A DNA stretch of 64,000 nucleotides, taken from positions 4,464,001-4,528,000 of the forward strand of contig NZ_AP023239.1 of NCBI RefSeq assembly GCF_013393385.1, given 5' to 3'. This stretch comes from Paenibacillus sp. URB8-2. Its GTDB lineage: Bacteria > Bacillota > Bacilli > Paenibacillales > Paenibacillaceae. The stretch's first letter is position 1, and each line of letters starts with the position of its first letter. The notes under the pieces were generated by a model, which saw only the letters and a program-made list of their open reading frames with translations, had not been told where the DNA came from and made no database searches. The position numbers and the translations under genes were made by a program. Positions 1-64,000 of this stretch are shown one piece after another.

Positions 1-297
1 CTTCAGATTGGCCAGCCATCCCTTTGAGACAATGACATCATTGTTGAGGAGCAGCAGTTCATCCCCGGATGCCAACTGAAGACCGTGATTGCAGGCGGCC
101 GGGAAGCCGGCGTTGGCGGGCAGGGAAATGAATGTAATCTTCTCTCTGCGGCAGTATTCCGCCGTCCCGTCGCTTGAAGCATTATCTACAACGATCAGTT
201 CATAAGGCTCCGGCGTGAGCTGGCGAATTGCATCCACACAGCTCCGCAAGAGTCCCAGTCCGTTGAAGGTCGGAATAATAATACTGGTCCGCGTCAT
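1..297 (-). CDS. Glycosyltransferase family 2, N-terminal part (runs off the left edge)
   Basis: The first 99 residues of a GT-A fold glycosyltransferase are present and the rest lies outside the window. It opens with a nucleotide-binding strand (SIIIPTFNG), followed by DNASSDGT and, near residue 90, NNDVI, which stands where the metal-binding DxD motif usually sits. These are typical of family 2 enzymes that transfer a sugar from a nucleotide-sugar donor. The ATG at 297 overlaps the stop codon of the upstream glycosyltransferase (ATGA), so the two are probably translationally coupled. The acceptor is unknown. The neighbouring giant surface-type repeat protein and two further glycosyltransferases suggest cell-surface or spore-surface decoration, which is inference. 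Confidence 0.85.
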   Translation of the reverse strand, partial: MTRTSIIIPTFNGLGLLRSCVDAIRQLTPEPYELIVVDNASSDGTAEYCRREKITFISLPANAGFPAACNHGLQLASGDELLLLNNDVIVSKGWLANLK

Positions 298-1259
298 ACT
301 CCGTTCCTCCATGCCGCAAGCATCCGGCGGCTGTCCGTTCCGTTCTCTTCCCAGGGCAGCCCTGCCGCACCGTGGGCGAACAATTCCGCAAACGCCTCGG
401 CATGATCGCCGATGATCAATTGTTCCACGCCGTTTCCCGCCCCCGTATTCCCTTTTCGTATCCTGTTCCGCTTGATTACATTGACCGTTCCCGCATTCTC
501 TACGCACAGCTTCTTCAGAACGGCGGCGGCCTGAGCCTTGGGCGGCACCGACAGCGCCTGGGGCCCGACAACATCCAAGATCCTTCGGGACAGGGCATGA
601 GGCACGGCGGTCATGGAACCTGCTCCCAAGTCTTCCCGGCCAAGCGCCATGTTCAGAAACATTTTGCAGCGGGTCACATCGTCGCATTCCCCGAACACCG
701 GAAGCAGCGGATTCAGATTATTTAGCGCCACATCCGTTCCTCCGTCGACGGCGGCGGCGAACGGAAACAGCTCCTTAGCGGGGATGGCCATGTCCCCATC
801 AAGAAACAGCAGGATATCTCCCCGGCTGAGCTTGGCGCCGATCGCCCGCCCCACATCATGCCCTGCCGCATCCGGACAATGGACGACAATGGCCTTCCCG
901 CACTGCCGCGCCCGCCGAAAGCTGTTATCGACACAGCCGTTGAGCACAACGATGATCTCCTCCGGCTTCAGCCGTTCCGCCTCTTTCAGCACGGACCCCA
1001 GAGTCGATTCCTCATTGCAGGCGGTAATAATGACCGATAACTTTCCGCGCAGTACCGGCGGACGCCATGCCGCTTTCCCGGAGCTTCGTCCTGCGGTTCT
1101 GCCGGAGGGGCGCACCGATCCTGGCGTTCTGACGCCATTAGGGCCTTTTCGGATACGAATCTTTTGCGGCTTCGCAGGTCCCTGCAAGACGCTTTTCCGG
1201 CGGGAAGCGGAGGAGGCTTTGGACCTGCCGGCAAGCTTCAGATGCATTCCAATTCTCAT
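294..1259 (-). CDS. Glycosyltransferase family 2
   Basis: This is a 321-residue protein. A basic, Arg/Lys-rich N-terminal tail of about 70 residues precedes a GT2 domain that starts with KLSVIITACNEE. It has a donor-site region with VVLNGCVDNS and a DGD metal-binding motif in LLFLDGDMAIP. The body is clearly paralogous to the next gene upstream (both share HDVGR, the DGD motif, SMTAVPHALSR and a PP.AQA segment), so they arose by duplication. The start at 1259 has a GAGGTGAT ribosome site, and 7 bases separate it from the upstream gene. The donor and acceptor sugars cannot be read from the sequence. Confidence 0.85.
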   Translation of the reverse strand: MRIGMHLKLAGRSKASSASRRKSVLQGPAKPQKIRIRKGPNGVRTPGSVRPSGRTAGRSSGKAAWRPPVLRGKLSVIITACNEESTLGSVLKEAERLKPEEIIVVLNGCVDNSFRRARQCGKAIVVHCPDAAGHDVGRAIGAKLSRGDILLFLDGDMAIPAKELFPFAAAVDGGTDVALNNLNPLLPVFGECDDVTRCKMFLNMALGREDLGAGSMTAVPHALSRRILDVVGPQALSVPPKAQAAAVLKKLCVENAGTVNVIKRNRIRKGNTGAGNGVEQLIIGDHAEAFAELFAHGAAGLPWEENGTDSRRMLAAWRNGV

Positions 1260-1266
1260 GAGTCTA

Positions 1267-2091
1267 TCACCTCACCATTTCCCGCTGCCGTGTCCCGTCG
1301 CTGAATCCGGCTCTCTCGCCCCTTCTCTCCAGCACCAGAGTAATCGCTCGGAGATGATCCGCGACAATAATCTGCTGCAAGGGATCTGTTCCGTTCGCCT
1401 TGGGGCGGATGACGTTCATTCGGCCGACGGGTACCTTATGCACCGCTTCTATCCTGAGCCCTTCCAGAACAGCCATGGCCTGCGCCACTGGCGGAGAAGA
1501 TAATATCCCGTTGCCAAGTGTGTTCAGCGCCTTCCGGCTCAGCGCGTGCGGAACTGCTGTCATCGAGCAGCCCTTAAGATCCGGGCGACCCAGCAGAATA
1601 TTGAAAGCGTGCTTGGAGAGCACAACCGGATGGGGACGGGAACGGTGAACCGGTCCAGAATAATCGTTCAAGGCGATGTCTGCTCCTCCTCTTACAGCCG
1701 CCTTGAAAGGGCGAAGCTGTTTCGCTGGAATAACAAGATCGCCGTCCGTAAACAAAAGAATTTCACCCTTCGCCGACTCCGCCCCGACGCTGCGGCCAAC
1801 ATCATGTCCCAGAGGCTCCGCATAGGAAATCACACGCGCTCCGCAGGACGCGGCAATCTCTGCGGTACCATCCGAGGAACCGTTGACCACAACGATGACT
1901 TCACATCGCGAATCGACTTTTCTCGCTTCCTTAATGGCTGCTGCAATCGTTCCGGCTTCATTCATTGCCGGAATGATGACGGACACGAGCGGCTCGGGAT
2001 GATTGCCGATATACATGGCTTTATGAGACCGGACTGCACGGCGTACAGGACTACGCCGGGAGGGGCGGGAGCGCTTTATTCTTCGCTTCAT
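1267..2091 (-). CDS. Glycosyltransferase family 2 (paralogue of the downstream gene)
   Basis: About 274 residues: a basic N-terminus (MKRRIKRSRPSRRS) followed by a GT2 catalytic domain with LVSVIIPAMNEAG, VVVNGSSDGT and the DGD motif in LLFTDGDLVIP. I placed the start at the ATG at 2091 because a perfect AAGGAGG lies 9 bases upstream. An in-frame ATG at 2100 abuts that site, and the open frame extends to 2190 without a ribosome site. The gene heads a three-gene glycosyltransferase operon with tiny or overlapping junctions. A weak promoter (TTGCCG-N16-TACACT) can be drawn in the region upstream, which would make the operon independent of the repeat-protein gene. Confidence 0.85.
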   Translation of the reverse strand: MKRRIKRSRPSRRSPVRRAVRSHKAMYIGNHPEPLVSVIIPAMNEAGTIAAAIKEARKVDSRCEVIVVVNGSSDGTAEIAASCGARVISYAEPLGHDVGRSVGAESAKGEILLFTDGDLVIPAKQLRPFKAAVRGGADIALNDYSGPVHRSRPHPVVLSKHAFNILLGRPDLKGCSMTAVPHALSRKALNTLGNGILSSPPVAQAMAVLEGLRIEAVHKVPVGRMNVIRPKANGTDPLQQIIVADHLRAITLVLERRGERAGFSDGTRQREMVR

Positions 2092-2253
2092 CTCATTCAT
2101 CCTCCTTGCAGAACATACTCCCAGGGCGGGGTTCATCACAGTGTATGTAACCAATTGCCATCGGCAACGGCCAACGTCTACGTCTGTCAATTATCCTTCC
2201 AATTTGGAATGAACAAAGCGGAAGAGGAGAAAGAGGATAAGCGTGAATTTTAT

Positions 2254-2285
2254 AAAGAAAAAACGCAGTCTCGGGCTGCGCTTTT
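2254..2285 (-). terminator. Rho-independent terminator of the repeat-protein gene
   Basis: On the minus strand a stem CGCAG / CTGCG with a 7-base loop is followed by TTTTTTCTTT. It lies 66 bases past the stop codon of the giant repeat protein and before the glycosyltransferase operon, so it separates two transcription units. Confidence 0.75.
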
Positions 2286-2350
2286 CGTTATTTTTCAATT
2301 GGGGAACCTGGATTTCAATAATCCGGCCGTTCAGACGACGATCCTTATCC

Positions 2351-5300
2351 TTAATCGAATAACCGGTCCTCTGGAGCGGGCTTCGCCGCAGGGGCGCCGA
2401 TAGCGATCCAGGAAATGACGCCATAGAATTGCTGTGTATCGCGCAGACGAACAACCTGAAGTATGGCATCCGCGCTGCCCCTGCTTTTTAATGAAACATA
2501 GAAGAAGGGCTGGTTGGTCATGGCAACTATTACATAGCCTGTGTGGCCGAACGGCTCATCAAAGGTCACTGTCACATCAACGGTGTCCGAGCCCGCGGCG
2601 AACAAGAACGCCGACATTCCGAACTGCTGAAGCGTCGACCGGTTTCCTGCGCTCTGCACCGGATTGAAGGTCAGATGCTCGGGGCTCACCGCTTCCCGCA
2701 TTAGTTGTTCTCCCCCGACGGAGGATGGAGCAAGATGCTGGCTATGCACGCTCTCTTCCTCCAGATGGCGGGACTGAATGGAGAACGGAGCGATCTTCGA
2801 ACCGTCCACCGCTTCTTCCTGAAGCTCCGCTCCGCCAACCGCGCCTTCTGTCAGCAGATCGCTGCCAATGCTCTTCGGCGCAAGCTTGCTTCCGCCAATC
2901 GAGCCGTCGGGCAGCAGTTCCGGAGAGCGCACTTCCTCGGACAGATGCTGGAGCGTAATCTCGCCCGCCGCGATATGACGGCCTTCCACCGAGCCATCCG
3001 CTAGATGCTCCGATTGAATGGCCAATGCCGCCAAGTGTTCGCCATAGATGGAAGAGGAAGCAAGATGATAGCTCTGCACGCTTTCTTCCTCCAGATGACG
3101 GGATTGGATGGAGAAGCCGGCGATCTTCGAACCGTCCACCGCTTCGTCCTGCAGCTCCGCTCTCCCTACCGCGCCTTCGGCCAGCCGGTCGCTGCCGATG
3201 CTCTTCGGCGCCAGCTTGCCTCCGCCAATCGAGCTGTCGGGCAGAAGCTCCTGGGAGCGCACTTCGGCTGAAAGATGCTGAAGCGTAATCTCGCCCGCCG
3301 CAATATGGCGGCCTTCCACCGAGGCGTCCGCGAGATGCTCCGATTGAACAGCCGATGCCGCCAGCTTGGCGGACTGGACGCTGCCGTCGGCGAGCTTGCC
3401 GGCCGTTACTGCGCTGCCGCCCAGTTTGTCGCTTGTTACGCTCTCGGGCGACAGCTTGAGCGTGGTAACCGAATAATCCGCCAGATGATGAAGCTGGACC
3501 GCGTCGGCGGCAAGATGGTAGCTCTGCACGCTCTCTTCCTCCAGATGGCGGGATTGGATGGAGAAGTCGGCGATCTTCGAGCCGTCCACCGCTTCGTCCT
3601 GCAGCTCCGCTCCGCCGACTGCACCTTCTGCCAGCCGGTCGCTGCCGATGCTCTTCGGCGCCAGCTTGCTTCCGCCAATCGAGCCGTCGGGCAGCAGCTC
3701 CGGGGAGCGCACTTCGGCTGAAAGATGCAGCAGTTTCACGCCTCCGGGAATAATATGGTTACTCTCAACAGAACCATTCGCCAGATGTTCTCCCGTGACG
3801 GATTCCGCAGCCAAATTCGCGGAGCGGACGGCTCTTTCCCCGAGTTTGCCGGCGGTGACGCTGCCGTCCTGAAGCTGGACGGACGAGACCGAGTCCGGCT
3901 GGAGATGACCCGAGCCGATGGACTGGGAGCGGATATGCTCGCCGCCAACAATGTCCGGGGACAAATGCTCCGTCTGAAGCGCACCCGGCGCGATGGCCTC
4001 CTTCCCTACTGAGCCGACCGCCAGATGCTCCGACTCGACAGCCGATACGGCCAGCTTGGCGGCAGTGACACTGCCATCCGCGAGCTTAGTGGACGTTACC
4101 GCCAAATCTCCAAGCTTATCGCTCGTCACGCTCTCGGGCGACAGCTTGAGGGAGGTAACCGCATGATCCGCGAGATGATGAGGCTGAACCGTATCAGCGG
4201 CAAGATGGTGACTCTGCACACTCGACTCCTCCAGATGGCGGGAGTGGATGGAGAAGGGGGCGATCTTCGAGCCATCCACCGCTTCGTCTTGAAGCTCCGC
4301 TCCCCCTACCGCCCCTTCCGCCAACTGGTCGCTGCCGATGCTCTTCAGCGCAATCTTGCTTCCGGTAATCGAACCTTCGAGCAGCAGGTCCGAAGAGCGT
4401 ACTTCCGCCGCCAGATGCTCCAGTTTAATTTCGCCCGATGCAATATGGCGGCTTTCCACCGAGCCATCCGTCAGGTGTTCCGATTGAACGGCCGATGCCT
4501 CCAAATGTTCGCTGCCAACGGAAGAGTGAGCCAGATGGTAGCTCTGTACGCTCTCTTCTTCCAGATGGCGGGACTGGATGGAGAACGGAGCGATCTTCGA
4601 GCCGTCCACCGCTTCATCCTTAAGCTCTGCTCCCCCTACGGCGCCTTCCGCCAGCAGGCCACTGCCGATGCTCTTCGGCGCCAGCTTGCTTCCGGTAATC
4701 GAGCCGTCGGGCAGCAGGTCCGAAGAGCGAACCTCCACTGCCAGATGCTCCAGTGTAATTGCGCCCTCCGCAATATGTCGGCTTTCCACCGAGCCGTCCG
4801 CCAGATGCTCTCCGGTAACGGATTCCTCGGCTAAATGCCCGGAACCGACGGCCCCTTCCCCGAGCTTGCCGGCGGTAACGCTTCCGTCCTGAAGCTGGAT
4901 GGAAGCGACAGAGTCCGGCAGAAGATGTCCGGAGCCGACGGACTGGGAGCGGATATGCTCGCCGCCGATCACGCCGGGGGACAGATGCTCCGGCTGGAGC
5001 GCTCCCGCCGCGATCGCTTCCTTCCCTACCGCTCCCGCCGCCAGATGCTTCGATTGAACAGCCGCTTCGGCCAGCTTGGCGGAAGTTACGCTGCCGTCCC
5101 GAAGCTTGGCGGAAGTTACCGCGAGATCGCCGAGCTTGTCGCTTGTCACGCCCCCCGGCGCCAGCTTGAGCGAGGTGACCGAATGATCAGCCAGATGGTG
5201 GGGCTGAACCGCTTCGGCTGCCAGATGGGTGCTCTGTACGCTCTCTTCCTCCAGATGACGGGACTGGATGGAGTGGGAGGCGATCTTTGAGCCGTCCACC

Positions 5301-8300
5301 ACTTCGTCCTGAAGCTCCGCTCTGCCTACCGCTCCTCCCTCCAGCCTGTCACCACTAATGCTTCTCGTCGCAAGCTTACTTCCGGTGATGGAGTTGTCAG
5401 GCAATAACTCCGAGGAGCGCACCTCGGCCGACAAATGTTCCAGCGTCACCCCGCCCGCCGTAATATGACGGCTTTCGACCGCGCCTGCCGCCAGATGCCC
5501 CGGCTGAACGGACGATGGCTCCAGATGCTGGCTGCCGACAGAAGTGGGGGCCAGGTGATAGCTCTGTACGCTCTCTTCCTCCAGATGGCGGGACTGGATC
5601 GAGAACGGAGCAATCTTCGATCCGTCAACCGCTTCGTCCTGAAGCTCCGCTCCGCCTACCGCGCCTGCCTCCAGCAGGCCGTTGCCGATGCTGTTCGGCG
5701 CAATCTTGCTTCCGTTAATCGAGCCGTCGGGCAGCAGCTCCGAGGATCGTACCTCCTCAGCCAGATGCCGGAGCGTGATTTCGCCTACTTCAATATGGCG
5801 GCCTTGTACTGCGCCTTCGGCCAGCTGTTCGCCTGTGATGGATTCTCGGGCCAAATGCTCCGGGCGGACAGCTCCTGCTCCAAGCTTGCCGGAGGTGACG
5901 CTGCCGTCCTGAAGCTGGACCCAAGAGACCGAATCCGGCTGGAGATGGCTCACTCCGACAGACTGAGAGCGGATATGTTCCCCGCTGATCACGTCGGGGG
6001 ACAAATGCTCCGAGCGAAGCGAGCCTGCCGCGATTGCTTCTTTCCCTACCGAGCCCGCCGCCAGATGCTTCGACTGAATGGCGGATGCGGCCAGCTTGGC
6101 GGAAGTGATGCTGCCGTCCGCGAGCTTGGTGGAAGTTACCGCGAGGTCGCTAAGCTTGTCGCTCGTCACGCTTTCTGGCGACAGCTTGAGCGAGGTGACC
6201 GCATGGTCCCCCAAGTGATGGGGCTGGACGGCTTCCGCGGCAAGATGCTGGCTCTGCACGCTCTCTTCTTCCAGGTGGCGGGACTGGATGGATAGGGGGG
6301 CGATCTTCGAGCCGTCCACCGCTTCGTCCTGAAGCTCCGCTCCGCCTACCGCCCCATTCGCCAGTCTGTCGCTGCCGATGCTCTTCAGCGCAAGCTTGCT
6401 TCCACCAATCGAGCCGTCGGGCAGCAGCTCCTGCGAGCGCACTTCCGCAGCCAGATGCTCAAGTGTAATTCCGCCCGCCGCAATATGGCGGCTTTCCACA
6501 GAGGCGTCCGCCAGATGCTCTCCGGTGACAGATTCCGCAGCCAAATGGTCTGAGCGCACAGCTCCTGTACCAAGTTTGCTGGCCGTGACGCTGCCGTCCT
6601 GAAGCTGGACGAACGAGACCGAGCCCGGAAGAAGATGGCTGACTCCGACAGACAGGGAGCGGATATGCTCGCCGCCGATAATGCCGGGGGACAAATGCTC
6701 CGAGTAAATCGAGCCAGGGGCGATCGCTTCCTTACCTACCGCGCCTTTCGCCAGATGCTCGGGTTCAACGGCGGCTTCGGCCAGCTTGGCGGAAGTAACG
6801 CTGCCGTCCGCGAGCTTGGCGGAAGTAACCGCGAGGTCGCTGAGCTTGTCGCTCGTTACGCTTTCAGGCGACAGCTTGAGCGAGGTGACCGCATGGTCCG
6901 CCAGATGATGGGGCTGGACCGCTTCGGCGGCAATGTGGATATCTTTTACCGCACCTGCCGCCAGCTTTTCCCCCGACACCGATCCCGGCTGAATGGCAAC
7001 CGGCGCTACGCTGTTCTTCCGCAAATGCCGGCTGTCTACCGCTCCAGCGGCCAAATGCTCGCCATCCACGGCAGCGTCCTGGAGCACGCGGGCGCTGACG
7101 CTGGAATCGGCAAAATGCTTCTCTTCCACCGCGCATAACGCAATATGCTCGCCGCTAACCGCTCCTGGCGCGATAGCATAGTTTCCAATCGCGCCAGGAG
7201 CCAGCTTGCTTGCAACCACGCTGCCGTCCGCGAGCTTGGCGGCGGTCACGCTCTGGGCGCGCATATGCCCCGTGCCCACCGCTTCCCCGGCGAGCTCTCC
7301 GCCTGTAACGGCTCCGGCCGCCAGATGCCGGGAATGTACCGAATCATCCTTGAGATGCGACGCCCCTATCGTACCGGCCCGAAGCTGTTCTTCTCCCACC
7401 GCTTCGGGCTGAATATGGGCGGGGCCCACGGCCTGAGGCGCAAGCTGCGAACCGCGCACGGCCGATTTGGCGATATGCCGGGTTCCTACGGCCTCATCGG
7501 CCAGCTTGTGCCCGATTATACTCTGATCGGCAATCTTGGATGAAGTGACGGCCTGCTCCACAAGCTGCGCCGTACCGATCGCGCCTTCAGCCAGCTTGGC
7601 GTACGTTATGCTCCGGTCCGCAAGATGGCTGCCCGTAACGGCTCCGCTGGCGATGTGCCCGCCGGAGACGCTGTCAGGCGCAAGATGAGAACTCTGTACA
7701 GACTCTTCGCCAAGCTCTCTCGCGCCGACTGCACCTTCAGCCAGATGGCTGCTGACGATGCTGCCGAGCTGAAGCTGTTCGCCGCCGATCACCCGGCCTG
7801 TGAGCTGCTCCCGGCCGATGGCTCCCGGCGCAAGATGCTTCGCTCCGACAATACCCTCTCCCAGATGATGGGCCCAAATAGCTCCTTCCTCGATCTTCGC
7901 TCCGGTGATTGAACCATCTTCGATGATATCTCCGCTGACGGAGCCGTCGGCCAGCTTGGAACGGTCAATCAGGCCGTTCGCAAGATGCCGGATGCCAATC
8001 GAACCGCTCTGGATTTTGTCTCCGGTGACGGCACCTTCCTCCAGAAGCTCTGTGGTGATGACGCACTCGCTTAAATGGCGGCTTTCAATCGACCGCTCGG
8101 CGATCTTGCTGGCATCGATCAGCCGGTCGGCCAGCTTCTCGGGGCCGATGCTGCCCTCCTTCAGCTTCTCGCCGCCGATGGAGTGGTCGAGCAGCTTGCC
8201 GCCGGACACGCTGCCCTCGGCCAGATGCACGCCGGACACGGATTCCGGCGCGATCTTGACCGAAGTAATCGCCTTGTCCGCGATATGGATGGACTGGACT

Positions 8301-8806
8301 GCATAGTCCTGGAGCCACGGAGCGCCAATGATGCCGGGCTTCAGCTTCGAACCGTCGATGCTGCGCGGAGCGATTTTCGGTCCGGTTACCGCTCCGTCCG
8401 ACAGGTCGTCGGTATACACTTGCCGCTTCTCCTTCTCCAGCTTCACGGCAAAAGGCTCGATCTCCGGCTTGACCTCGGGAGCCTCCTCCAGTTTGACCTC
8501 GGGAGCCTCCTCCAATTTGGTCTCGGGAGCTGTCTCCGGAACGGTCCCGAAAACCGTCTCCTCCTGCTCGTTAATGACCTCCACAGGCTCTGCGGCAGCC
8601 GAGGAATGCAGCGTCATCGCCTCTCTCTCCCATTCGGCATCCGTCTTGAAAGTCAGAGCTTTCGCTTTTTCACCACTTTCCGTATCGACCTTCCCTGACT
8701 GCTTTCGCCCGTCTTCCAATACACTCAATTCCTTGATGTTGGGGTTATCCACAAAATAAAGCCGTTTCTTCGCCTTAACCGGCAGCTTCTTTCTGGATCT
8801 GCTCAC
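2351..8806 (-). CDS. Giant WIAG-tail decapeptide-repeat protein
   Basis: 2151 residues from a GTG start with GGGAGGG upstream. Residues 1-138 form a basic, then Glu/Pro-rich head with short EEAPEVKL repeats. Residues 139-2048 are exactly 191 consecutive decapeptides without one phase break, each close to [AS]-[VI]-x-[SG]-x-[HK]-[LI]-A-x-[GE]. Residues 2049-2151 form a globular tail containing GVISWIAIGAP, which marks the WIAG-tail domain named from Paenibacillus proteins. There is no signal peptide or membrane segment. Similar short repeats occur in phage tail fibres and bacterial surface stalks, so an elongated fibre is likely; this is inference. The gene lies beside glycosyltransferases and a spore-coat-type ATP-grasp gene, which points to a glycosylated surface or spore filament. 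The substrate or partner is unknown. Confidence 0.85.
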   Translation of the reverse strand: MSRSRKKLPVKAKKRLYFVDNPNIKELSVLEDGRKQSGKVDTESGEKAKALTFKTDAEWEREAMTLHSSAAAEPVEVINEQEETVFGTVPETAPETKLEEAPEVKLEEAPEVKPEIEPFAVKLEKEKRQVYTDDLSDGAVTGPKIAPRSIDGSKLKPGIIGAPWLQDYAVQSIHIADKAITSVKIAPESVSGVHLAEGSVSGGKLLDHSIGGEKLKEGSIGPEKLADRLIDASKIAERSIESRHLSECVITTELLEEGAVTGDKIQSGSIGIRHLANGLIDRSKLADGSVSGDIIEDGSITGAKIEEGAIWAHHLGEGIVGAKHLAPGAIGREQLTGRVIGGEQLQLGSIVSSHLAEGAVGARELGEESVQSSHLAPDSVSGGHIASGAVTGSHLADRSITYAKLAEGAIGTAQLVEQAVTSSKIADQSIIGHKLADEAVGTRHIAKSAVRGSQLAPQAVGPAHIQPEAVGEEQLRAGTIGASHLKDDSVHSRHLAAGAVTGGELAGEAVGTGHMRAQSVTAAKLADGSVVASKLAPGAIGNYAIAPGAVSGEHIALCAVEEKHFADSSVSARVLQDAAVDGEHLAAGAVDSRHLRKNSVAPVAIQPGSVSGEKLAAGAVKDIHIAAEAVQPHHLADHAVTSLKLSPESVTSDKLSDLAVTSAKLADGSVTSAKLAEAAVEPEHLAKGAVGKEAIAPGSIYSEHLSPGIIGGEHIRSLSVGVSHLLPGSVSFVQLQDGSVTASKLGTGAVRSDHLAAESVTGEHLADASVESRHIAAGGITLEHLAAEVRSQELLPDGSIGGSKLALKSIGSDRLANGAVGGAELQDEAVDGSKIAPLSIQSRHLEEESVQSQHLAAEAVQPHHLGDHAVTSLKLSPESVTSDKLSDLAVTSTKLADGSITSAKLAASAIQSKHLAAGSVGKEAIAAGSLRSEHLSPDVISGEHIRSQSVGVSHLQPDSVSWVQLQDGSVTSGKLGAGAVRPEHLARESITGEQLAEGAVQGRHIEVGEITLRHLAEEVRSSELLPDGSINGSKIAPNSIGNGLLEAGAVGGAELQDEAVDGSKIAPFSIQSRHLEEESVQSYHLAPTSVGSQHLEPSSVQPGHLAAGAVESRHITAGGVTLEHLSAEVRSSELLPDNSITGSKLATRSISGDRLEGGAVGRAELQDEVVDGSKIASHSIQSRHLEEESVQSTHLAAEAVQPHHLADHSVTSLKLAPGGVTSDKLGDLAVTSAKLRDGSVTSAKLAEAAVQSKHLAAGAVGKEAIAAGALQPEHLSPGVIGGEHIRSQSVGSGHLLPDSVASIQLQDGSVTAGKLGEGAVGSGHLAEESVTGEHLADGSVESRHIAEGAITLEHLAVEVRSSDLLPDGSITGSKLAPKSIGSGLLAEGAVGGAELKDEAVDGSKIAPFSIQSRHLEEESVQSYHLAHSSVGSEHLEASAVQSEHLTDGSVESRHIASGEIKLEHLAAEVRSSDLLLEGSITGSKIALKSIGSDQLAEGAVGGAELQDEAVDGSKIAPFSIHSRHLEESSVQSHHLAADTVQPHHLADHAVTSLKLSPESVTSDKLGDLAVTSTKLADGSVTAAKLAVSAVESEHLAVGSVGKEAIAPGALQTEHLSPDIVGGEHIRSQSIGSGHLQPDSVSSVQLQDGSVTAGKLGERAVRSANLAAESVTGEHLANGSVESNHIIPGGVKLLHLSAEVRSPELLPDGSIGGSKLAPKSIGSDRLAEGAVGGAELQDEAVDGSKIADFSIQSRHLEEESVQSYHLAADAVQLHHLADYSVTTLKLSPESVTSDKLGGSAVTAGKLADGSVQSAKLAASAVQSEHLADASVEGRHIAAGEITLQHLSAEVRSQELLPDSSIGGGKLAPKSIGSDRLAEGAVGRAELQDEAVDGSKIAGFSIQSRHLEEESVQSYHLASSSIYGEHLAALAIQSEHLADGSVEGRHIAAGEITLQHLSEEVRSPELLPDGSIGGSKLAPKSIGSDLLTEGAVGGAELQEEAVDGSKIAPFSIQSRHLEEESVHSQHLAPSSVGGEQLMREAVSPEHLTFNPVQSAGNRSTLQQFGMSAFLFAAGSDTVDVTVTFDEPFGHTGYVIVAMTNQPFFYVSLKSRGSADAILQVVRLRDTQQFYGVISWIAIGAPAAKPAPEDRLFD
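2663..8392 (-). repeat. 191 tandem 30-bp units inside the repeat-protein gene
   Basis: The 5730 bp are exactly 191 x 30 bp. Beyond the 30-bp period there is a higher-order order: the same block landmark (the DNA for a VTSDKL-type unit) recurs near 3431, 4121, 5141, 6161 and 6851. The spacings are therefore 690, 1020, 1020 and 690 bp, all multiples of 30 (23 or 34 units). A second landmark at 3861, 4881, 5901 and 6591 gives 1020, 1020 and 690. This shows growth by duplication of large blocks as well as single units. Confidence 0.9.
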
Positions 8807-9116
8807 AAGCAGTCCCTCCCTCCGCTGTGTTATCGCCTAAGCATCATATGCACGGGAACGGGCGAATGACACCCTTTTTCCTGTCCCGAACGTAAAACTT
8901 GGCGGTGAGAGAACGCATCTATGCTTCTTAAGATAAGCGTGTTCGATTCAGCGAACAAACACAGCACGAATTAAAGGAAGAACACAAAAAAGGGCTTCTG
9001 TCACTCGCTCATTCGTCCACCCTGACAGGCCGGTATGCACATATCCTGATTGAAGAGGTAGGAAGAACCCGATTTGTACGTGCAGGTGTGAATCACCAAC
9101 CGGGAGGGATCGATCA
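8807..9116. other. Divergent intergenic region, repeat-protein gene / yheC-type gene
   Basis: 310 bases between two divergent start codons, carrying both ribosome sites and presumably both promoters. I see no consensus housekeeping promoter. Sequences resembling the -10 of sporulation sigma factors (CATATGATG on the minus strand, CATATCCTG on the plus strand) are present, but each deviates from CATA-N3-TA at its last position and lacks a well-placed -35. No gene or stable RNA is evident. Confidence 0.4.
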
Positions 9117-10196
9117 ATGGAGCAACGACTCGTCGGTATACTGCTGAATGCCGCTGCGCACCGGGGCATTCCCCGGGGCAAGACGGGATGGGAGTCCCTT
9201 GCTTGCTATGAGGAAGCCGCAGCCGCCTACGGCCTGACTCCCTGCTATTTAAAGCTGTCGGACATCAATCCCGGCTCCGGTTACAGCATCGCCTATATCA
9301 AGGATCCCCGCGGTTATAAGAGAATGGCCGTACCGATTCCCAAAGCCATCCATAACCGTGCCATATATCCTCCCGGAAACGCCGGAACCGAGCGGCTGGC
9401 CGCCTGCGGGGTGAAGGTGTTCAACCGGTGCAGCCGGTACGGCAAGGATGAGATTCACCGGCTGCTGGAGCTCGATTCCGGGCTTCGCCAACATCTTCCC
9501 GATACGGATGCTGGAAACGGGGGATTAAAGAGAATGATGGAACGGCATTCGGATCTTATTCTGAAGCCCCGCCGGGGAAGTGTCGGAAAAGGGGTCATGC
9601 GTCTGAGACGCGAAGACAAGGAAAGCTGGGCCTTGGATTATCTGCATAATGGACAAATGATCACGGCGGATATCGATCCCTACAGACTCCCGTTTGCGCT
9701 GCTGGACCGTATTGACGCCGAATCTTATCTGATCCAGGAGCGCATTCCGCTTGCGGAGGCGGGCGGACGCCCCTTTGACTTGCGAGTCACGGTCCAGCGC
9801 GGATGGGGCGGCGAATGGGCAGTCACCGGCCTCTTCGCCAAGCTGGCGCCTATCGGCGGCTTTGTCTCCAACATCGCCCGCGGCGGGGAAGCGGCGGAAG
9901 CCGCTTATGCGCTGGAGCAGGCCTTTCCCGGCCGCGCCGCCGCCCACTACCGCATGTCGGCCGCGGGGTTGGCCCTTGCGGTAGCGCACTGTCTGGAGCG
10001 CAGTCTGCCCGGGCTGGCCGATATCGGGCTCGACATCGCCCTGACACGGGACGGACAGCTTTATTTCATTGAATGCAACGGACGCGACCAGCGGTACGGA
10101 TTCTACAAGGCGGGGCTGCCGGAGATCTGGAAGGAGAGCTACCGGCGTCCGATGGGGTATGCCCGTTATTTGCTGGACGGCGGAGGGATGCAATAA
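9117..10196 (+). CDS. YheC/YheD family ATP-grasp protein (spore coat-associated type)
   Basis: 359 residues, the usual length for this family. The C-terminal half has the ATP-grasp layout: lysine and glycine-rich nucleotide loop (LKPRRGSVGKGVMRL), a central RPFDLRV strand, and a metal-binding end (FIECNGRDQRYGFY). ATP-grasp enzymes join a carboxylate to an amine or thiol using ATP. The family relatives YheC and YheD of B. subtilis are coat-associated, but the substrate is not established. The ATG at 9117 follows GGGAGGGATCGATCA. It is divergent from the giant repeat protein, which suggests a shared role in the spore or cell surface; that is inference. Confidence 0.85.
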   Translation: MEQRLVGILLNAAAHRGIPRGKTGWESLACYEEAAAAYGLTPCYLKLSDINPGSGYSIAYIKDPRGYKRMAVPIPKAIHNRAIYPPGNAGTERLAACGVKVFNRCSRYGKDEIHRLLELDSGLRQHLPDTDAGNGGLKRMMERHSDLILKPRRGSVGKGVMRLRREDKESWALDYLHNGQMITADIDPYRLPFALLDRIDAESYLIQERIPLAEAGGRPFDLRVTVQRGWGGEWAVTGLFAKLAPIGGFVSNIARGGEAAEAAYALEQAFPGRAAAHYRMSAAGLALAVAHCLERSLPGLADIGLDIALTRDGQLYFIECNGRDQRYGFYKAGLPEIWKESYRRPMGYARYLLDGGGMQ

Positions 10197-10227
10197 CGTT
10201 ATTGATTTGTCTTCTATTCTATGTCAA

Positions 10228-10272
10228 TATAATGCAGAGCGGCCGGGGTCCAATGACCCGGGGCCGCTGCAT
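10228..10272 (+). promoter_or_regulatory. TATAAT box followed by a strong GC hairpin before psd
   Basis: TATAAT at 10228 is followed directly by a hairpin (arms GCGGCC and GGCCGC, with inner GGGTC / GACCC around a CAAT loop) that ends about 10 bases before the psd ribosome site. There is no T run, so a simple terminator of the upstream gene is unlikely. A leader hairpin in the psd mRNA is possible. No good -35 is visible. Confidence 0.35.
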
Positions 10273-10291
10273 GACGGAAGGGAGACTAAGC

Positions 10292-11083
10292 ATGGTTAAA
10301 CGACTGCTGCGGCTGATGACCGAGCTGTCCTCGCATAGATGGATTTCCCGTATAATGGGCGCTTTTTCCCACAGCAGGATCAGCCGCTTGCTTATCCCGG
10401 CATTTATCCGGACCTATCATATTCCCGCTTCGCAGGCGGAAAAAGATCCCAGCGAATACGCCACGCTCAACGAGTTCTTCAGCCGGAGGCTGAAACCGGG
10501 CATGCGCTCCATCACGGAAGAGACGGACGCTGTGGCAAGCCCCGTTGATGCGATGATTACGGCGATGGGAAACATATCTTCCGGAACGATTTTGAATGTA
10601 AAAGGGCAGGATTATAAACTGGAGGAGCTGCTCAACCACTCTCCTCACCAAGAGCTTTACAAGAAAGGCTTTTTTTTCGTGCTGTATTTAAGTCCGACCG
10701 ACTATCACCGCATTCATTCCCCGGTTACCGGAAAAATGGCGGAGAGCGACTATATCCGCGGGCGCTGCTATCCCGTCAATGAATTCGGCATGAGGCATAT
10801 GAAAGGCGTGCTGTGCCGCAACGAGCGGGTGATTACTTATATTGCCCACAGAGCCGGCGAAATTGCGGTGGTCAAGGTTGGCGCAATGAACGTCAGCAGC
10901 ATCCGCTATTCCGACGAGAGCAAGAGAGCGTGGGAAATCGGCGAGGACCTCGCTTACTTCGAGTTCGGCTCGACGGTGGTCCTGCTGGCCGAGAACGGCA
11001 TTTTCACCCCCCGCCCGGGACTTGAGCCCGGCATGAAAGTAAAAATGGGCGAACTGCTCGGATTTTTGCGGCCGTCCGGATAG
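10292..11083 (+). CDS. psd: Phosphatidylserine decarboxylase proenzyme
   Basis: 263 residues. This membrane enzyme converts phosphatidylserine to phosphatidylethanolamine. The family self-cleaves at a GST motif to create a pyruvoyl cofactor; the FGSTVVLL segment near the C-terminus is that site. SPVDA (residues about 84-88), the histidine segment TDYHRIHSP and the metal-independent fold segment VGAMNVSSI are also present. The start at 10292 has GGAAGGGAG upstream; the open frame runs further upstream without a ribosome site. A terminator follows about 100 bases after the stop. The gene stands alone, without the usual pssA neighbour. Confidence 0.93.
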   Translation: MVKRLLRLMTELSSHRWISRIMGAFSHSRISRLLIPAFIRTYHIPASQAEKDPSEYATLNEFFSRRLKPGMRSITEETDAVASPVDAMITAMGNISSGTILNVKGQDYKLEELLNHSPHQELYKKGFFFVLYLSPTDYHRIHSPVTGKMAESDYIRGRCYPVNEFGMRHMKGVLCRNERVITYIAHRAGEIAVVKVGAMNVSSIRYSDESKRAWEIGEDLAYFEFGSTVVLLAENGIFTPRPGLEPGMKVKMGELLGFLRPSG

Positions 11084-11181
11084 AAGATCCGCCGATCGGC
11101 CCAACGCCCGTTTCGCGGCATCAAACAGCCCGGCAGATGGACAGGAGAAGGTCCATACGCCAGGGCTGCTTTCGTATTATT

Positions 11182-11215
11182 AGGTCAGCCAGAAACTTCT
11201 GGTTGGCCTGTTTTT
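11182..11215 (+). terminator. Rho-independent terminator downstream of psd
   Basis: A 13-bp stem (AGGTCAGCCAGAA pairing with TTCTGGTTGGCCT through G-U pairs) with a 2-base loop is followed by GTTTTTG. Confidence 0.8.
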
Positions 11216-11239
11216 GTGGGTGTTTTAAGATGGCGATAG

Positions 11240-11411
11240 CCGGGAGAACGCGGGCTGCTTTGGGGACGTTACCCCGTCAAAAAAACTGTTCTCCTACTAT
11301 TCCCAATGACCATGTTTGAGCTGGTAGGGGCAATGGACCCCGTATCACATGCGAAGCTATGGGTTTGGAACCATCGTAGGATTGCCGGCAAATACGAATC
11401 GGGAGGTTGTT
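11240..11411 (+). ncRNA. Candidate IS110 bridge RNA region
   Basis: Non-coding DNA directly before the transposase. It contains three compact hairpins: GGGG-N6-CCCC at 11262-11275, GGGG-N7-CCCC at 11327-11341, and GGTT-N3-AACC at 11362-11372. IS110-group elements are known to transcribe a bridge RNA from the non-coding end upstream of the transposase, with two internal loops that pair with target and donor DNA. The position and hairpin series fit, but the loops were not matched to target or donor sequence. Confidence 0.4.
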
Positions 11412-12590
11412 ATGGAACCTGTTATAGGAGTAGATGTGGCCAAGGGATTCAGTGTCATACAAGCTTTTTTAAAGCGGAACGAGCCTTGGGGGAAGGCGAT
11501 AAGCATCTCGCATGAGCAAAGCGGATTTGAGCAATTGGGGGAGATTCTGACGGAACTGCAGGCACAGACAGGGATTTCTCCAGCTGTCGTTCTGGAAGCG
11601 ACCGGTCATTATCATCGTGGACTTGTCACCTATCTGGAACGTAGTGGATGGACGTATTTTATCGTTAATCCGCTGCAGGCCAAGCGGGCGAAAGGCACTC
11701 AGTTAAGAAAGGTAAAGACGGATGCAACAGATGCTTGGCATTTGGCTGAGATGTATTACCGGGGAGATGTGACTGCGCACCGGACTTGGGAGGAGGATTA
11801 TCTAGAGCTCCAGCATGTGACGCGGCAGCATGAGTTTATAACCGGAATGTTTGTGCAAGCGAAGTTAAACATGAGGGCCTTGCTGGATCAAGTGTTCCCG
11901 GGATACGAGAAGGTGTTTCGCAATCTATTCTCGGTAACCTCTCTGTACGTGCTGGCTCGCTGTCTGGAAGGTCAAACTGAGGATTTGCATGTGGTCATCC
12001 GAAAAAGTGCAGGGAAATCACATTCTGAGAAGTGGGTAGAAGCTAAGGCGGAAACCCTTAGAGAAGTGATGTCCCGCTGGGGTGAACAACCAAGAAGTCG
12101 CGCTCAAACCTCCGTTCTCCGCAGTATGGTGGACTTAGTTCTAGTGTTTACAGATCAATTAAGCGAACTGGAGAAGCAGATGAATGAGATGGCAAGGGGT
12201 CTTCCGGAGGTTGAGCTCGTGAAGAGTATACCTGGAATCGGAGATAAGCTCGCAGCCGCAATTGTCGCAGAGATCGGAGATGTACGGCAGTTTAAAGAAG
12301 CCAAACAACTGGTAGCTTTTGCAGGTTTAGACCCTGGAATATTCAGCTCCGGCAAATTCATAGCGACCAGCTCCAGAATTACAAAACGCGGCTCCAAGAG
12401 GCTTCGTCGGGCGTTATATCTAGCCGTACAGTGCGGTATTCGAGGAAGAACAAACCCAAGGATACGGGAGTATTACGACAAAAAAAGAAAAGAGGGCAAG
12501 CCCTACAAGGTGGTCGTGATCGCTTGCGCCAACAAGCTACTCCATCACGTGTACGCCATCCTCTGTAAGCAGCAGCCCTTCCAAACTTAA
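11412..12590 (+). CDS. IS110-family transposase (DEDD recombinase)
   Basis: 392 residues, full length. The N-terminal RuvC-like domain has the acidic tetrad D8 (IGVDVAKG), E62 (LEATGHYH) and D104/D107 (KTDATDAWH). The C-terminal transposase_20-type domain has a helix-hairpin-helix (SIPGIGDKLAAAIVAEIGD), then AGLDPGIFSSGK and KRGSKRLRRALY, carrying the conserved Ser region. These enzymes excise and insert the element under guidance of a bridge RNA. The start at 11412 has GGGAGGTTGTT upstream. An in-frame ATG 63 bases earlier lacks a ribosome site and would lie inside the structured region. No frameshift is seen, so the protein may be active. Confidence 0.93.
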   Translation: MEPVIGVDVAKGFSVIQAFLKRNEPWGKAISISHEQSGFEQLGEILTELQAQTGISPAVVLEATGHYHRGLVTYLERSGWTYFIVNPLQAKRAKGTQLRKVKTDATDAWHLAEMYYRGDVTAHRTWEEDYLELQHVTRQHEFITGMFVQAKLNMRALLDQVFPGYEKVFRNLFSVTSLYVLARCLEGQTEDLHVVIRKSAGKSHSEKWVEAKAETLREVMSRWGEQPRSRAQTSVLRSMVDLVLVFTDQLSELEKQMNEMARGLPEVELVKSIPGIGDKLAAAIVAEIGDVRQFKEAKQLVAFAGLDPGIFSSGKFIATSSRITKRGSKRLRRALYLAVQCGIRGRTNPRIREYYDKKRKEGKPYKVVVIACANKLLHHVYAILCKQQPFQT

Positions 12591-12605
12591 AACCCATAAT
12601 TATCC

Positions 12606-12633
12606 AGAACCTTCACGCCAATGAAGGTTCTTT
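12606..12633 (+). terminator. Hairpin after the IS110 transposase
   Basis: A perfect 10-bp stem (AGAACCTTCA / TGAAGGTTCT) around a 6-base loop lies 15 bases past the transposase stop. Only a short TTTG follows, so it is a weak terminator or part of the element's right end. Confidence 0.6.
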
Positions 12634-12687
12634 GTCATGATAAAAAATAGTATACCAAGAAGAACACGAATCACCAATACAAAATTC

Positions 12688-12717
12688 TTGACAAGTATTA
12701 GCTGGTTTTTTTACATT
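12688..12717 (+). promoter_or_regulatory. Sigma-A-type promoter upstream of the SET-domain gene
   Basis: TTGACA at 12688, an 18-base T-rich spacer and TACATT at 12712. The next gene starts at 12874, giving a leader of about 150 bases in which I see no other structure. Confidence 0.6.
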
Positions 12718-12873
12718 AGCGCTCATCCGGGTTATTCCTCATTCTTCCAGATGGGTTAAGGACTCTTCTCCTTGCCGTAGCGCAGAGGATAAGTTAGAAT
12801 TACTCTTTAAATGCGGCCAACAGGCCAATGGAATTTAATACACTAAAAAGCGAAAGCGCACAGGTGACCAATT

Positions 12874-13254
12874 ATGTTCGAGGTAAAAGTTTCGAAGCTT
12901 AGCAACGGGGAGTTCAATAGAGGTATATTTGCAACACGAGACATCGAAAAGGGTGAGCTTATACATGAAGCGCCGGTCATTCCGTATCCCAATGAGGACC
13001 ATGAGTTCATAGAAAAAACCATACTTTCAGATTATGTGTTTCAATATGGCGCCAACCATACCGCCGTTCTCCTGGGCTATGGCAGCTTGTTCAATCATTC
13101 CTATACTCCCAATGCCACGTATGATATCAACTTCAAGAATCACACATTTGACTTCTATTCGTACACGGACATCAAAGCGGGGGAGGAGATACTAATCAAC
13201 TATAACGGTGATGTCGATTGCAATGATCCTCTATGGTTTTATGAGACCGATTAG
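12874..13254 (+). CDS. Small SET-domain protein (putative protein-lysine methyltransferase)
   Basis: 126 residues that are almost entirely one SET domain. Visible signatures are NRGIFATRDIEKGELI at the start, GSLFNHSYTPNATY in the middle (the pseudoknot N-H motif that binds S-adenosylmethionine) and GEEILINYNG near the end. The family methylates lysines in proteins; the bacterial target is unknown. AGGTGA precedes the ATG. Base composition is clearly A+T richer than the flanking genes. With the adjacent IS110 element this suggests acquisition by transfer, which is inference. Confidence 0.85.
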   Translation: MFEVKVSKLSNGEFNRGIFATRDIEKGELIHEAPVIPYPNEDHEFIEKTILSDYVFQYGANHTAVLLGYGSLFNHSYTPNATYDINFKNHTFDFYSYTDIKAGEEILINYNGDVDCNDPLWFYETD

Positions 13255-13260
13255 ATAAGA

Positions 13261-13304
13261 AGAAACGGCTGCGCCGTCCTCGCAAGAGGAGGGCATCCGT
13301 TTCT
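13261..13304. terminator. Long hairpin between convergent genes
   Basis: The outer stem AGAAACGG / CCGTTTCT encloses an inner stem around a GCAA tetraloop. It sits just after the SET-domain gene, but neither side has a clear T run, so it is a probable rather than certain terminator. Confidence 0.5.
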
Positions 13305-13356
13305 CGTAGAAATATAAGGCCATTTATAAGCGTGAAACTTATAGATTCTTATATTT

Positions 13357-13390
13357 TAAAAACAAATAAAGAAGGCGGGCGCCTTCTTTA
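13357..13390 (-). terminator. Terminator of gpmA, overlapping its stop codon
   Basis: A perfect 9-bp stem (AAAGAAGGC / GCCTTCTTT) with a 4-base loop, followed on the minus strand by ATTTGTTTTT. The first arm begins inside the gpmA stop codon. Confidence 0.85.
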
Positions 13391-14137
13391 TTCGCTTACC
13401 TTGCCCTGGTTCGCCACCTCGCGGGCCTTGGCCTCCACCTTCTCCGGCTCGCCGAGATAGAACCGGCGGATCGGCTTCACATCGTCGTCCAGCTCGTAGA
13501 CGAGAGGAATGCCGGTCGGAATATTGAGGTGCAGCAGCGCGGCCTCGTCAATATCCTCCATATACTTGATCAGCGCGCGCAGCGTGTTGCCGTGCGCCGA
13601 AATCAGCACACGCTCTTTCTTGCGGACGAGCGGCACGATCCGGTTTCCCCAGAAGTCGCCGACCCGGTGGACCGTGTCCTCCAGGCTCTCGCCGCGGGGG
13701 ATATCGCCGGGACGCACCTCCTGGTAACGTCTGTCGTTTCTCGCGTAGCGCGGATCGTCCGGCTCCAGCAGCGGCGGCCGGACCGACAGGCTGCGACGCC
13801 AAATCTGCAGCTGCTCATCGCCGTATTTTACCGCCGTCTCCGACTTGCTGAGTCCCTGCAGCGCGCCGTAATGCCGTTCGTTCAGCTTCCACGATTTTTG
13901 CACGGGAATCCACAGCAGATTCAGCTCTTCCAGGATCAGATGGAGCGTCTTGATGGAACGCTTAAGCACCGAGGCAAAGGCGAGGTCGAACGTATAACCG
14001 GCTTCCTTAAGCATTCTGCCCGCTTCCTTGGCCTCATGTATCCCCTTCTCCGTCAGATCCGGATCGCTCCAGCCGGTAAACAGATTCTGCCGGTTGTATT
14101 CGCTCTCCCCATGGCGTATCAACACGATTTCATACAT
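13388..14137 (-). CDS. gpmA: 2,3-bisphosphoglycerate-dependent phosphoglycerate mutase
   Basis: 249 residues, the standard length. The enzyme interconverts 3- and 2-phosphoglycerate in glycolysis. The catalytic phosphohistidine lies in LIRHGESEYN (residues 6-15). Other family marks are NLFTGWSDPDLTEKG, the RHYGALQG loop and the second histidine in ISAHGNTLRAL. GGGAGGAG precedes the ATG. The gene stands alone, with its own terminator. Bacteria of this group often also carry the cofactor-independent enzyme (gpmI) elsewhere. Confidence 0.93.
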   Translation of the reverse strand: MYEIVLIRHGESEYNRQNLFTGWSDPDLTEKGIHEAKEAGRMLKEAGYTFDLAFASVLKRSIKTLHLILEELNLLWIPVQKSWKLNERHYGALQGLSKSETAVKYGDEQLQIWRRSLSVRPPLLEPDDPRYARNDRRYQEVRPGDIPRGESLEDTVHRVGDFWGNRIVPLVRKKERVLISAHGNTLRALIKYMEDIDEAALLHLNIPTGIPLVYELDDDVKPIRRFYLGEPEKVEAKAREVANQGKVSE

Positions 14138-14410
14138 GCGCGCTCTCCTCCCGATCCCTTTTTATTACCATTTTGCTCATCTTCTCTATTTAAAGCAAAT
14201 TTCAGCCGGCCCAAACGGCGGCCCCGCACATTGCCCGGTCAGCAATAGCTGCAAGCCTTTGGAGAACCGCCTTACGGAGGGCGCGGCAAAATGTCAAAAG
14301 CCGAAGACCTGAACAAGCGCCTTCGGTAGCCGGCTGTATGAAGTCCCGTTGGACACCGCAGACTGTACCCGGAACGTATTTACCCTGGAGACCTGCTGCC
14401 GAAACCGAAT
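14138..14410. other. Intergenic region without a recognised feature
   Basis: About 270 bases between gpmA and the AraC-type gene. Only short open frames overlap it and none has a convincing ribosome site. I see no clear terminator or promoter. Confidence 0.4.
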
Positions 14411-15196
14411 TCAGCGGATTTCCGAAGGGCTCTTTCCCGTATGCTGCTTGAACTGGCGGCTGAAAAAGAAAATGTCGCGGTATCCGAGCGCATCCGCCAC
14501 CTCGGTCACGTTCATACCCGCGTACAGCAGCAAATGCTGGGCACGTTCAATTCGTGTGCGGATGACATAAGACTGCACGGAGGAGCCGATCAGCTCCTTG
14601 AATTTGATGGAAAAATAGCGCGGCGACAGTCCGGCCCGGGCGGCCAGTTCCTCTACGCGATGGGCGGCGCCGGGATGCTGGCTGATATAATTCGCAACCT
14701 CGTGAATAACTTCCGCCAGTTGGTTGCTGACGCTGCGTTCTACCGGCATAACCCGGTCTTCCCGCAGCAGGTTGATGATAATCTGCTTGAGAATAAGCTG
14801 GCCCTCTTCTTCCGCGGCGAATGTCTTAACCAGGAACAGCCGGACGTATCGCGCAAGCAAATGCTCAAACTCCACCGTCTCGGTCAGCTTGCGGTAAGGC
14901 TCCGGGATATCGGTGACAGGCTCTTTGACGTCAAAATGAATGTATGTAAGCACAAGGGGTTTTTGCGGGTTATGCTTTGCGCTTGTATGGTCTCCGGGAC
15001 GAAACAGAAAACAGCTTCCCGGTCCGACCTCATAGGCTGTGCCGTTGCGCACAACCGTTCCTTCTCCGCTCCAGACGTAGAACAAGTCGTAATTAGGGAG
15101 CGGCTTCTCCCTTTTCTGCCATTTCCACCCCGGCTCGCAGACGATTTTGGCCAAGGCGGGGAGGATGACAAAAGCGGAAGGCGATGCATGCAACAT
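14411..15196 (-). CDS. AraC-family transcriptional regulator
   Basis: About 261 residues. An N-terminal cupin-like sensing half (LFYVWSGEGTVVRNG, then GSCFLFRPGDHT) is followed by two helix-turn-helix motifs of the AraC domain (VEELAARAGLSPRYFSIKFK, then VTEVADALGYRD with FFFSRQFKQHTGKSPSE). Such regulators often control sugar or siderophore genes next to them, but no target is evident here. I chose the ATG at 15196 because GGGAGGGG lies just upstream. An in-frame ATG at 15244 overlaps the stop of the broken MocR gene and would add 16 residues. Confidence 0.85.
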   Translation of the reverse strand: MLHASPSAFVILPALAKIVCEPGWKWQKREKPLPNYDLFYVWSGEGTVVRNGTAYEVGPGSCFLFRPGDHTSAKHNPQKPLVLTYIHFDVKEPVTDIPEPYRKLTETVEFEHLLARYVRLFLVKTFAAEEEGQLILKQIIINLLREDRVMPVERSVSNQLAEVIHEVANYISQHPGAAHRVEELAARAGLSPRYFSIKFKELIGSSVQSYVIRTRIERAQHLLLYAGMNVTEVADALGYRDIFFFSRQFKQHTGKSPSEIR

Positions 15197-15240
15197 CCTT
15201 TTCCCCTCCCTTATCGTAGCATTTTCCTTATCATACCTCT

Positions 15241-16951
15241 TCATGCTTCATTTTGCACATCGTTCCAGGCCAGCGCAAGCCGGCGCATCCCTTCTATCAG
15301 TTCAGACTCGTCCAGGTGGGAAAAAGCGAAGCAGGCGGCGGGCTCGCCGGGCTGCATCCGGTACAGGGCGGCGTCTCTGAAATCAACGTTCCGCTGCAGA
15401 GCTGCCGCCCGGAACCGCGCGAATTCCGTTTCGCCGCGCAGCCAGCGGGCATATATATGCAGCCCCGCGTCGCCGGGCTGCGGATGAAACAGGCCGCCCG
15501 GCAGCCTCGGCAGCAGTTCGCGCAGAATGCGGCCGCGCTCGCCGAAGAGGCGCGCCATGCGCCGTATATGGCGGGCGTAACCGCCGAGCGCCATAAAGCG
15601 GGCCAGCGCCCGCTGCTCCAGCAGCCCGGCGGGCAGCGGCTCGTACAGCGCCTTAGCGGCCACCGTAGGCGCAACTAGAGAAGGCGGCAGAACCGCATAG
15701 CCGAGGCGAAGCCCGGCGAACATCGTATTGGAGAAAGAGCCGATATACACGACGCGCTCCTCCCGGTCCAGAGCCTTCAAAGGCTCAATAGGGCGGCCGG
15801 ACCAGCGGAACTCGCTGTCGTAATCATCCTCGATAATGATGGCGCGTCTGGCCGCCGCCCATTCCAGAAGCTTCCGCCTTCTCGCCAGCGGCATGACCGC
15901 GCCCGTGGGATATTGGCGGCTCGGCGTCACGAACAGCAGCCGGGCGTCCCAGTCCTGCGGCACAAGGCCGCTGCCGTCCACGAAGCCCGGAACCGGCACG
16001 CCGCCGGATACCTCGACGGCGCGCCGGATGCCGTGAAAGCCGGGGGCCTCTACGACGGCGCGGCCCCCGCTGTCCAGCAGCAGCTGGGTGAGCAGAACAA
16101 TGCCCTGCATGGAGCCGCTGAACGTCACGATATGTCCCGCTTCGGCGCGGATGCCGCGGGTAATCCGCAGATGGGCCGCGATTGCCCGCCGAAGCCCCTC
16201 GTCTCCCCTGCGGAGGAGCAGAGACGCCGAGCGCACCGCCGCGCCTGCCCCCGGCATGGGACAGCGCGCTGCGCCATTCCGCGTAAGGGAAATGCTCCAT
16301 CGGCATTCCGCCGCTGCGGAAGCTGATGACGGAGCCCGCCTCCGCGGCTTCCTCCCTTACAGGCGGCTGCTCGGCAAGCCGCCGCGCCCAGGCGGACAGC
16401 GGAATGTCCGCCGTCAGGTCCGGGATTGCTGCGGCTTCCGACGCCGGCAATCTGATTCCGCCTCCCGCTCCTGCATTGAGCGGGCTCTCCGGCCTGCCGG
16501 GATGAACCGCGGCTTCCGCAGGCCGGCTTTGGCTTGCGGAAGCCCCGCCGTGCCCCGCTTCGAGGGGATGGTCCGCCATCCCCGCATTCCCTTCTGCCTG
16601 TCCCGCGCTTCCTTCCGCATTCCCCGCATTCCCTGCACTCGCTTCGGCCTGTCCTGTTCTTCCCTTCGCCGGCTGCCTGCCGTCCATCCCGAAGCCGTCA
16701 GCGGACACGAAGGTGCCGCGTCCCGTTTCGGATTTTACATAGCCGTCGGCGCCGAGCATATCGTAGACCTGAGCCGCCGAACCCCGCGACAGTCCGTATA
16801 GAACGGCAAGCTTGCGGGTGGAGGGAAGGCGTGCGCCTCCCGGTAAATTTCCGTTCAGGATCTCCGTCCGCAGCGCATGATACAGCGCCAGATATTTATA
16901 TCGGTACTCCGCCAAATATTCGTCAAAGTTTAATATTGGAATGACATCCAT
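15241..16951 (-). pseudogene. Frameshifted MocR/PdxR-type regulator (GntR-aminotransferase fusion)
   Basis: The N-terminal frame (16951 leftwards) encodes a winged helix (ALYHALRTEILNGNLPGGARLPSTR is the family pattern in outline) plus a long Ala/Gly-rich linker. The C-terminal frame encodes a fold-type I aminotransferase domain (IEDDYDSEFRWSG). The frames switch at a run of five C/G bases at 16248-16252, one base out of phase. In addition, the PLP-binding lysine, normally in an SFSKT motif, reads SFSNT (AAT codon at 15727-15729). Two independent lesions argue that the gene is inactive, although a sequencing error could explain the frameshift alone. It is divergent from the flavin split-barrel gene it may have regulated. 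Confidence 0.85.
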
Positions 16952-16986
16952 GCCTTTCTCCCCCATTCAAGTGGACCAATAAAAAT

Positions 16987-17015
16987 AATGTAAATGGGCT
17001 CTTTTTTCTTGTCAA
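16987..17015 (-). promoter_or_regulatory. Promoter of the MocR-type gene
   Basis: On the minus strand, TTGACA (17015-17010), a 17-base spacer and TACATT (16992-16987). This is 36 bases upstream of the start codon at 16951. The promoter is intact although the gene is broken. Confidence 0.7.
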
Positions 17016-17067
17016 TCTCCTGTTATGCTGTTTGTTAACCACCTTATCAGTCAAAGGAGCGCTTCAG

Positions 17068-17685
17068 ATGAGAAGAAAAGAATTCAAGGTTGAGCAGGAG
17101 GAAGAACTGCAGACCTTTCTGGACGAAATGAGCTTCGGCTTTCTAGGCACGGTCGACGATCAGGGCCATCCGCGCGTCACTCCGCTCAATTTCGTCTATA
17201 CCGGAGGATGTTTTTATTTCCACGGCAGCCATGCCGGAGGCAAAATGGAAGCCATTCGCAAGATGGACAAGGTCTGCTTCACCGTGGCGGACGAATTCGC
17301 CCTGATTCCTTCCTATTTTACCGACCCTCAAATGGCGTGCCCGGCCACCGCCTATTTCAAAAGCGTCACCGCCTTCGGTACGGCCGAGATCGTCACCGAT
17401 TTAAGCGAAAAAGCGGCTGCGATGGAAAAGTTCATGAAGAAGCTCCAGCCGGAGGGCGGGTATGAGACCATTGACGCGGAAAATCCGAAGTACCGCCCCC
17501 AGCTTAAAGCGGTTGCGGTCGTAAGGATCGTTCCAGAGGAAATAACCGCCAAGTTCAAGTTTGGACAAAATCTGAAGGAGGAAGAGCGCAGCGCCGTCAT
17601 CGGCGGACTTGAGGCAAGGGGCGGAGAACGCGATGCCGAAACGGTGGAGATGATGAAAAAATTCTGCCCGTTCCACTCCTCATAA
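17068..17685 (+). CDS. Pyridoxamine 5'-phosphate oxidase-related FMN-binding split-barrel protein
   Basis: 205 residues. The N-terminal split barrel has FLGTVDDQGHPRVTPLNFVY followed by YFHGSHAGGKM, the usual FMN-contact region of this family (also related to nitroimidazole-resistance NimA-like proteins). The C-terminal part carries a conserved RIVPEEITAKFKFGQN segment. The probable role is a flavin-dependent reductase or oxidase; the substrate is unknown. AAAGGAGC precedes the ATG at 17068. It is divergent from the MocR-type pseudogene, a pairing often seen for vitamin B6-related genes. Confidence 0.8.
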   Translation: MRRKEFKVEQEEELQTFLDEMSFGFLGTVDDQGHPRVTPLNFVYTGGCFYFHGSHAGGKMEAIRKMDKVCFTVADEFALIPSYFTDPQMACPATAYFKSVTAFGTAEIVTDLSEKAAAMEKFMKKLQPEGGYETIDAENPKYRPQLKAVAVVRIVPEEITAKFKFGQNLKEEERSAVIGGLEARGGERDAETVEMMKKFCPFHSS

Positions 17686-17732
17686 ATGGCTGAATAGACA
17701 AACAGGCATTATGCCAAAAGCTGAAACCCGAA

Positions 17733-17768
17733 CGGGACTGTCCGCAAAACGCGGGCAGTCCCGGTTTG
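17733..17768 (+). terminator. Hairpin downstream of the split-barrel gene
   Basis: A 12-bp stem (CGGGACTG plus CCGC arms) with an AAAA-type loop and a weak GGTTTG tail. Confidence 0.55.
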
Positions 17769-17836
17769 CTGTGTGAACGTTTATCAAACCCCTTAAAATT
17801 ATCCAAAAACTTTTAGAAAAAAACCGATTTTCCGAA

Positions 17837-17866
17837 GTGACTGTCCCGTATCGCAGATGATATAAT
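17837..17866 (+). promoter_or_regulatory. Promoter of the aminotransferase gene
   Basis: GTGACT at 17837, an 18-base spacer and a perfect TATAAT at 17861, 75 bases before the start codon. Confidence 0.55.
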
Positions 17867-17940
17867 GTTAGGCAATGTTAACACGTTTGTTCCGACTTCA
17901 AGACGCTCCGATTCCAAAGTTAACCGGAAGGATGAAACCG

Positions 17941-19242
17941 ATGAATCCACAGGCTGGACAATTAAATGAAAGCATTAAAGCCGGAAATGAGCATGTGTAC
18001 GACATGCTGTCCACTCTCGGCAGAGAAATCTTTTTTCCAAAAGTAGGCATTCTGAGCCAATCCGCCGAGGCGACCGCTCATGCCAAGAAATACAACGCCA
18101 CAATCGGCATCGCCACCGAGAATGGCGGCCCGATGCATCTGGGCGTCATTCAAGAGAAGCTCTCCGCGTTCGATCCGAAGGACTTGTACGGCTACGCTCC
18201 GCCGGCGGGCAAACCGGAACTGCGGACCGTATGGCGCGGGAAAATGCTGCGCGAGAACCCTTCGCTCGAAGGCAAATCCTTCGGCAATCCGATCGTAACC
18301 AATGCGCTGACCCACGGGCTCAGCATCGTCGCCGACCTGTTCGCCGAGTCCGGCGACGCGGTCGTCTACCCCGATAAGAACTGGGAGAACTACGAGCTGA
18401 CCTTTGGCGTCCGGCGCCACGCGGAATTGATTACCTACCCGCTGTTCACCGAGGATATGACCTTCAACAGCGACGGCCTGCTGCAAGCGCTGCTTGCTCA
18501 GAAGGACAAGGGCAAGGCCATCGTGCTGCTGAACTTCCCGAACAACCCGACGGGCTATACGCCGGGGATCAAGGAAGGCGACGCGATCGTAGCGGCCATT
18601 CTGCAAGCGGCTGAAGAAGGCGTTAATGTTGTCGCGGTTTGCGATGACGCGTATTTCGGACTCTTCTTCGAGGATTCACTCAAGGAATCGCTGTTCGGCA
18701 AGCTGGCAAACGTGCATCCGCGCGTGCTTGCGGTCAAGATCGACGGCGCGACCAAGGAAGAATATGTATGGGGTTTCCGCGTAGGCTTCATCACTTATGC
18801 TTCCGAGAGCACAGATCTGCTGGCCGCCCTGGAGCAGAAGACGCTCGGCATTATCCGGGCCACCATTTCCAGCGGTCCGCATCCTTCGCAGACATTCGTG
18901 CTCGACGCGCTCAAGGCGCCGGCATTCGAGGAACAGAAGGAAGAGAAGTTCCGGGTCATGAAGGGCCGGGCCAACAAGGTCAAGGCATTGCTCGACAGCG
19001 GTAAGTACGGAGACGATGTATGGACGTATTATCCTTTTAACTCCGGCTATTTCATGTGCCTGAAGCTTCATACCGTTCAAGCAGAGGAGCTGCGCCAGCA
19101 TCTGATCCACAATTACGGCCTTGGCACGATCGCCCTTGGCGACACCGACCTGCGCATTGCCTTCTCCTGCATCGCCGAAGAAAACCTGGAAGACTTGTTC
19201 GACCTGGTATATGCCGGCATCCGCGACCTGGAAAAAGCCTAA
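17941..19242 (+). CDS. Class I/II PLP-dependent aminotransferase
   Basis: 433 residues with the fold-type I aminotransferase pattern. It has YGYAPPAGKPELR near residue 70, NFPNNPTGYTPG (substrate-binding Asn), a CDDAYFGLFF segment (PLP-binding Asp/Tyr) and the Schiff-base lysine in DGATKEEYVWGFRVGF. The second substrate-binding arginine is in TDLRIAFS. The amino acid substrate cannot be deduced. The start at 17941 is 9 bases after GGAAGG; an ATG one base after that site is in frame but too close. It has its own promoter and terminator. Confidence 0.85.
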   Translation: MNPQAGQLNESIKAGNEHVYDMLSTLGREIFFPKVGILSQSAEATAHAKKYNATIGIATENGGPMHLGVIQEKLSAFDPKDLYGYAPPAGKPELRTVWRGKMLRENPSLEGKSFGNPIVTNALTHGLSIVADLFAESGDAVVYPDKNWENYELTFGVRRHAELITYPLFTEDMTFNSDGLLQALLAQKDKGKAIVLLNFPNNPTGYTPGIKEGDAIVAAILQAAEEGVNVVAVCDDAYFGLFFEDSLKESLFGKLANVHPRVLAVKIDGATKEEYVWGFRVGFITYASESTDLLAALEQKTLGIIRATISSGPHPSQTFVLDALKAPAFEEQKEEKFRVMKGRANKVKALLDSGKYGDDVWTYYPFNSGYFMCLKLHTVQAEELRQHLIHNYGLGTIALGDTDLRIAFSCIAEENLEDLFDLVYAGIRDLEKA

Positions 19243-19272
19243 CCCTAATTGTAGTCCAGCCTTTGCATATCT

Positions 19273-19319
19273 GGAGCTGTCCCGAAAGTGGTCTAACCGC
19301 TGGGGGACAGTTCTTTTTT
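19273..19319 (+). terminator. Terminator of the aminotransferase gene
   Basis: Arms AGCTGTCCC and GGGACAGTT, followed by CTTTTTT. Confidence 0.85.
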
Positions 19320-19379
19320 ATATAAAAGATGGTTATCCGAACCCGTTTTTTAATTTTGCGGCCTTTGCGGCATTGGCCC

Positions 19380-19409
19380 ATACCCCTTTAGTCGACGGCA
19401 CATACAATA
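19380..19409 (+). promoter_or_regulatory. Sporulation-type promoter of yjcZ
   Basis: ATAC at 19380 and CATACAATA at 19401. This matches sigma-E (ATA-N18-CATACAAT) and also sigma-K (AC-N17-CATA-N3-TA) consensus. Both act in the mother cell. It lies 43 bases upstream of a spore-type small gene. Confidence 0.5.
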
Positions 19410-19451
19410 CGGTGTACTCAAGTACAACAACTCACCGAAAGGGGAATGAAC

Positions 19452-19562
19452 ATGAGCGAAGAAGTAAGAGGCGGATACGGATACAGCCCTTTCACCAGCA
19501 CTGGAGCCATTCTGGTTCTCTTCATCCTGCTGGTTATCATCTCCAAATCTCTGTTTATCTAA
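19452..19562 (+). CDS. YjcZ-family sporulation peptide (36 residues)
   Basis: MSEEVRGGYGYSPFTST followed by one hydrophobic helix (AILVLFILLVIISKSLF) ending at the C-terminus. A short Gly/Tyr-rich head plus a single transmembrane helix is the YjcZ pattern, a family of tiny spore-associated membrane peptides in Bacillaceae and Paenibacillaceae. AAAGGGGA lies before the ATG, a sporulation-type promoter upstream and a terminator downstream, so it is a complete small transcription unit. The molecular role of the family is unknown. Confidence 0.8.
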   Translation: MSEEVRGGYGYSPFTSTGAILVLFILLVIISKSLFI

Positions 19563-19677
19563 TTGGCATTTGATTCATTCTCGGAAGAGAGCCTTCGGGC
19601 TCCCTTCCCTCCCATCATGTTCGCGCCGCTTTTATGGCATATCAGCATCGCAGCTGAACTGTCCGAAAGTAAAATAA

Positions 19678-19724
19678 GGAGATCCGTTCGAGCCAACTCA
19701 TGGCCCAAAGGATCTCTTTTTTTG
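19678..19724 (+). terminator. Terminator downstream of yjcZ
   Basis: Arms GGAGATCC and GGATCTCT around a 24-base loop, followed by TTTTTTT. An additional TTCG-loop hairpin lies at about 19579-19604. Confidence 0.75.
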
Positions 19725-19742
19725 TACGAAATATTATTGTAT

Positions 19743-20630
19743 TCAACCTATGCCATTCATAAGCCGTTCATCCGCAAGAAAATTCAGAATCAGCCCGTTA
19801 ACTTCCTCCGGCTTCTCCAGCGGCAGCCCGTGGCCGGCGCCTTGGATTACATACGCTCTTACATCGGTCATAACGGCACGGGCGCGGCGTACAGCTCGCT
19901 CCGCATTATACTGGACCTCCTGATCGCCGATCAGAAGCAGGGCAGGCGCCGTGATCCGCTTCATTTCGTCATCCTTCATATAGGAAGGGAACAGCTTGAC
20001 CTGCGGAAGCGCGTTCTGCATCGCGACGACAAACTGCTGCTTCAAAACCGGATTGATGGCGTTTCCTCTGCCTGTCATGTAATCCATCAGCGCATGAATC
20101 CGCCGTTCCGACGGGAAGAAGCCCGCAAGCATGCATCGGATAAAGAAACGTTTGCTCTGCGGAAGCACACCCGCACCGGGACTTAGGATAACCAGCTTGT
20201 CAACGAGAGACGGCCGCAGCACGGCAAGAACCATTGCAACAAAGCCGCCGTAGGAATGCCCGCCGATATGCGCGCGCTGTACTCCAAGAGCCCGAAGCAG
20301 CTCTTCGAACCATTCGGCGCAGTCTTCCTTGCTGCGGATCAGCCGCTCCGGTTCGCTTTTATTGATATCGCCCGGAAGGTCCACGGCGTACACTCGGTAA
20401 ACGGAGGCCAGTTCGCGGATATTCTCCACCCATTCGGTAGAGCTGAAGCAAAAGCCGTGGAACAGGATGAGCGCCGGCGCCCCTTCCGGTCCCGCCGCAA
20501 GAATATGCGTCCTGCCATAGGAAGTCACAGCATACCGCTCCTCCACCGTTATCCCCATCAAGCCCACGGTCCGGTCATAAGCCTCAGCCAGCAGTTCGGG
20601 GCTGCCGCCCTTTCTGTAAATGGAAATCAT
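19743..20630 (-). CDS. Alpha/beta hydrolase
   Basis: 295 residues. The nucleophile elbow is GHSYGG, the oxyanion segment is LFHGFCFSSTEW, the acid is probably in LIGDQEV, and the catalytic histidine is in GAGHGLP. It resembles small esterases or epoxide-hydrolase-like enzymes; the substrate is unknown. Its start codon overlaps the stop of the TetR gene by 4 bases (ATGA), so the two are one operon and the regulator probably responds to a compound handled by this hydrolase. Confidence 0.85.
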   Translation of the reverse strand: MISIYRKGGSPELLAEAYDRTVGLMGITVEERYAVTSYGRTHILAAGPEGAPALILFHGFCFSSTEWVENIRELASVYRVYAVDLPGDINKSEPERLIRSKEDCAEWFEELLRALGVQRAHIGGHSYGGFVAMVLAVLRPSLVDKLVILSPGAGVLPQSKRFFIRCMLAGFFPSERRIHALMDYMTGRGNAINPVLKQQFVVAMQNALPQVKLFPSYMKDDEMKRITAPALLLIGDQEVQYNAERAVRRARAVMTDVRAYVIQGAGHGLPLEKPEEVNGLILNFLADERLMNGIG

Positions 20631-21280
20631 AATGGACCCTCCTTAAATTCCGCAAGCTTCGCAAAAAAAGCGACATGCTCCTCCATGCGGCCCCGGATAT
20701 CTTCCGTGGCCTTTCCGTCCAGGCGCAGCAGTAGAAATTCGGCCACCATGCCGAACAGCGGATATTGATACTCGGCGGCCAGCATGGCTGGCGGCCTCGG
20801 GGGTATCCTGCCGGATTCCATATACCGGGCAAACGCCGCCTCCATAAAAGAGAGCGTCCTTCCGATCACCTCATTCAGATAAATCTCGCGCGCCGCCTTG
20901 TTGCGGACCTGCTCAAGATATAGGATGCGCCAGATTTCCTCCATTTTCGGACTCAGCACATGATTCATGAAATTCAGATAACCCTGCCTTAAAAAAGCCT
21001 CCAGCGGCATCGCCTTAACAATATGCTCCAGTTGTTCTACCGGGGGCATGATCTTCGCTACACTGACGCGAAAGTTGGCGAAGATCGTCTCCTGAAGCTC
21101 TTCCTTGCTTCGAAAATGATTATAGAATGAGCTTTCCTTGATCCCGGCCTCCCGGGTCAGGTCGCGGATGGAAACCCCGCTGAAGCCTTTTAATGAGAAT
21201 GCATCGATGGCAATGTCGATAAGCCTGTTCTTGTTGACATTGACGATCTCCCTATTGGATAGATCCACATAAACGCTCAT
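20627..21280 (-). CDS. TetR-family transcriptional regulator
   Basis: 217 residues. The N-terminal helix-turn-helix has IDIAIDAFSLKGFSG, then VSIRDLTREAGIKESSFYNHF. The C-terminal ligand-binding part is variable, as usual. The ATG at 21280 follows GGGAGGG; the frame extends 33 bases upstream without a better site. Its promoter carries a palindrome right after the -10 box, so it almost certainly represses itself and the hydrolase. Confidence 0.9.
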   Translation of the reverse strand: MSVYVDLSNREIVNVNKNRLIDIAIDAFSLKGFSGVSIRDLTREAGIKESSFYNHFRSKEELQETIFANFRVSVAKIMPPVEQLEHIVKAMPLEAFLRQGYLNFMNHVLSPKMEEIWRILYLEQVRNKAAREIYLNEVIGRTLSFMEAAFARYMESGRIPPRPPAMLAAEYQYPLFGMVAEFLLLRLDGKATEDIRGRMEEHVAFFAKLAEFKEGPL

Positions 21281-21304
21281 TGATACAGCCCTCCCGCCGA
21301 GACT

Positions 21305-21322
21305 AACTAACACTCGTTAGTT
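21305..21322. promoter_or_regulatory. Probable TetR operator
   Basis: Perfect inverted repeat AACTAAC-N4-GTTAGTT, 2 bases downstream of the -10 box, over the expected transcription start. Confidence 0.75.
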
Positions 21323-21324
21323 TG

Positions 21325-21353
21325 AATATAAGGAAATATTTCCTTGCCGTCAA
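21325..21353 (-). promoter_or_regulatory. Promoter of the TetR-hydrolase operon, with a palindromic spacer
   Basis: TTGACG (21353-21348), 17-base spacer, TATATT (21330-21325). A perfect 16-bp palindrome AAGGAAATATTTCCTT fills 21330-21345, nearly all of the spacer. It may be a second operator. Confidence 0.75.
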
Positions 21354-21360
21354 TAGGGAT

Positions 21361-22263
21361 TCAACACATACCTTTTTCATTATCTGCCGCTTCCTTATTT
21401 ACTCCGATTAAAATATCCAAATCCACGGTGATCTCAGCCGAATCCTGATCGATAAACGCCTCAATGCCCGCTTTGTTCCCGGACCAGGCAAGAGGCGTCA
21501 TGCGGACCAAATCGGCAAGCTCCGCTTTATTCAGTTCTTTGGTGTAATTGAGCCGGGCAGCATCCAATAAATGAAAATGTTTTTTGAAAAGCTCCGCCGT
21601 CTCATCGTTCCGGTACATCTTTTTTTCACTGTGATCGAAGATCGCTTGTCTTAATTCCTTTAAATAACCGGAACGGGGCAAGACCTTGATAACCAGACCA
21701 TCGCCGGTCAGAATCCGCTTGAATTCCTTGTAATTTGCAGGAGATAAAATATTGAGAACCGCATGTACTGCCCCGTTGGCAAAGGGGGATTTTGCCAGGT
21801 CACCCACAATCCAAACGGAATTTTCATATCTCCCGGAGGCCATGACTATACCTTCCTTCGAAAGGTCAAGCCCGATTCCGGTCATTCCCGGACCGCCGCA
21901 TTCCTCAAGAATCTTGTGCAAATGTGATCCTTCGCCGCAGCCCAAATCGGCAACCGTATAAGGAAATACAGGGCTTCCCTCAGGTTCATTGACCACGTTC
22001 GCGATAATTTCATGCAGCGGATCGTACAGACCCGATTCCGTAATGATGCGGCGTCTGGCCTCGAACAATTCTTTCGTGTAATTGCCGCTTGAGGGGTGGG
22101 TCGATAAGTTGAGATAGCCCGGTTTGGCAAAATCAAACGTGTGCTTCCTTGAGCAGACCAAGCTTTTATAATCGTCAACCGTCTCCGGACTTCCGCAAAT
22201 CGGACATTGAAATGCCGACTTCATTTCTTTAACGCGCGCGGCGCTTTTAACTCTTCCATTCAT
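21361..22263 (-). CDS. RlmA-family 23S rRNA (guanine-N1)-methyltransferase
   Basis: 300 residues. The N-terminal zinc ribbon (CPICGSPE, then LVCSRKHTFDFAKPGYLNL) and the following GNYTKELFEARRR segment are the signature of RlmA enzymes, which methylate G745 (Gram-negatives) or G748 (Gram-positives, RlmA-II/TlrB) in hairpin 35 of 23S rRNA. VADLGCGEGSHL is the SAM-binding motif I. The Gram-positive context favours the G748 type, which in TlrB contributes to tylosin resistance; this protein's site is not proven. GAGGGAG precedes the ATG. Confidence 0.85.
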   Translation of the reverse strand: MNGRVKSAARVKEMKSAFQCPICGSPETVDDYKSLVCSRKHTFDFAKPGYLNLSTHPSSGNYTKELFEARRRIITESGLYDPLHEIIANVVNEPEGSPVFPYTVADLGCGEGSHLHKILEECGGPGMTGIGLDLSKEGIVMASGRYENSVWIVGDLAKSPFANGAVHAVLNILSPANYKEFKRILTGDGLVIKVLPRSGYLKELRQAIFDHSEKKMYRNDETAELFKKHFHLLDAARLNYTKELNKAELADLVRMTPLAWSGNKAGIEAFIDQDSAEITVDLDILIGVNKEAADNEKGMC

Positions 22264-22278
22264 ATCTTATCTCCCTCT

Positions 22279-22310
22279 CAAAATAAAAAATCACAGGCAT
22301 CCGCCTGCGA
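22279..22310 (-). terminator. Minus-strand terminator
   Basis: Stem TCGCAGGC / GCCTGTGA with a 4-base loop followed by TTTTTTATTTT. The transcript it ends must come from the right, perhaps from a locus cut by the tnpB element. Confidence 0.8.
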
Positions 22311-22424
22311 TCTGGAGTAAAGGGAAAAAGAGCCATCCTTATTGGGTTGGGGATGAAGCCAAGATAGCCGCCGCCAAATAAACCTTCGGCTTGCCAACCG
22401 GAAGAAAGAGAAGGGTTTGAACAC

Positions 22425-22456
22425 TCCCCCACTTAGCTAACACTTGAAGTGGGGGA
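22425..22456 (-). repeat. Right-end hairpin of the tnpB element / 3' part of a possible omega RNA
   Basis: Perfect 10-bp stem TCCCCCACTT / AAGTGGGGGA with a 12-base loop. IS605-family ends carry such imperfect palindromes. In TnpB systems the omega RNA spans the gene's 3' end and this right end, and its guide is the flanking host DNA just beyond it. Confidence 0.65.
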
Positions 22457-22632
22457 TTCTTGGGTAATCCCTTCAACTGAGGGGAATTCATATCGATATT
22501 TTCTCACGAAAAATCGTATACCAAGCGATCCCTGCGGTTCCCGCAGTTTTCCAAAGGAAAATCTGTACCGATCTTCCCACAGTTTTAAGATTTTTGCCTT
22601 AGCAATATTTAAAGGAAAGGTGGTATTGACAT

Positions 22633-23721
22633 TTAGACAGCAAGTTTTTTGATGTTATGTGCGGCATTTTCATCTCGATCATGAAAGGTATGGCACGATG
22701 GACATTCCCATTGCCGCACAGACAATTTCTTTACTTCGGAATGGATATAGCCGCATACATGACACCTTTGGCTCGTTGGGGCGAACGTGTCGGCAACCTT
22801 CACCGTACGTCCATACCATTCCGCTTTATACGAAAGCTGACGTTCAAATTCACTCCAGGACGCATCGGCGATGGATTTGGCCAGCCGGTGATTTTTGAGC
22901 ATGTTCGCCACTTTCAGATTTTCGATGCTGATCGTTTGGTTTTCACGAATCAGCTTCGTGGTGAGTTGATGCAAAAAATCATGGCGGCTGCCCACGATCT
23001 TTTCATGGATTTGGGCAACCTTCTGTTTGGCTTTCTGCCAATTGGAGCCCCCTTGGTTACGGCGAGCCATGCGGCGTTGCCAAAATGCAAGTTTTTGTTC
23101 ATATTTGCGAAACACTTTGGGATTGGGAACCCGCACCTTATCAGAGCAGACCGCAAATTCCTTGAGTCCAAGGTCAACGCCAATCTCCTTATCGGTCTGC
23201 GGCAGAGGTTTCATTTCCACTTCGCAGAGGAGGGATACAAAATACTTGCCTGCCGCATTTCGCCGCAGGGTAGCAGAAAGAATGCGACCTTCACACGCTC
23301 TGGAGTTGGCAAAGCGAAGCCACCTAAGCTTCGGAAGTTTAAGTTGGTTTCCGTCGATAGCAATGTTGTCATTGGTGTATTTGGTGGTGTAGCTTTGCAC
23401 AGGATGCTTTCGGCTTTTGAAACGCGGGGCCTGATTTTGTTTCTTGAAGAAACGTTCAAAGCTGTCTGCCACGTTTCGCACCGCCGATTGCAAAGCAATG
23501 CTATCTACCGATTTCAACCATTCAAATTGCTGTTTGAGTGCAGGAAGCTGTGTGGCACAGGTGTTATAGGACAGCCCTTTGCCTGCCGCCGCATAGGTTT
23601 CGTTCCATTTGACTAAGAAATGATTGAAGACAAAGCGGCAACAGCCAAACATTTGATGGATGAGTTGCCGTTGTTCCGGATTGGGATAGACGCGATATTT
23701 GTAAGCTTTATGCACCAACAT
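22633..23721 (-). CDS. tnpB: TnpB, RNA-guided nuclease of an IS605-family element
   Basis: 362 residues, apparently intact. The N-terminal helix-turn-helix starts with [13 protein letters not shown]. The RuvC triad is D183 ([12 protein letters not shown]), E267 (ISIENLKV) and D350 ([10 protein letters not shown]). The zinc finger uses C320, C323, C340 and C343. TnpB cleaves DNA matching a guide transcribed from the element's right end and favours element retention. The ATG at 23721 follows AAGGAGG; the frame extends further without a better site. A TATAAT lies at 23760-23755. Confidence 0.92.
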
Positions 23722-23841
23722 GCCACAGGGCCTCCTTTCGTGTAAGACATTTCCATTATAGCACATGTGTTCGCTTTGAAGCGAAAAACCGCCGCTTCAT
23801 CTCCTCCCTATAGAGGAAGGAGTCTTCTCGGCTTTTAAGAT

Positions 23842-23879
23842 AAAAAAAGAAAGGCAGCATGATCCGCCCTTCTTTTTTA
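23842..23879. terminator. Bidirectional terminator
   Basis: Arms AAAAAAGAAAGGC and GCCCTTCTTTTTT give T runs on both strands. Confidence 0.7.
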
Positions 23880-23957
23880 GGAGATATTTTCCCTGGCAAA
23901 AGAAGATTATAAAAATGGACAGACTGAGCCCGTTTACTCTGTATTCACAAACAGAGC

Positions 23958-23987
23958 CTTTGAACGTATTTAATTACGGGTTCAAAG
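23958..23987 (-). terminator. Hairpin downstream of the sulfolactate-type operon
   Basis: Arms CTTTGAAC and GGTTCAAAG, about 75 bases beyond the last gene of the operon; no strong T run, so only a candidate terminator. The rest of 23722-24060 shows nothing further besides the transposon left end. Confidence 0.4.
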
Positions 23988-24060
23988 TCGGGAAACGCAG
24001 TCTGATATAATGTACCATTTTTAAAAATCCGGTTAGGAGCAAGGGCCGATTCCACGCCCG

Positions 24061-24993
24061 TTACCCGGCTTGTCCGCGCAACGCGGAGATGACTTCGGCC
24101 GATACGATCTCCGATATTTGCTCCTGCGACTCCTGCGTCAGCCCGGCGATATGGGGCGTGATCGTACAGGTCGGGAGCGCCAGCAGCGGATGATCCTTCA
24201 GCGGCGGCTCCTCGCCAAGCACGTCCAGCACGGCCCCGGCAAGTCTATTCGCAGAGAGCGCCCCAATCAGAGCTTCTTCGTCGACTACGGCCCCTCTCGA
24301 CGTATTGATCAGAACGGCGGTCGGCTTCACCAGATTCAGCGCCGAAGCGCCGATCAGACCGAGCGTCGACGGAAGCAGCGGAACATGCAGGCTGATATAG
24401 TCGCTTTCGGCCAGCACCCGGTTTAAGTCGGCGGGAATAATTCCCGCCTCGGCGGCAGTATCTCCGTCCTTCTCAAGCCGGGGGTCGCAGCCCAGAACCT
24501 TCATCCCGAGCGCCTTGGCCCTGGCGCCCGTCCGCCTGCCGATTTCGCCCACGCCGATGAGTCCCAGCGTCTTGCCTCCGATTTCATGCAGGGTGAACTG
24601 CTGCCGCGGCCAGCCCCCGGAACGCACGCTGTCCGCCGCATCCCCGAGACGGCGGGCGGAATGAAAGATGGCCGCGATGACGTATTCAGCCACAGAGGAA
24701 GCATTGGCGCTTCCCGCCGTAACGACCGGGATATGCCGCCGGGCCGCCGCATCCAGATCGATATTGTCCAGTCCTGCGCCGAGCCGTCCGATCACTTTAA
24801 GGCGGGGAGCCGCTTCGATCAAGTCCGCATTTACCCGCGTCTGGTTGCGGACAATCAGGGCGTCCGCTTCTTTGACGGCTTCACTCAGCTCCGGACTGTT
24901 CCACAGACCAGGATCATAATATACATGATGACCCTCTTGCTCAAGCCGTGCCAGTCCATTCGGAGCGTTCCACTCCGTTATAACAATATTCAT
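24061..24993 (-). CDS. slcC: D-2-hydroxyacid dehydrogenase, SlcC-like ((S)-sulfolactate dehydrogenase candidate)
   Basis: 310 residues of the phosphoglycerate-dehydrogenase family. The NAD-binding motif is LGLIGVGEIGRR. The catalytic Arg is in NTSRGAVVDE, the Glu in DVLGEEPP and the His in TITPHIAGLT. Alone this would be a generic hydroxyacid dehydrogenase. Next to a ComC-like dehydrogenase, a SuyAB-like lyase and a TctCAB-like transporter it matches SlcC, which with NAD+ oxidises (S)-sulfolactate to sulfopyruvate. The pair SlcC/ComC then racemises sulfolactate. Its start overlaps the upstream stop by 4 bases. The assignment rests on context. Confidence 0.65.
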   Translation of the reverse strand: MNIVITEWNAPNGLARLEQEGHHVYYDPGLWNSPELSEAVKEADALIVRNQTRVNADLIEAAPRLKVIGRLGAGLDNIDLDAAARRHIPVVTAGSANASSVAEYVIAAIFHSARRLGDAADSVRSGGWPRQQFTLHEIGGKTLGLIGVGEIGRRTGARAKALGMKVLGCDPRLEKDGDTAAEAGIIPADLNRVLAESDYISLHVPLLPSTLGLIGASALNLVKPTAVLINTSRGAVVDEEALIGALSANRLAGAVLDVLGEEPPLKDHPLLALPTCTITPHIAGLTQESQEQISEIVSAEVISALRGQAG

Positions 24994-26087
24994 GCCTCAT
25001 TTCCCCTTTGCGTTCCTTCATCCTCCTGCGTGAGCTGCGGAGGGAACGGAACCCCGGCAGTCACCGCCAAGTCTTCCAGTTCGCTTACGACATTGTCAGG
25101 CAGAGAAATGCCGGACAGCCGATTCCTCACGGCGGAGCGGAATCTCCGCTCTCCCGGAAGCAGAATCTCCTCCGCCCCGTGCGACAGAGGAACCTGCTTG
25201 ATCTCGTCCGCAAACCGCGAGACGGAGTCGCCGTACACCTCCGTGTCAAGCCAGCGGTCCAGCGAGAACAGCAGGATCACATGTCCCACATCGGCGTTCT
25301 TGTCGCCCTCCTTGTACAGGTTCCCGATATGCGGGCCGAAGGATGCTCCGGTCAGAATGCCGCACAGCATCTCCACGGCTAGCGCCAGCGCATACCCTTT
25401 GGCTCCGCCAAGCGGGAGAACCGCTCCTTTGAGCGCTTCTCCGGCATCGGTCGTCGGTCTTCCCTCGCTGTCGATCGCCCAACCTTCCGGTATTGGCTGC
25501 TCCTGCTTCTGCGCCTGCATGATCTTTCCCCGCGCTACAACGCTGGACGAGAGGTCGGCGACGATCGGCGGCTGGTCTCCGGCGCCGGACGGGAACCCGA
25601 ACCCAATCGGGTTCGTCCCGAGAAAGGCCGACCGGCCTCCCCAAGGAGCAATGCCCGGCGGGGAGTTGGTCATGACGACCGACGCCATGTTCTCCTTGGC
25701 CGCCTCCTGGCATAGGTAAGCCGCCGTTCCGAAGTGATTGCTTCCACGGACGAATACCGCCGCAACCCCCAACTCCCGGGCAACGGGAATACCCTCCTGC
25801 AAAGCCCGGACGGCGACAACCTGGCCCAGCCCGTTCCCGCCGTCCACGGTCAGCACAGCGCCGTGGCGCTCGGCAGCAATGTCCGGCGAAGCGCTGATTC
25901 TCCCTTCCCGGATGCGCCGGGAATAGACCGGCAGTCTGCTGACGCCATGGCTGCCATGCCCTTCCAGATCGGCGCGGATCAGCGAATCGGCCGTAATAAA
26001 CGCATCTTCCTCCGGTACATCCAAGGATATCAGAACCGACTGTACAAATTCGTAGAGCTTCCCGCTGTCATAGCGCTTTGCCGACAT
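24990..26087 (-). CDS. comC: Malate/L-lactate dehydrogenase family, ComC-like ((R)-sulfolactate dehydrogenase candidate)
   Basis: 365 residues of the Ldh2/YlbC/YiaK fold, unrelated to classical lactate dehydrogenases. Visible marks are ADLEGHGSHGVSRLP near the N-terminus, VRGSNHFGTAAY with the catalytic His, APWGGRSAFLGTNPIGFGFP and LPLGGAKGYAL. ComC reduces sulfopyruvate to (R)-sulfolactate. Partnered with SlcC it would complete conversion of the (S) to the (R) enantiomer. I used the ATG at 26087; an in-frame ATG 21 bases upstream contains the GGGGAGG ribosome site. Other family members act on ureidoglycolate, 2,3-diketogulonate or malate. Confidence 0.65.
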   Translation of the reverse strand: MSAKRYDSGKLYEFVQSVLISLDVPEEDAFITADSLIRADLEGHGSHGVSRLPVYSRRIREGRISASPDIAAERHGAVLTVDGGNGLGQVVAVRALQEGIPVARELGVAAVFVRGSNHFGTAAYLCQEAAKENMASVVMTNSPPGIAPWGGRSAFLGTNPIGFGFPSGAGDQPPIVADLSSSVVARGKIMQAQKQEQPIPEGWAIDSEGRPTTDAGEALKGAVLPLGGAKGYALALAVEMLCGILTGASFGPHIGNLYKEGDKNADVGHVILLFSLDRWLDTEVYGDSVSRFADEIKQVPLSHGAEEILLPGERRFRSAVRNRLSGISLPDNVVSELEDLAVTAGVPFPPQLTQEDEGTQRGNEA

Positions 26088-26128
26088 TTCCGCGTTACGC
26101 CTCCCCATTCATTTCACTTTATTGTTAT

Positions 26129-27283
26129 TCACGCGCTCGGATACAGCTTCGTCATCACAAATTCCCGGTGGCCGAGCGCTTCCGCCGCCGTCAGCCGTCC
26201 GTTAACGGTCCGTTCCAGCGTCTCCAGCAAGCGTTCCCGCGCTTCAGGCAGCGTAATCGTACGTTCCAGCAGCGGACTTACATCAACGTCGATATGCTCG
26301 GCCATCAGCTTGACCGTCTTCGGGTTGGCCGATACTTTGATCACCGGCTCGATCGGATTGCCAATCACATTGCCCTGACCCGTCGGAAAGAAATGGACGA
26401 CCGCTCCGGCGGCGGCCATGAGCGTTATGCACTCCGCAGCGGCGGAAGAGCTGTCCATGAAATACAGACCCGGGCCGTTCTGCGGCGCCTCGGCAGGCTT
26501 CAGTACGCCGATGACCTGCTTGCTGCCGGTTTTTTCGATATTGCCGAGCGCCTTCTCTTCAATCGTGGACAGCCCGCCGGCGATATTGCCCTGGGTCGGC
26601 TGGGAGCCGAGCAGATCCACTCCCTGGGAAGCGAATCCCGAGACATAACGGTCATAGGTGCGCTGGAATTGTCCGCGCAGCTCTTCCGTTGCCATCCGGT
26701 CCGCGATCAGATGCTCTCCGCCGGTAAGCTCGGAAGTCTCCCCGAAAAACACGGTCGCCCCCTGATCAATCAAATAGTCGACCGTTTCTCCTACCGTCGG
26801 GCAGGAGCCAAGCCCCGTCGTCGTATCCGATTCTCCGCACTTGATGCTTACGGTAAGCTCCGAGAGGGATACAGGCTCACGCTGAAGCTCTGTGGCCCAC
26901 TGCACGAATTCTTTGGCTTTCCAGGCCGCCCGCCGGATAATTTCCAGATCGCCCAAGCCTTCGATGGAGAATCCGGCAACCGGTTTGCCCGTTGCGGCGA
27001 TGCCGTCCGTTATGATCTTCGTCCAGTTCGGCTCGATGCCGATCACGATGACGGCCGCCACGTTCGGATTGCTGCCCGTTCCGATCATCGTCCGGAAGTG
27101 CAGCTCCAAATCCTCTCCGTACTGCAGCCGCCCGTAAGCATGAGGCAGAGCCAGCGTGCCCGAGATGACCTTAGCCACCGCCTCGCAGGCCGCGTTTGAA
27201 ATGTCGTCAACCGGTAAAATAATGACATGATTGCGAATGCCCACCTTGCCGTTTTCTCTGCGATATCCAAATAATTGTCCCAT
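26129..27283 (-). CDS. suyB: UxaA-family lyase large subunit, SuyB-like ((R)-sulfolactate sulfo-lyase beta candidate)
   Basis: 384 residues resembling the large domain of altronate/galactarate dehydratases but encoded apart from the small SAF domain. The N-terminus [19 protein letters not shown] is typical of the family. [20 protein letters not shown] and the later [16 protein letters not shown] match the conserved metal/substrate region. SuyAB cleaves (R)-3-sulfolactate to pyruvate and sulfite. The two-subunit layout, length and neighbours favour SuyB over a sugar-acid dehydratase, though the latter is not excluded. The ATG at 27283 has GAGGTGG upstream and begins 2 bases after suyA ends. 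Confidence 0.65.
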
Positions 27284-27285
27284 TG

Positions 27286-27564
27286 TTACCACCTCGCCGA
27301 TTTAATATTGTGAGTATGAACGTATTCCCCTTCGGTCAGCCCCTCCGGTGCAATGCCGATGGGAATGCCGTATTCGATGACCCTGCCGCCTTTCTCAAGA
27401 ACGCCGATGGATATTTTATGCCCCAACGGAACATTCTGAAGGCTTGTCACCGTTAATTCCGAATCGTCATCCATAAAGACCCCGACGACCTGCTGCCCGG
27501 CGGTAATGTCCGTCGTTGCGACACCCACCTGATCTCCCCGTTTGTGAATCAAAAAATGATGCAT
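27286..27564 (-). CDS. suyA: SAF-domain small subunit, SuyA-like ((R)-sulfolactate sulfo-lyase alpha candidate)
   Basis: 92 residues, essentially one SAF domain as found at the N-terminus of altronate dehydratase Uxa[16 protein letters not shown] opens it, and [13 protein letters not shown] plus [13 protein letters not shown] is the conserved core. It would pair with the following gene product to form a two-component lyase. The ATG at 27564 has GGGGG 7 bases upstream; ATGs at 27570 and 27585 are possible alternatives. Confidence 0.65.
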
Positions 27565-27592
27565 GCTCATTCCCCCATTCGTCATATTAGCG

Positions 27593-28690
27593 TTACTTGC
27601 GGATTCCCGTCTCGGTGGCGAGACCTGTGTAATACTCCGCTTCCTTTTTTACAAAATCCTTAAACCCCTGTCCTGTAAGCACGTTCGGATCAACCTGCAG
27701 CTTCTTGAGCTTCGCGACGAAATCCGGGTCCTGTGCCAGCTTGGCGACTCCATCTGCCCACTTCTTGACGATCTCCTGCGGCGTTCCTTTCGGAAAGCTC
27801 ATTCCCGTCCACCAGGAGACGGACAAATCCTTCACTCCCTGCTCCGCCGTTGTGGGGACATCGGGATAATACGGGCTGCGCTCGGGAGACAGGATTGCCA
27901 GCACCTTCAGCTTGCCAGCCTTGACCAGGGTGGAAGTCTCATTTACGGTGTGAACGGCCAGAACCGCGTTTCCTCCGGCTACAAGGGGCAGAGATTCGGA
28001 AGCGCCTTTAGTGGCAACCATCCGGGTTCTGGAAAAGTCGGCTCCAATCGCTTTCAGCCATTCGGCTACGGCAAAAGTAGAGAAGCCCGCAGGCCCTACG
28101 CTGGTCCAGGTCAATTTCTCGGGGTTCGCTTTCGCCCATTCCGAGAATTCGCGGAAATCCTTCCACGGCGCGTCGGCGGCCACCACGAAGACGGGCGCGT
28201 CCGTTACGACTCGGGCCGCAAATTCGTGGTCGCTTAGGAGAACCGGCGCCGCGGCCGATCCGGCCTGCAGCATGGTCGTGCTCGCCACATTATCCGCAAG
28301 CACCGTGTAGCCGTCATTGGCCGCTTGTTTGAGCGCGTACTGCGCGCCGGTGGCGCCGCCCGCGCCGGGCTTATTGACGATTTCGATCGGCTGCCCCCAT
28401 TCCTTGCTGAGCCCTTCCGCAACCGTCCGGGCAACCAAATCTACGCCGCCTCCGGCCGAGAACGGCACCACATATTCGATGGGCCTGTTCGGATAGTCGG
28501 CGTTAGCCGAGGAGGCCGATCCCGCCGCCGAAGCGGAGGGAACCGCCGTTTCACCGCCCGTTTGGGCAGCCCCGCCTGCGCCGGACTCCGCCGTGGAATT
28601 TGCTCCGCAGCCGGAGACCAGAAACAGCAGCGCCAGTGTCAGCGGCAGCAGCCGGGAAGCCTTTTTGTTCAATGTTTTCAATTCATTCAC
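27593..28690 (-). CDS. Tripartite tricarboxylate transporter solute-binding lipoprotein (TctC/Bug family)
   Basis: 365 residues. The signal peptide ends in a lipobox (LVSGC, Cys at about 28), followed by a Gly/Ala/Ser-rich tether. The mature protein begins with YPNRPIEYVVPFSAGGGVDLVAR, in outline the hallmark of Bug proteins, and NKPGAGGATGA. It captures a carboxylate outside the membrane and delivers it to TctAB. Location within the operon suggests the ligand is sulfolactate or a related hydroxyacid. AGGAGAGTGA precedes the ATG. Confidence 0.9.
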   Translation of the reverse strand: MNELKTLNKKASRLLPLTLALLFLVSGCGANSTAESGAGGAAQTGGETAVPSASAAGSASSANADYPNRPIEYVVPFSAGGGVDLVARTVAEGLSKEWGQPIEIVNKPGAGGATGAQYALKQAANDGYTVLADNVASTTMLQAGSAAAPVLLSDHEFAARVVTDAPVFVVAADAPWKDFREFSEWAKANPEKLTWTSVGPAGFSTFAVAEWLKAIGADFSRTRMVATKGASESLPLVAGGNAVLAVHTVNETSTLVKAGKLKVLAILSPERSPYYPDVPTTAEQGVKDLSVSWWTGMSFPKGTPQEIVKKWADGVAKLAQDPDFVAKLKKLQVDPNVLTGQGFKDFVKKEAEYYTGLATETGIRK

Positions 28691-28715
28691 TCTCCTAATT
28701 ATGTTTTAGGCGGCT

Positions 28716-30245
28716 TTACGCTTCCGCATTGATGATGCTGAGCGAATCGCCGCGTTCCTCACGGATTCTTTTTTTGGTGCGGCGGACCATGTACAGAGAG
28801 AAGACCAGCATGGCCGCGGCGGCTATAATGAAAGCGACCGAGAGACCTCTTTGAACAAAGATGCCGAGGCTTCCGCCGGAAATCGCCATCGACTGCAAAA
28901 ATGACTGCTCCATCAAGGGACCGAGAATAAAACAGAGAATAAGGGGCATGATCGGCCAGTCATGCTTTTGCAGGTAATAACCGGCGACCCCGAAGACAAC
29001 GGCCACCTGGACATCGAACAGATTGTTGCGTACCGTATAGGCTCCGATCATACTGAGCAGAAGAATCACCGGCGCAAGAATCGAGAACGGGACCCGGGTC
29101 AGCTTGGCCCAAATGCCCACCAGCGGCAGGTTCAGCACCAGCAGCATCACGTTGCCGATGAACATGCTCGCGATGACGGTCCACACAAAGCTTCCTTTCT
29201 GCTCGAACAGCATCGGACCCGGCGTCAGCCCGTAGATCATCAGTCCGGCGAGCAGTACGGCCAGCGGCGGCGAGGAAGGGATGCCGAGAGCGAACAGCGG
29301 AATAAATCCGGCCGAGCTTGTCGCGTTGTTCGCGGCTTCCGGAGCGGCCACGCCCTCGATGGCTCCTTTCCCGAACAGATGGCGGCGGCGCGAGATTCTT
29401 TTGGCGAAATCATAAGACAGAAAGGAAGTTACGGCTGCCGAGCAGCCCGGCAGCAGCCCCATGAAGAAACCGATCAGCCCGCCCGCGGCGATGGAAGGAG
29501 CGCTTTGCTTCAGATCCTGCCGGCCCGGATAGACGCTGCCGATATTTCCGGCGGAAATCGCGGTCTTCTTCTCCGACAAACCTCTCATAACTTCGGCGAT
29601 CGAGAAGAGCCCGATCAGAATGCTCACCATATCAAGCCCCCCTTCCAGCGGGCTCCAGCCCAAGGTGAACCGGTACAGACCGGAGTTCGCGCCTAGCCCG
29701 ATGAGTGACAAGGCAATGCCGGCCAGGCCCATAACGGCCGATTTGACGAATCGTCCGCCGGTCATTCCCATCATGATGACCAGCGTCAGGAGAAGGACGG
29801 AGAACATTTCCGGCGGACCGAAACGCAGCGCCTGATTGGCCAGCACGGGAGCGAACAGGACGAGACCGAGCACACCCAGCACGCCTGCGATAAAAGATGC
29901 GATAGCGGCGATGCCGAGTGCCGGTCCTCCCCTGCCCTGCTGTGCGAGCGGATAGCCGTCCAGACAGGTGGGGACGGATGAGGCCTCGCCCGGAATATTG
30001 AGCAGAATGGCGGTCGTCGATCCGCCGTACATCGCTCCGTAATAAATGCCCGCGAGCATGATAATCGCCTGCGTCGGTTCAAGAACCGCCGTTACGGGCA
30101 GCAGAATGGCGATCGACGAGGTCGGGCCAAGCCCCGGCAGCACGCCGACGAAGGTTCCCACAAGCACGCCGATGGCAGCCATCAGCAGATTCATCGGTGT
30201 GACCGCATGTCCAAAGCCGTCCAGCAGCATGGATAAATTGCTCAT
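28716..30245 (-). CDS. Tripartite tricarboxylate transporter large permease (TctA family)
   Basis: 509 residues with about 12 hydrophobic segments. GVLPGLGPTSSIAILLP near residue 35 and the related FFMGLLPGCSAAV segment in the second half are the duplicated TctA signature, as is GIYYGAMYGGSTTAILLNIPG. It forms the ion-driven transport channel with TctB. Its ATG directly follows the tctB stop codon, and the ribosome site lies inside the tctB end. Confidence 0.93.
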   Translation of the reverse strand: MSNLSMLLDGFGHAVTPMNLLMAAIGVLVGTFVGVLPGLGPTSSIAILLPVTAVLEPTQAIIMLAGIYYGAMYGGSTTAILLNIPGEASSVPTCLDGYPLAQQGRGGPALGIAAIASFIAGVLGVLGLVLFAPVLANQALRFGPPEMFSVLLLTLVIMMGMTGGRFVKSAVMGLAGIALSLIGLGANSGLYRFTLGWSPLEGGLDMVSILIGLFSIAEVMRGLSEKKTAISAGNIGSVYPGRQDLKQSAPSIAAGGLIGFFMGLLPGCSAAVTSFLSYDFAKRISRRRHLFGKGAIEGVAAPEAANNATSSAGFIPLFALGIPSSPPLAVLLAGLMIYGLTPGPMLFEQKGSFVWTVIASMFIGNVMLLVLNLPLVGIWAKLTRVPFSILAPVILLLSMIGAYTVRNNLFDVQVAVVFGVAGYYLQKHDWPIMPLILCFILGPLMEQSFLQSMAISGGSLGIFVQRGLSVAFIIAAAAMLVFSLYMVRRTKKRIREERGDSLSIINAEA

Positions 30246-30830
30246 TTAATCGCCTCCTTGATGCAGCCACAGCGTTCCTGCCGAAAACGGAGTGTGCAGC
30301 CATTCGATAAAGATCAAATACAGACCCGCCGTCAGCAGCAAAGCGTACACAGCGCAGCGCCACCATCTGCCGATTCCCAGCAGTCGAAACAGAAGCAGAG
30401 CGATGATGAAGGTCCCCACCAGGTAACCCGCCCAAGGAAGAATAAAAGTGTAGATCAGCAGCAGGAGCGGGATCAGGCCCTGCCTTGGCAGAAACTGAAG
30501 CCGCCCGCTTATCCGATCCCCCGAGCGAGTATCCGAAGGTGGAGATCCGTCAACAATGGACTCGTCAGCATTGAATTTGCCAATGGATGATTCGGCTTCC
30601 GCCAACTCCGGAGTGGTTAATCCGGCAGCGGACGATTTGACGGATGGCCCGGGAAACAATACCAACCAGACTCCCGCCAGGGCCAGTCCCGCTCCAATAA
30701 ATGCGGGGAAGGTATGGTCTCCGCCGAGCAGACTGACATGATAAGGGTATAGGCGGTAAGCTTCGCGAAGAGAGAGACAGCCGACCAGAATGGCAATCAC
30801 TCCGGCAGAGCGGTCAGCCGCGCTTTTCAT
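30246..30830 (-). CDS. Tripartite tricarboxylate transporter small permease (TctB family)
   Basis: 194 residues with four predicted membrane helices (two near each end) around a hydrophilic central stretch, as expected of TctB. It is the first gene of the operon. I chose the ATG at 30830, 7 bases after AGGAGG; the ATG at 30836 is only one base away from that site. The central loop is somewhat longer than usual and acidic. Confidence 0.8.
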   Translation of the reverse strand: MKSAADRSAGVIAILVGCLSLREAYRLYPYHVSLLGGDHTFPAFIGAGLALAGVWLVLFPGPSVKSSAAGLTTPELAEAESSIGKFNADESIVDGSPPSDTRSGDRISGRLQFLPRQGLIPLLLLIYTFILPWAGYLVGTFIIALLLFRLLGIGRWWRCAVYALLLTAGLYLIFIEWLHTPFSAGTLWLHQGGD

Positions 30831-30931
30831 TCTCATTCCTCCTGACTATGACCGTTTAAACGCAAAAAACCCGCCGAGGCTTTATATAGCCGAAAGGCAG
30901 GTCTCCGTCTGTACGGTCGACACTCTTAATA

Positions 30932-30949
30932 TATGTTGTATACAACATA
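30932..30949. promoter_or_regulatory. GntR operator 1 (operon side)
   Basis: Perfect 18-bp palindrome TATGTTGTATACAACATA. The core TTGTATACAA fits operators of FadR/VanR-type GntR proteins. Confidence 0.75.
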
Positions 30950-31101
30950 CAAATAAAAAAGATGAACTTCCACATTATCAGCAGCAATATGTATAGTCTA
31001 TAGGTTTAGTTGGCTTTATTCCTGCTATGCCACGTATCATATCACCGCCTTCTTTTTCCTGTCAATGCTATTTTCTCAACTATTTTTGCAGAAAATATCT
31101 T

Positions 31102-31130
31102 TTGACAAATACTTGCTAATATGATTTAAA
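31102..31130 (+). promoter_or_regulatory. Promoter of the GntR gene
   Basis: TTGACA at 31102, 17-base spacer, TTTAAA at 31125 (or TTAAAT one base later). Confidence 0.65.
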
Positions 31131-31133
31131 TAA

Positions 31134-31149
31134 ATGTTGTATACATGAT
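31134..31149. promoter_or_regulatory. GntR operator 2 (regulator side)
   Basis: ATGTTGTATACATGAT, 14 of 16 bases identical to operator 1. It lies just after the -10 box of the regulator's own promoter, which fits autorepression. Confidence 0.65.
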
Positions 31150-31184
31150 TTATGCAATCACTTGACCCGATAAGGAATGATTCC

Positions 31185-31874
31185 ATGCCTAAACTGATCC
31201 GAATCGATAATGCCAATTTGCTGGAGAAAACATACGGCATTCTGAAAGAACTGATTATCAAAAGAGAGTTCCCGCCCGAACACAAGCTCTCCATTCCCGA
31301 ATTATCTGCTCAGCTTGGGGTAAGCCGGACGCCGATCCGTGATGCGCTGGGCCGGCTGGAAATGGACGGATTGATCAAGACGGTGCCGAAGGTCGGCACT
31401 TTTGTCGTCGGGTTCTCCTCTGAGAACGTGCTCGACATTATGGATACGCGCCTGATGATTGAACTGTGGGTCGTGGAGAAGCTGACTTCGGGAATGGCCC
31501 AGGCCAGTCAGGATATCGTCTCCAATATGGAGAAGATTCATGAAACCTCGGTCTATATCGTCAACACCTCGAAGCTGGAAAATTACCACGAAGGAGATTA
31601 CAATCTTCATTTTCACATGGAATTTCTGAAGTTGGGCGGAAACCGGAATATTCTGAATATATATCAAAACACCATGAATTACCGCTACCTGGCGATGAAA
31701 TCGTACCTGATTACGAAGGAAATGGTCCTTCATTCATTGCAGCAGCACGAACGGATTATCGGTTCCCTCAAGGCGGGCTCCCATGACGATCTTAGACAAG
31801 TGGTGAGCGAGCATCTGGAGGATGCGAAAATCCGTCTGTACAAAAATATCAATCTGAACGGCGGGCTGATCTAA
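31185..31874 (+). CDS. GntR-family (FadR subfamily) regulator of the sulfolactate-type operon
   Basis: 229 residues. The N-terminal winged helix has YGILKELIIKREFPPEHKLS, LSAQLGVSRTPIRDALGRL and GLIKTVPKVGTFV. The C-terminal FCD-type all-helical domain binds an effector, with histidines in YNLHFHMEFL and QQHERI and SEHLEDA that could hold a metal. It is divergent from the operon, and matching operators lie between. It would play the role of SlcR in sulfolactate users. The ATG at 31185 follows AAGGAATGATTCC; an earlier in-frame ATG at 31152 lacks a ribosome site. Confidence 0.85.
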   Translation: MPKLIRIDNANLLEKTYGILKELIIKREFPPEHKLSIPELSAQLGVSRTPIRDALGRLEMDGLIKTVPKVGTFVVGFSSENVLDIMDTRLMIELWVVEKLTSGMAQASQDIVSNMEKIHETSVYIVNTSKLENYHEGDYNLHFHMEFLKLGGNRNILNIYQNTMNYRYLAMKSYLITKEMVLHSLQQHERIIGSLKAGSHDDLRQVVSEHLEDAKIRLYKNINLNGGLI

Positions 31875-31969
31875 GCCGGAGCATACCGTAGGTCCATCAC
31901 GTTCAAGTCATCAAGAAAAAATACGGTGCTGCGGAGTTGTGCCTACATCTGCTGAACCATGAGGTTGGC

Positions 31970-32026
31970 AAAAAAACAGGGCTGTCCCTAAGTCATCTAG
32001 GATGACTTTTGGAATAGCCCTTTTTG
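31970..32026. terminator. Bidirectional terminator between gntR and ecsB
   Basis: A long stem (AGGGCTGTCC... paired with ...GGAATAGCCCT, and an inner AAGTCATC / GATGACTT) with TTTTT on the plus strand and TTTTTT on the minus strand. Confidence 0.85.
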
Positions 32027-32071
32027 CGTCCGGGGATGAGAAGCCCCGTTGGCCAACTGGCGGATATGAGC

Positions 32072-32143
32072 GGGAAAAACCCCTCTAATTCACAAGAAAT
32101 CGAGCTGTCCAACAGCTTATCTGGAAAAACTCCATCTAATTCA
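32072..32143 (+). repeat. Two copies of a dispersed 20-bp intergenic motif
   Basis: Copies at 32072-32092 and 32123-32143 follow GGAAAAACYCCWTCTAATT. Related copies occur at 45128-45307, three in the same orientation class and inverted ones. No gene is seen in the rest of 31875-32233. Confidence 0.55.
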
Positions 32144-32233
32144 CGGGATCCGCCTGTTCGGTCGATGAAACGTCCCAATTAGCATCGGCAAAACCGCTTG
32201 CTCCCCGGCCTGAGGCCCGTGGCTCAGGCCGCG

Positions 32234-33451
32234 CTAGAAATCGTCGTCGCCTACACTCCTCATTTTCCGTCCTAAACGGGTCCTTACGATCAGAACGAGC
32301 GCCGCTCCAGCGGCCAGCGAGCCAAGCGCCCTGAGGAGCGTGCCGCTTCCGGCAGCCAGCGGAAGCCACAACGCGAGCGCGAATGCCAGATGCGCCCGGA
32401 ACACGAAGGAGACGGTGCTGCGGCTCCGGCTGTTCTCCGGCAGCGGATAGACCGTCAGCCAGAAGGATTCGCCGTGCAGCTTCGACAGGGCGGAGAGCTG
32501 GACGCCGATGATGAACAGGAAGAACAAATAAATCCCGGCGCCGACTAGGCTGCCGCGGTTCCACCACTCCAGCACCAAAGCCAAAACTCCAAGTCGCAGC
32601 ACTATGCCCAAAATATCGCCGCGAGCAAAACTTTTGGTCAGTAGATAGCGGTAGGCGCTGTCCGGTCTCCAAGGAAGTCCCGCCCCCCAGCGAGAGAGCC
32701 AGCGGCGGAAATAGACACGCTGCTGGCGTCCGGGAACCTCGACGAACCAGCCGAGCAGCATTTGGGCCCGGCCGCTCTGAACCTTCTCCTGAGCGATCAG
32801 CCGCTCCCAGGGAACGGCGTGCCGGGCAGGTACGGCAAGAGCCGCCAGATAAGCCGCCGCCAGCAGCATGGAGAAGCCCATTCCTTTATGGAAAGGCTGC
32901 CACAGCCAGGCGGCGATGATCAGGCCGCCCACCGCCCAGCGCAGCAGGCGATACCCCGCAGAGGCGGCTAGGGAGAGCATCTTCAGCTCCCGCCAGCAGC
33001 CGTAAGCGGAGAGAAGCTTTACGCCAAGGAGCAGCGCGGCGGTGACTAACAGAGACTTCGGCGATTCCTCCGTGCGTATGTACAAAGGCCACAATATTAA
33101 GAGCGCCATAAGGAGCCGCAGGCTCTTCCAAACGGTTCCCCTGATCCAGGCCGGTGCAAAATACTCGTGCATCCGGTGCTCCTGCGGCAGCAGGAAGACG
33201 GCATCCGCAGGCTGCAGATAAGTGCGGAAGCTGCTATGAACCGCGGCCGGCAGCAGCGCCGCCAGCATGATCCAGCGGATCGGCACGCCGGATGGAATAT
33301 CCTTCAGCACCGAAGTATACCAGGCCGAAAACGCGATAAGGATGAACAGCAGCACGAACGCCACGCCGCTCTGGATAATATAGCCCACATAGGGAAGGAG
33401 CTTGCCGGCCGCTCGGCTGCGCCGTTCCCCTTGCAGCTCTTTCAGATCCAT
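32234..33451 (-). CDS. ecsB: EcsB-type ABC transporter permease
   Basis: 405 residues with paired hydrophobic segments at the N-terminus, middle (about 140-220) and C-terminus, as in EcsB, the membrane partner of EcsA. The EcsAB complex of B. subtilis affects protein secretion, competence and membrane proteolysis; the substrate is uncertain. The start lies one base after the ecsA stop, with GGGAGGG upstream. Confidence 0.8.
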   Translation of the reverse strand: MDLKELQGERRSRAAGKLLPYVGYIIQSGVAFVLLFILIAFSAWYTSVLKDIPSGVPIRWIMLAALLPAAVHSSFRTYLQPADAVFLLPQEHRMHEYFAPAWIRGTVWKSLRLLMALLILWPLYIRTEESPKSLLVTAALLLGVKLLSAYGCWRELKMLSLAASAGYRLLRWAVGGLIIAAWLWQPFHKGMGFSMLLAAAYLAALAVPARHAVPWERLIAQEKVQSGRAQMLLGWFVEVPGRQQRVYFRRWLSRWGAGLPWRPDSAYRYLLTKSFARGDILGIVLRLGVLALVLEWWNRGSLVGAGIYLFFLFIIGVQLSALSKLHGESFWLTVYPLPENSRSRSTVSFVFRAHLAFALALWLPLAAGSGTLLRALGSLAAGAALVLIVRTRLGRKMRSVGDDDF

Positions 33452-33452
33452 G

Positions 33453-34199
33453 CTACTTCCCTCCCTGGACCAGCTCGTAGAACAGTTGCTCCAGCGGCAG
33501 GCCCGGCTTGCCTGCGGCAGCCCCTATTTCCGCCAAGCTACCCTCGGCGATGACCCTGCCCTGGTGCAGCACGATGAAACGGTCGCAATAGTTCTCGATC
33601 GTGGAGAGGATATGGGAACTGAGCAGAATGGATGAACCCGATTGCTTGATCTCCAACATGAAGTCCAGCAGCGAGCGGATGCCGAGCGGGTCGAGGCCGA
33701 GAAAAGGCTCGTCGATTACATACAGCGCCGGACTCGCGACAAAAGCGCACATGATCATCACTTTCTGCTTCATCCCTTTGGAGAGATGGCCGGACAGGCT
33801 GTCCATCTTATCTTCCATCCGGAACAGCTCCGAAAGGCGGCGGCTGCGGGCCTCGTAATCGGTGCGGCTCACACCGTAGGCCCTGGCCGTAAATTCCACA
33901 TGCTCGCGGACCGTCATTTCTTCGTACAAGAGCGGCGACTCGGGCACAAAGGATAGCGCGCTGTGATACCCTGCCGAATCGTTGTCCCGCGTTCTGCCTT
34001 GAACGGCGATTCCGCCTTTATGCGGCGTCATCAAGCCGAGAATATGCTTCATGGTGGTGCTCTTGCCTGCTCCGTTCAGACCGATCAGCCCGACCATCTC
34101 CCCCGGCTGTACCTGCAGGGAAATATCGTGCAGCACCGGCTTGTTCAGGCTGTACCCGCCGGTCAGGCCCGCAATCTCCAGTACGGGAGCCGCACTCAT
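33453..34199 (-). CDS. ecsA: EcsA-type ABC transporter ATP-binding protein
   Basis: 248 residues. Walker A is GLNGAGKSTT, the signature is LSGHLSKGMKQK (with LSKGM in place of LSGGQ, as in EcsA), Walker B is LYVIDEPFLGLD, and the switch histidine is in LLSSHILS. It powers the EcsB permease. Its start overlaps the helicase stop by 4 bases. Confidence 0.9.
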   Translation of the reverse strand: MSAAPVLEIAGLTGGYSLNKPVLHDISLQVQPGEMVGLIGLNGAGKSTTMKHILGLMTPHKGGIAVQGRTRDNDSAGYHSALSFVPESPLLYEEMTVREHVEFTARAYGVSRTDYEARSRRLSELFRMEDKMDSLSGHLSKGMKQKVMIMCAFVASPALYVIDEPFLGLDPLGIRSLLDFMLEIKQSGSSILLSSHILSTIENYCDRFIVLHQGRVIAEGSLAEIGAAAGKPGLPLEQLFYELVQGGK

Positions 34200-35674
34200 T
34201 GCCCGTCACCTCCGGACCTTTTGTCCTTCAGCCATTTGGGCGCTCCCTTGTTCTTGCGGTTGCGCTCCCGCTCCGCGTTGCGGGGCTTGTTGCCCGCGGG
34301 AGCGGACGCCTGGGCTCCGCGCGGCCCGGAGCCCGTCCTGCCGCCCGGTGCCGCCGGGCGCGCCTTGCCGCCGCGCGGCTCCTCGTGACGCCCATTCTCG
34401 GCGTCACGGCCGGCCTGCCCGCGCCCGGCCGCGCCCCCCGGTGCCGGCGCGGCGTGCGGGCGGATGCCGGCGGTCCGCACCGCCGGCAGGCCGCTGCGCG
34501 GCTTCTCGCGGCGCGGGCCTGCGCCGCCGCGCACTTCCTCCGGCGGCAGAATTTTGCCGCCGTACAGCGCGCGTTCGCTCAAGTCGATGCCGAGCTCACG
34601 AGCGAACTTGCGCATAATGAACGTCTGCTGCGGCGTGACGATCGACAGCGACAGGCCGCTGCGGCCCATTCGTCCCGTCCGTCCCGCCCGGTGCACATAG
34701 TGCTCCGCGTCGAACGCGGGATCGAAGCTGACGACAAGCGGCAAATCCTCGATGTCCAGCCCGCGCGCCGCCACGTCGCTCGCAACCAGCACAAGGAATT
34801 TGCCCTCCCGGAAACGGCCCAGCACCGTGCTGCGCGTCACCTTGTCGGCGTCGCCGTACAGCGCCGCCGCCGTCAGTCCGAGGTGATTCAGTTTGGCTTC
34901 CACCTCCGCAATCGCCTCAGCCGTGTTGACGAAGACAATCGCCCGCTTCGGATTGTAATAGCGAAGCACCCGCCGAAGCGCATCGACCTTGTCCCGCTCC
35001 TCCACGGCGATATAAAGATGCTCCAGTCCGCGCGCCGTCCTAGCCTCCGGATCGATGCCGACCTCGGCCGGATCGTTCATGACCTTGGAGGCCAGCGCCC
35101 GCGTCTCCGGTCCGATCGTCGCCGACAGCATCACGAGCTGGCGGCTGCGCAGGGCGCTTGCGATAATCTTCTCCAGTTCGCCCGCCCCGCCGAGTTGGAA
35201 CATTTGGTCCGCCTCGTCGAGGACGATCGTGGCGACCTCGTGCATCTTCAGCTTGCGCAGTCCGATCAGCTCACGCACACGTCCCGGTGTGCCCACGACC
35301 AGCTGCGGATGCTCGCGCAGCCTTTCGATCTGGCGTCCGACCGCCGCACCGCCGATCAGCCCGAGCGTACGGATGCCGCGTCCCTCGCCGTAACGCTCCG
35401 CTTCGCGCACAATCTGCATCGCGAGCTCCTGAGTCGGGGCAAGCACCAGCTTCTGGACCGCTCGGAGCTGCGGATCGATTCCTTGCAGAAGGGGCAGCAG
35501 GTAAGCCAGCGTTTTGCCCGTTCCGGTCTGGGAAGCTGCGAGCACATCCCGTCCTTCCAGCAGCAGCGGAATAGTCTCCGCCTGAACGGGAGAAGGAGAG
35601 GTGATGCCGAATTCCGTCAATCGGGCTTCAAGGTCTTCCTGGATGCCGATAGCCGCAAAAGAAGCTTTATTCAT
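34196..35674 (-). CDS. DEAD-box RNA helicase with an Arg/Gly/Pro-rich tail
   Basis: 492 residues. The Q motif region is FGITSPSPVQAETIP. Motif I is ASQTGTGKT, motif II VLDEADQ, motif III SATIG, motif V DVAARGLDIED and motif VI HRAGRTGRMGR. The last 120 residues are a basic, Arg/Gly/Ala/Pro-rich disordered tail ending in KNKGAPKWLKDKRSGGDGQ, which would bind RNA. Such helicases act in ribosome assembly, RNA decay or cold adaptation. The ATG at 35674 is 12 bases after AAAAGG; an ATG at 35686 abuts that site. It heads an operon with ecsAB, an unusual partnership. Confidence 0.9.
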   Translation of the reverse strand: MNKASFAAIGIQEDLEARLTEFGITSPSPVQAETIPLLLEGRDVLAASQTGTGKTLAYLLPLLQGIDPQLRAVQKLVLAPTQELAMQIVREAERYGEGRGIRTLGLIGGAAVGRQIERLREHPQLVVGTPGRVRELIGLRKLKMHEVATIVLDEADQMFQLGGAGELEKIIASALRSRQLVMLSATIGPETRALASKVMNDPAEVGIDPEARTARGLEHLYIAVEERDKVDALRRVLRYYNPKRAIVFVNTAEAIAEVEAKLNHLGLTAAALYGDADKVTRSTVLGRFREGKFLVLVASDVAARGLDIEDLPLVVSFDPAFDAEHYVHRAGRTGRMGRSGLSLSIVTPQQTFIMRKFARELGIDLSERALYGGKILPPEEVRGGAGPRREKPRSGLPAVRTAGIRPHAAPAPGGAAGRGQAGRDAENGRHEEPRGGKARPAAPGGRTGSGPRGAQASAPAGNKPRNAERERNRKNKGAPKWLKDKRSGGDGQ

Positions 35675-35767
35675 AGGGAAATTCATCCTTTTCACTGTAT
35701 AGTATCCATTCATTATATGCCAAAAAGGCCTATCCACCAAATGGAAGGCCATCTGCTCTTCTTTATG

Positions 35768-36544
35768 CTATTTCCGGTTAAGCATCTTGTAAGTCAGCTT
35801 GTCCGCCAGCCGCGGGAACAGCCCGTACAAGCGAATGCTGGCAGCCGCCAGCCTTGGCAAATCCAGCTCTTCCTTATCCTTCTCCATCAGTTTCACTATC
35901 TTTTCGGCGACATATTGAGGACTCATCATGAAGCCGCCCACATTCTTGACGTAGTCTCCGGAGGGATCGGCCAGATTGAAAAACTCGGTCTCAATCGGTC
36001 CCGGATTGACCGCCGACACGGTAATGCCGCTGTGGCGCAGCTCCTGCCTCAGCGCGTTTGTGAAGCCGAGGACGGCATGCTTCGAGGCGGTATAGGCCGC
36101 CGCCCGCGAGGTGCCGATCTTGCCGGCCATCGAGGCCACATTGACGATCTGTCCGCTTCCCCGCTCCAGCATATGCGGAACTGCCGCCTTGGTGCAGCGG
36201 ACGACGCCCATGTAATTAACGTTCATCATTTCATTGAACTCTTCGACCGGCATTTCCGTGAAGTCCCCGAACCTGCCATAGCCCGCATTATTGAGCAAAA
36301 TATCGATTCTGCCGTACGCCGCAATAATCTTGGCGAAAGTCTCTTCCACTTCGCCGGAACGGCTCACATCGCAGCGGTATAGTCCGTACCCTCCCGTTAT
36401 CCCTTCCGCAGCAGTCTTCAGCTTGTCCTCCGACCTGGCAAGCAGCACAGGAATGGCTCCGCGCTGTCCGAGCAGACGCGCCGTAAGCGCGCCGATGCCG
36501 CTGGAAGCGCCGGTGATGACTACGATTTTACCCTTAAGCTCCAT
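35768..36544 (-). CDS. Short-chain dehydrogenase/reductase
   Basis: 258 residues. The cofactor motif is TGASSGIG. The structural motif is NNAGYG. The catalytic Ser is in VNVASMAG and the Tyr/Lys in YTASKHA, followed by NPGPIETEF. It is a classical NAD(P)-dependent oxidoreductase of the DltE/YqjQ-like type; the substrate is unknown. I chose the ATG at 36544, preceded by GAGGG. An upstream in-frame ATG at 36580 has a weaker site. Confidence 0.88.
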   Translation of the reverse strand: MELKGKIVVITGASSGIGALTARLLGQRGAIPVLLARSEDKLKTAAEGITGGYGLYRCDVSRSGEVEETFAKIIAAYGRIDILLNNAGYGRFGDFTEMPVEEFNEMMNVNYMGVVRCTKAAVPHMLERGSGQIVNVASMAGKIGTSRAAAYTASKHAVLGFTNALRQELRHSGITVSAVNPGPIETEFFNLADPSGDYVKNVGGFMMSPQYVAEKIVKLMEKDKEELDLPRLAAASIRLYGLFPRLADKLTYKMLNRK

Positions 36545-36596
36545 CGCCCGACCCTCAGCTCCTATCTTGCTTGATGACATACTCTCTCTTACAATT

Positions 36597-37055
36597 CTAA
36601 GAGATCATCACCTGAATATCCAGCTCACCGATTCCGTCCATAACGAGGGGAATACTCAGCGCTTTGCGGGGCAGGAAGGCTACCAGATTTTCGGATTTCA
36701 GTACTTGGGGAGGCGTGATATCCACCACAACGCCCTGATTGGACAGCATGGTGCTCGCGTTGCCGCTGATCATGTTGCCTAGCTCCGAAATGGCGCTTTG
36801 CCCCATCTCGTCCATCTCCGCAATGGGATAGCCGCCCATCATGGCAGACACCATGCGCAGCGCCACATGTTCCGCAATGCCAAAAACGATATCGCCGCTA
36901 AGCTCCCCCGTCATTCCGACTTTTATCCATATATGGTTATCGAACAGCTCAATATCTTTTATTCCCAAATTTCCGGTCGATGGCGAGACTTGAATCACCT
37001 GTTCAATTACAACGCGCGCAGATTCCAAAAACGGATTAATCACTTCTGCCTTCAT
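36597..37055 (-). CDS. cheX: CheX-like chemotaxis phosphatase
   Basis: 152 residues. The key segment SAISELGNMISGNAS holds the E-x2-N pair that CheC/CheX/FliY phosphatases use to dephosphorylate CheY-P. The family removes the excitation signal in chemotaxis or analogous two-component systems. The gene stands away from other chemotaxis genes, as is common for cheX. GGGGGA precedes the ATG at a rather long spacing. Confidence 0.8.
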   Translation of the reverse strand: MKAEVINPFLESARVVIEQVIQVSPSTGNLGIKDIELFDNHIWIKVGMTGELSGDIVFGIAEHVALRMVSAMMGGYPIAEMDEMGQSAISELGNMISGNASTMLSNQGVVVDITPPQVLKSENLVAFLPRKALSIPLVMDGIGELDIQVMIS

Positions 37056-37202
37056 AATAGTGCTGAGTCCCCCTTTGCCGGACTTAAGTCATATTCCAAA
37101 AGTCCCACGACGATCTTGGTATAGTATATCTCATATATCGGCACAATTCACCAAAAATTAATGCTTGTCCCAAGGAAATAAACGAAGGGGTGAGCGGTGT
37201 CA

Positions 37203-37231
37203 TTGCCCTGCCGGATAGAATCTCCTATAAT
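37203..37231 (+). promoter_or_regulatory. Promoter of the LysR gene at 37.3 kb
   Basis: TTGCCC at 37203, 17-base spacer, TATAAT at 37226, 80 bases before the start codon. Confidence 0.65.
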
Positions 37232-37310
37232 TTAATTAAATGCCAACGTTCGGCGTAAACTATGTACATAACCGATAAGTCAACAAATGGTTGGCCAAGG
37301 GAGGTATTCC

Positions 37311-38216
37311 ATGAACATCAGCCAACTGGAGACGCTTATCATGATCTCCAAAACGATGAGCTTCCGCAAGGCGGGAGAACTACTCAATCTGACCCAGCCG
37401 GCAGTTTCCGCTCAAATCAAGAGCCTTGAGGAAGAGTTCAAGACCCAGCTAGTGGACCGGAACCAGCCCGTTACGCTGACGGACAAGGGACAGGTATTCC
37501 TTACGCATGCGGAGCAGATCGTAAATATCGTCGACGATTTAAAGCTGAGGCTTGCCGACCTGGATGAAACGCCGCAGGGCCACATCATACTGGGGACGAC
37601 GACCTCCATCGCGATCCAGATTCTGCCGCGTATTCTATCGTATTTTCAGGACCAATTTCCTCATATCAAAACATCCATCCAATCCATGTCCTCTACGCAG
37701 ATCTATCAGCATGTCGAGAACGGCCTCGTCGATGTCGGCATCGGTTACCTGATCGGAAACAGTCCTAGCATGAGCACTTCCACCCTCTACTATGATACTT
37801 TCGAACTGGTCGTGTCCCCGAGACATCCGCTGGCTTCGGCGCCCGGAGGCGCCCGCGTCGAGGTGCTTGGCCAAACTCCGCTCATTCTGCTCTCGCCCGA
37901 TACGGTCGGACGGATGTTCGCAGAAGAGGTGTTTGCCAAGCACGGCATTCAGACCCATGTCATCATGGAGCTGACAAGCAGTGAAGAAGTGAAGCGGATG
38001 GTGGAACTGGATCTGGGCGCAGGCATCATTTCCAAGCAGTCGGTGGCGGAGGAAGTCCGTGCGGGAACACTCAAGATTATTCCGATCATGGAGCTGGAGG
38101 TAACCCATCCCGTCGGAGTTATCACCAAATCGGGAAAATATGTCAACTCGGCCATGCGGCAGTTCCTCAGCGATCTTAAAGGGATGCCGGAGACGCAGTT
38201 TATCGGTTCGGAATAG
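37311..38216 (+). CDS. LysR-family transcriptional regulator
   Basis: 301 residues. The N-terminal helix-turn-helix is MSFRKAGELLNLTQPAVSAQ, then IKSLEEEF. A periplasmic-binding-protein-like effector domain follows (HIILGTTTSIAIQILP to GAGIISKQSV). AAGGGAGG precedes the ATG. The target is not evident: the downstream PHP phosphatase follows after 45 bases on the same strand and may be co-transcribed. Confidence 0.9.
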   Translation: MNISQLETLIMISKTMSFRKAGELLNLTQPAVSAQIKSLEEEFKTQLVDRNQPVTLTDKGQVFLTHAEQIVNIVDDLKLRLADLDETPQGHIILGTTTSIAIQILPRILSYFQDQFPHIKTSIQSMSSTQIYQHVENGLVDVGIGYLIGNSPSMSTSTLYYDTFELVVSPRHPLASAPGGARVEVLGQTPLILLSPDTVGRMFAEEVFAKHGIQTHVIMELTSSEEVKRMVELDLGAGIISKQSVAEEVRAGTLKIIPIMELEVTHPVGVITKSGKYVNSAMRQFLSDLKGMPETQFIGSE

Positions 38217-38261
38217 GACGTCATTAATTTACACAATTTGGCCTAAGGAGATGTTCTTTCA

Positions 38262-39071
38262 ATGAAATTCGACCTGCATACCCATCATTTCCGCTGCGGC
38301 CACGCCGACGGAAACATTCGTAATTACGTTGAGGCCGGCATTAAGGTAGGGCTCGGAGTCATAGGCATTTCGGATCACACCCCCTATTTCGGAGATCCGA
38401 GCGATCAAGCTTTTCCGCATATTGCCATGGCCAAATCGGAATTCGCCGCTTATGTGGAAGAAGTGCTCGCCTTGAAAAAAGAGTATGAAGGCGTAATCGA
38501 CGTCCTGCTTGGCATTGAATCCGACTATTTCCCGGAGCATGTGGAGACGTACCGGAAAATGCTGGACGCGTATCCTTTCGACTACGTGATCGGCTCGGTG
38601 CACAACACGGGGGGCCTCAGCATTTTTAACAAAGGACGCTGGAAGGGCCTGGAGACCAAAGAGAAGATTGCGATCAAAACAGAGTATTACCGGCTTATCT
38701 CCGAGTCCGCCCGCAGCGGCATGTTCCAAATCCTCGGCCATATCGACGCCATGAAGGGCAACTATCCCGATTTCTCGAATATTCTTGCCCCGGGACCGCT
38801 CGACGATTGCCTGAAGGTCATTGCCGATAGCGGTGTGGCGATTGAGATCAACACCTCCGGAAAGACCAAGCTGAGCGGCGGCTGGTACCCTTCGGACGAC
38901 ATCCTGGAACGGGCGCTGCGCTTCGGCGTGGAGGTAACGTTCGGGTCGGACGCGCACAAGCCGTCAAGGGTAGGCGACGAGCATGAAGCGGTGGCGGCCC
39001 GGTTGAAGGAAATCGGCTTTACCTCCTGGGTTTACTACAAGCAGCGGCAGAGAGTAGAGCTGCCATTATAA
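38262..39071 (+). CDS. PHP-family histidinol-phosphatase
   Basis: 269 residues. The PHP metal motifs are DLHTHHFRCGHA at the N-terminus, GISDHTPY, the IESDY segment, GSVH, LGHID and GSDAHKPS. This set is typical of HisK-type histidinol-phosphate phosphatases, which remove phosphate from L-histidinol phosphate in histidine synthesis. Other substrates are possible because the gene is away from his genes. TAAGGAGA precedes the ATG. Confidence 0.85.
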   Translation: MKFDLHTHHFRCGHADGNIRNYVEAGIKVGLGVIGISDHTPYFGDPSDQAFPHIAMAKSEFAAYVEEVLALKKEYEGVIDVLLGIESDYFPEHVETYRKMLDAYPFDYVIGSVHNTGGLSIFNKGRWKGLETKEKIAIKTEYYRLISESARSGMFQILGHIDAMKGNYPDFSNILAPGPLDDCLKVIADSGVAIEINTSGKTKLSGGWYPSDDILERALRFGVEVTFGSDAHKPSRVGDEHEAVAARLKEIGFTSWVYYKQRQRVELPL

Positions 39072-39130
39072 GGATGGATAATCCGCGGCAGCGTGAGCTG
39101 GAGGGTGCAAGGATTAACATGGGACGGCGG

Positions 39131-39190
39131 GAAAAAGATAACAGCGGCAGTTCGGGAGACTTTGACAGGTCCCGGCTGCCGCTGTTTATT
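39131..39190. terminator. Terminator between hisK-type gene and the HhH gene
   Basis: Stem CAGCGGCAG / CTGCCGCTG extended inward by GGGA / TCCC, with TTTATT on the plus strand and TTATCTTTTT on the minus strand. Confidence 0.75.
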
Positions 39191-39193
39191 AAT

Positions 39194-39421
39194 TCACCTC
39201 TGCATCTTATCCGCAAAATGTAATCCTTTGGCCGTCATTGCCTGCCTCAGTTGATCCAACGCTTTCGGACCCATTCCATGCAGTTTCAGAAGTTCCGCTT
39301 CGCCAGCCTCCGCAAGCTGCTCCAAAGTCAAATACCCCGCCCCCTGAAGCGCTCTTCTTGCCGGTTTGCTCAGTTTTTCGGGAAACCCGCTTTGCGGACC
39401 GGCAATATCGTGCTCGTCCAT
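39194..39421 (-). CDS. Small helix-hairpin-helix protein (RNA polymerase alpha-CTD-like)
   Basis: 75 residues. LSKPARRALQGAGYLTLEQLAEAGEAEL followed in outline by KLHGMGPKALDQLR closely resembles the C-terminal DNA-binding domain of the RNA polymerase alpha subunit, but stands alone without the alpha N-terminal domain. Similar small proteins are annotated as DNA-binding; the role is unknown. AAGGAGGG precedes the ATG. Confidence 0.8.
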   Translation of the reverse strand: MDEHDIAGPQSGFPEKLSKPARRALQGAGYLTLEQLAEAGEAELLKLHGMGPKALDQLRQAMTAKGLHFADKMQR

Positions 39422-39558
39422 CAGATCCCTCCTTCCTTGTTCCCTGTACTTCCATTTTACCTATTAGGCTAATGATGGATACCCCCAATCGGCGCTCTCT
39501 ATGGCAGGGCTGTTTCCCGCCCAAGTTACGGACTAAGGACATGTTTGGCTGAAACGCA

Positions 39559-39587
39559 TTGACATAACGGCAAAACCGAAATAAAAT
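39559..39587 (+). promoter_or_regulatory. Promoter of the MFS exporter gene
   Basis: TTGACA at 39559, 17-base spacer, TAAAAT at 39582. The operator described next begins within the -10 box. Confidence 0.75.
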
Positions 39588-39616
39588 TGGTAACACCAAT
39601 ATTGGTATTACCAATT
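39585..39616. promoter_or_regulatory. 32-bp palindromic operator
   Basis: A near-perfect 32-bp palindrome (15 of 16 pairs) made of four alternating TTGGT / ACCAA half-sites. It overlaps the -10 box and the transcription start of the MFS gene, the position expected for a repressor site. Confidence 0.75.
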
Positions 39617-39689
39617 CGATTTTTAAGCATTACTCAATGCATTCGGAATGGACTTACCCCGGTCTTTATGGGGAGAGGAGGACCGTCCT

Positions 39690-41114
39690 GTGATTACTCC
39701 CAAGCTGCGCAATACGGCTTTGCTTGTGGCCGGTTGTTATTTCATGGAGAACCTTGACAGTACCATTGTTACAACGGCGGTGCCCGTAATGAGCCGGGCG
39801 CTTGATGTCTCTTCGGCTCAAATGGGACTGATTGTTACCGCATACATGGTCACGTTGGCCGTGTTTATCCCCATCAGCGGCTGGCTTGCCGAGAAGTTCG
39901 GAACCCGGCCGGTATTTCTGTCGGCCATCGCGATCTTTACGATCGCTTCGCTTGCCTGCGCGCTGTCTCCAACTCTTGAAGTGCTTGTCGCCGCGCGGGT
40001 ACTGCAAGGATTCGGGGGCGCGATGATGGTTCCGGTCGGCCGCGTGGTTGTCATCAAGCATACGGAGAAGCGGGATCTGCTGAAAATCATGTCTTATCTT
40101 GTCTGGCCCGGGCTGATCTCGCCCGCCATCGCGCCGCTTGCCGGCGGACTCATCATCACGTACGCCTCGTGGGAATACCTGTTTCTGATTAACATCCCGC
40201 TTGGCATTGCCGGATTTATCGCCGCCTGGAAACTGATCGACGACAGCGCCGAATCGGCACCGTCCAGACTGGACGTAACCGGAGTAGCGCTCACGGGCAT
40301 CGGGGTAGGCGGTCTGACTTACGCGGCGCATGTGCTTGCAGATTCCGGGGCCGCCTGGAGCAAGGGTTTGCTGTTGGCAGCGGTCTTCCTTATCGTCGCC
40401 GTTATCGCCGTCAAGCATCTGTTGACCGTCTCCAACCCGATTGTGGAGCTGCGGATATTAACTATCCCGACCTTTCGCTCCTCTCAGCTCGGCAGTTCCC
40501 TGTACTGGATGATGGTCGGATCCGCGCCTTTTATGCTGACACTGCTGTTTCAGAACGTCTTCGGCTGGAGTCCGACGCTTGCGGGCGGCATTGTACTGTT
40601 TATTTTTGTCGGAAACATCGGCATTAAGCCTGCGACGACCTTCCTGATCAACCGGTTCGGCTTTCGCCGCGTTCTGATCGTTTCTACAGCAATCGGCGCA
40701 CTGACCATGATTCTGAACGGACTGATTACGCCGGCTGTTCCGATCGTGCTTATTGCCCTGCTCACGCTGATCAGCGGCATTGTCCGCTCCACGGCGCTAA
40801 CGGCTTATACCACAATGGCGTACAGCGATATTTCGCCGGAGAATACGCGTCATGCCAATGCGCTGGCGTCGACGATGCAGAACCTTGCCGCCGCCTTTGG
40901 CATCGCCTCGGCAACGGTGGTGCTGCGCGCCGGGGAGCCAATTGCGAAGTGGGCTACCGGATCTTCCGGCAGCTCGGGAGCTTATACCGTATCTTTCTTT
41001 ATTTTGGGCATCATCGCTTCATTGGCGACGCTGGAGGCGGTACGGCTTGACCCGGCCGCAGGCAATGCTCTCCGGCGGAAGCAGACCGGCGAAAGTCTGA
41101 ATAGTCCTAATTAA
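39690..41114 (+). CDS. MFS drug-type exporter (DHA2, EmrB/QacA family)
   Basis: 474 residues with about 14 hydrophobic segments. ENLDSTIVTTAVPVM is DHA2 motif D1, GWLAEKFGTRPVF is motif A and RVLQGFGGAMMVPVGR is motif B. LISPAIAPLAGGLI is motif C of antiporters. It probably exports toxic compounds in exchange for protons. I chose GTG at 39690 because AGGAGG lies 8 bases upstream; the ATG at 39648 lacks a ribosome site. Its promoter carries a 32-bp operator, so it is repressor-controlled and inducible. Confidence 0.88.
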   Translation: MITPKLRNTALLVAGCYFMENLDSTIVTTAVPVMSRALDVSSAQMGLIVTAYMVTLAVFIPISGWLAEKFGTRPVFLSAIAIFTIASLACALSPTLEVLVAARVLQGFGGAMMVPVGRVVVIKHTEKRDLLKIMSYLVWPGLISPAIAPLAGGLIITYASWEYLFLINIPLGIAGFIAAWKLIDDSAESAPSRLDVTGVALTGIGVGGLTYAAHVLADSGAAWSKGLLLAAVFLIVAVIAVKHLLTVSNPIVELRILTIPTFRSSQLGSSLYWMMVGSAPFMLTLLFQNVFGWSPTLAGGIVLFIFVGNIGIKPATTFLINRFGFRRVLIVSTAIGALTMILNGLITPAVPIVLIALLTLISGIVRSTALTAYTTMAYSDISPENTRHANALASTMQNLAAAFGIASATVVLRAGEPIAKWATGSSGSSGAYTVSFFILGIIASLATLEAVRLDPAAGNALRRKQTGESLNSPN

Positions 41115-41133
41115 AGTCTCCAAGACGTCCGAA

Positions 41134-41162
41134 CAAAAAAATGGACCCGATTTCTCGGGTCC
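41134..41162 (-). terminator. Terminator of the phosphoesterase gene
   Basis: Perfect 8-bp stem GGACCCGA / TCGGGTCC; the minus strand continues with ATTTTTTTG. Confidence 0.8.
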
Positions 41163-41276
41163 CAACAAAATCTATATTTTCAAAAGGGGGTCATGTATAC
41201 AGTTTACCCCGGCACTGTTAGAGTTTGATAACGGCATTATTTCATTTGTGTAACAAGTGCTGACCCGCTGTGGCCG

Positions 41277-42218
41277 CTATCCTTCCGTCCGGCGAAGGGT
41301 AAATACCGTCAGCTCCGGGCGGCACATAAACCGGAACGGCATATACGTTTCCCCAAAGCCCCGATTGACATACAGCTTCCTGTTCGGTTCCCCTACCGTA
41401 TAGAGGCCGCTAATATACTTGGCCGACCCGTCCGGCAGAAAGGGAGGCCCCACAAACGGAATACGAATCTGTCCGCCGTGGCTGTGTCCGGACAGCTGAA
41501 GCTGAATGGAGTATTCCAGCACGAAATCCGCATAATCCGGCTCGTGCATGAGCAGCACCGTGAACATGCCTGGCGGGATGCCGCCCATCGCCGCCTTCGG
41601 ATTGGGACCTGGGCTGTTGATCAGATAATCCTCCATTCCCGTGACGGCGATGGCTTCCCCCCCTTTCTCGAGAAGGACATGATCATTGCGCAGCACCTTG
41701 AAACCGGCAGCCTCCAGCAGACCGACCAGCTGCTCGGCATGCTTGTAATCATGATTGCCGAGCACCGCAAATTTGCCCATCGGCGCAGTCAGACCGGCAA
41801 ACAGAGGAACGGACTCCACCAAATCCTCCGGATAGCTGTCGACGATATCGCCGCTGAAGCAGATCAGGTCCGGTTCCGCCTCCCGGATATGGCGCACCAG
41901 CCGCTTGACATCATCGGCATCCTTGTTGAAGCCGAGATGCACATCGCTGAAATGAACAAGCTTCATTCCCGAAAACGCGGCGGGAAGCTCTTTCCAAGCC
42001 AGCGTTAGATGGGTAATATCCAGCCAGCGCGTCTCTCCCTGCCAGCTGTAGCCGCCCGTCAGCAGACCCGCGCCGATTAACGTCGCCGCTCCGCGGGCCA
42101 GAAACTGCCGGCGCGTTATTTTTTTGCCGCCCGTTCCGGGTGATGAAGAATCGGCCAAATTGCCGTATCCGCCGCCTGCGGCGTTAACTGAAGATTTGTT
42201 TTGCGCCGGTTCGTTCAT
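41277..42218 (-). CDS. Tat-exported or membrane-bound metallophosphoesterase
   Basis: 313 residues. A polar N-terminus carries a twin-arginine motif (ITRRQFLARG) and a hydrophobic stretch, so export by Tat is likely. The calcineurin-like domain has FSDVHLGF (D-x-H), GDIVD, GNHDY and GHSHGGQ. It is close to the YkuE/YaeI type, enzymes acting on phosphoesters or lipids. The ATG at 42218 has GGGGAAAAGG upstream; a longer frame has no better start. Confidence 0.88.
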   Translation of the reverse strand: MNEPAQNKSSVNAAGGGYGNLADSSSPGTGGKKITRRQFLARGAATLIGAGLLTGGYSWQGETRWLDITHLTLAWKELPAAFSGMKLVHFSDVHLGFNKDADDVKRLVRHIREAEPDLICFSGDIVDSYPEDLVESVPLFAGLTAPMGKFAVLGNHDYKHAEQLVGLLEAAGFKVLRNDHVLLEKGGEAIAVTGMEDYLINSPGPNPKAAMGGIPPGMFTVLLMHEPDYADFVLEYSIQLQLSGHSHGGQIRIPFVGPPFLPDGSAKYISGLYTVGEPNRKLYVNRGFGETYMPFRFMCRPELTVFTLRRTEG

Positions 42219-42347
42219 TGGCCTTTTCCCCTTTCGCACCTGAATTTCTTTGCTCCGCACCGGCTGCCGACCTCTCATTCGTCTTGCGCCGGCGCCCTGA
42301 GCGGTTTATTTACCGGGTTTTTGCCCGGCTTTGCTTTGCTTGTCCGC

Positions 42348-42910
42348 TCAATGTCCTCCACTGGATTTCAATTCATCCTTTACCTTGTCCTTCACTTCAT
42401 CCTTAACCTCGGTTTCGATGTCCACTTCGATCTCGGCCTCAATCTCTTCCTCCGGCTCGTTCCCGAGAATTTTGCGGAACAGGCCCAGCATCGCCAGCGC
42501 GTAGTACACCGTAATGAAACTGAATCCGATCTGCATGATGACCACAAGCCGAGAAGTGTTGTCTATCGGGGCGATGTCCCCGTATCCGACGGTTGTAAAG
42601 GTCGCGACGCTGAAATACAGGAACGAGATCAACTGCGTGAGCAGGTCATTCCCGATTCCTTCTCCCTGAAAGGAGGACTGGCCTGCGAAGCCAAACAGAA
42701 CAATACAATCAGGGTGCGCAAACCGCGAGTTCCCGTTACGAGAGAGTTCATGCTGATTACATTCAGCAAATCTCCCACGGAAAACAGCACATAGATGAGG
42801 AGCGGCACAACCAAAACGCCCTTGCTCACCCATTTGATCTTGACCCGGTAGAAAAAAACGGCCATCAGCACCACCACCGCCGTATTGAGGACCCACATCC
42901 ATCCGTCCAT
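42348..42910 (-). pseudogene. Potassium channel (two-TM type) with a frameshift
   Basis: The frame starting at 42910 (MDGWMWVLN) gives two N-terminal hydrophobic helices up to about residue 75. The pore helix, selectivity filter TTVGYGD and last helix lie in another frame ending at 42348. The switch occurs between 42672 and 42712 (LIVLF in one frame, GQSSFQGEG in the other), and the total length of 563 bases is one short of a multiple of 3. The C-terminus has charged repeats of the type EAEIEV and KDEVKDKV. A sequencing error cannot be excluded; if real, the channel is lost. Confidence 0.8.
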
Positions 42911-43055
42911 GATTGTTCGCTCCTGTTCGAGGTCCCCCGGGCACCCGGGAAAATTAATCAGTCGCCGCTTTCGGGCTTCCGGAAACCGTCAAAGCCGCAC
43001 CAAAAACTGCCGGGTCGGGATGGAAGCTCTCCGGCATCCGGCAGGCTCGAGGCCC

Positions 43056-43856
43056 TTAAGGCCGCCGCTTCAGTTCCCCTTCGGCTATGGTTACGCTGAT
43101 TGGCGTCTCCGGCGTGGCGCTGTACGCCGCCGCAAGTCCTTGGGAGGCTGCCTCGCTCCGGGGCACCCGGCGCACCGGCAGCGTCACTTCAAACGATTCG
43201 GTGAACGGGTAAGGATCGAGCAGCAGCGTCGTTCCCCGCCACTCGGCCGTGATAATCCGTCCGCCGGTAAAATCAAATTCCTCTGTACCTGAGAAGCCAT
43301 CCTTGAACCAGGGATGGATATCCTTCGTCTGCGTTCCGGGCTCGTGCAGCCCGATGAACAGCGACAGATCGTCGCAGAACTGCAGCAGCCGGCTGTCGTA
43401 ATACAGCTCCGCCTCGCCGATGGCCGCTTTCGACTGTTCCAGCTCCCGGTGAATCCAGGAACGGCGCTTCTCCTCTTTCTGGAGGTAGATGGTCAGCTCG
43501 GGGCTGTTCTCGCCGGACACTTCGATCAGGCGTTCATAATGCAGGCTGCATAGCAGCGCGCCGTAAAGAGTCACCGTCTCGATCTCGTCCAGACCCCGCC
43601 GGTAGAAAGTCAGCTTCGGCACGACGGGGAAATCGATAAAGCTGTACGGCGCTTTGGCCGTATCGTTCCAGAAGGGAGTCTCATCCAGATCGACCCAGCC
43701 CCGGTCATGGTTGGCTATCGCATACAGCACTTCATCCGAATGGCGCTTCCGGGGCACCTCTTCCTCTCGGAACCTCGCTGCAAATTCTCCGGCCAGCCGC
43801 CCGTGGTCATGCTGTTTGATCATGACAAACTTCTCATCCTGCTCCCGACAAATCAC
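43056..43856 (-). CDS. DUF3891 family protein
   Basis: About 266 residues. The N-terminus ICREQDEKFVMIKQHDHGRLAGEFA with ANHDRGW and the later EETPFWND-type stretch are typical of DUF3891, a conserved family of unknown function with histidines that could bind a metal. I chose GTG at 43856, 7 bases after GGGAGG; the ATG at 43862 touches that site. The usual family N-terminus also fits GTG. Confidence 0.8.
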   Translation of the reverse strand: MICREQDEKFVMIKQHDHGRLAGEFAARFREEEVPRKRHSDEVLYAIANHDRGWVDLDETPFWNDTAKAPYSFIDFPVVPKLTFYRRGLDEIETVTLYGALLCSLHYERLIEVSGENSPELTIYLQKEEKRRSWIHRELEQSKAAIGEAELYYDSRLLQFCDDLSLFIGLHEPGTQTKDIHPWFKDGFSGTEEFDFTGGRIITAEWRGTTLLLDPYPFTESFEVTLPVRRVPRSEAASQGLAAAYSATPETPISVTIAEGELKRRP

Positions 43857-44156
43857 CGCCATACCTCCCAGTAGATGCCATTTCCATGCATTAATACGGA
43901 GATTATAACATATTTGCCTGGGGGATTTGGAATCGGTGGCAGCGGAAGAAGCGGTGCATGAAGCGGCGAAAGAAGTGCCGGAAGAATAGCCGGAATGGGC
44001 ATCGCGTTCGTTCGGGCGTGGGTCCCGGCCTTTGCCTTCGTCCAGGCTTGGACGTTTGCCTGGCGTTCGTCTAGCGTTCTTCCGGGCCACGGCGTTTGCC
44101 TGGACGGTTGTCCGGGCTTTCTCCTGAGCTTTAACCTTCGCCTATTCCCGCACCGA
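43857..44156. other. Intergenic, low-complexity stretch
   Basis: No gene seen. Bases 43990-44150 are a degenerate repetition of GTTTGCCTGG / CGTTCGTC / GTCCGGGC-like words on the plus strand. I see no terminator with a clear T run. Confidence 0.4.
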
Positions 44157-45017
44157 TTATAACGGCTCGACGCCTGCCATGAAATAATCTATTACCTGAA
44201 GCAGATCTTTGGACAGTTCATCCGATTGCAAAAATGCCTTCATTTCGCGGACCACCCGTTCCCGGTCATGGCCGAACATTTCCACGGCTCGGGCTATCTT
44301 TTCCCAGTTCGCCAGATCGAGACGGAATTCTTCCCCGCTCATCGGAACCCCATGCGATTCCACATACCAGTCCGCGTTATACCCGTATGCCGTTGACAGC
44401 AGCTTCAAAAAGGCCGCGCTGGTATACTTGCGCGGACCGCCGTAAACGGAGGGTCCCAGCGCATCGCCTAGAAACAGCACCCGATCCTCCCTGACATGCA
44501 AAATGCAGCTGTCGGAGGAATGGTCCCCTCCCACATGCACCAATTCGCAAACAACGCCGCCGAGATCGAACTCGATCCGGTCCCGGAACAGAATATCCGG
44601 CTGAGTGATGCGGATGTCCCGGCGGCTGCCGTACTCCTTGCGAATATCGGCGGCGCTGTCTTCGCTAATGATCCCATCCGAAATCAAGCTCAGGAGACAG
44701 CCGTCCGACCAGTCCAGCCCTTGGAGCGAAGACAGCACCCGGCCTGTTTCCACATAGGCTGCTGCCGGGAGGTTCCAGGCCTGCATGCCAAAGGTGTGGT
44801 CCCAGTGCCAGTGGGTCAGCGCCAGAATTTCCGGCTGGCGGACCCCGCGCCGCTTAAGCTCCCTGCGGAACAGCTCCGCATGCCCCGGCGAATTGCCGGC
44901 ATCCATGAGCAGAGTCCGCCGCTCTCCTGCAATGGCCGCGAGGATGGGACGGTCCGTTTCATGCTCGGCATGCATGATGATGACATGCGGGCTTAATTGT
45001 TGATAATGGTGTGTCAT
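44157..45017 (-). CDS. MBL-fold metallo-hydrolase
   Basis: 286 residues. The metal motif is LTHWHWDH, a further histidine lies in VGGDHSSDSC, the bridging Asp in LFLGDAL, and ESHGVP may supply the last ligand. These are the five regions of glyoxalase II-like or lactonase-like enzymes. The substrate is unknown. GGGGAG precedes the ATG at 45017. Confidence 0.88.
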   Translation of the reverse strand: MTHHYQQLSPHVIIMHAEHETDRPILAAIAGERRTLLMDAGNSPGHAELFRRELKRRGVRQPEILALTHWHWDHTFGMQAWNLPAAAYVETGRVLSSLQGLDWSDGCLLSLISDGIISEDSAADIRKEYGSRRDIRITQPDILFRDRIEFDLGGVVCELVHVGGDHSSDSCILHVREDRVLFLGDALGPSVYGGPRKYTSAAFLKLLSTAYGYNADWYVESHGVPMSGEEFRLDLANWEKIARAVEMFGHDRERVVREMKAFLQSDELSKDLLQVIDYFMAGVEPL

Positions 45018-45127
45018 GTACAGCAGCTCCCCTTTTCCGCGTCAAGTGCATCCTTTGGACAAAAACAAAATTGGCGTACAGTGATCAAGCCAAAATTCGC
45101 GCGCTAATCAGGCATTGGATGGATGGA

Positions 45128-45307
45128 ACGGAAATTCTCCCGCTTATTTTTCAAAAAGAGGGCTTGATTAGGGTCCAGACTGGAAAATCTCCATCATAAT
45201 CCGGCAATTTGGTCGGTGATAGAGAAAATACGGACAATAAGACGGAGGTTTTCCCGTTTAACGTCTTAATTATTGTTTTTTTCGAAAATAAGACGGAGGT
45301 TTTCCCC
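45128..45307. repeat. Cluster of a dispersed 20-bp motif
   Basis: Four copies: 45128-45147 and 45182-45200 in one orientation, 45236-45255 and 45287-45307 inverted (AATAAGACGGAGGTTTTCCC). They match the copies at 32.1 kb. Confidence 0.6.
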
Positions 45308-45410
45308 TTCATCCCTGTGTCTGTACAAGATCGAGCGCTGGTATCATGCAACGTTTAGGCTTTGTGCGCATAATATCTCCATGTTGTATTAAAACCGGCT
45401 TTTATTCAAG

Positions 45411-45453
45411 GCAAAAGAATAGGCCGCCGCCGGATCGTTGTCCGGGGGCGGCC
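45411..45453 (-). terminator. Terminator of the sdh operon
   Basis: A stem GGCCGCC / GGCGGCC extended inward by CCGGA / TCCGG, followed on the minus strand by TATTCTTTTG. Confidence 0.7.
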
Positions 45454-45474
45454 CGCTGTAGAGGGTCCGGCACC

Positions 45475-45521
45475 TGCTATGGATACTTGCTACGGATACT
45501 TGCTACAGATACTTGCTATGG
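45475..45521. repeat. 13-bp tandem repeats just past sdhB
   Basis: Three full copies of ATACTTGCTAYRG and a partial one, between the sdhB stop codon and its terminator. Confidence 0.7.
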
Positions 45522-45524
45522 AGC

Positions 45525-46289
45525 TTACACGCCTAGCCACCGCTTGAACATATGCTTAGTCGTCTGCTTGTTGATTTCGGCGATGGAAGTCGTAAGCGGG
45601 ATGCCTTTCGGGCAGGCGCGCACGCAGTTCTGCGAGTTGCCGCAGCCCTCGATCCCGCCGTCCGTCATCAGCGCCTCCAGCCGGTCCTCGGCGTTCATCT
45701 CGCCCGTCGGATGGGCGTTGAACAGGCGGACTTGGGAAATGGCCGCCGGACCGATAAAATCGGTCTTCGCATTGACGTTCGGGCAGGCCTCCAGGCAGAC
45801 GCCGCAGGTCATGCATTTGGACAGCTCGTAGGCCCACTGCCGCTTCTTCTCGGCCATACGCGGGCCCGGACCGAGATCGTACGTTCCGTCGATCGGAATC
45901 CAGGCTTTTACCTTTTTAAGCGCATTGAACATCCGGGTTCGGTCGATGACCAGATCGCGCACCACAGGGAAAGTGCTCATCGGTTCGACGCGAACCGGCT
46001 GCTCCAGATTGTCAATCAGGGCGGCGCAGGCCTGGCGCGGCTTGCCGTTGATGACCATGGAACAGGCGCCGCACACTTCCTCCAGGCAGTTTGATTCCCA
46101 GCAGACCGGGACCGTGGCATCGCCTTTGGCATTGACCGGATTGCGCTGAATTTCCATCAGGGCGCTGATCACGTTCATTCCCGGACGGTAAGGAAGATCG
46201 AATTCCTCTGTATAAGGCGCGCTCTGTGGATCGTCCTGGCGGGTGATGATAAATTTCACGTTTTTGGGAGCTGCCGCTGTTTCCGCCAT
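45525..46289 (-). CDS. sdhB: Succinate dehydrogenase iron-sulfur subunit
   Basis: 254 residues. The [2Fe-2S] cluster ligands are in CWESNCLEEVCGAC plus the later C of the same domain, the [4Fe-4S] in CMTCGVCLEACP, and the [3Fe-4S] in CGNSQNCVRACPKGIP. It passes electrons from SdhA to the haem and quinone in SdhC, in the inner face of the membrane. It is the last gene of sdhCAB. The 330-base gap before it is filled with 62-bp tandem repeats, and its ribosome site (AGGAGGGG) follows them directly. Confidence 0.95.
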   Translation of the reverse strand: MAETAAAPKNVKFIITRQDDPQSAPYTEEFDLPYRPGMNVISALMEIQRNPVNAKGDATVPVCWESNCLEEVCGACSMVINGKPRQACAALIDNLEQPVRVEPMSTFPVVRDLVIDRTRMFNALKKVKAWIPIDGTYDLGPGPRMAEKKRQWAYELSKCMTCGVCLEACPNVNAKTDFIGPAAISQVRLFNAHPTGEMNAEDRLEALMTDGGIEGCGNSQNCVRACPKGIPLTTSIAEINKQTTKHMFKRWLGV

Positions 46290-46306
46290 AGGTTACCCCT
46301 CCTAAA

Positions 46307-46591
46307 AGTTTTGATAGCATAATCTGCTATGAAATCACTTCGCAAAACTGCTTCGAAAGCGTGGACTTAGTTTTGATAGCATAATCTGCTATGAAATCAC
46401 TTCGCAAAACTGCTTCGAAAGCGTGGACTTAGTTTTGGTAGCATAAGCTGCTATGAAATCACTTCGCAAAACTGCTTCGAAAGCGTGGACTTAGTTTTGA
46501 TAGCATAATCTGCTATGAATTCACTTCGCAAAACTGGCTTCGAAAGCGTGGGCTTAGTTTTGTCAGCATTGGCTACAATAGCTTGGGCTTA
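46307..46591. repeat. 62-bp tandem hairpin repeats between sdhA and sdhB
   Basis: Four full units (46307-46368, 46369-46430, 46431-46492, 46493-46555; the last has one extra base) and a degraded fifth. Each unit contains the inverted pairs AGTTTTG / CAAAACT, ATAGCA / TGCTAT and the near-palindrome GCTTCGAAAGC. The units are nearly identical, so the array is recent. Confidence 0.95.
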
Positions 46592-46620
46592 AGTGTAATA
46601 GCATCGGAACGAACCGATTA

Positions 46621-48363
46621 TTAGTCCTTGGAGTAGTCGCGGACCCGCGGAGGAATCAGCGATACATCGACGCCTTCGTACGAAATGGCCGGGCCGTCCG
46701 GCGTCCAGGACGCCTTCGTCGTCTTCAGGAACTCCTCGTCGTTGCGCTTCGGAAATTCCGGCTTGTAATGCGCGCCCCGGCTTTCGTTGCGCAGCAGCGC
46801 ACCGAGCGTCATCGCCTCAGCCAGCTCCAGCATGTTCCACAGCTGCCGGGTAAAGGCGACCCCCTGGTTGTTCCAGCGCGAGGTATCGCTCATATTGATG
46901 CCCCGGTAGCGCTCCTTCAGTTCCTTGATTTTGCCTATGGTTGCCTCCAGCTTCACGTTATGGCGGACCACCGTCATGTTGGCTGTCATCCACTCGCCCA
47001 GCTCTTTATGAAGGACATAGGCGTTCTCCGTCCCGCTCATGCCAAGCAACGATTCGTATTTGTCCTGCTGCACGCGCCGGTAGCCGTCGAATACGGAAGA
47101 GGATACGTCCTGCACTGATTTTTTAAGCCCCTTAATGTATTCAACCGCCTTTGGCCCCGACACCATGCCGCCGAAAATGGCCGACACCAGCGAGTTCGCG
47201 CCCAGCCGGTTCGCTCCGTGATATTGGTATTCGCATTCTCCCGCCGCAAACAGGCCGGGAATATTCGTCATTTGGTTGTAATCGACCCACATGCCGCCCA
47301 TGGAATAATGGACCGCCGGGAAGATTTTCATCGGGATTTTGCGCGGATCGTCGCCCATGAATTTCTCGTAAATCTCGATGATGCCTCCGAGCTTGACGTC
47401 CAGCTCCTTCGGATCTTTATGCGAAAGGTCTAGATAGACCATATTCTCGCCGCCCACGCCAAGCCCCTGGTCTACGCAGACATTGAAAATTTCTCGTGTG
47501 GCAATATCGCGAGGCACCAGATTGCCGTAGGCCGGATATTTTTCCTCAAGGAAGTACCACGGCTTGCCGTCCTTGTAGGTCCAGATTCGCCCGCCTTCGC
47601 CGCGCGCCGATTCGCTCATGAGCCGCAGCTTGTCGTCGCCGGGAATGGCCGTCGGGTGAATCTGAATAAACTCGCCGTTCGCGTAGTGAACGCCCTGCTG
47701 GTACACGGCGCTTGCAGCCGTGCCCGTGTTAATGACCGAGTTGGTCGTCTTGCCGAAAATAATGCCCGGACCGCCGCTCGCCAGAATAACCGCGTCCGCC
47801 GGGAACGTCTCGATTGCCATCGTGCGCAAATCCTGCGCGCAGATGCCGCGGCAGACGCCCTCATCGTCGATAACGGCGGAGAGAAATTCCCAGTTCTCAT
47901 GCTTCGTTACGAAGCCTTCGACCTCCCAGCGCCGTACCTGCTCGTCAAGCGCGTACAGCAGCTGCTGGCCGGTCGTCGCTCCCGCAAAAGCCGTCCGGTG
48001 ATGCTTCGTTCCTCCGAACCGGCGGAAGTCAAGCAGCCCCTCCGGCGTGCGGTTGAACATGACGCCCATCCGGTCCATCAGATGGATGATGCCCGGGGCC
48101 GCCTCGCACATCGCCTTGACCGGAGGCTGATTGGCGAGAAAATCCCCGCCGTATACGGTGTCGTCAAAATGCACCCAAGGCGAGTCGCCCTCGCCCTTCG
48201 TGTTGACGGCGCCGTTGATGCCGCCCTGCGCGCAGACCGAGTGCGATCTTTTGACGGGAACAAGCGAGAAGAGATGGACATGAACGCCGGCCTCTGCCGC
48301 CTTGATGGTTGCCATCAGGCCGGCCAGGCCGCCGCCTACGATAATGATATCGGCTGTTGCCAT
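46621..48363 (-). CDS. sdhA: Succinate dehydrogenase flavoprotein subunit
   Basis: 580 residues, typical of the Bacillus type. FAD-binding motif IIIVGGGLAGLMA, the FAD-linking histidine region RSHSVCAQGGINGAV, the active-site HPT (IQIHPTAIPGD), SESARGEGGR and the RLGANSLV segment are all present. It oxidises succinate to fumarate in the TCA cycle and respiratory chain (complex II). AATAAGGGAG precedes the ATG. It lies between sdhC and sdhB. Confidence 0.96.
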   Translation of the reverse strand: MATADIIIVGGGLAGLMATIKAAEAGVHVHLFSLVPVKRSHSVCAQGGINGAVNTKGEGDSPWVHFDDTVYGGDFLANQPPVKAMCEAAPGIIHLMDRMGVMFNRTPEGLLDFRRFGGTKHHRTAFAGATTGQQLLYALDEQVRRWEVEGFVTKHENWEFLSAVIDDEGVCRGICAQDLRTMAIETFPADAVILASGGPGIIFGKTTNSVINTGTAASAVYQQGVHYANGEFIQIHPTAIPGDDKLRLMSESARGEGGRIWTYKDGKPWYFLEEKYPAYGNLVPRDIATREIFNVCVDQGLGVGGENMVYLDLSHKDPKELDVKLGGIIEIYEKFMGDDPRKIPMKIFPAVHYSMGGMWVDYNQMTNIPGLFAAGECEYQYHGANRLGANSLVSAIFGGMVSGPKAVEYIKGLKKSVQDVSSSVFDGYRRVQQDKYESLLGMSGTENAYVLHKELGEWMTANMTVVRHNVKLEATIGKIKELKERYRGINMSDTSRWNNQGVAFTRQLWNMLELAEAMTLGALLRNESRGAHYKPEFPKRNDEEFLKTTKASWTPDGPAISYEGVDVSLIPPRVRDYSKD

Positions 48364-48378
48364 GACAGGTTCACTCCC

Positions 48379-49047
48379 TTATTGGATGACAGTATTTGCA
48401 GTTTGGACAATAGCCTCAGCTGTATTGAAATCGCTGTCACGGAACGTGACGAGCGACAGCAGGAACATAAACGTCACCAGGACGAACAGGCCCATGCATA
48501 AATAGGACGATACCCGCTGCGAACGGGGACCGATCGTGACCCCCCAGCTAACGAGGAAGGACCACAGCCCGTTGGCGAAATGGAAGCAGGCCGCAACGAT
48601 GCCGATGATATAAAAAGCAAGCCAAAACGGCTGGGTAACGATATTATGCATCACGCCGCCGAGCTCTTCATGCGTAACATGGCCAAGCGCCACTTGAACC
48701 CGGGTTTCATACAGATGCCAGATGACAAAAATAAAGGTGATGATGCCGCTGACCCGCTGAAGCGTATAACGCCAGTTTCGTTCAAGATTGTAACGATTCA
48801 GGTTCGGCTTTGACTGATAGGCGATATACAGACCGTAGACGCCGTGGTACAGCAAGGGAAGCCAGATAAACAGCAGTTCCAGGAAGAAGACGAGCGGCAG
48901 GCTGTTCAGCCACAGCACACTGTCTTTGAAGCCGGTAGCGCCCCCCTCCACCGCCGAGAAATTCGTCAGCATGTGCTCGATGAAAAAAAACGCGAGCGGG
49001 ATTACGCCGAGCAAGGAATGAATCTTTCTGGAATAAAAGCCTCTCAT
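48379..49047 (-). CDS. sdhC: Succinate dehydrogenase cytochrome b558 subunit
   Basis: 222 residues with five predicted helices. RKIHSLLGVIPL, FIEHMLTNF and IWHLYETR plus HFANGLWSF supply candidate axial histidines for the two haems b of the B. subtilis-type SdhC anchor. It receives electrons from SdhB and reduces menaquinone. I chose the ATG at 49047 (AAGGGGACC upstream); a longer frame begins at 49086. Confidence 0.92.
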   Translation of the reverse strand: MRGFYSRKIHSLLGVIPLAFFFIEHMLTNFSAVEGGATGFKDSVLWLNSLPLVFFLELLFIWLPLLYHGVYGLYIAYQSKPNLNRYNLERNWRYTLQRVSGIITFIFVIWHLYETRVQVALGHVTHEELGGVMHNIVTQPFWLAFYIIGIVAACFHFANGLWSFLVSWGVTIGPRSQRVSSYLCMGLFVLVTFMFLLSLVTFRDSDFNTAEAIVQTANTVIQ

Positions 49048-49262
49048 AATGCGGGGTCCCCTTTCCGAATAAAACAGCGTTTTCATTAATCAGCATACAC
49101 CTGCGGGGCGGTGGTTGAAACAGGAAATTGCAGGCTTTCATCTGCCAAAAAACCAGTTCCGCCAATCCTCTTCCGCTCCCGATAAGGCTTTGCTTCATTT
49201 TTCACAAATTATGAATATTTTGTGTCACTTTGTATGTTACTCTTTTTTATCTTATAAGGGAA

Positions 49263-49314
49263 TTGCAATCTAATTATTATACGTTATAAATTATATGCAT
49301 AAGGTGACAGTCAA
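49263..49314. promoter_or_regulatory. Overlapping divergent promoters of lysR and sdhCAB
   Basis: Plus strand: TTGCAA (49263)-N16-TATAAA (49285-49290). Minus strand: TTGACT (49314-49309)-N18-TTTATA (49290-49285). The two promoters would share the same -10 hexamer on opposite strands. The rest of the 300-base region holds leaders only. Confidence 0.55.
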
Positions 49315-49350
49315 TTAATCCGTTCTGGAGAAGCCGGAAGGAGTGACGTT

Positions 49351-50259
49351 ATGTTTGACGATCTTGATATTTTTGCCGCTGTTGTAGAACAATCAAGCCT
49401 GAATAGAGCTTCCCGTCAACTGAATTTGTCACAGCCCGCCCTGTCGCGCAAAATCTCCAAGCTGGAGGAACGGCTGGGCGTAACGCTGTTCAACCGGTAC
49501 GGCAAAAAGCTGGAGCTAACCGAGGTCGGACGGTTGACTTACACCTATGCCTTGGAGCAGCGGCAACAGCGCGCCAAATTCTTGGAGGCGATCTCCAAGT
49601 TCAAGCAGGGCGAGCCGCTGTCCGTTGCGCTTGGCGCCAGCCTGACCACCCTGCAGACAACCCTGCCGCCTCTCGTAAACGCATACATGGAAAAATATCC
49701 TGCCGCCGAGCTGAAGCTGGTTACGGGCAAGACGCATGAGATTGTCACTTCGGTGCGTGAAGGACGGTCCGAAGTCGGCATCATCGCATCCGCCACCGCC
49801 GAGCCCGGCCTGCGCTGCATCCCGCTGTTCGAGGACCAGCTGCGGCTAGTCGTTGCCGGACATCACCCGCTCGCAGGGCTGCCCCGGCTTGAGATGGAGC
49901 ATTTGAACGGGCTGCCGATGATCCTCTTCTCAAAGGGAACCTGGTACCGCCGCATGACGGACGACCTGTTCCAGCGCAGCGGCATTCAGCCGGATATCCG
50001 CATGGAGATCGATTCCTTCGAGGCGATCATCCGGCTGCTGCCGACGATCAAGGCGGCGGCGCTGCTGCCCAATTCCTACCTCCGTCCGCAGCTGCTGTCG
50101 GGAGGCGGACTGGCCTCCTTGCACATCAAGGAACTGGAGCTGACCCAGCGGACCACCTGTCTGATCTACCGCGACACCGGCGACCTAAGCGCTGCGGCGC
50201 GCAGTCTGGTGCAGGTGACGGAAGAGGTGTTCAAGGCTGGCCGGCCGGCCTCTCACTAA
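49351..50259 (+). CDS. LysR-family regulator divergent from sdhCAB
   Basis: 302 residues. The HTH is SLNRASRQLNLSQPALSRK followed by ISKLEERLGVTLF. An effector-binding domain follows. Divergent position and facing promoters suggest that it regulates sdhCAB or itself; it could be a TCA-cycle regulator in the manner of CcpC of B. subtilis, but residue-level identity is not claimed. CGGAAGGAGTG precedes the ATG. It ends at a strong bidirectional terminator. Confidence 0.88.
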   Translation: MFDDLDIFAAVVEQSSLNRASRQLNLSQPALSRKISKLEERLGVTLFNRYGKKLELTEVGRLTYTYALEQRQQRAKFLEAISKFKQGEPLSVALGASLTTLQTTLPPLVNAYMEKYPAAELKLVTGKTHEIVTSVREGRSEVGIIASATAEPGLRCIPLFEDQLRLVVAGHHPLAGLPRLEMEHLNGLPMILFSKGTWYRRMTDDLFQRSGIQPDIRMEIDSFEAIIRLLPTIKAAALLPNSYLRPQLLSGGGLASLHIKELELTQRTTCLIYRDTGDLSAAARSLVQVTEEVFKAGRPASH

Positions 50260-50280
50260 ATTGGCTATGCTGAGAAAAAG

Positions 50281-50320
50281 AAAGACTCTCTTCAGCCGCA
50301 GGGCCGAAGAGAGTCTTTCC
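50281..50320. terminator. Bidirectional terminator
   Basis: Perfect 13-bp stem AAAGACTCTCTTC / GAAGAGAGTCTTT between two converging genes. Confidence 0.85.
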
Positions 50321-50367
50321 CATTGCATCTTCCATTGCGACTTTTGTCATCTGCCGAAAGCGTAAGG

Positions 50368-51048
50368 TCAAGCCTCCGTCTCCCCGCCGTTCATCGCGTC
50401 TTCCTCGAACCGGTCGATGCTCTCATTGGAGCCGATAACCACCATGATATCGCCCGCATACAAGTAATCATGCGCGGTCGGAGCGACAATAATCCCGCCT
50501 GCGCGGTTCAATGCGATAATGCTGCAGCCGTATTTCGCCCGGGGATTGATCTCGGCAAGACTCTTGCCGTCCATGCAGGACGGAACGGTCAGCTCGACGA
50601 TCTTGTATTCCTTGGACAGCTCGATGTAATCGACCAGATGCGGAGTCACCAGCTGATGCGCCACGCGGACCCCCATGTCCCGCTCCGGAAAAATGACCCT
50701 GTCCACCCCGAGCTTCTCCAAAGCGCGTCCGTGCAGGATGGAAATCGCCTTGGCCACCACCATTTTGACACCCAATTCCTTCAGGAGAATGGCTGTAAGG
50801 ATGCTGCGCTCCATATTGTCTCCAATCGCCACAATGCCGCAGTCCAGGTTCCGGACGCCCAGCGACCGCATGACGCCCTCATCCGTGGCATCCGCCATGA
50901 CGGCATGCGTCAGCTTGTCGGTCATCTCCTCCACCCGTTCTTCGTTGTGGTCGATGCCGAGCACTTCATATCCCATCGCCATCAGTTCAAGCGCCAGACC
51001 GGCGCCGAAGCGGCCAAGGCCGATCACGACAAATTGCTGTGCTTTCAT
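50368..51048 (-). CDS. ktrA: KtrA-type K+ uptake regulatory subunit (RCK domain)
   Basis: 226 residues. The N-terminal Rossmann fold has VVIGLGRFGAGLALEL (NAD/ATP site) and GIDHNEERVEEM. The C-terminal RCK_C domain is after about residue 135. It gates the KtrB channel-like transporter in response to nucleotides (ATP/ADP and, in B. subtilis, c-di-AMP). It follows ktrB by 13 bases on the same strand. It may equally be called ktrC. Confidence 0.88.
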   Translation of the reverse strand: MKAQQFVVIGLGRFGAGLALELMAMGYEVLGIDHNEERVEEMTDKLTHAVMADATDEGVMRSLGVRNLDCGIVAIGDNMERSILTAILLKELGVKMVVAKAISILHGRALEKLGVDRVIFPERDMGVRVAHQLVTPHLVDYIELSKEYKIVELTVPSCMDGKSLAEINPRAKYGCSIIALNRAGGIIVAPTAHDYLYAGDIMVVIGSNESIDRFEEDAMNGGETEA

Positions 51049-51061
51049 TCCCGTTATCCCC

Positions 51062-52420
51062 TTATCCGATAATCATTTTGCCTTCCGGGTAGCGATACAA
51101 TTCCTTACCCTTTTTCGGTCCCAGTGCATAAGCCAGCGTCAATACGCCCAGCCTGCCGGCGAACATGGTGAGACAGATGAGGATTTTGCCCGCCATAGAC
51201 AGATCCGGCGTAAGCCCCAGACTGAGCCCTACCGTAGCAAAGGCCGATGTCGTCTCGAACAGCAGATTCAAAAAGGGCGCATCCTCCGTGGTCGATAGCA
51301 CCATCGAGACGGCGACGATCAGCAGCAAGGCCAGCAGAGTAATCGTCAGCGCCTTGAACACCCGTTCCTGAGCCAGACGGTAGCGGAACAGCACAATATC
51401 GTCACGGCCGCGCAACATCGCGATTACCGCTCCGATCATAATAGTAAAGGTAGTCGTCTTGATGCCGCCCCCGGTCGAACCGGGAGAAGCCCCGATGAAC
51501 ATTAGAATCACGATAAAAAACTGCGAGGCCTGCCTGAGGCCCGTCATATCCAGGGTATTGGCGCCGGCCGTCCGCGGAGTAACGGATTGAAAGAGCGCCG
51601 TCCATATTTTCCCTCCCCAGCCGAGTGAGCCCATCGTGCGCGGATTCGTAAACTCGAATATAAAAAGCACGAGAGCCCCGATCACGATCAGCGCGGCGGT
51701 CATGGACAGCACGACCTTGCTGTGCAGCGATAGCCTGCGTTTGCGCCGGTAATCCATAATATCCGACATCACGATAAAGCCGATGCCGCCGGAGACGATC
51801 AGAAACATAACTACGATATTGACAACCGGATCGTCGGCATAGCCGGTCAAGCTGCGGTATTCGCCGAACAGATCGAAGCCCGCGTTGTTGAACATTGAGA
51901 CGGCATGGAACACGCCGAAGAAAGCCGCCCGTCCCAGCGGCATATCAAAAGCCCAGCGGAACGTAAGGAGAACTGCTGCGCAGGCCTCGATCACCAGAGA
52001 ATAAATCAGGACGCTGCGGATCAGCCGGACGATCCCTTCCATAGAGCTCTGATTCATCGCTTCCTGCAGCACCAGCCGCTCCCGCAGCGAAATTCGCCGC
52101 CGGAACACCAGGGCAAACAATGTCGCCATCGACATGAAACCGAGGCCGCCGACCTGGATCAGCAGCATGATGACAATCTGCCCAAAGGTCGTGAAGAACG
52201 TGCCTGTGTCTTTTACAACCAGCCCGGTAACGCAGGTGGCCGATGTGGACGTAAACAGAGCGTCCAAAAAACCAATAGAATGCCCCGGAACATGCGAAAC
52301 CGGCAGCATCAGCAGCAGGGCTCCAATCAAAATGATGACGGCAAAGCCGATCACCAAGATCTGGGGCGGTGACAGCTTCAGCCAGCGGAATTCGGAAACC
52401 TTTGATGCTTGTGCAGCCAT
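51062..52420 (-). CDS. ktrB: KtrB-type K+ transporter (TrkH family)
   Basis: 452 residues with four pore repeats. The filter-like segments are TSTSATCVTGLVV, FHAVSMFNNAGFDLF, SVTPRTAGANTLD and TTSAFATVGLSLGL, of which the first three contain the conserved central glycine. It conducts K+ in a Na+-dependent way with KtrA. The ATG at 52420 has GGGGG upstream. It is first in the two-gene operon. Confidence 0.92.
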   Translation of the reverse strand: MAAQASKVSEFRWLKLSPPQILVIGFAVIILIGALLLMLPVSHVPGHSIGFLDALFTSTSATCVTGLVVKDTGTFFTTFGQIVIMLLIQVGGLGFMSMATLFALVFRRRISLRERLVLQEAMNQSSMEGIVRLIRSVLIYSLVIEACAAVLLTFRWAFDMPLGRAAFFGVFHAVSMFNNAGFDLFGEYRSLTGYADDPVVNIVVMFLIVSGGIGFIVMSDIMDYRRKRRLSLHSKVVLSMTAALIVIGALVLFIFEFTNPRTMGSLGWGGKIWTALFQSVTPRTAGANTLDMTGLRQASQFFIVILMFIGASPGSTGGGIKTTTFTIMIGAVIAMLRGRDDIVLFRYRLAQERVFKALTITLLALLLIVAVSMVLSTTEDAPFLNLLFETTSAFATVGLSLGLTPDLSMAGKILICLTMFAGRLGVLTLAYALGPKKGKELYRYPEGKMIIG

Positions 52421-52645
52421 AACCATCCCCCGTCCATAAAATCCGATTTCTCTTCATATACTATCATTAAGCGATATTATCAAATTTAGATTGCGATTTC
52501 ACCGTTTTTTCAGTGCTTTCCGCCATTTATCCCTCATTATCCCCTAAATAATGGCTTTGGGCATGCCTGCTGTGATATTTTAAGATAGTTAAACCAATCT
52601 TAAGTTAGATCGTTTTATAGAAATCATTATCCAAGGAGGCGTTTC

Positions 52646-54394
52646 ATGAATCCCGTCGGCCACCCTTTACACCAGCGGCCCATCTCCAGATCACTCGTTA
52701 TCTCAGGCCTTATCGGTCTGGTTTTGTTTATCCTATTCCAGATTGTTCCCTCGCTTACTCAGGAAGGCTTCGGCAGCGAACCGGCGATCAGCAAGTCGGA
52801 GGCCCGCGAGAAGGCGGTGCTTTTTGCGACTAAACAGCTTGGATACATACCGGAACCCGGCGACCATTGGATCGTCACTTATAAGTCGGATTCCTCTTTT
52901 TACGGCTACATGTCAAGGGAAAGCCTCTTGAACGATTATAGCAAAAGAAAACTGGACCGCCTCTATCCCTTCGATACCTTTCATGCTTCCCTCGATTCCC
53001 AGGATGATAAATGGGCGAATCTGGCGGTCGATCTGAATATGTATACCGGCGAGCCTGCCGGCTTCACCCGCGTTCCCGCCGGAACCGGAAAGAAGGCGAA
53101 CGAGACCGTCGCCGTTCTGAGCGGCAAAGATGACACCGCAGACGTCATCAGCGACGCTTCATTGAGCCCGCAGCAGAAGGAACGGCTGGCGGAGCCTTGG
53201 TTGAAGAAGTGGGGAGCCGACCCTTCGCGGCTGGAGCGGAATTCTTCTACAGGCAACTACGGCCTGATCTATACCGATCATTCGGTTAAGGTCGGCGAAG
53301 CGCCGCTGCGCTACGCCTTCAAGTTCACCACAGGCGAAGTATCCGTCTTCAAGCCCGGATTCTCCGCGCCGGAGTGGCATATCTCCTATGTGGAATCGCA
53401 GACTTCGTCGGCGACCCGGTTTACGCTGTTCGGGTACGGGCTGCCTACCTTCGCTCTCGGCGTTCTGGCGTTAATTTACAGTATTCTCCGCCGAAAGCAC
53501 ACTTCTTTTGCGCGCGGGGTCTTTTTAAGCATCGTCCACTTTGCCATTATGATGATCAGCACGTACAATATGCTGCCCGAAACGACCGGAACGGGCATGG
53601 AGGACCGGATTACGTCCATCGTCATGTTCGTCATTTATACGCTGTACAGCCTGCTGATGTCCTCGCTGCTCTATTTCTCCCTGGTCGGCGGAAACGGCCT
53701 GTGGCGGAAAGAGGAAGGGATGAACCCATGGCCCCGGGCCAAGGAGCCGGGCTACGGCAAATACGTCATGGATAGCGTCTACGCCGGCTATGTTTGGGCG
53801 TTCGTGCTGCTCGGCGTCCAGACGCTCATGTTCATTATTTTGCAATACACACTGCATAACTGGTCGACGACGGACGCCTCCCAGTCGCCTTACAATATGC
53901 GCTATGCCTGGCTGCTGCCGATTGTCGCATGGCTGGCCGGACTTTCCGAAGAAGCGGTTTACCGGCTGTTCGGCATCCGGATGCTCAAAAAAATCGTGCG
54001 CAGCACCCTGATTGCCAGCCTCATTACGACCGTTGTCTGGGCGTTCGGGCATACGCTTTACCCGATCTATCCGATCAGTTCCCGACCGATTGAGCTGACG
54101 GTGATCGGCCTGCTGTTCAGTTATATTTTTCTGCGCTACGGCTTCATCGCCGTCATGTTCAGCCATGTCGTCTTCGACAGCATTCTGATGGGCGCCACCC
54201 TGATCTTCATGCGGGAGCCGGTCAATGTGGCCGCGGGTTTGATTACGATTGTCATGCCGTTTATCGTCGGCTACATCGTCTATCGCTTCAACCCGCCGGG
54301 GCGAGAGCGTAAGCCGCAGTCTCTAGATCTCGGGCCTGGTCCGGGGTCGGGTCCAGGGATTGGGCCAGATTCAGAGCCGGGGCCTATCGTTTAG
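52646..54394 (+). CDS. CPBP-family intramembrane glutamic protease, large form
   Basis: 582 residues. One N-terminal helix and an extracellular domain (about residues 40-260, hydrophilic) precede about eight helices. The CPBP (Abi) motifs are LSEEAVYRLF (EExxxR), AFGHTLY (FxxxH) and FSHVVFDS (HxxxD). These enzymes are related to Rce1 and cut within the membrane. The C-terminus is a Gly/Pro-rich tail (LGPGPGSGPGIGPD). The N-terminal domain is much larger than usual for the family, so a sensing role is possible. AGGAGG precedes the ATG. Confidence 0.85.
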   Translation: MNPVGHPLHQRPISRSLVISGLIGLVLFILFQIVPSLTQEGFGSEPAISKSEAREKAVLFATKQLGYIPEPGDHWIVTYKSDSSFYGYMSRESLLNDYSKRKLDRLYPFDTFHASLDSQDDKWANLAVDLNMYTGEPAGFTRVPAGTGKKANETVAVLSGKDDTADVISDASLSPQQKERLAEPWLKKWGADPSRLERNSSTGNYGLIYTDHSVKVGEAPLRYAFKFTTGEVSVFKPGFSAPEWHISYVESQTSSATRFTLFGYGLPTFALGVLALIYSILRRKHTSFARGVFLSIVHFAIMMISTYNMLPETTGTGMEDRITSIVMFVIYTLYSLLMSSLLYFSLVGGNGLWRKEEGMNPWPRAKEPGYGKYVMDSVYAGYVWAFVLLGVQTLMFIILQYTLHNWSTTDASQSPYNMRYAWLLPIVAWLAGLSEEAVYRLFGIRMLKKIVRSTLIASLITTVVWAFGHTLYPIYPISSRPIELTVIGLLFSYIFLRYGFIAVMFSHVVFDSILMGATLIFMREPVNVAAGLITIVMPFIVGYIVYRFNPPGRERKPQSLDLGPGPGSGPGIGPDSEPGPIV

Positions 54395-54537
54395 CCGCCG
54401 GATGGTTCCCAGCATCGGGAATTTGGGCGGGACGTCCGCCTATGCGGCGTTTTTCCTGCCGCAGCGAACGCAAGTCAAGACGATCCATGCAGGTCATGAT
54501 GACTTCGGCCAGCAGTGACGAGTACAGGCAAAAAGGC

Positions 54538-54580
54538 AACAGCCCGGGAGCAGATAGATTTTGCTCTCGGGCTGTTTTTG
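54538..54580 (+). terminator. Terminator downstream of the CPBP gene
   Basis: Stem CAGCCCGGGAGCA / TGCTCTCGGGCTG followed by TTTTTG. Confidence 0.85.
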
Positions 54581-54656
54581 TAGAATATTCGACTGTATAA
54601 ATGGCTTGACTATCAACTGTTCTCAAAGGAGAGGCTTGGGTTAACCCGCTGCCTCA

Positions 54657-56798
54657 TTATACCGTTTCTTCGTCTTTCAGCGCGTCCAGAATCTGCCGGG
54701 CGAGCTTGTCGCCGATGGACAGGGGACGGAAATCCTCAACCGTCGCTTCTTTGATTTTCTTGAGCGACCCGAAATGCTTGAGCAGCAGCTTCCGCCGCTT
54801 CTCCCCGATTCCCGGGATGGCATCAAGCCGCGAAGTGACCATCGACTTGCCGCGCTGCTCGCGGTGGAACGTGATCGCAAAGCGGTGCACCTCATCCTGA
54901 ATACGCTGGAGCAGATAAAACTCCTCGCTGTCCCGGGCCAAATGGACCGGCTCTGGCGGATCGCCGACCAATAGCTGCGCGGTCTTGTGCTTGGCGTCCT
55001 TGACAAGACCGCAGACCGGTATGAACAGGCCCAGCTCGTTCTCCAGAATATCAACGGCGGCGGAAATCTGGCCTCTGCCGCCGTCCACGACAATGAGGTC
55101 GGGCTGCGGCAAATTATCCTTCAGCACCCGCTCATAGCGGCGGCGGATGACCTCGCGCATCGTTTCGTAGTCGTCAGGCCCCTGAACGGTGCGCACCTTG
55201 TATTTGCGGTACTCCTTCTTCGCCGGCTTGCCGTCGATGAACACGACCATCGCCGATACGGGATTCGCCCCCTGGATGTTCGAGTTGTCGAACGCCTCGA
55301 TCCGGTTCAAGCTCTCCAGTCCAAGGCTCTGTCCGAGTCCCAGCGCCGCGCCGGAGGTGCGCTCTTCATCCCGCTCGATCAGGCGGAACTTCTCTTCTAG
55401 CGCCACGCGTCCGTTCTGGCAGGCCATGCGGACCATTTGCTTCTTCAGGCCGCGCCGAGGCACCAGCACCTTGACGCCCAGCCATTCCTGCAGCGCCGCC
55501 GCCCCGCCGGCGGCATCCACTACGCCTGCCGCCGCGGCTTCCACAGCGGCGGCTGCGCGGTGCGCCGTCTCTGCGGCCGTCTCCGGCGCTTCCTCTTCGG
55601 CGGCGGAATCTTCGGCAGTGGCAGCGGCGGCACTCTCAGCCGACACGCCGGCGGCTGCGAGGTCGACAGCGCCGCTGGAAGACGTTTTGCCGGCCTCCTC
55701 CGCGGCGGAGGCGTCAACGGTCGGCGCCGCGTTCCAGGCGTCCGCCGTTCCTCCCCCTTCGCCTGCACCAGCGCTGTATCCTTCTACGCTCTCCGCTACA
55801 GCCAGACCAACGTCCGCAGCCGGTTCCGGCGGAAGCACGGACGCCGCGTCCTGCACGAGCAGCGCTTCAGGCAGCAAAATCTCCTGCGGCAGCGCCGGAT
55901 TCTCGCTGTAATACTGCGTCACATACGACATGAAGTCGCTGAAGGCTTCTCCATAGAACGGAAAGCTGGACGAGTGGCGCTGGATCATTTTCCCCTGTCT
56001 CATATAGAGAATCTGCACGCACATCCAGCCTTTATCCACGGCGTAACCGAATACGTCCCGGTCCTTCGTGTCTGCTGTGTTGATGTTCTGCTTCTCCATC
56101 AAGGCTTCAATATAGTTAATTTGATCCCTCAGCTCCTTGGCCCGTTCAAAATAAAGCTCCTCCGCAGCCTCCTGCATTTTTTGCTGAAGATCCTTCTTGA
56201 CCGCTTCATGGCCACCGCCGAGGAACGTCGAAATGCTCTGGGTGATCTCGTCATACGCCGACTTCGGCACTTCCTTCTCGCACGGCGCCAGGCATTGGCC
56301 CATATGGTAATACAGGCATACCTCCTTCGGCATCGCCCCGCATTTGCGAAGAGGATACATCCGGTCAAGGAGCTTCTTCGTCTGTTGAGCCGCGTAGGCG
56401 TTCGGATACGGTCCAAAATACTTCGCTTTATCTTTAAGCACCCGGCGCGTCACTTCAAGGCGCGGATGTCTTTCATTCGTAATTTTGATGTAAGGGAAGG
56501 TCTTATCGTCCTTCAACTGCACGTTGTAGCGCGGCATATGCTTTTTGATCAGGTTGCACTCCAGAATGAGCGCTTCCATGTTGCTGGCCGTAACAATATA
56601 CTCAAAATCGCGGATATCCGCGACCAGCCGCTGGGTTTTGCCGTCATGGCTGCCCGTAAAATAAGAGCGGACCCGGTTCTTCAGCACCTTCGCTTTCCCT
56701 ACATAAATGATGGTGCCTTCTTCATTCTTCATCAGATAGCATCCGGGCAGGTCCGGCAGAAGCGCCAGCTTGTTGCGGATGTTGTCCATGTAATCCAT
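54657..56798 (-). CDS. uvrC: UvrABC excinuclease subunit C, with an Ala-rich insertion
   Basis: 713 residues against about 600 in B. subtilis. The N-terminal GIY-YIG nuclease starts with [17 protein letters not shown] and [18 protein letters not shown]. The UVR domain is around residues 205-240, and the RNase H-like nuclease has [21 protein letters not shown]-terminal (HhH)2 pair ([18 protein letters not shown]) binds DNA. UvrC makes the two cuts around lesions in nucleotide excision repair. Residues about 322-433 are an Ala/Glu/Gly-rich stretch between the UVR and RNase H parts. AGGAGGGG precedes the ATG. Confidence 0.93.
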
Positions 56799-56829
56799 TG
56801 TGGTTCTCCCCTCCTAAAATCCGCGGGCG

Positions 56830-57100
56830 CCCCTCCTAAATCCTCCCCAAGCTTACGCTTCCGATGCGAGCTTTCTTCCGGAAAACTTGCAGGAGGACCC
56901 CAAGGGCTCCGCCCTCTGGATGCCCGAATATGGACGAATGAGCGGCGCTGAGCCCGGGGTGGTGACCTGGTTTGAATCAAGTGGTCCCTTCTCGGCCTTG
57001 CCCCCGAAGGGCGGCCTCGGGACCTTTCATGCGGCGCTCCGGCATACGTGCAAAGCTCATGCGTGCGGACAACCGCTATCCCTTCGGGATTCGCTTAACT
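56830..57100 (+). repeat. Inverted repeat, left copy
   Basis: Directly upstream of uvrC. It begins with CCCCTCCTAAATCCTCCCC and includes CCGAAGGGCGGCCTCGGGAC at about 56985-57040. The reverse complement of this element occurs at 58408-58670. No gene lies in 56799-57249. Confidence 0.8.
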
Positions 57101-57180
57101 TCGCGGTTAGACGCTTGCTGTCTCATACGTGCGGAAGGCCGCTCTCCCCTCAGGAATCGCTTCTGTCCGGTGCAGAGCGC

Positions 57181-57212
57181 ACAAAACGCCTTCGGTTTAA
57201 ACCGAAGGCGCT
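57181..57212 (-). terminator. Terminator of trxA
   Basis: Perfect 12-bp stem CGCCTTCGGTTT / AAACCGAAGGCG; the minus strand continues with TTTTG. Confidence 0.75.
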
Positions 57213-57249
57213 GGGCAGGGCCAAGGGCCCGAACGTTGCGGTATATAAA

Positions 57250-57567
57250 TTATTGGTGTTTGGCTACGATGTTTTTCAGCGATTCTTTGGAGTTCAGACC
57301 GACCACTTTATCGACAGGCTGGCCGTCTTTAAAGAAGATCAGCGTCGGAATGCTCATAACGCCGAAACGGGATGCCGTTTCCGGATTTTCATCCACGTTC
57401 AATTTCGCGATTTTCACGCCGTCTCCAAGCTCGGTGGACAATTCGTCCAGAATCGGAGCAAGCATTTTGCAAGGACCGCACCATGGTGCCCAGAAGTCCA
57501 CCACTACAGTACCTTGACCTTGAACCTCATTGTTAAAGGATTGGTCAGACACGTTAACAATTGCCAT
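57250..57567 (-). CDS. trxA: Thioredoxin
   Basis: 105 residues. The redox-active WCGPC lies in DFWAPWCGPCKML and the cis-proline in MSIPTLIFF. It reduces disulfides in cytosolic proteins with thioredoxin reductase. AGGAGG precedes the ATG. The upstream 300 bases are occupied by degenerate relatives of the sdh repeat. Confidence 0.96.
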   Translation of the reverse strand: MAIVNVSDQSFNNEVQGQGTVVVDFWAPWCGPCKMLAPILDELSTELGDGVKIAKLNVDENPETASRFGVMSIPTLIFFKDGQPVDKVVGLNSKESLKNIVAKHQ

Positions 57568-57584
57568 GATTATGTTCCTCCTAA

Positions 57585-57835
57585 AAGTTTTGATAGCGTA
57601 TGCTCCTTGAAATACCTTCGCAAAACTCGCTTCGGAAGCATCAGCTTTGTTTGTGGTGACGGGCCTCGGTGTAGAACTTAAGCAAAGCCCGCTTCAAAAG
57701 CGTGTTTAAGGGTTTTGCGAAGCAGAACTCGCTTCGTAATATGTGATGGTTGTGGATGTGCAAAGCGGATGCCCCCGCTTGGCCTATTCACCAGGTTTTG
57801 CGAAGCGGTGCAGTTTTCGTTTAACCCCGCTTCGT
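57585..57835. repeat. Degenerate copies of the sdh-type repeat upstream of trxA
   Basis: The sequence AAAAGTTTTGATAGC follows the trxA ribosome site, exactly as it follows that of sdhB. Further left-to-right, words such as CTTCGCAAAACT, GGTTTTGCGAAG and GCTTCGGAAGC recur in both orientations. No open frame here looks real. Confidence 0.7.
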
Positions 57836-57902
57836 AAAGCTCTGCGTTATTGATGCATGCATGTAATATGATAACCAGATTATCATTCACCGACACGTTT
57901 TC

Positions 57903-57908
57903 AGTATA
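57903..57908 (-). promoter_or_regulatory. Probable extended -10 of trxA
   Basis: TGTTATACT on the minus strand (TG-N-TATACT) about 340 bases upstream of trxA. The -35 is poor. If used, the leader contains the repeats. Confidence 0.4.
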
Positions 57909-58075
57909 ACATATTTGACTCGCATATGTGAAATGTCACATTGCCGTTATTTTCAAGATTATAACCCAATTAATCCGAAGGGGTCTAAGGCCAGGCATGA
58001 CAATGGATGTTTAAAGAGCCCGCAGGCTTATCGCCAGCGCCGCCGCTTCGCCATCTTCTTCATTTAATCTCTATC

Positions 58076-58105
58076 TTTACAACTTGCCGGGGAGTCAGAT
58101 ATACT
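58076..58105 (+). promoter_or_regulatory. Candidate promoter of yqzM
   Basis: TTTACA at 58076, 18-base spacer, TATACT at 58100, 85 bases before the start codon. Confidence 0.5.
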
Positions 58106-58190
58106 TTAAGAAAGCGCATTATATGTCAATGACTTTTTTCACACTCCTGCAATTCACAACGCTTGGCCATTTCTGCGAGGAGGTCAAACT

Positions 58191-58349
58191 ATGGATGTCA
58201 ATGTGCGGACACCAGATCCGCGGGAGCATGTGAACGAAGAGCCCCGCAATGACCTGGGCGATTTAATGAACGGTTTTTTTGGAATGACCACATTTATGGC
58301 CGTTGTGTTTTTCGGCATGGTCATCATCAAGTTCCTAATGTCGGAGTGA
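58191..58349 (+). CDS. YqzM-like small membrane protein (52 residues)
   Basis: MDVNVRTPDPREHVNEEP then NDLGDLMNGFFGMTTFMAV and one hydrophobic helix ending near FGMVIIKFLMSE. A short hydrophilic head plus one C-terminal helix is the layout of YqzM, a small conserved protein of Bacillales without known function. GCGAGGAGG precedes the ATG. A promoter and terminator frame it as a single gene. The family name is from layout and is tentative. Confidence 0.65.
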   Translation: MDVNVRTPDPREHVNEEPRNDLGDLMNGFFGMTTFMAVVFFGMVIIKFLMSE

Positions 58350-58354
58350 ACAAA

Positions 58355-58390
58355 CGGCAGGCCCGGTGATCGGAGCCTGCCGCTTCTATT
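58355..58390 (+). terminator. Terminator downstream of the yqzM-like gene
   Basis: Perfect 8-bp stem CGGCAGGC / GCCTGCCG followed by CTTCTATTTG. Confidence 0.65.
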
Positions 58391-58407
58391 TGTCTGCGTT
58401 AACGTTG

Positions 58408-58670
58408 AGCGGATCCCGTAGGGAGAGCGAGCCATGCTCGTTTGATGCGCAATCCGCCTCGCCGTCGCATGAAAGGTCCCGAGGCCTTGCCCGTAAGGGC
58501 AGGACCGAGAAGGGACCGCTGTACACACAGCTTTATCTCTCTTCCGCCTGCGCCGCTCCCCCGCAAAATTTCCGGGTGTCCAGAGGGCGTAGCCCTTGGG
58601 GTCCTCCTACAAGTTTTCCGGAGGAAAACTCGCATCGGAAGCATAAGCTTGGGGAGGATTTAGGAGGGGC
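58408..58670 (-). repeat. Inverted repeat, right copy
   Basis: Read on the minus strand it starts with GCCCCTCCTAAATCCTCCCC, continues with AAGCTTATGCTTCCGATGCGA and GGGCTACGCCCTCTGGA, and later has GGCCTCGGGACCTTTCATGCG. These match the left copy at 56830-57100. It lies immediately downstream of dnaI. Confidence 0.8.
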
Positions 58671-58681
58671 AATCGACAGAT

Positions 58682-59647
58682 TTAGGAGGGGTGTCCCGAG
58701 TATCCCCGCTGGTTCTCTCCCACCAGCTGCACCACATCCACGTAAGGCGAAATCCGGTTCATCAGCCGCTGCCCCTTATAAACCTCCTCGCCGTCCTTGC
58801 TGGTGAAGCTGAGATGTTTCTCCAGTCCCTCCAGCGGATAGTTCGACGTGTAGAAGGTCGGTTTGCGGTTCATCCGGTAGTTCAGAATCGGCCCCAGCAC
58901 ATGGTCGCGCGCCCAGGGGTTCAAATTCTCCGCCCCGATATCGTCAAATATCAGCAAATCGCAGTTCTTCATCGTATCGACGGTTTCTTTCAGCTTTTGG
59001 CCGTCCGTCATGATCGATTTCAGTTCCTCGACAAAATCAGGCATGTACACGATAACGCCGCTGAATCCGGCGATCGCCAGCTCATGCAGCAGGTAGCACA
59101 TCAGGAACGTCTTACCGGTGCCGAAGGAGCCGTACAGGTACATCCCGCGTGCAGGCAGCCCCGTCTCTTTCGCACTCTCGATATATCGGAACAGCCGGCC
59201 CACTGCCGGAGCGCGCCGCGGGTCCTTACCCATAATTTCAATCTCGTCATAGCCTTCGCTCAGCACACGCTCATCGACATAGAAGCTGCGAATCCGTTTG
59301 CGGATGCGCTCCTGATTGTCTCTAGCGATCTGCAGCGGGCATGCAGTCTTGCGCTCGTACAAGTCGGGAAAGCCGCCCGCGCTCTCCACGGTCAGCTTGC
59401 TGTAATGCCCTGGAAAATCGTTGGGGCACCGTTCCAGACCCGGGCAGTTCGCGCAATTGCGGGATTCCTCCACATATTGATACAGGCGGCTTAAATGAAG
59501 CCTCAGCCTGGATTCTTCCAGTTCGGGGTGCTCTTCGCGCAGCCGAAGCACGAGCGGATGGTTCAGCAGTTCATGCTCCAAATCCCTCGAACGTAGGCGC
59601 AGAGCGGGATTATTCATCGAACGAAGCACTTCGCCCATGGACTCCAC
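58682..59647 (-). CDS. dnaI: Primosomal protein DnaI, helicase loader
   Basis: 321 residues. The N-terminal half contains a zinc-binding CANCPGLERCP segment plus a distal Cys (TACPLQ). The AAA+ half has Walker A YGSFGTGKT, Walker B LLIFDDIGAEN and an arginine finger in RLMNRI. DnaI loads the replicative helicase DnaC onto DNA during initiation and restart in Bacillota. I chose GTG at 59647, 6 bases after GAGGTG, which makes the start align with the usual MEPIG-type N-terminus. It follows dnaB by 25 bases. Confidence 0.92.
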   Translation of the reverse strand: MESMGEVLRSMNNPALRLRSRDLEHELLNHPLVLRLREEHPELEESRLRLHLSRLYQYVEESRNCANCPGLERCPNDFPGHYSKLTVESAGGFPDLYERKTACPLQIARDNQERIRKRIRSFYVDERVLSEGYDEIEIMGKDPRRAPAVGRLFRYIESAKETGLPARGMYLYGSFGTGKTFLMCYLLHELAIAGFSGVIVYMPDFVEELKSIMTDGQKLKETVDTMKNCDLLIFDDIGAENLNPWARDHVLGPILNYRMNRKPTFYTSNYPLEGLEKHLSFTSKDGEEVYKGQRLMNRISPYVDVVQLVGENQRGYSGHPS

Positions 59648-59672
59648 CCATAACACCTCACTTTTCTTACGG

Positions 59673-61193
59673 CTATTCCGCCGCTCCTTTTTTCTTGCTG
59701 GCCTTGATATTCGCCGCCATCTGCATCATAGCTGCGAATTCTTCCTCCGACACCGCCGCAGACTGACCGTCATCCATAGCAATCTGGATTTCGGGCTTGC
59801 CGGACCGGCCTCCACCCTTGGCATAGGAACGCGTGCGTGTTCCCGGCGAGCCGGAGGCTGCTTTTCCTTTTACCTTGGATTGATCGCGTATGTAGCGTAC
59901 CGCCTTCTCATAGCTGTTGACCTGTTTAACCAGCATATTGGAGGCAATGGCTTCCACAAAATTGCGGTTGATCCGCTGCTCTCCTCCCGAGGCGACCATC
60001 GCCATCAGATAGTGAATGAGAATGTTGATGACTTCGCCCGGAAGCTTGTAATTCAAATCGATCTTCTCGAAAATATCCATCAGCTGGCCCGGCACCGCGC
60101 CCGGGAAAAAAGTCTGAAGCAGACGGGTATACGGCTCGTTGCGCAGCATCATATTATATTGGTGAATATCGCATTTGGAGAGGAACTGCGGGGGAACCTC
60201 CACATAATATTCCATCTCGACCGGCTGCTCTTCGGGGACGATCGGTTCCTCGCCCTGCTCGGCCGCTCTGATTGACACGACCTTGGCGGCGGCGGCCTCA
60301 CGCTGCTCATGCCGCTTCATATTTTGCCGGAAATGCTGGCTTGCCCTGTGCTGAAGCTCGTCTAACATAACCTCGCCGTCCGGCGTAAAAACACCGTCCT
60401 CGTCAAGCAGCCGGCACAAATCCTGCGCGCCCAGCTTGTATTTGTGTGCCACATAGTTGATGACGCCCATCTGTTCAAAATCGAAGCGCAGCTTCTCGAC
60501 ATGCGCACGGTTGGCCGACTCCCGCGGAAACCGCAAAATAATGTCGCTGTAGCCGATGGCCAGCTTGCCTTCTCCATCCCGCACAGGTTGACGGACGGCG
60601 GCAACCTCGGTCAGAGCCTGTTCTAACTCGTAATCGATGACATGCGTGTTCAGTTCGAAAATATCGTAAAACGGCCGCGATATATTTTCCTTGCCTATGG
60701 CTCCCCGGCTCCAATCCTCCGGCTCCCGGCTCCAAAACTGCTCTCTCAGGGACAATACGGCGAATTTGCCGACCTTGTCGCGGAGCAGCAGCGTTAAGTG
60801 CTGGGTGGCGAAAAAATCGGACGGAGACAGCGGCGGCAGCAGCTCGTACTCGTACATATAATCTTCGGATTCCGGTATGAAGACCCGGCTGGTCTGAAGC
60901 AGACCGACCGCTTCCAGCTTGGAAGCCTGTTCAATCATCGTTCTGCGGCCCTTCTCGTTCGGTTCAATGCCGAGCGTCAGAAACAGGCGGCGCTGCGGTT
61001 CAGCGGCCGAATAGCCGATACCTTCCGCGGGAACATGTGAAAAAAGCAGACGGTACAAACTTATGGCAAAAGCGCCGACCATAGGCTGGTAGATGGAACT
61101 CAGCATACGTTCGTCGACGGGACTAAGACCGAATTCGCGGGAAACGCAGTACCGATGATGTTCGGTGAAATGATGTAAATGACTGATATGCAT
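59673..61193 (-). CDS. dnaB: Replication initiation and membrane attachment protein DnaB
   Basis: 506 residues. An N-terminal helix-rich part (YCVSREFGLSPVDERMLSSIYQP-type opening), two DnaB_2 repeats (about 220-300 and 340-440) and a basic Lys/Ser tail match DnaB of Bacillota, which bridges DnaD and DnaI during helicase loading and interacts with the membrane. The ATG at 61193 has TTGGAGG upstream; a longer frame begins at 61214. It is first in the dnaB-dnaI operon. Unlike in B. subtilis, nrdR is not directly upstream. Confidence 0.9.
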   Translation of the reverse strand: MHISHLHHFTEHHRYCVSREFGLSPVDERMLSSIYQPMVGAFAISLYRLLFSHVPAEGIGYSAAEPQRRLFLTLGIEPNEKGRRTMIEQASKLEAVGLLQTSRVFIPESEDYMYEYELLPPLSPSDFFATQHLTLLLRDKVGKFAVLSLREQFWSREPEDWSRGAIGKENISRPFYDIFELNTHVIDYELEQALTEVAAVRQPVRDGEGKLAIGYSDIILRFPRESANRAHVEKLRFDFEQMGVINYVAHKYKLGAQDLCRLLDEDGVFTPDGEVMLDELQHRASQHFRQNMKRHEQREAAAAKVVSIRAAEQGEEPIVPEEQPVEMEYYVEVPPQFLSKCDIHQYNMMLRNEPYTRLLQTFFPGAVPGQLMDIFEKIDLNYKLPGEVINILIHYLMAMVASGGEQRINRNFVEAIASNMLVKQVNSYEKAVRYIRDQSKVKGKAASGSPGTRTRSYAKGGGRSGKPEIQIAMDDGQSAAVSEEEFAAMMQMAANIKASKKKGAAE

Positions 61194-61245
61194 CTTCGGA
61201 TACCTCCAATTCACGAATTCATAGGCGATTTCTATTCAAAGTAGA

Positions 61246-61274
61246 GTTCTATTCTATCATAAATCGACTGTCAA
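61246..61274 (-). promoter_or_regulatory. Promoter of dnaB-dnaI
   Basis: On the minus strand, TTGACA (61274-61269), 17-base spacer, TAGAAC (61251-61246), about 53 bases before the start codon. Confidence 0.6.
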
Positions 61275-61450
61275 TAAATGTGGAAAAAAGCCCAAATCAG
61301 GCGCTTTCTCCCGCTCGCTCGCATCCGGTCCGCCTTATCCTGTCCTATGCGGATTTTTTAGAAAATATGATGAAAACAAAAAGTCAAAACGGCCGCTCCC
61401 GCAAAAGTCAGGGGAAACAGCCGCTGCGCTTTCTCTTGTAGCCTTTTTCG

Positions 61451-61747
61451 TCAGAACATTTTATAGCCGCCGAGCCGCAGGCGCCGGATCGTCCAGCCGC
61501 TGAGCACCGCTCCGGCCAGACCGGCAATGCCGGTTAAATAGTCCACCAGGTGAAAAGAAGACAAATGCTCCCATAGCGTCATGGAAGACCGGTCCCAAAT
61601 GGAATACACCACTACCGGCAAAATGACGAGCACGAACAGATAAGCCGGAAACCAAGTGGTCTTCATTAACATATTGAGGATAAAGCCGATGCCGAACATC
61701 ATCACAAAGAACAGAACGGTGAGCACAAACACAGGAATAAATCCCAT
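61451..61747 (-). CDS. yuiB: YuiB-family small membrane protein
   Basis: 98 residues with about three membrane helices: the first at residues 3-27 (FVLTVLFFVMMFGIGF), the second around 35-50, and a third near 70-88. In Bacillus, yuiB is next to the NADH dehydrogenase yumB; here the NADH dehydrogenase gene lies 1.3 kb upstream. The function is unknown. AGAGGGGAAGG precedes the ATG. Confidence 0.75.
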   Translation of the reverse strand: MGFIPVFVLTVLFFVMMFGIGFILNMLMKTTWFPAYLFVLVILPVVVYSIWDRSSMTLWEHLSSFHLVDYLTGIAGLAGAVLSGWTIRRLRLGGYKMF

Positions 61748-61862
61748 AGTTACCCTTCCCCTCTCTCTATAAAGAAACGTGCATAAAGCATCAACCCGTA
61801 GTCAGTTTACTAGAAAAAAGGGGTAGAAGCAACGAATTTCCCTGAGCGGACGAAGGCCCCGT

Positions 61863-61892
61863 TTGCTCTTCACCGCATGCTTGCGCTACAAT
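61863..61892 (+). promoter_or_regulatory. Promoter of hemQ
   Basis: TTGCTC at 61863, 18-base spacer, TACAAT at 61887, 34 bases before the start codon. Confidence 0.55.
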
Positions 61893-61925
61893 GCTTAGAA
61901 GGACAACCATTTGAGGAGTGATCAC

Positions 61926-62678
61926 ATGAGTGAAGCCGCTTTGACGCTGGAAGGATGGTATGCGCTCCATGACTTCCGCTCTCTGGATTGGACCGCCTGG
62001 ACGGCGGCCGATGATGAGGAACGCGCTGTGGCTCTGGATGAACTAAATGCTTTTATAGAGGAATGGTCCGGTGTCGAAGAGGCGAAGCTGGGCAGTTCCG
62101 CCTGGTATTCGATCGTCGGCCAGAAAGCCGATTTTGTGATGATCTATCTGCGCGAAAGCCTGGAAGAGCTGAACAAGCTCGAGGTCGCCTTCAACAAGAC
62201 CGCCTTTGCCCCCTTTACAACCAAAGCTTACTCCTATGTCAGCATTGTGGAGCTTAGCAATTATAATCCGAGCGGAGAGAGCGGAGAAGACCCGATGCAG
62301 AATCCCCATATCGCCGCCCGCCTGAAGCCGATCCTGCCGCAATCCCGGCATATCTGCTTCTATCCGATGAACAAAAAGCGCGAGCTGGCCGACAACTGGT
62401 ACATGCTCGATATGGCCAAGCGCAAGGAGCTGATGTATTCCCACGGGCTGATCGGCCGCGGCTACGCCGGCAAGGTGAAACAAATCATTACCGGCTCTGT
62501 CGGCTTCGACGATTGGGAATGGGGCGTAACGCTGTTCGCGGAGGACGCGCTGCAGTTCAAGAAGCTTGTCTACGAGATGCGGTTTGACGAAGTCAGCGCC
62601 CGCTACGGGGAATTCGGATCGTTCTATGTCGGCAATCTGCTGACTTTTGAATCCTTTGAAGAGATGCTTAAGGTATAG
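61926..62678 (+). CDS. hemQ: Coproheme decarboxylase (HemQ/ChdC)
   Basis: 250 residues of the chlorite-dismutase fold. [14 protein letters not shown] contains the tyrosine expected as radical carrier, YPMNKKRE and [14 protein letters not shown] carry the conserved histidine and arginine of the coproheme pocket, and [14 protein letters not shown] is the C-terminal core. HemQ removes two propionates of coproheme III to form haem b in the coproporphyrin-dependent pathway of Gram-positives. GAGGAGTG precedes the ATG at 61926. The gene stands alone, away from other hem genes. Confidence 0.93.
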
Positions 62679-62685
62679 AATACGA

Positions 62686-62736
62686 GAAAAGGGTGTGCTC
62701 TACAGCGTTTATAACGCCGGGGCACACCCTTTGCCG
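62686..62736. terminator. Terminator between hemQ and the next minus-strand gene
   Basis: Perfect 11-bp stem AAAGGGTGTGC / GCACACCCTTT, with moderate T content on both sides. Confidence 0.7.
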
Positions 62737-62741
62737 TTTCA

Positions 62742-63005
62742 TTATGCTTCCGAAGACTCTTCATCGTCTCCGCCGTCCTGCAAGCTCTTCAAATAATCCG
62801 CGGTCTCCCGGTCCCGCGCCCGGCTCTTCTCCTTGAGCCGCTCAATCGCGGGCAAAATGAGCAGGTCGACTTCTTTCTGGATCGTATAAGCCAGATCATG
62901 TCGTCCTTGATCCTCCAGGTAGGAGCCGGCCTCGATCAGGCCATTGTAACGGTCAAGCTCATCCCGGGTCAAAAGCCCCCGCACTTGTACGCTGCAGTGA
63001 CGCAT
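62742..63005 (-). CDS. Small conserved protein of unknown function downstream of NDH-2
   Basis: 87 residues, hydrophilic and probably mainly helical, with a charged middle (ERLKEKSRARDRETADYLK) and an acidic end (DGGDDEESSEA). I do not recognise the family. It starts one base after the NADH dehydrogenase stop, with its ribosome site (AGGGAG) inside that gene's end, so it is co-transcribed and may modulate the enzyme; this is inference. Confidence 0.65.
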   Translation of the reverse strand: MRHCSVQVRGLLTRDELDRYNGLIEAGSYLEDQGRHDLAYTIQKEVDLLILPAIERLKEKSRARDRETADYLKSLQDGGDDEESSEA

Positions 63006-63006
63006 T

Positions 63007-64000
63007 TTACAGGAATCTCCCTTTCTTCAGCACCAGCGGAATCCCCCCGATAATAAAGAGGTAGCGCATATCCACGACTTTTTTCAGCTGGGCCGCCACA
63101 AAGCCTTTATATTTCTTGTCACCGACTACGGCGATTCCCTCGCCTTTGCCAAGCGAAGCTACCGTTCCTTTATTGCTGAATATGAATTTCTTCGGCTGCT
63201 GCCCCCGGATCGCAGCGACCAGATTATGGGCGCAGCACTCGCCCTGCTGCATGGCGATTTGCGCCGTCGGAGGATAAGGGCGTCCTTCCGGCGCAATCAT
63301 CAGCGATCCATCGCCGATGATGAAGATGTTCTCATGCCCCGGAGCACGCAGGTATTCGTCCACTTTTACACGCCCGCGCATGGCCTCAAAGCCCGCCGCC
63401 TCGATCAGATGGTTGCCGCGAATGCCGCCCGTCCAGACGATCGTTGATGCCTTGATTTCCTCGCCCGTCGCAAGCAGGACGCTGCCCGGCATGCATTCCT
63501 TGATCGCTACGCCGATCTTGAAGGTTACGCCTTTCTTCGTCAGCACTTTCATGGCATGCTCCACAAGCTCCGGTGCGAAGCCCGGCAGCGCCGTTGGAGC
63601 GGCTTCCACGTTGTAGATGTTGACCAGGCTCGGATCAACGTCGTATTCCTTGCAGAGTCCCGGAATCCGGTCCGCCAGCTCGGCCACAAATTCAATGCCG
63701 CTAAAGCCCGCGCCGCCGACAACGAAATTGATATGCTCCTGCGGATTGTTCTCGTTCTTATATTTGGCAAACTGGTATTCGATATGCTCGCGGATGAGCC
63801 GGACAGAGTTAATGCTGCGAATCGTCATGGCGTACTTGTCCAGTCCCGGAATGCCGAACGTCTCCGGCTCGCCGCCGAGCGCGATAACAAGGTAGTCGTA
63901 GGACAGCGTGCCGTCCTCCAGAATAACCTTTTTCTGCTGGGTGCGGATTTCCTGCACCGACGACTTCACAAGATCGATCTTGAACTCGTCGATCAGCTTG
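63007..64000 (-). CDS. Type-II NADH dehydrogenase (NDH-2), 3' part
   Basis: The last 331 codons are present; the start lies beyond the right edge. LVIALGGEPETFGIPG, the NAD-binding NFVVGGAGFSGIEFVAELA, IVWTGGIRGN, NIFIIGDGSL (FAD end) and PPTAQIAMQQGE are NDH-2 signatures. The C-terminus has a membrane-binding hydrophobic stretch (MRYLFIIGGIPLVLKKGRFL). The enzyme transfers electrons from NADH to menaquinone without pumping protons, and corresponds to YumB/YjlD of B. subtilis. Confidence 0.92.
   Translation of the reverse strand, partial: KLIDEFKIDLVKSSVQEIRTQQKKVILEDGTLSYDYLVIALGGEPETFGIPGLDKYAMTIRSINSVRLIREHIEYQFAKYKNENNPQEHINFVVGGAGFSGIEFVAELADRIPGLCKEYDVDPSLVNIYNVEAAPTALPGFAPELVEHAMKVLTKKGVTFKIGVAIKECMPGSVLLATGEEIKASTIVWTGGIRGNHLIEAAGFEAMRGRVKVDEYLRAPGHENIFIIGDGSLMIAPEGRPYPPTAQIAMQQGECCAHNLVAAIRGQQPKKFIFSNKGTVASLGKGEGIAVVGDKKYKGFVAAQLKKVVDMRYLFIIGGIPLVLKKGRFL

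Follow-up and report, generated by a model that had tools for sequence, protein, structure and literature searches.

The window, a 64,000-nucleotide stretch of DNA, carries a gene cluster that we read from its sequence as an operon for the uptake and desulfonation of sulfolactate (probability roughly 0.87), a known pathway in a new occurrence. Eight open reading frames at 24061-31874 comprise seven genes in the order tctB-tctA-tctC-suyA-suyB-comC-slcC on the minus strand and a divergent GntR/FCD gene. In the proposed pathway, 3-sulfolactate would be imported by TctABC, its isomers would be interconverted via sulfopyruvate by SlcC (NAD, S-isomer) and ComC (NAD(P), R-isomer), and the putative SuyAB would split sulfolactate into pyruvate and sulfite. 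The seven packed minus-strand genes and divergent regulator described in the sequence-only reading are borne out by the reading-frame coordinates, and Pfam concurs for seven of the eight genes (TctB, TctA, TctC, GD_AH_second+GD_AH_C, Ldh_2, 2-Hacid_dh(+C), GntR+FCD). Intergenic gaps from tctB to slcC are, in order, 0, 25, 7, 2 (with suyB from its ATG start), 20 and -4 nucleotides. Four same-genus genomes (L157, L163, L164, L165) have an identical gene order including the GntR gene, and a fifth locus (L166, relative G341) keeps the order of the transporter and SuyAB genes with comC and slcC absent from the stretch read. Because the order recurs in other genomes of the genus, the operon is not a chance arrangement.

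All three subunits of a tripartite tricarboxylate-type transporter are present by Pfam: the small membrane subunit TctB (30246..30836, minus strand; PF07331, 50.6 bits), the large membrane subunit TctA (28716..30245, minus; PF01970, 500.9 bits) and the solute-binding lipoprotein TctC (27593..28690, minus; PF03401, 155.6 bits), in whose N-terminus an LVSGC lipobox can be read by eye. The lyase has the two-subunit form. The small SAF-like subunit is encoded by suyA (27286..27585, minus), with a SAF match of 20.1 bits just below the cut-off of 21, and the large subunit, a predicted (R)-sulfolactate sulfo-lyase, by suyB (26129..27283, minus; PF04295 and PF20629, supported by the tree below). A suyA match was present in the SuyB-clade loci searched, directly 5' of suyB in those mapped. 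The open frame of suyB begins at a GTG at 27292, with an alternative ATG at 27283; since the closest relatives are 384 aa long, 27283 is probably the start, a small correction to the earlier call.

The comC gene (24990..26108, minus; PF02615, 375.7 bits) is the single match in the genome for its query at E <= 0.001 and encodes an Ldh_2-family dehydrogenase expected to act on (R)-sulfolactate/sulfopyruvate. Its best NCBIfam family is L-sulfolactate dehydrogenase (NF040650), at 266 bits under a curated cut-off of 500, and its product probably works like ComC. The slcC gene (24061..24993, minus; PF02826/PF00389) encodes a SerA-like 2-hydroxyacid dehydrogenase expected to act on (S)-sulfolactate/sulfopyruvate. 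Enzymes of the SerA type use Arg/Glu/His catalytic residues, and the catalytic motifs are present in SlcC (INTSRG from 229, GEEPP from 260, TPHIAG from 279). Phylogenetically, SlcC was placed with the SlcC of other suy loci and apart from six paralogues in its own genome, one change splitting 18 suy neighbours from 9 others with a weak support of 44/81. The regulator gene gntR (31185..31874, plus strand; PF00392, PF07729) retains its divergent orientation and its end as first called, while its start moves from 31152, found in only 2/6 aligned genomes, to 31185, kept in 6/6 (GTG in one).

The phylogeny of the large lyase subunit supports its assignment as SuyB. In a tree of 38 chosen proteins, SuyB did not group with sugar-acid dehydratases and fell with the SuyB of sulfonate operons from Cupriavidus pinatubonensis and Paracoccus in a clade with 100/100 support and a stem length of 1.53; E. 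coli UxaA and GarD, the genome's own UxaA and the sugar-acid paralogues were all outside it. Identity was 65-66% to the Cupriavidus and Paracoccus proteins and 28-30% to E. coli GarD and UxaA and the genome's own UxaA. Across plasmid records it ran from 63.8 to 68.6% in 13, then dropped to ~39% in the next. The clade was also found at loci in Actinomycetota, Bacillota, Chloroflexota and Acidobacteria, and the earlier attribution of the pathway to proteobacteria was too narrow.

The neighbourhoods of these genes point the same way. Sulfonate or sulfite genes, including sulfite/sulfate exporters, HpsN and sulfite dehydrogenase, lay within ~10 kb of 48/81 SuyB-clade loci and 0/21 paralogue loci (Fisher p = 1.7e-7), counts that leave out short-flank loci (61/142 and 25/46, respectively) and are drawn from loci that are not independent. 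No marker was found at 33 of the 81, which include each of the five same-genus loci and, from the phylum sample, each of the six loci L170-L175. An exporter was present at 8/10 Bacilli loci outside the genus (L018, L021, L022, L158-L162); the test was negative at L025 and at L020, the latter with a partial tblastn match. Architecture alone is no proof of substrate, because a look-alike set on a Variovorax plasmid (hydroxyacid dehydrogenase, split UxaA pair, TctC and Ldh) carries a lyase only 39% identical. Together, the SuyB tree and the marker contrast make it very likely that the cluster desulfonates sulfolactate and that its two dehydrogenases act as a racemase, and they support the catabolic island first proposed, with its enzyme activities and transporter substrate predicted. 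SlcC and ComC genes adjoin SuyAB in most Paracoccus, according to a passage of PMC9594981.

It is unlikely that SuyAB is genuine yet receives its substrate from within the cell, for example from the breakdown of cysteate, DHPS or sulfosugars, while the transporter carries something else. Such arrangements have counterparts: at locus L158 (genome G004) suyAB-comC-slcC closes a run of MR_MLE, aldose epimerase, SDR, aldehyde dehydrogenase and TauE genes that looks like sulfosugar breakdown, and hpsN is found at 22/81 SuyB-clade loci. However, neither hpsN nor any breakdown gene of the L158 type is among the window's eight genes, TctABC forms the first part of the cluster, and TTT systems for sulfolactate, named SlcHFG, are already described in Roseovarius and Chromohalobacter in a passage of PMC5812351. 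A split altronate/galactarate-type dehydratase in an operon degrading another 2-hydroxyacid is less probable still, for although the sole NCBIfam match of SuyB is galactarate dehydratase (128 bits vs a cut-off of 731) and the Variovorax operon shows such a layout with a distant lyase, the tree, the identity gap and the neighbourhood contrast all oppose it and the eight genes include neither a 2-keto-3-deoxy aldolase nor any further enzyme of sugar-acid metabolism.

Sulfite formed by the predicted desulfonation would have to be oxidised, assimilated or exported through a TauE-type protein encoded far from the cluster. The cluster itself offers no gene to deal with it, as had been noted from the sequence: no exporter gene (TauE or YeiH/SuyZ) was found in the cluster, either in the window or at the five same-genus loci. 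The genome has one TauE gene, at C1:4675665-4676552, ~185 kb from the cluster. This gene is present in 6/7 suy-bearing and 4/93 other genomes of the genus (Fisher p = 1.2e-6), a co-occurrence that may equal shared descent because suy-bearing species may be close kin. A search for SuyZ-type exporters gave no PF03601 match anywhere in the genome. The one PF00174 gene of the genome, at C1:5062496 and fused to a b561-like domain, is not called a sulfite oxidase because its MsrP, SorA, SoxC and SorT matches were far under cut-off. Recycling of sulfolactate from the bacterium's own spores by the ComA route is unsupported, the genome having no match to ComA (phosphosulfolactate synthase) in a search whose control was positive in Bacillus subtilis.

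Upstream of tctB lies a promoter, TTGACA-18-TATGAT with an extended TG (31036..31065, minus; 11/12 consensus positions), both boxes of which are kept in 6/6 aligned genus loci. A perfect palindrome in the leader, TGTTGTATACAACA (30934..30947, no strand assigned), is a probable GntR operator. It is kept in 6/6 genus loci, three with one transition, and had no match in shuffles, the pattern having been picked after the palindrome was seen. Bound at this site, which lies ~90 nt past the promoter, the GntR/FCD protein would keep the operon repressed in the absence of an inducer. A second, half-conserved copy upstream of gntR (31135..31148, plus), clear in 3/6 genomes and degenerate elsewhere, hints at possible gntR autoregulation.

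A second control may act through a leader-internal terminator. In the leader RNA (30860..30925, minus) a small 4-bp hairpin (GACC-NN-AYNN-NN-GGAG) directly abuts a terminator hairpin with U6, whose end is 27 nt from tctB; hairpin and terminator stand between promoter and first gene in 6/6 genus loci aligned. We tentatively suggest, as a reading less likely than not, that the Paenibacillus-like genus has a cis-regulatory RNA not yet described, which gates read-through by sulfur status and would make the suy island chiefly sulfur-scavenging. Such an RNA (ACC-NN-AYNN-NN-GGAG hairpin of 4 bp abutting a terminator) would sense sulfur status directly or via a protein and would serve sulfolactate (suy), taurine/sulfonate (tau, ssu) and sulfate (sbp-cysTW) operons. 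This tuning of the island to the supply of sulfur is proposed post hoc and is unproven.

An ordinary unregulated terminator that resembles other leaders by chance has close to an even chance of being the correct explanation. It accords with the 51 leader-model matches viewed, 31 of them plain terminators or T-boxes and another one within a coding frame, and with the bare hairpin pattern at four unrelated loci and a looser pattern at two more places. The minimum-energy folds of two ssu leaders favour other pairing over the small hairpin, which in the window leader is in the minimum-energy fold and absent from the centroid. Two of five cross-family covariation measures were not above shuffles, and neither was covariation in the six-locus genus alignment alone. 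Against chance likeness stand the fixed placement in all six loci and the other three cross-family measures (cells paired, double-change cells and covariation score), reached by 0/500 shuffles, with slid structures at <=0.061 vs 0.513. So does the assignment of 16/19 non-coding, hairpin-bearing matches to sulfur-source operons; elsewhere in the genus, similar hairpin-terminators stand upstream of transporter genes of the tau, ssu and sulfate types. Beyond the genus, a leader terminator was convincing at one locus (L025) and weak at another (L172), and none was found at 18 of 20 start positions searched upstream in 16 suy loci. Rfam 15 gave no match in the window at gathering score, none at E <= 5 over 421 bases, and no family at the motif sites of the six loci scanned.

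If the leader element is real, it offers a handle on sulfur-source choice and a testable new regulatory RNA candidate. The operon may gather sulfur as well as carbon, and assimilation of sulfite in a sulfur-scavenging role would explain why the exporter of many relatives is absent here. Passages of PMC9826295 and PMC9594981 describe sulfolactate, respectively, as an endospore component set free on germination and as a compound formed when aerobic Bacilli break down sulfoquinovose; given these origins, a Paenibacillus-like bacterium able to feed on sulfolactate would complete a short loop of sulfur cycling. Titles and abstract openings in open-licence PubMed Central yielded neither a sulfonate leader RNA nor a Paenibacillus suy operon, either of which may exist in print.

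Among known systems, the suyAB-slcC-comC-tctBAC locus of Bacillus sp. SA1-12 (L025) shares all seven genes, with TctA 61% identical, no exporter found and a terminator in the leader, 102 nt upstream of suyA, and differs in gene order and leader sequence. The Paracoccus suyAB-exporter cluster (L005), reportedly tied to the work of Rein et al. 2005 on P. pantotrophus, has the SuyA-SuyB pair (SuyB 66% identical) and an adjoining GntR regulator; unlike the window cluster, it also holds exporter and molybdopterin oxidoreductase/cytochrome genes, and neither an exporter nor a sulfite dehydrogenase gene was found in the window cluster. Cupriavidus pinatubonensis (hpsN/hpsO-suyAB, L011) shares SuyAB, with SuyB 65% identical, but there suyAB adjoins dihydroxypropanesulfonate genes and the locus has no SlcC/ComC match. 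The arrangement of a hairpin and an intrinsic terminator ahead of an operon is shared with bacterial attenuators and leader RNAs of Rfam 15, although the window leader matches no family. The slcHFG/slcC/comC/suyAB system of Chromohalobacter salexigens (Denger and Cook 2010, known through the citing papers PMC5812351, PMC6303947 and PMC9594981) likewise combines a TTT-type importer, an SlcC and ComC racemase and the SuyAB lyase; unlike it, as far as those papers describe it, the window operon has the order tctB-tctA-tctC-suyA-suyB-comC-slcC, GntR/FCD control, a leader terminator and a Paenibacillus-like host.

The sequence-only reading had proposed a sulfolactate catabolic island of eight genes without a sulfite-handling gene, and each of the eight was found at the claimed position and strand: tctB-tctA-tctC-suyA-suyB-comC-slcC on the minus strand (window 24061..30836), with gaps of 0, 25, 7, 2, 20 and -4 bases from tctB to slcC, and a divergent plus-strand gntR. 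Pfam matched TctB, TctA, TctC, two large-subunit dehydratase domains, Ldh_2, 2-Hacid_dh and GntR/FCD; the SAF score of SuyA, the small lyase subunit, was marginally below the cut-off. The whole genome is one 5.58 Mb contig, C1, on which the window spans 4464001-4528000. The labels 'Paenibacillus-like' and 'spore-former' are taken from the name of the organism with the closest named SuyB (97% identity), Paenibacillus sp. 7124. slcC and an RlmA-like methyltransferase gene are separated by a gene (window 22633-23766) that looks TnpB/OrfB-like by eye; it resembles an insertion, since these two flanking genes are only ~430 bases apart in the near-identical relative L157.

To place SuyB, a tree was built from 38 chosen proteins. 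The window's SuyB fell within a 28-row clade (support 100/100; long stem, 1.53) together with Cupriavidus and Paracoccus proteins; E. coli UxaA and GarD, the UxaA of the window's own genome and other paralogues lay outside it. GarD and a Variovorax row are long branches whose exact placement is unsure. The sequence-only reading of the island as one for sulfolactate is supported. Plasmid relatives of SuyB comprised 13 records at 63.8-68.6% identity, after which identity fell to ~39%, a far group including sugar-acid operons on Priestia and Salmonella plasmids. Where annotation permitted inspection, the surroundings of the near group were sulfonate-related: Cupriavidus pinatubonensis has hpsN/hpsO there, Paracoccus ferrooxidans a sulfate-exporter gene with molybdopterin oxidoreductase/cytochrome genes, and Methylobacterium oryzae genes for TauE, two dehydrogenases, GntR, a molybdopterin oxidoreductase and an exporter. 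On a Variovorax plasmid, genes for a hydroxyacid dehydrogenase, a split UxaA pair (lyase only 39% identical), TctC and Ldh adjoin CoA-transferase genes, a candidate parallel pathway of similar architecture for some hydroxyacid.

Counting only loci with at least 5 kb of flank on each side (81 of 142 SuyB-clade and 21 of 46 paralogue loci), homologues of TauE, YeiH/SuyZ, HpsN or sulfite dehydrogenase occurred at 48/81 SuyB-clade loci versus 0/21 paralogue loci, with exporters taken within 9 kb, and HpsN and sulfite dehydrogenase at any position in the locus (up to ~10 kb per side); detection relied on few reference proteins, distant homologues being missed in both groups, and several loci are close kin. 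All six phylum-sample loci (L170-L175) were without these markers. Loci L158-L162, from five further genomes of the family, have suyA-suyB-comC-slcC with a YeiH-type exporter gene right after it; three (L158-L160) additionally carry TauE within 9 kb, in L158 immediately before suyA. The L158 run (G004:C1:5139000-5158900) comprises 14 or more genes, all on the same strand; MR_MLE, aldose epimerase, SDR, metallo-hydrolase and aldehyde dehydrogenase precede TauE and suyAB, and comC, slcC and the YeiH exporter belong to the run as well. This content resembles complete sulfosugar breakdown, making L158 a candidate for a complete Gram-positive operon that mineralises sulfosugars.

Within the genus, a reference-protein search of five suy loci found no exporter gene near the suy genes. 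The window's genome has no PF03601 gene and one TauE-family gene, ~185 kb from the operon, which is present in 6/7 suy-bearing versus 4/93 other genus genomes; kinship may cause this co-occurrence. Two readings of the fate of sulfite remain: it could be exported by the distant TauE, or it could serve as a sulfur source. Elsewhere in this genome (~5.06 Mb; L168 6684-7988), one gene joins a molybdopterin oxidoreductase domain to an N-terminal domain resembling cytochrome b561, which scores marginally below its Pfam cut-off.

The region before tctB contains a near-consensus promoter and a perfect palindrome, TGTTGTATACAACA; a second, weaker copy of the palindrome precedes gntR. Promoter and palindrome are conserved in all six aligned genus loci (the palindrome with one transition in three), and the second copy is clear in three. 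An intrinsic terminator directly preceded by a 4-bp hairpin lies between palindrome and tctB in 6/6. The 199-nt leader folds better than 200/200 shuffles (z -3.75); its 66-nt core alone is unexceptional (z -1.71), and the small hairpin is absent from the centroid fold of this core. Stems are conserved across the six leaders, yet covariation was no better than in shuffles. No Rfam family matched the window's leader, and none of four Rfam matches in six relatives fell on the motif.

Searching 100 genus genomes with a covariance model built from these six leaders (E up to 0.01 per genome) gave 52 matches in 43 genomes; the suy leaders scored 79-93 bits and the next best 38.5, and G351, the seventh suy genome, had no match. 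Among 51 matches viewed (all except G212:C3:135811), 31 were plain terminators or T-boxes and 20 had the small hairpin; one of the latter, in G301, was dropped as lying inside a coding frame. The 19 remaining sites comprise six suy leaders, five LysR-then-tauCAB-like transporters (G102, G275, G064, G271, G042), four ssu-like operons with flavoprotein and ferredoxin (G320, G342, G197, G053), and one each at the sulfate transporter sbp-cysT-cysW (G013), at OsmC (G334), between arylsulfatase and rhamnogalacturonan lyase (G341) and before an AraC regulator (G324). Sulfur-source uptake thus accounts for 16/19 sites and 4/7 gene families, a post hoc enrichment among matches picked by a model made from suy leaders. 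Families were assigned by NCBIfam in G102, G042, G320, G342 and G013, by near-identical leader and same frame spacing in G064 and G271, and by near-identical leader alone in G275, G197 and G053. The G013 proteins exceeded curated cut-offs; tau/ssu proteins matched TauA/TauB/TauC or SsuA/SsuC best, mostly under cut-offs, and the ssu ATPase matched SaoA best.

In an alignment of 17 hairpin rows (13 distinct; all sites except G013 and G324), every cell pairs, and both partners change in two of the four pairs (G-C to A-U; U-A to G-C or A-U). Cells paired, cells with double changes and covariation score were each reached by 0/500 shuffles, although related rows inflate these three measures; the number of covarying pairs and the number of pair types were not beyond shuffles (reached by 376/500 and 396/500). 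The hairpin was absent from the minimum-energy fold of two ssu leaders. By itself the motif is weak: in 2.86 Mb, a loose version of it also hit four unrelated loci. In the G013 fold, hairpin and terminator base share bases by eye, making them mutually exclusive, which would suit an antiterminator.

The suy genes are patchily distributed. With the window's genome counted each time, SuyB occurred in 7/295 genomes drawn from the family (at least 78% identity; 51 further genomes held only paralogues at 38-44%), 7/100 of the genus (at least 90%) and 21/398 of the phylum sample (at least 60%), one of which, G551:C1, has four SuyB genes (90491, 622594, 1721720, 1728132; 68-69% identical). Five of the six other suy-bearing genus genomes were read (all except G351), and four have every gene of the operon, in unchanged order. 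The fifth, G341 (L166), keeps the operon start, leader, gntR, tctBAC and suyAB but has neither comC nor slcC over the stretch read; this form should use only (R)-sulfolactate. Suy genes or sulfolactate use are already noted in Bacillota, for example in a Thermanaeromonas genome bin (PMC9826295) and in Desulfitobacterium hafniense (PMC12890257). The island's enzymes are of this already known kind, and the window's operon is one more occurrence beside those cases; new here are an exporter-free form of the operon whose leader has a conserved terminator, and a candidate leader RNA linked to sulfur.
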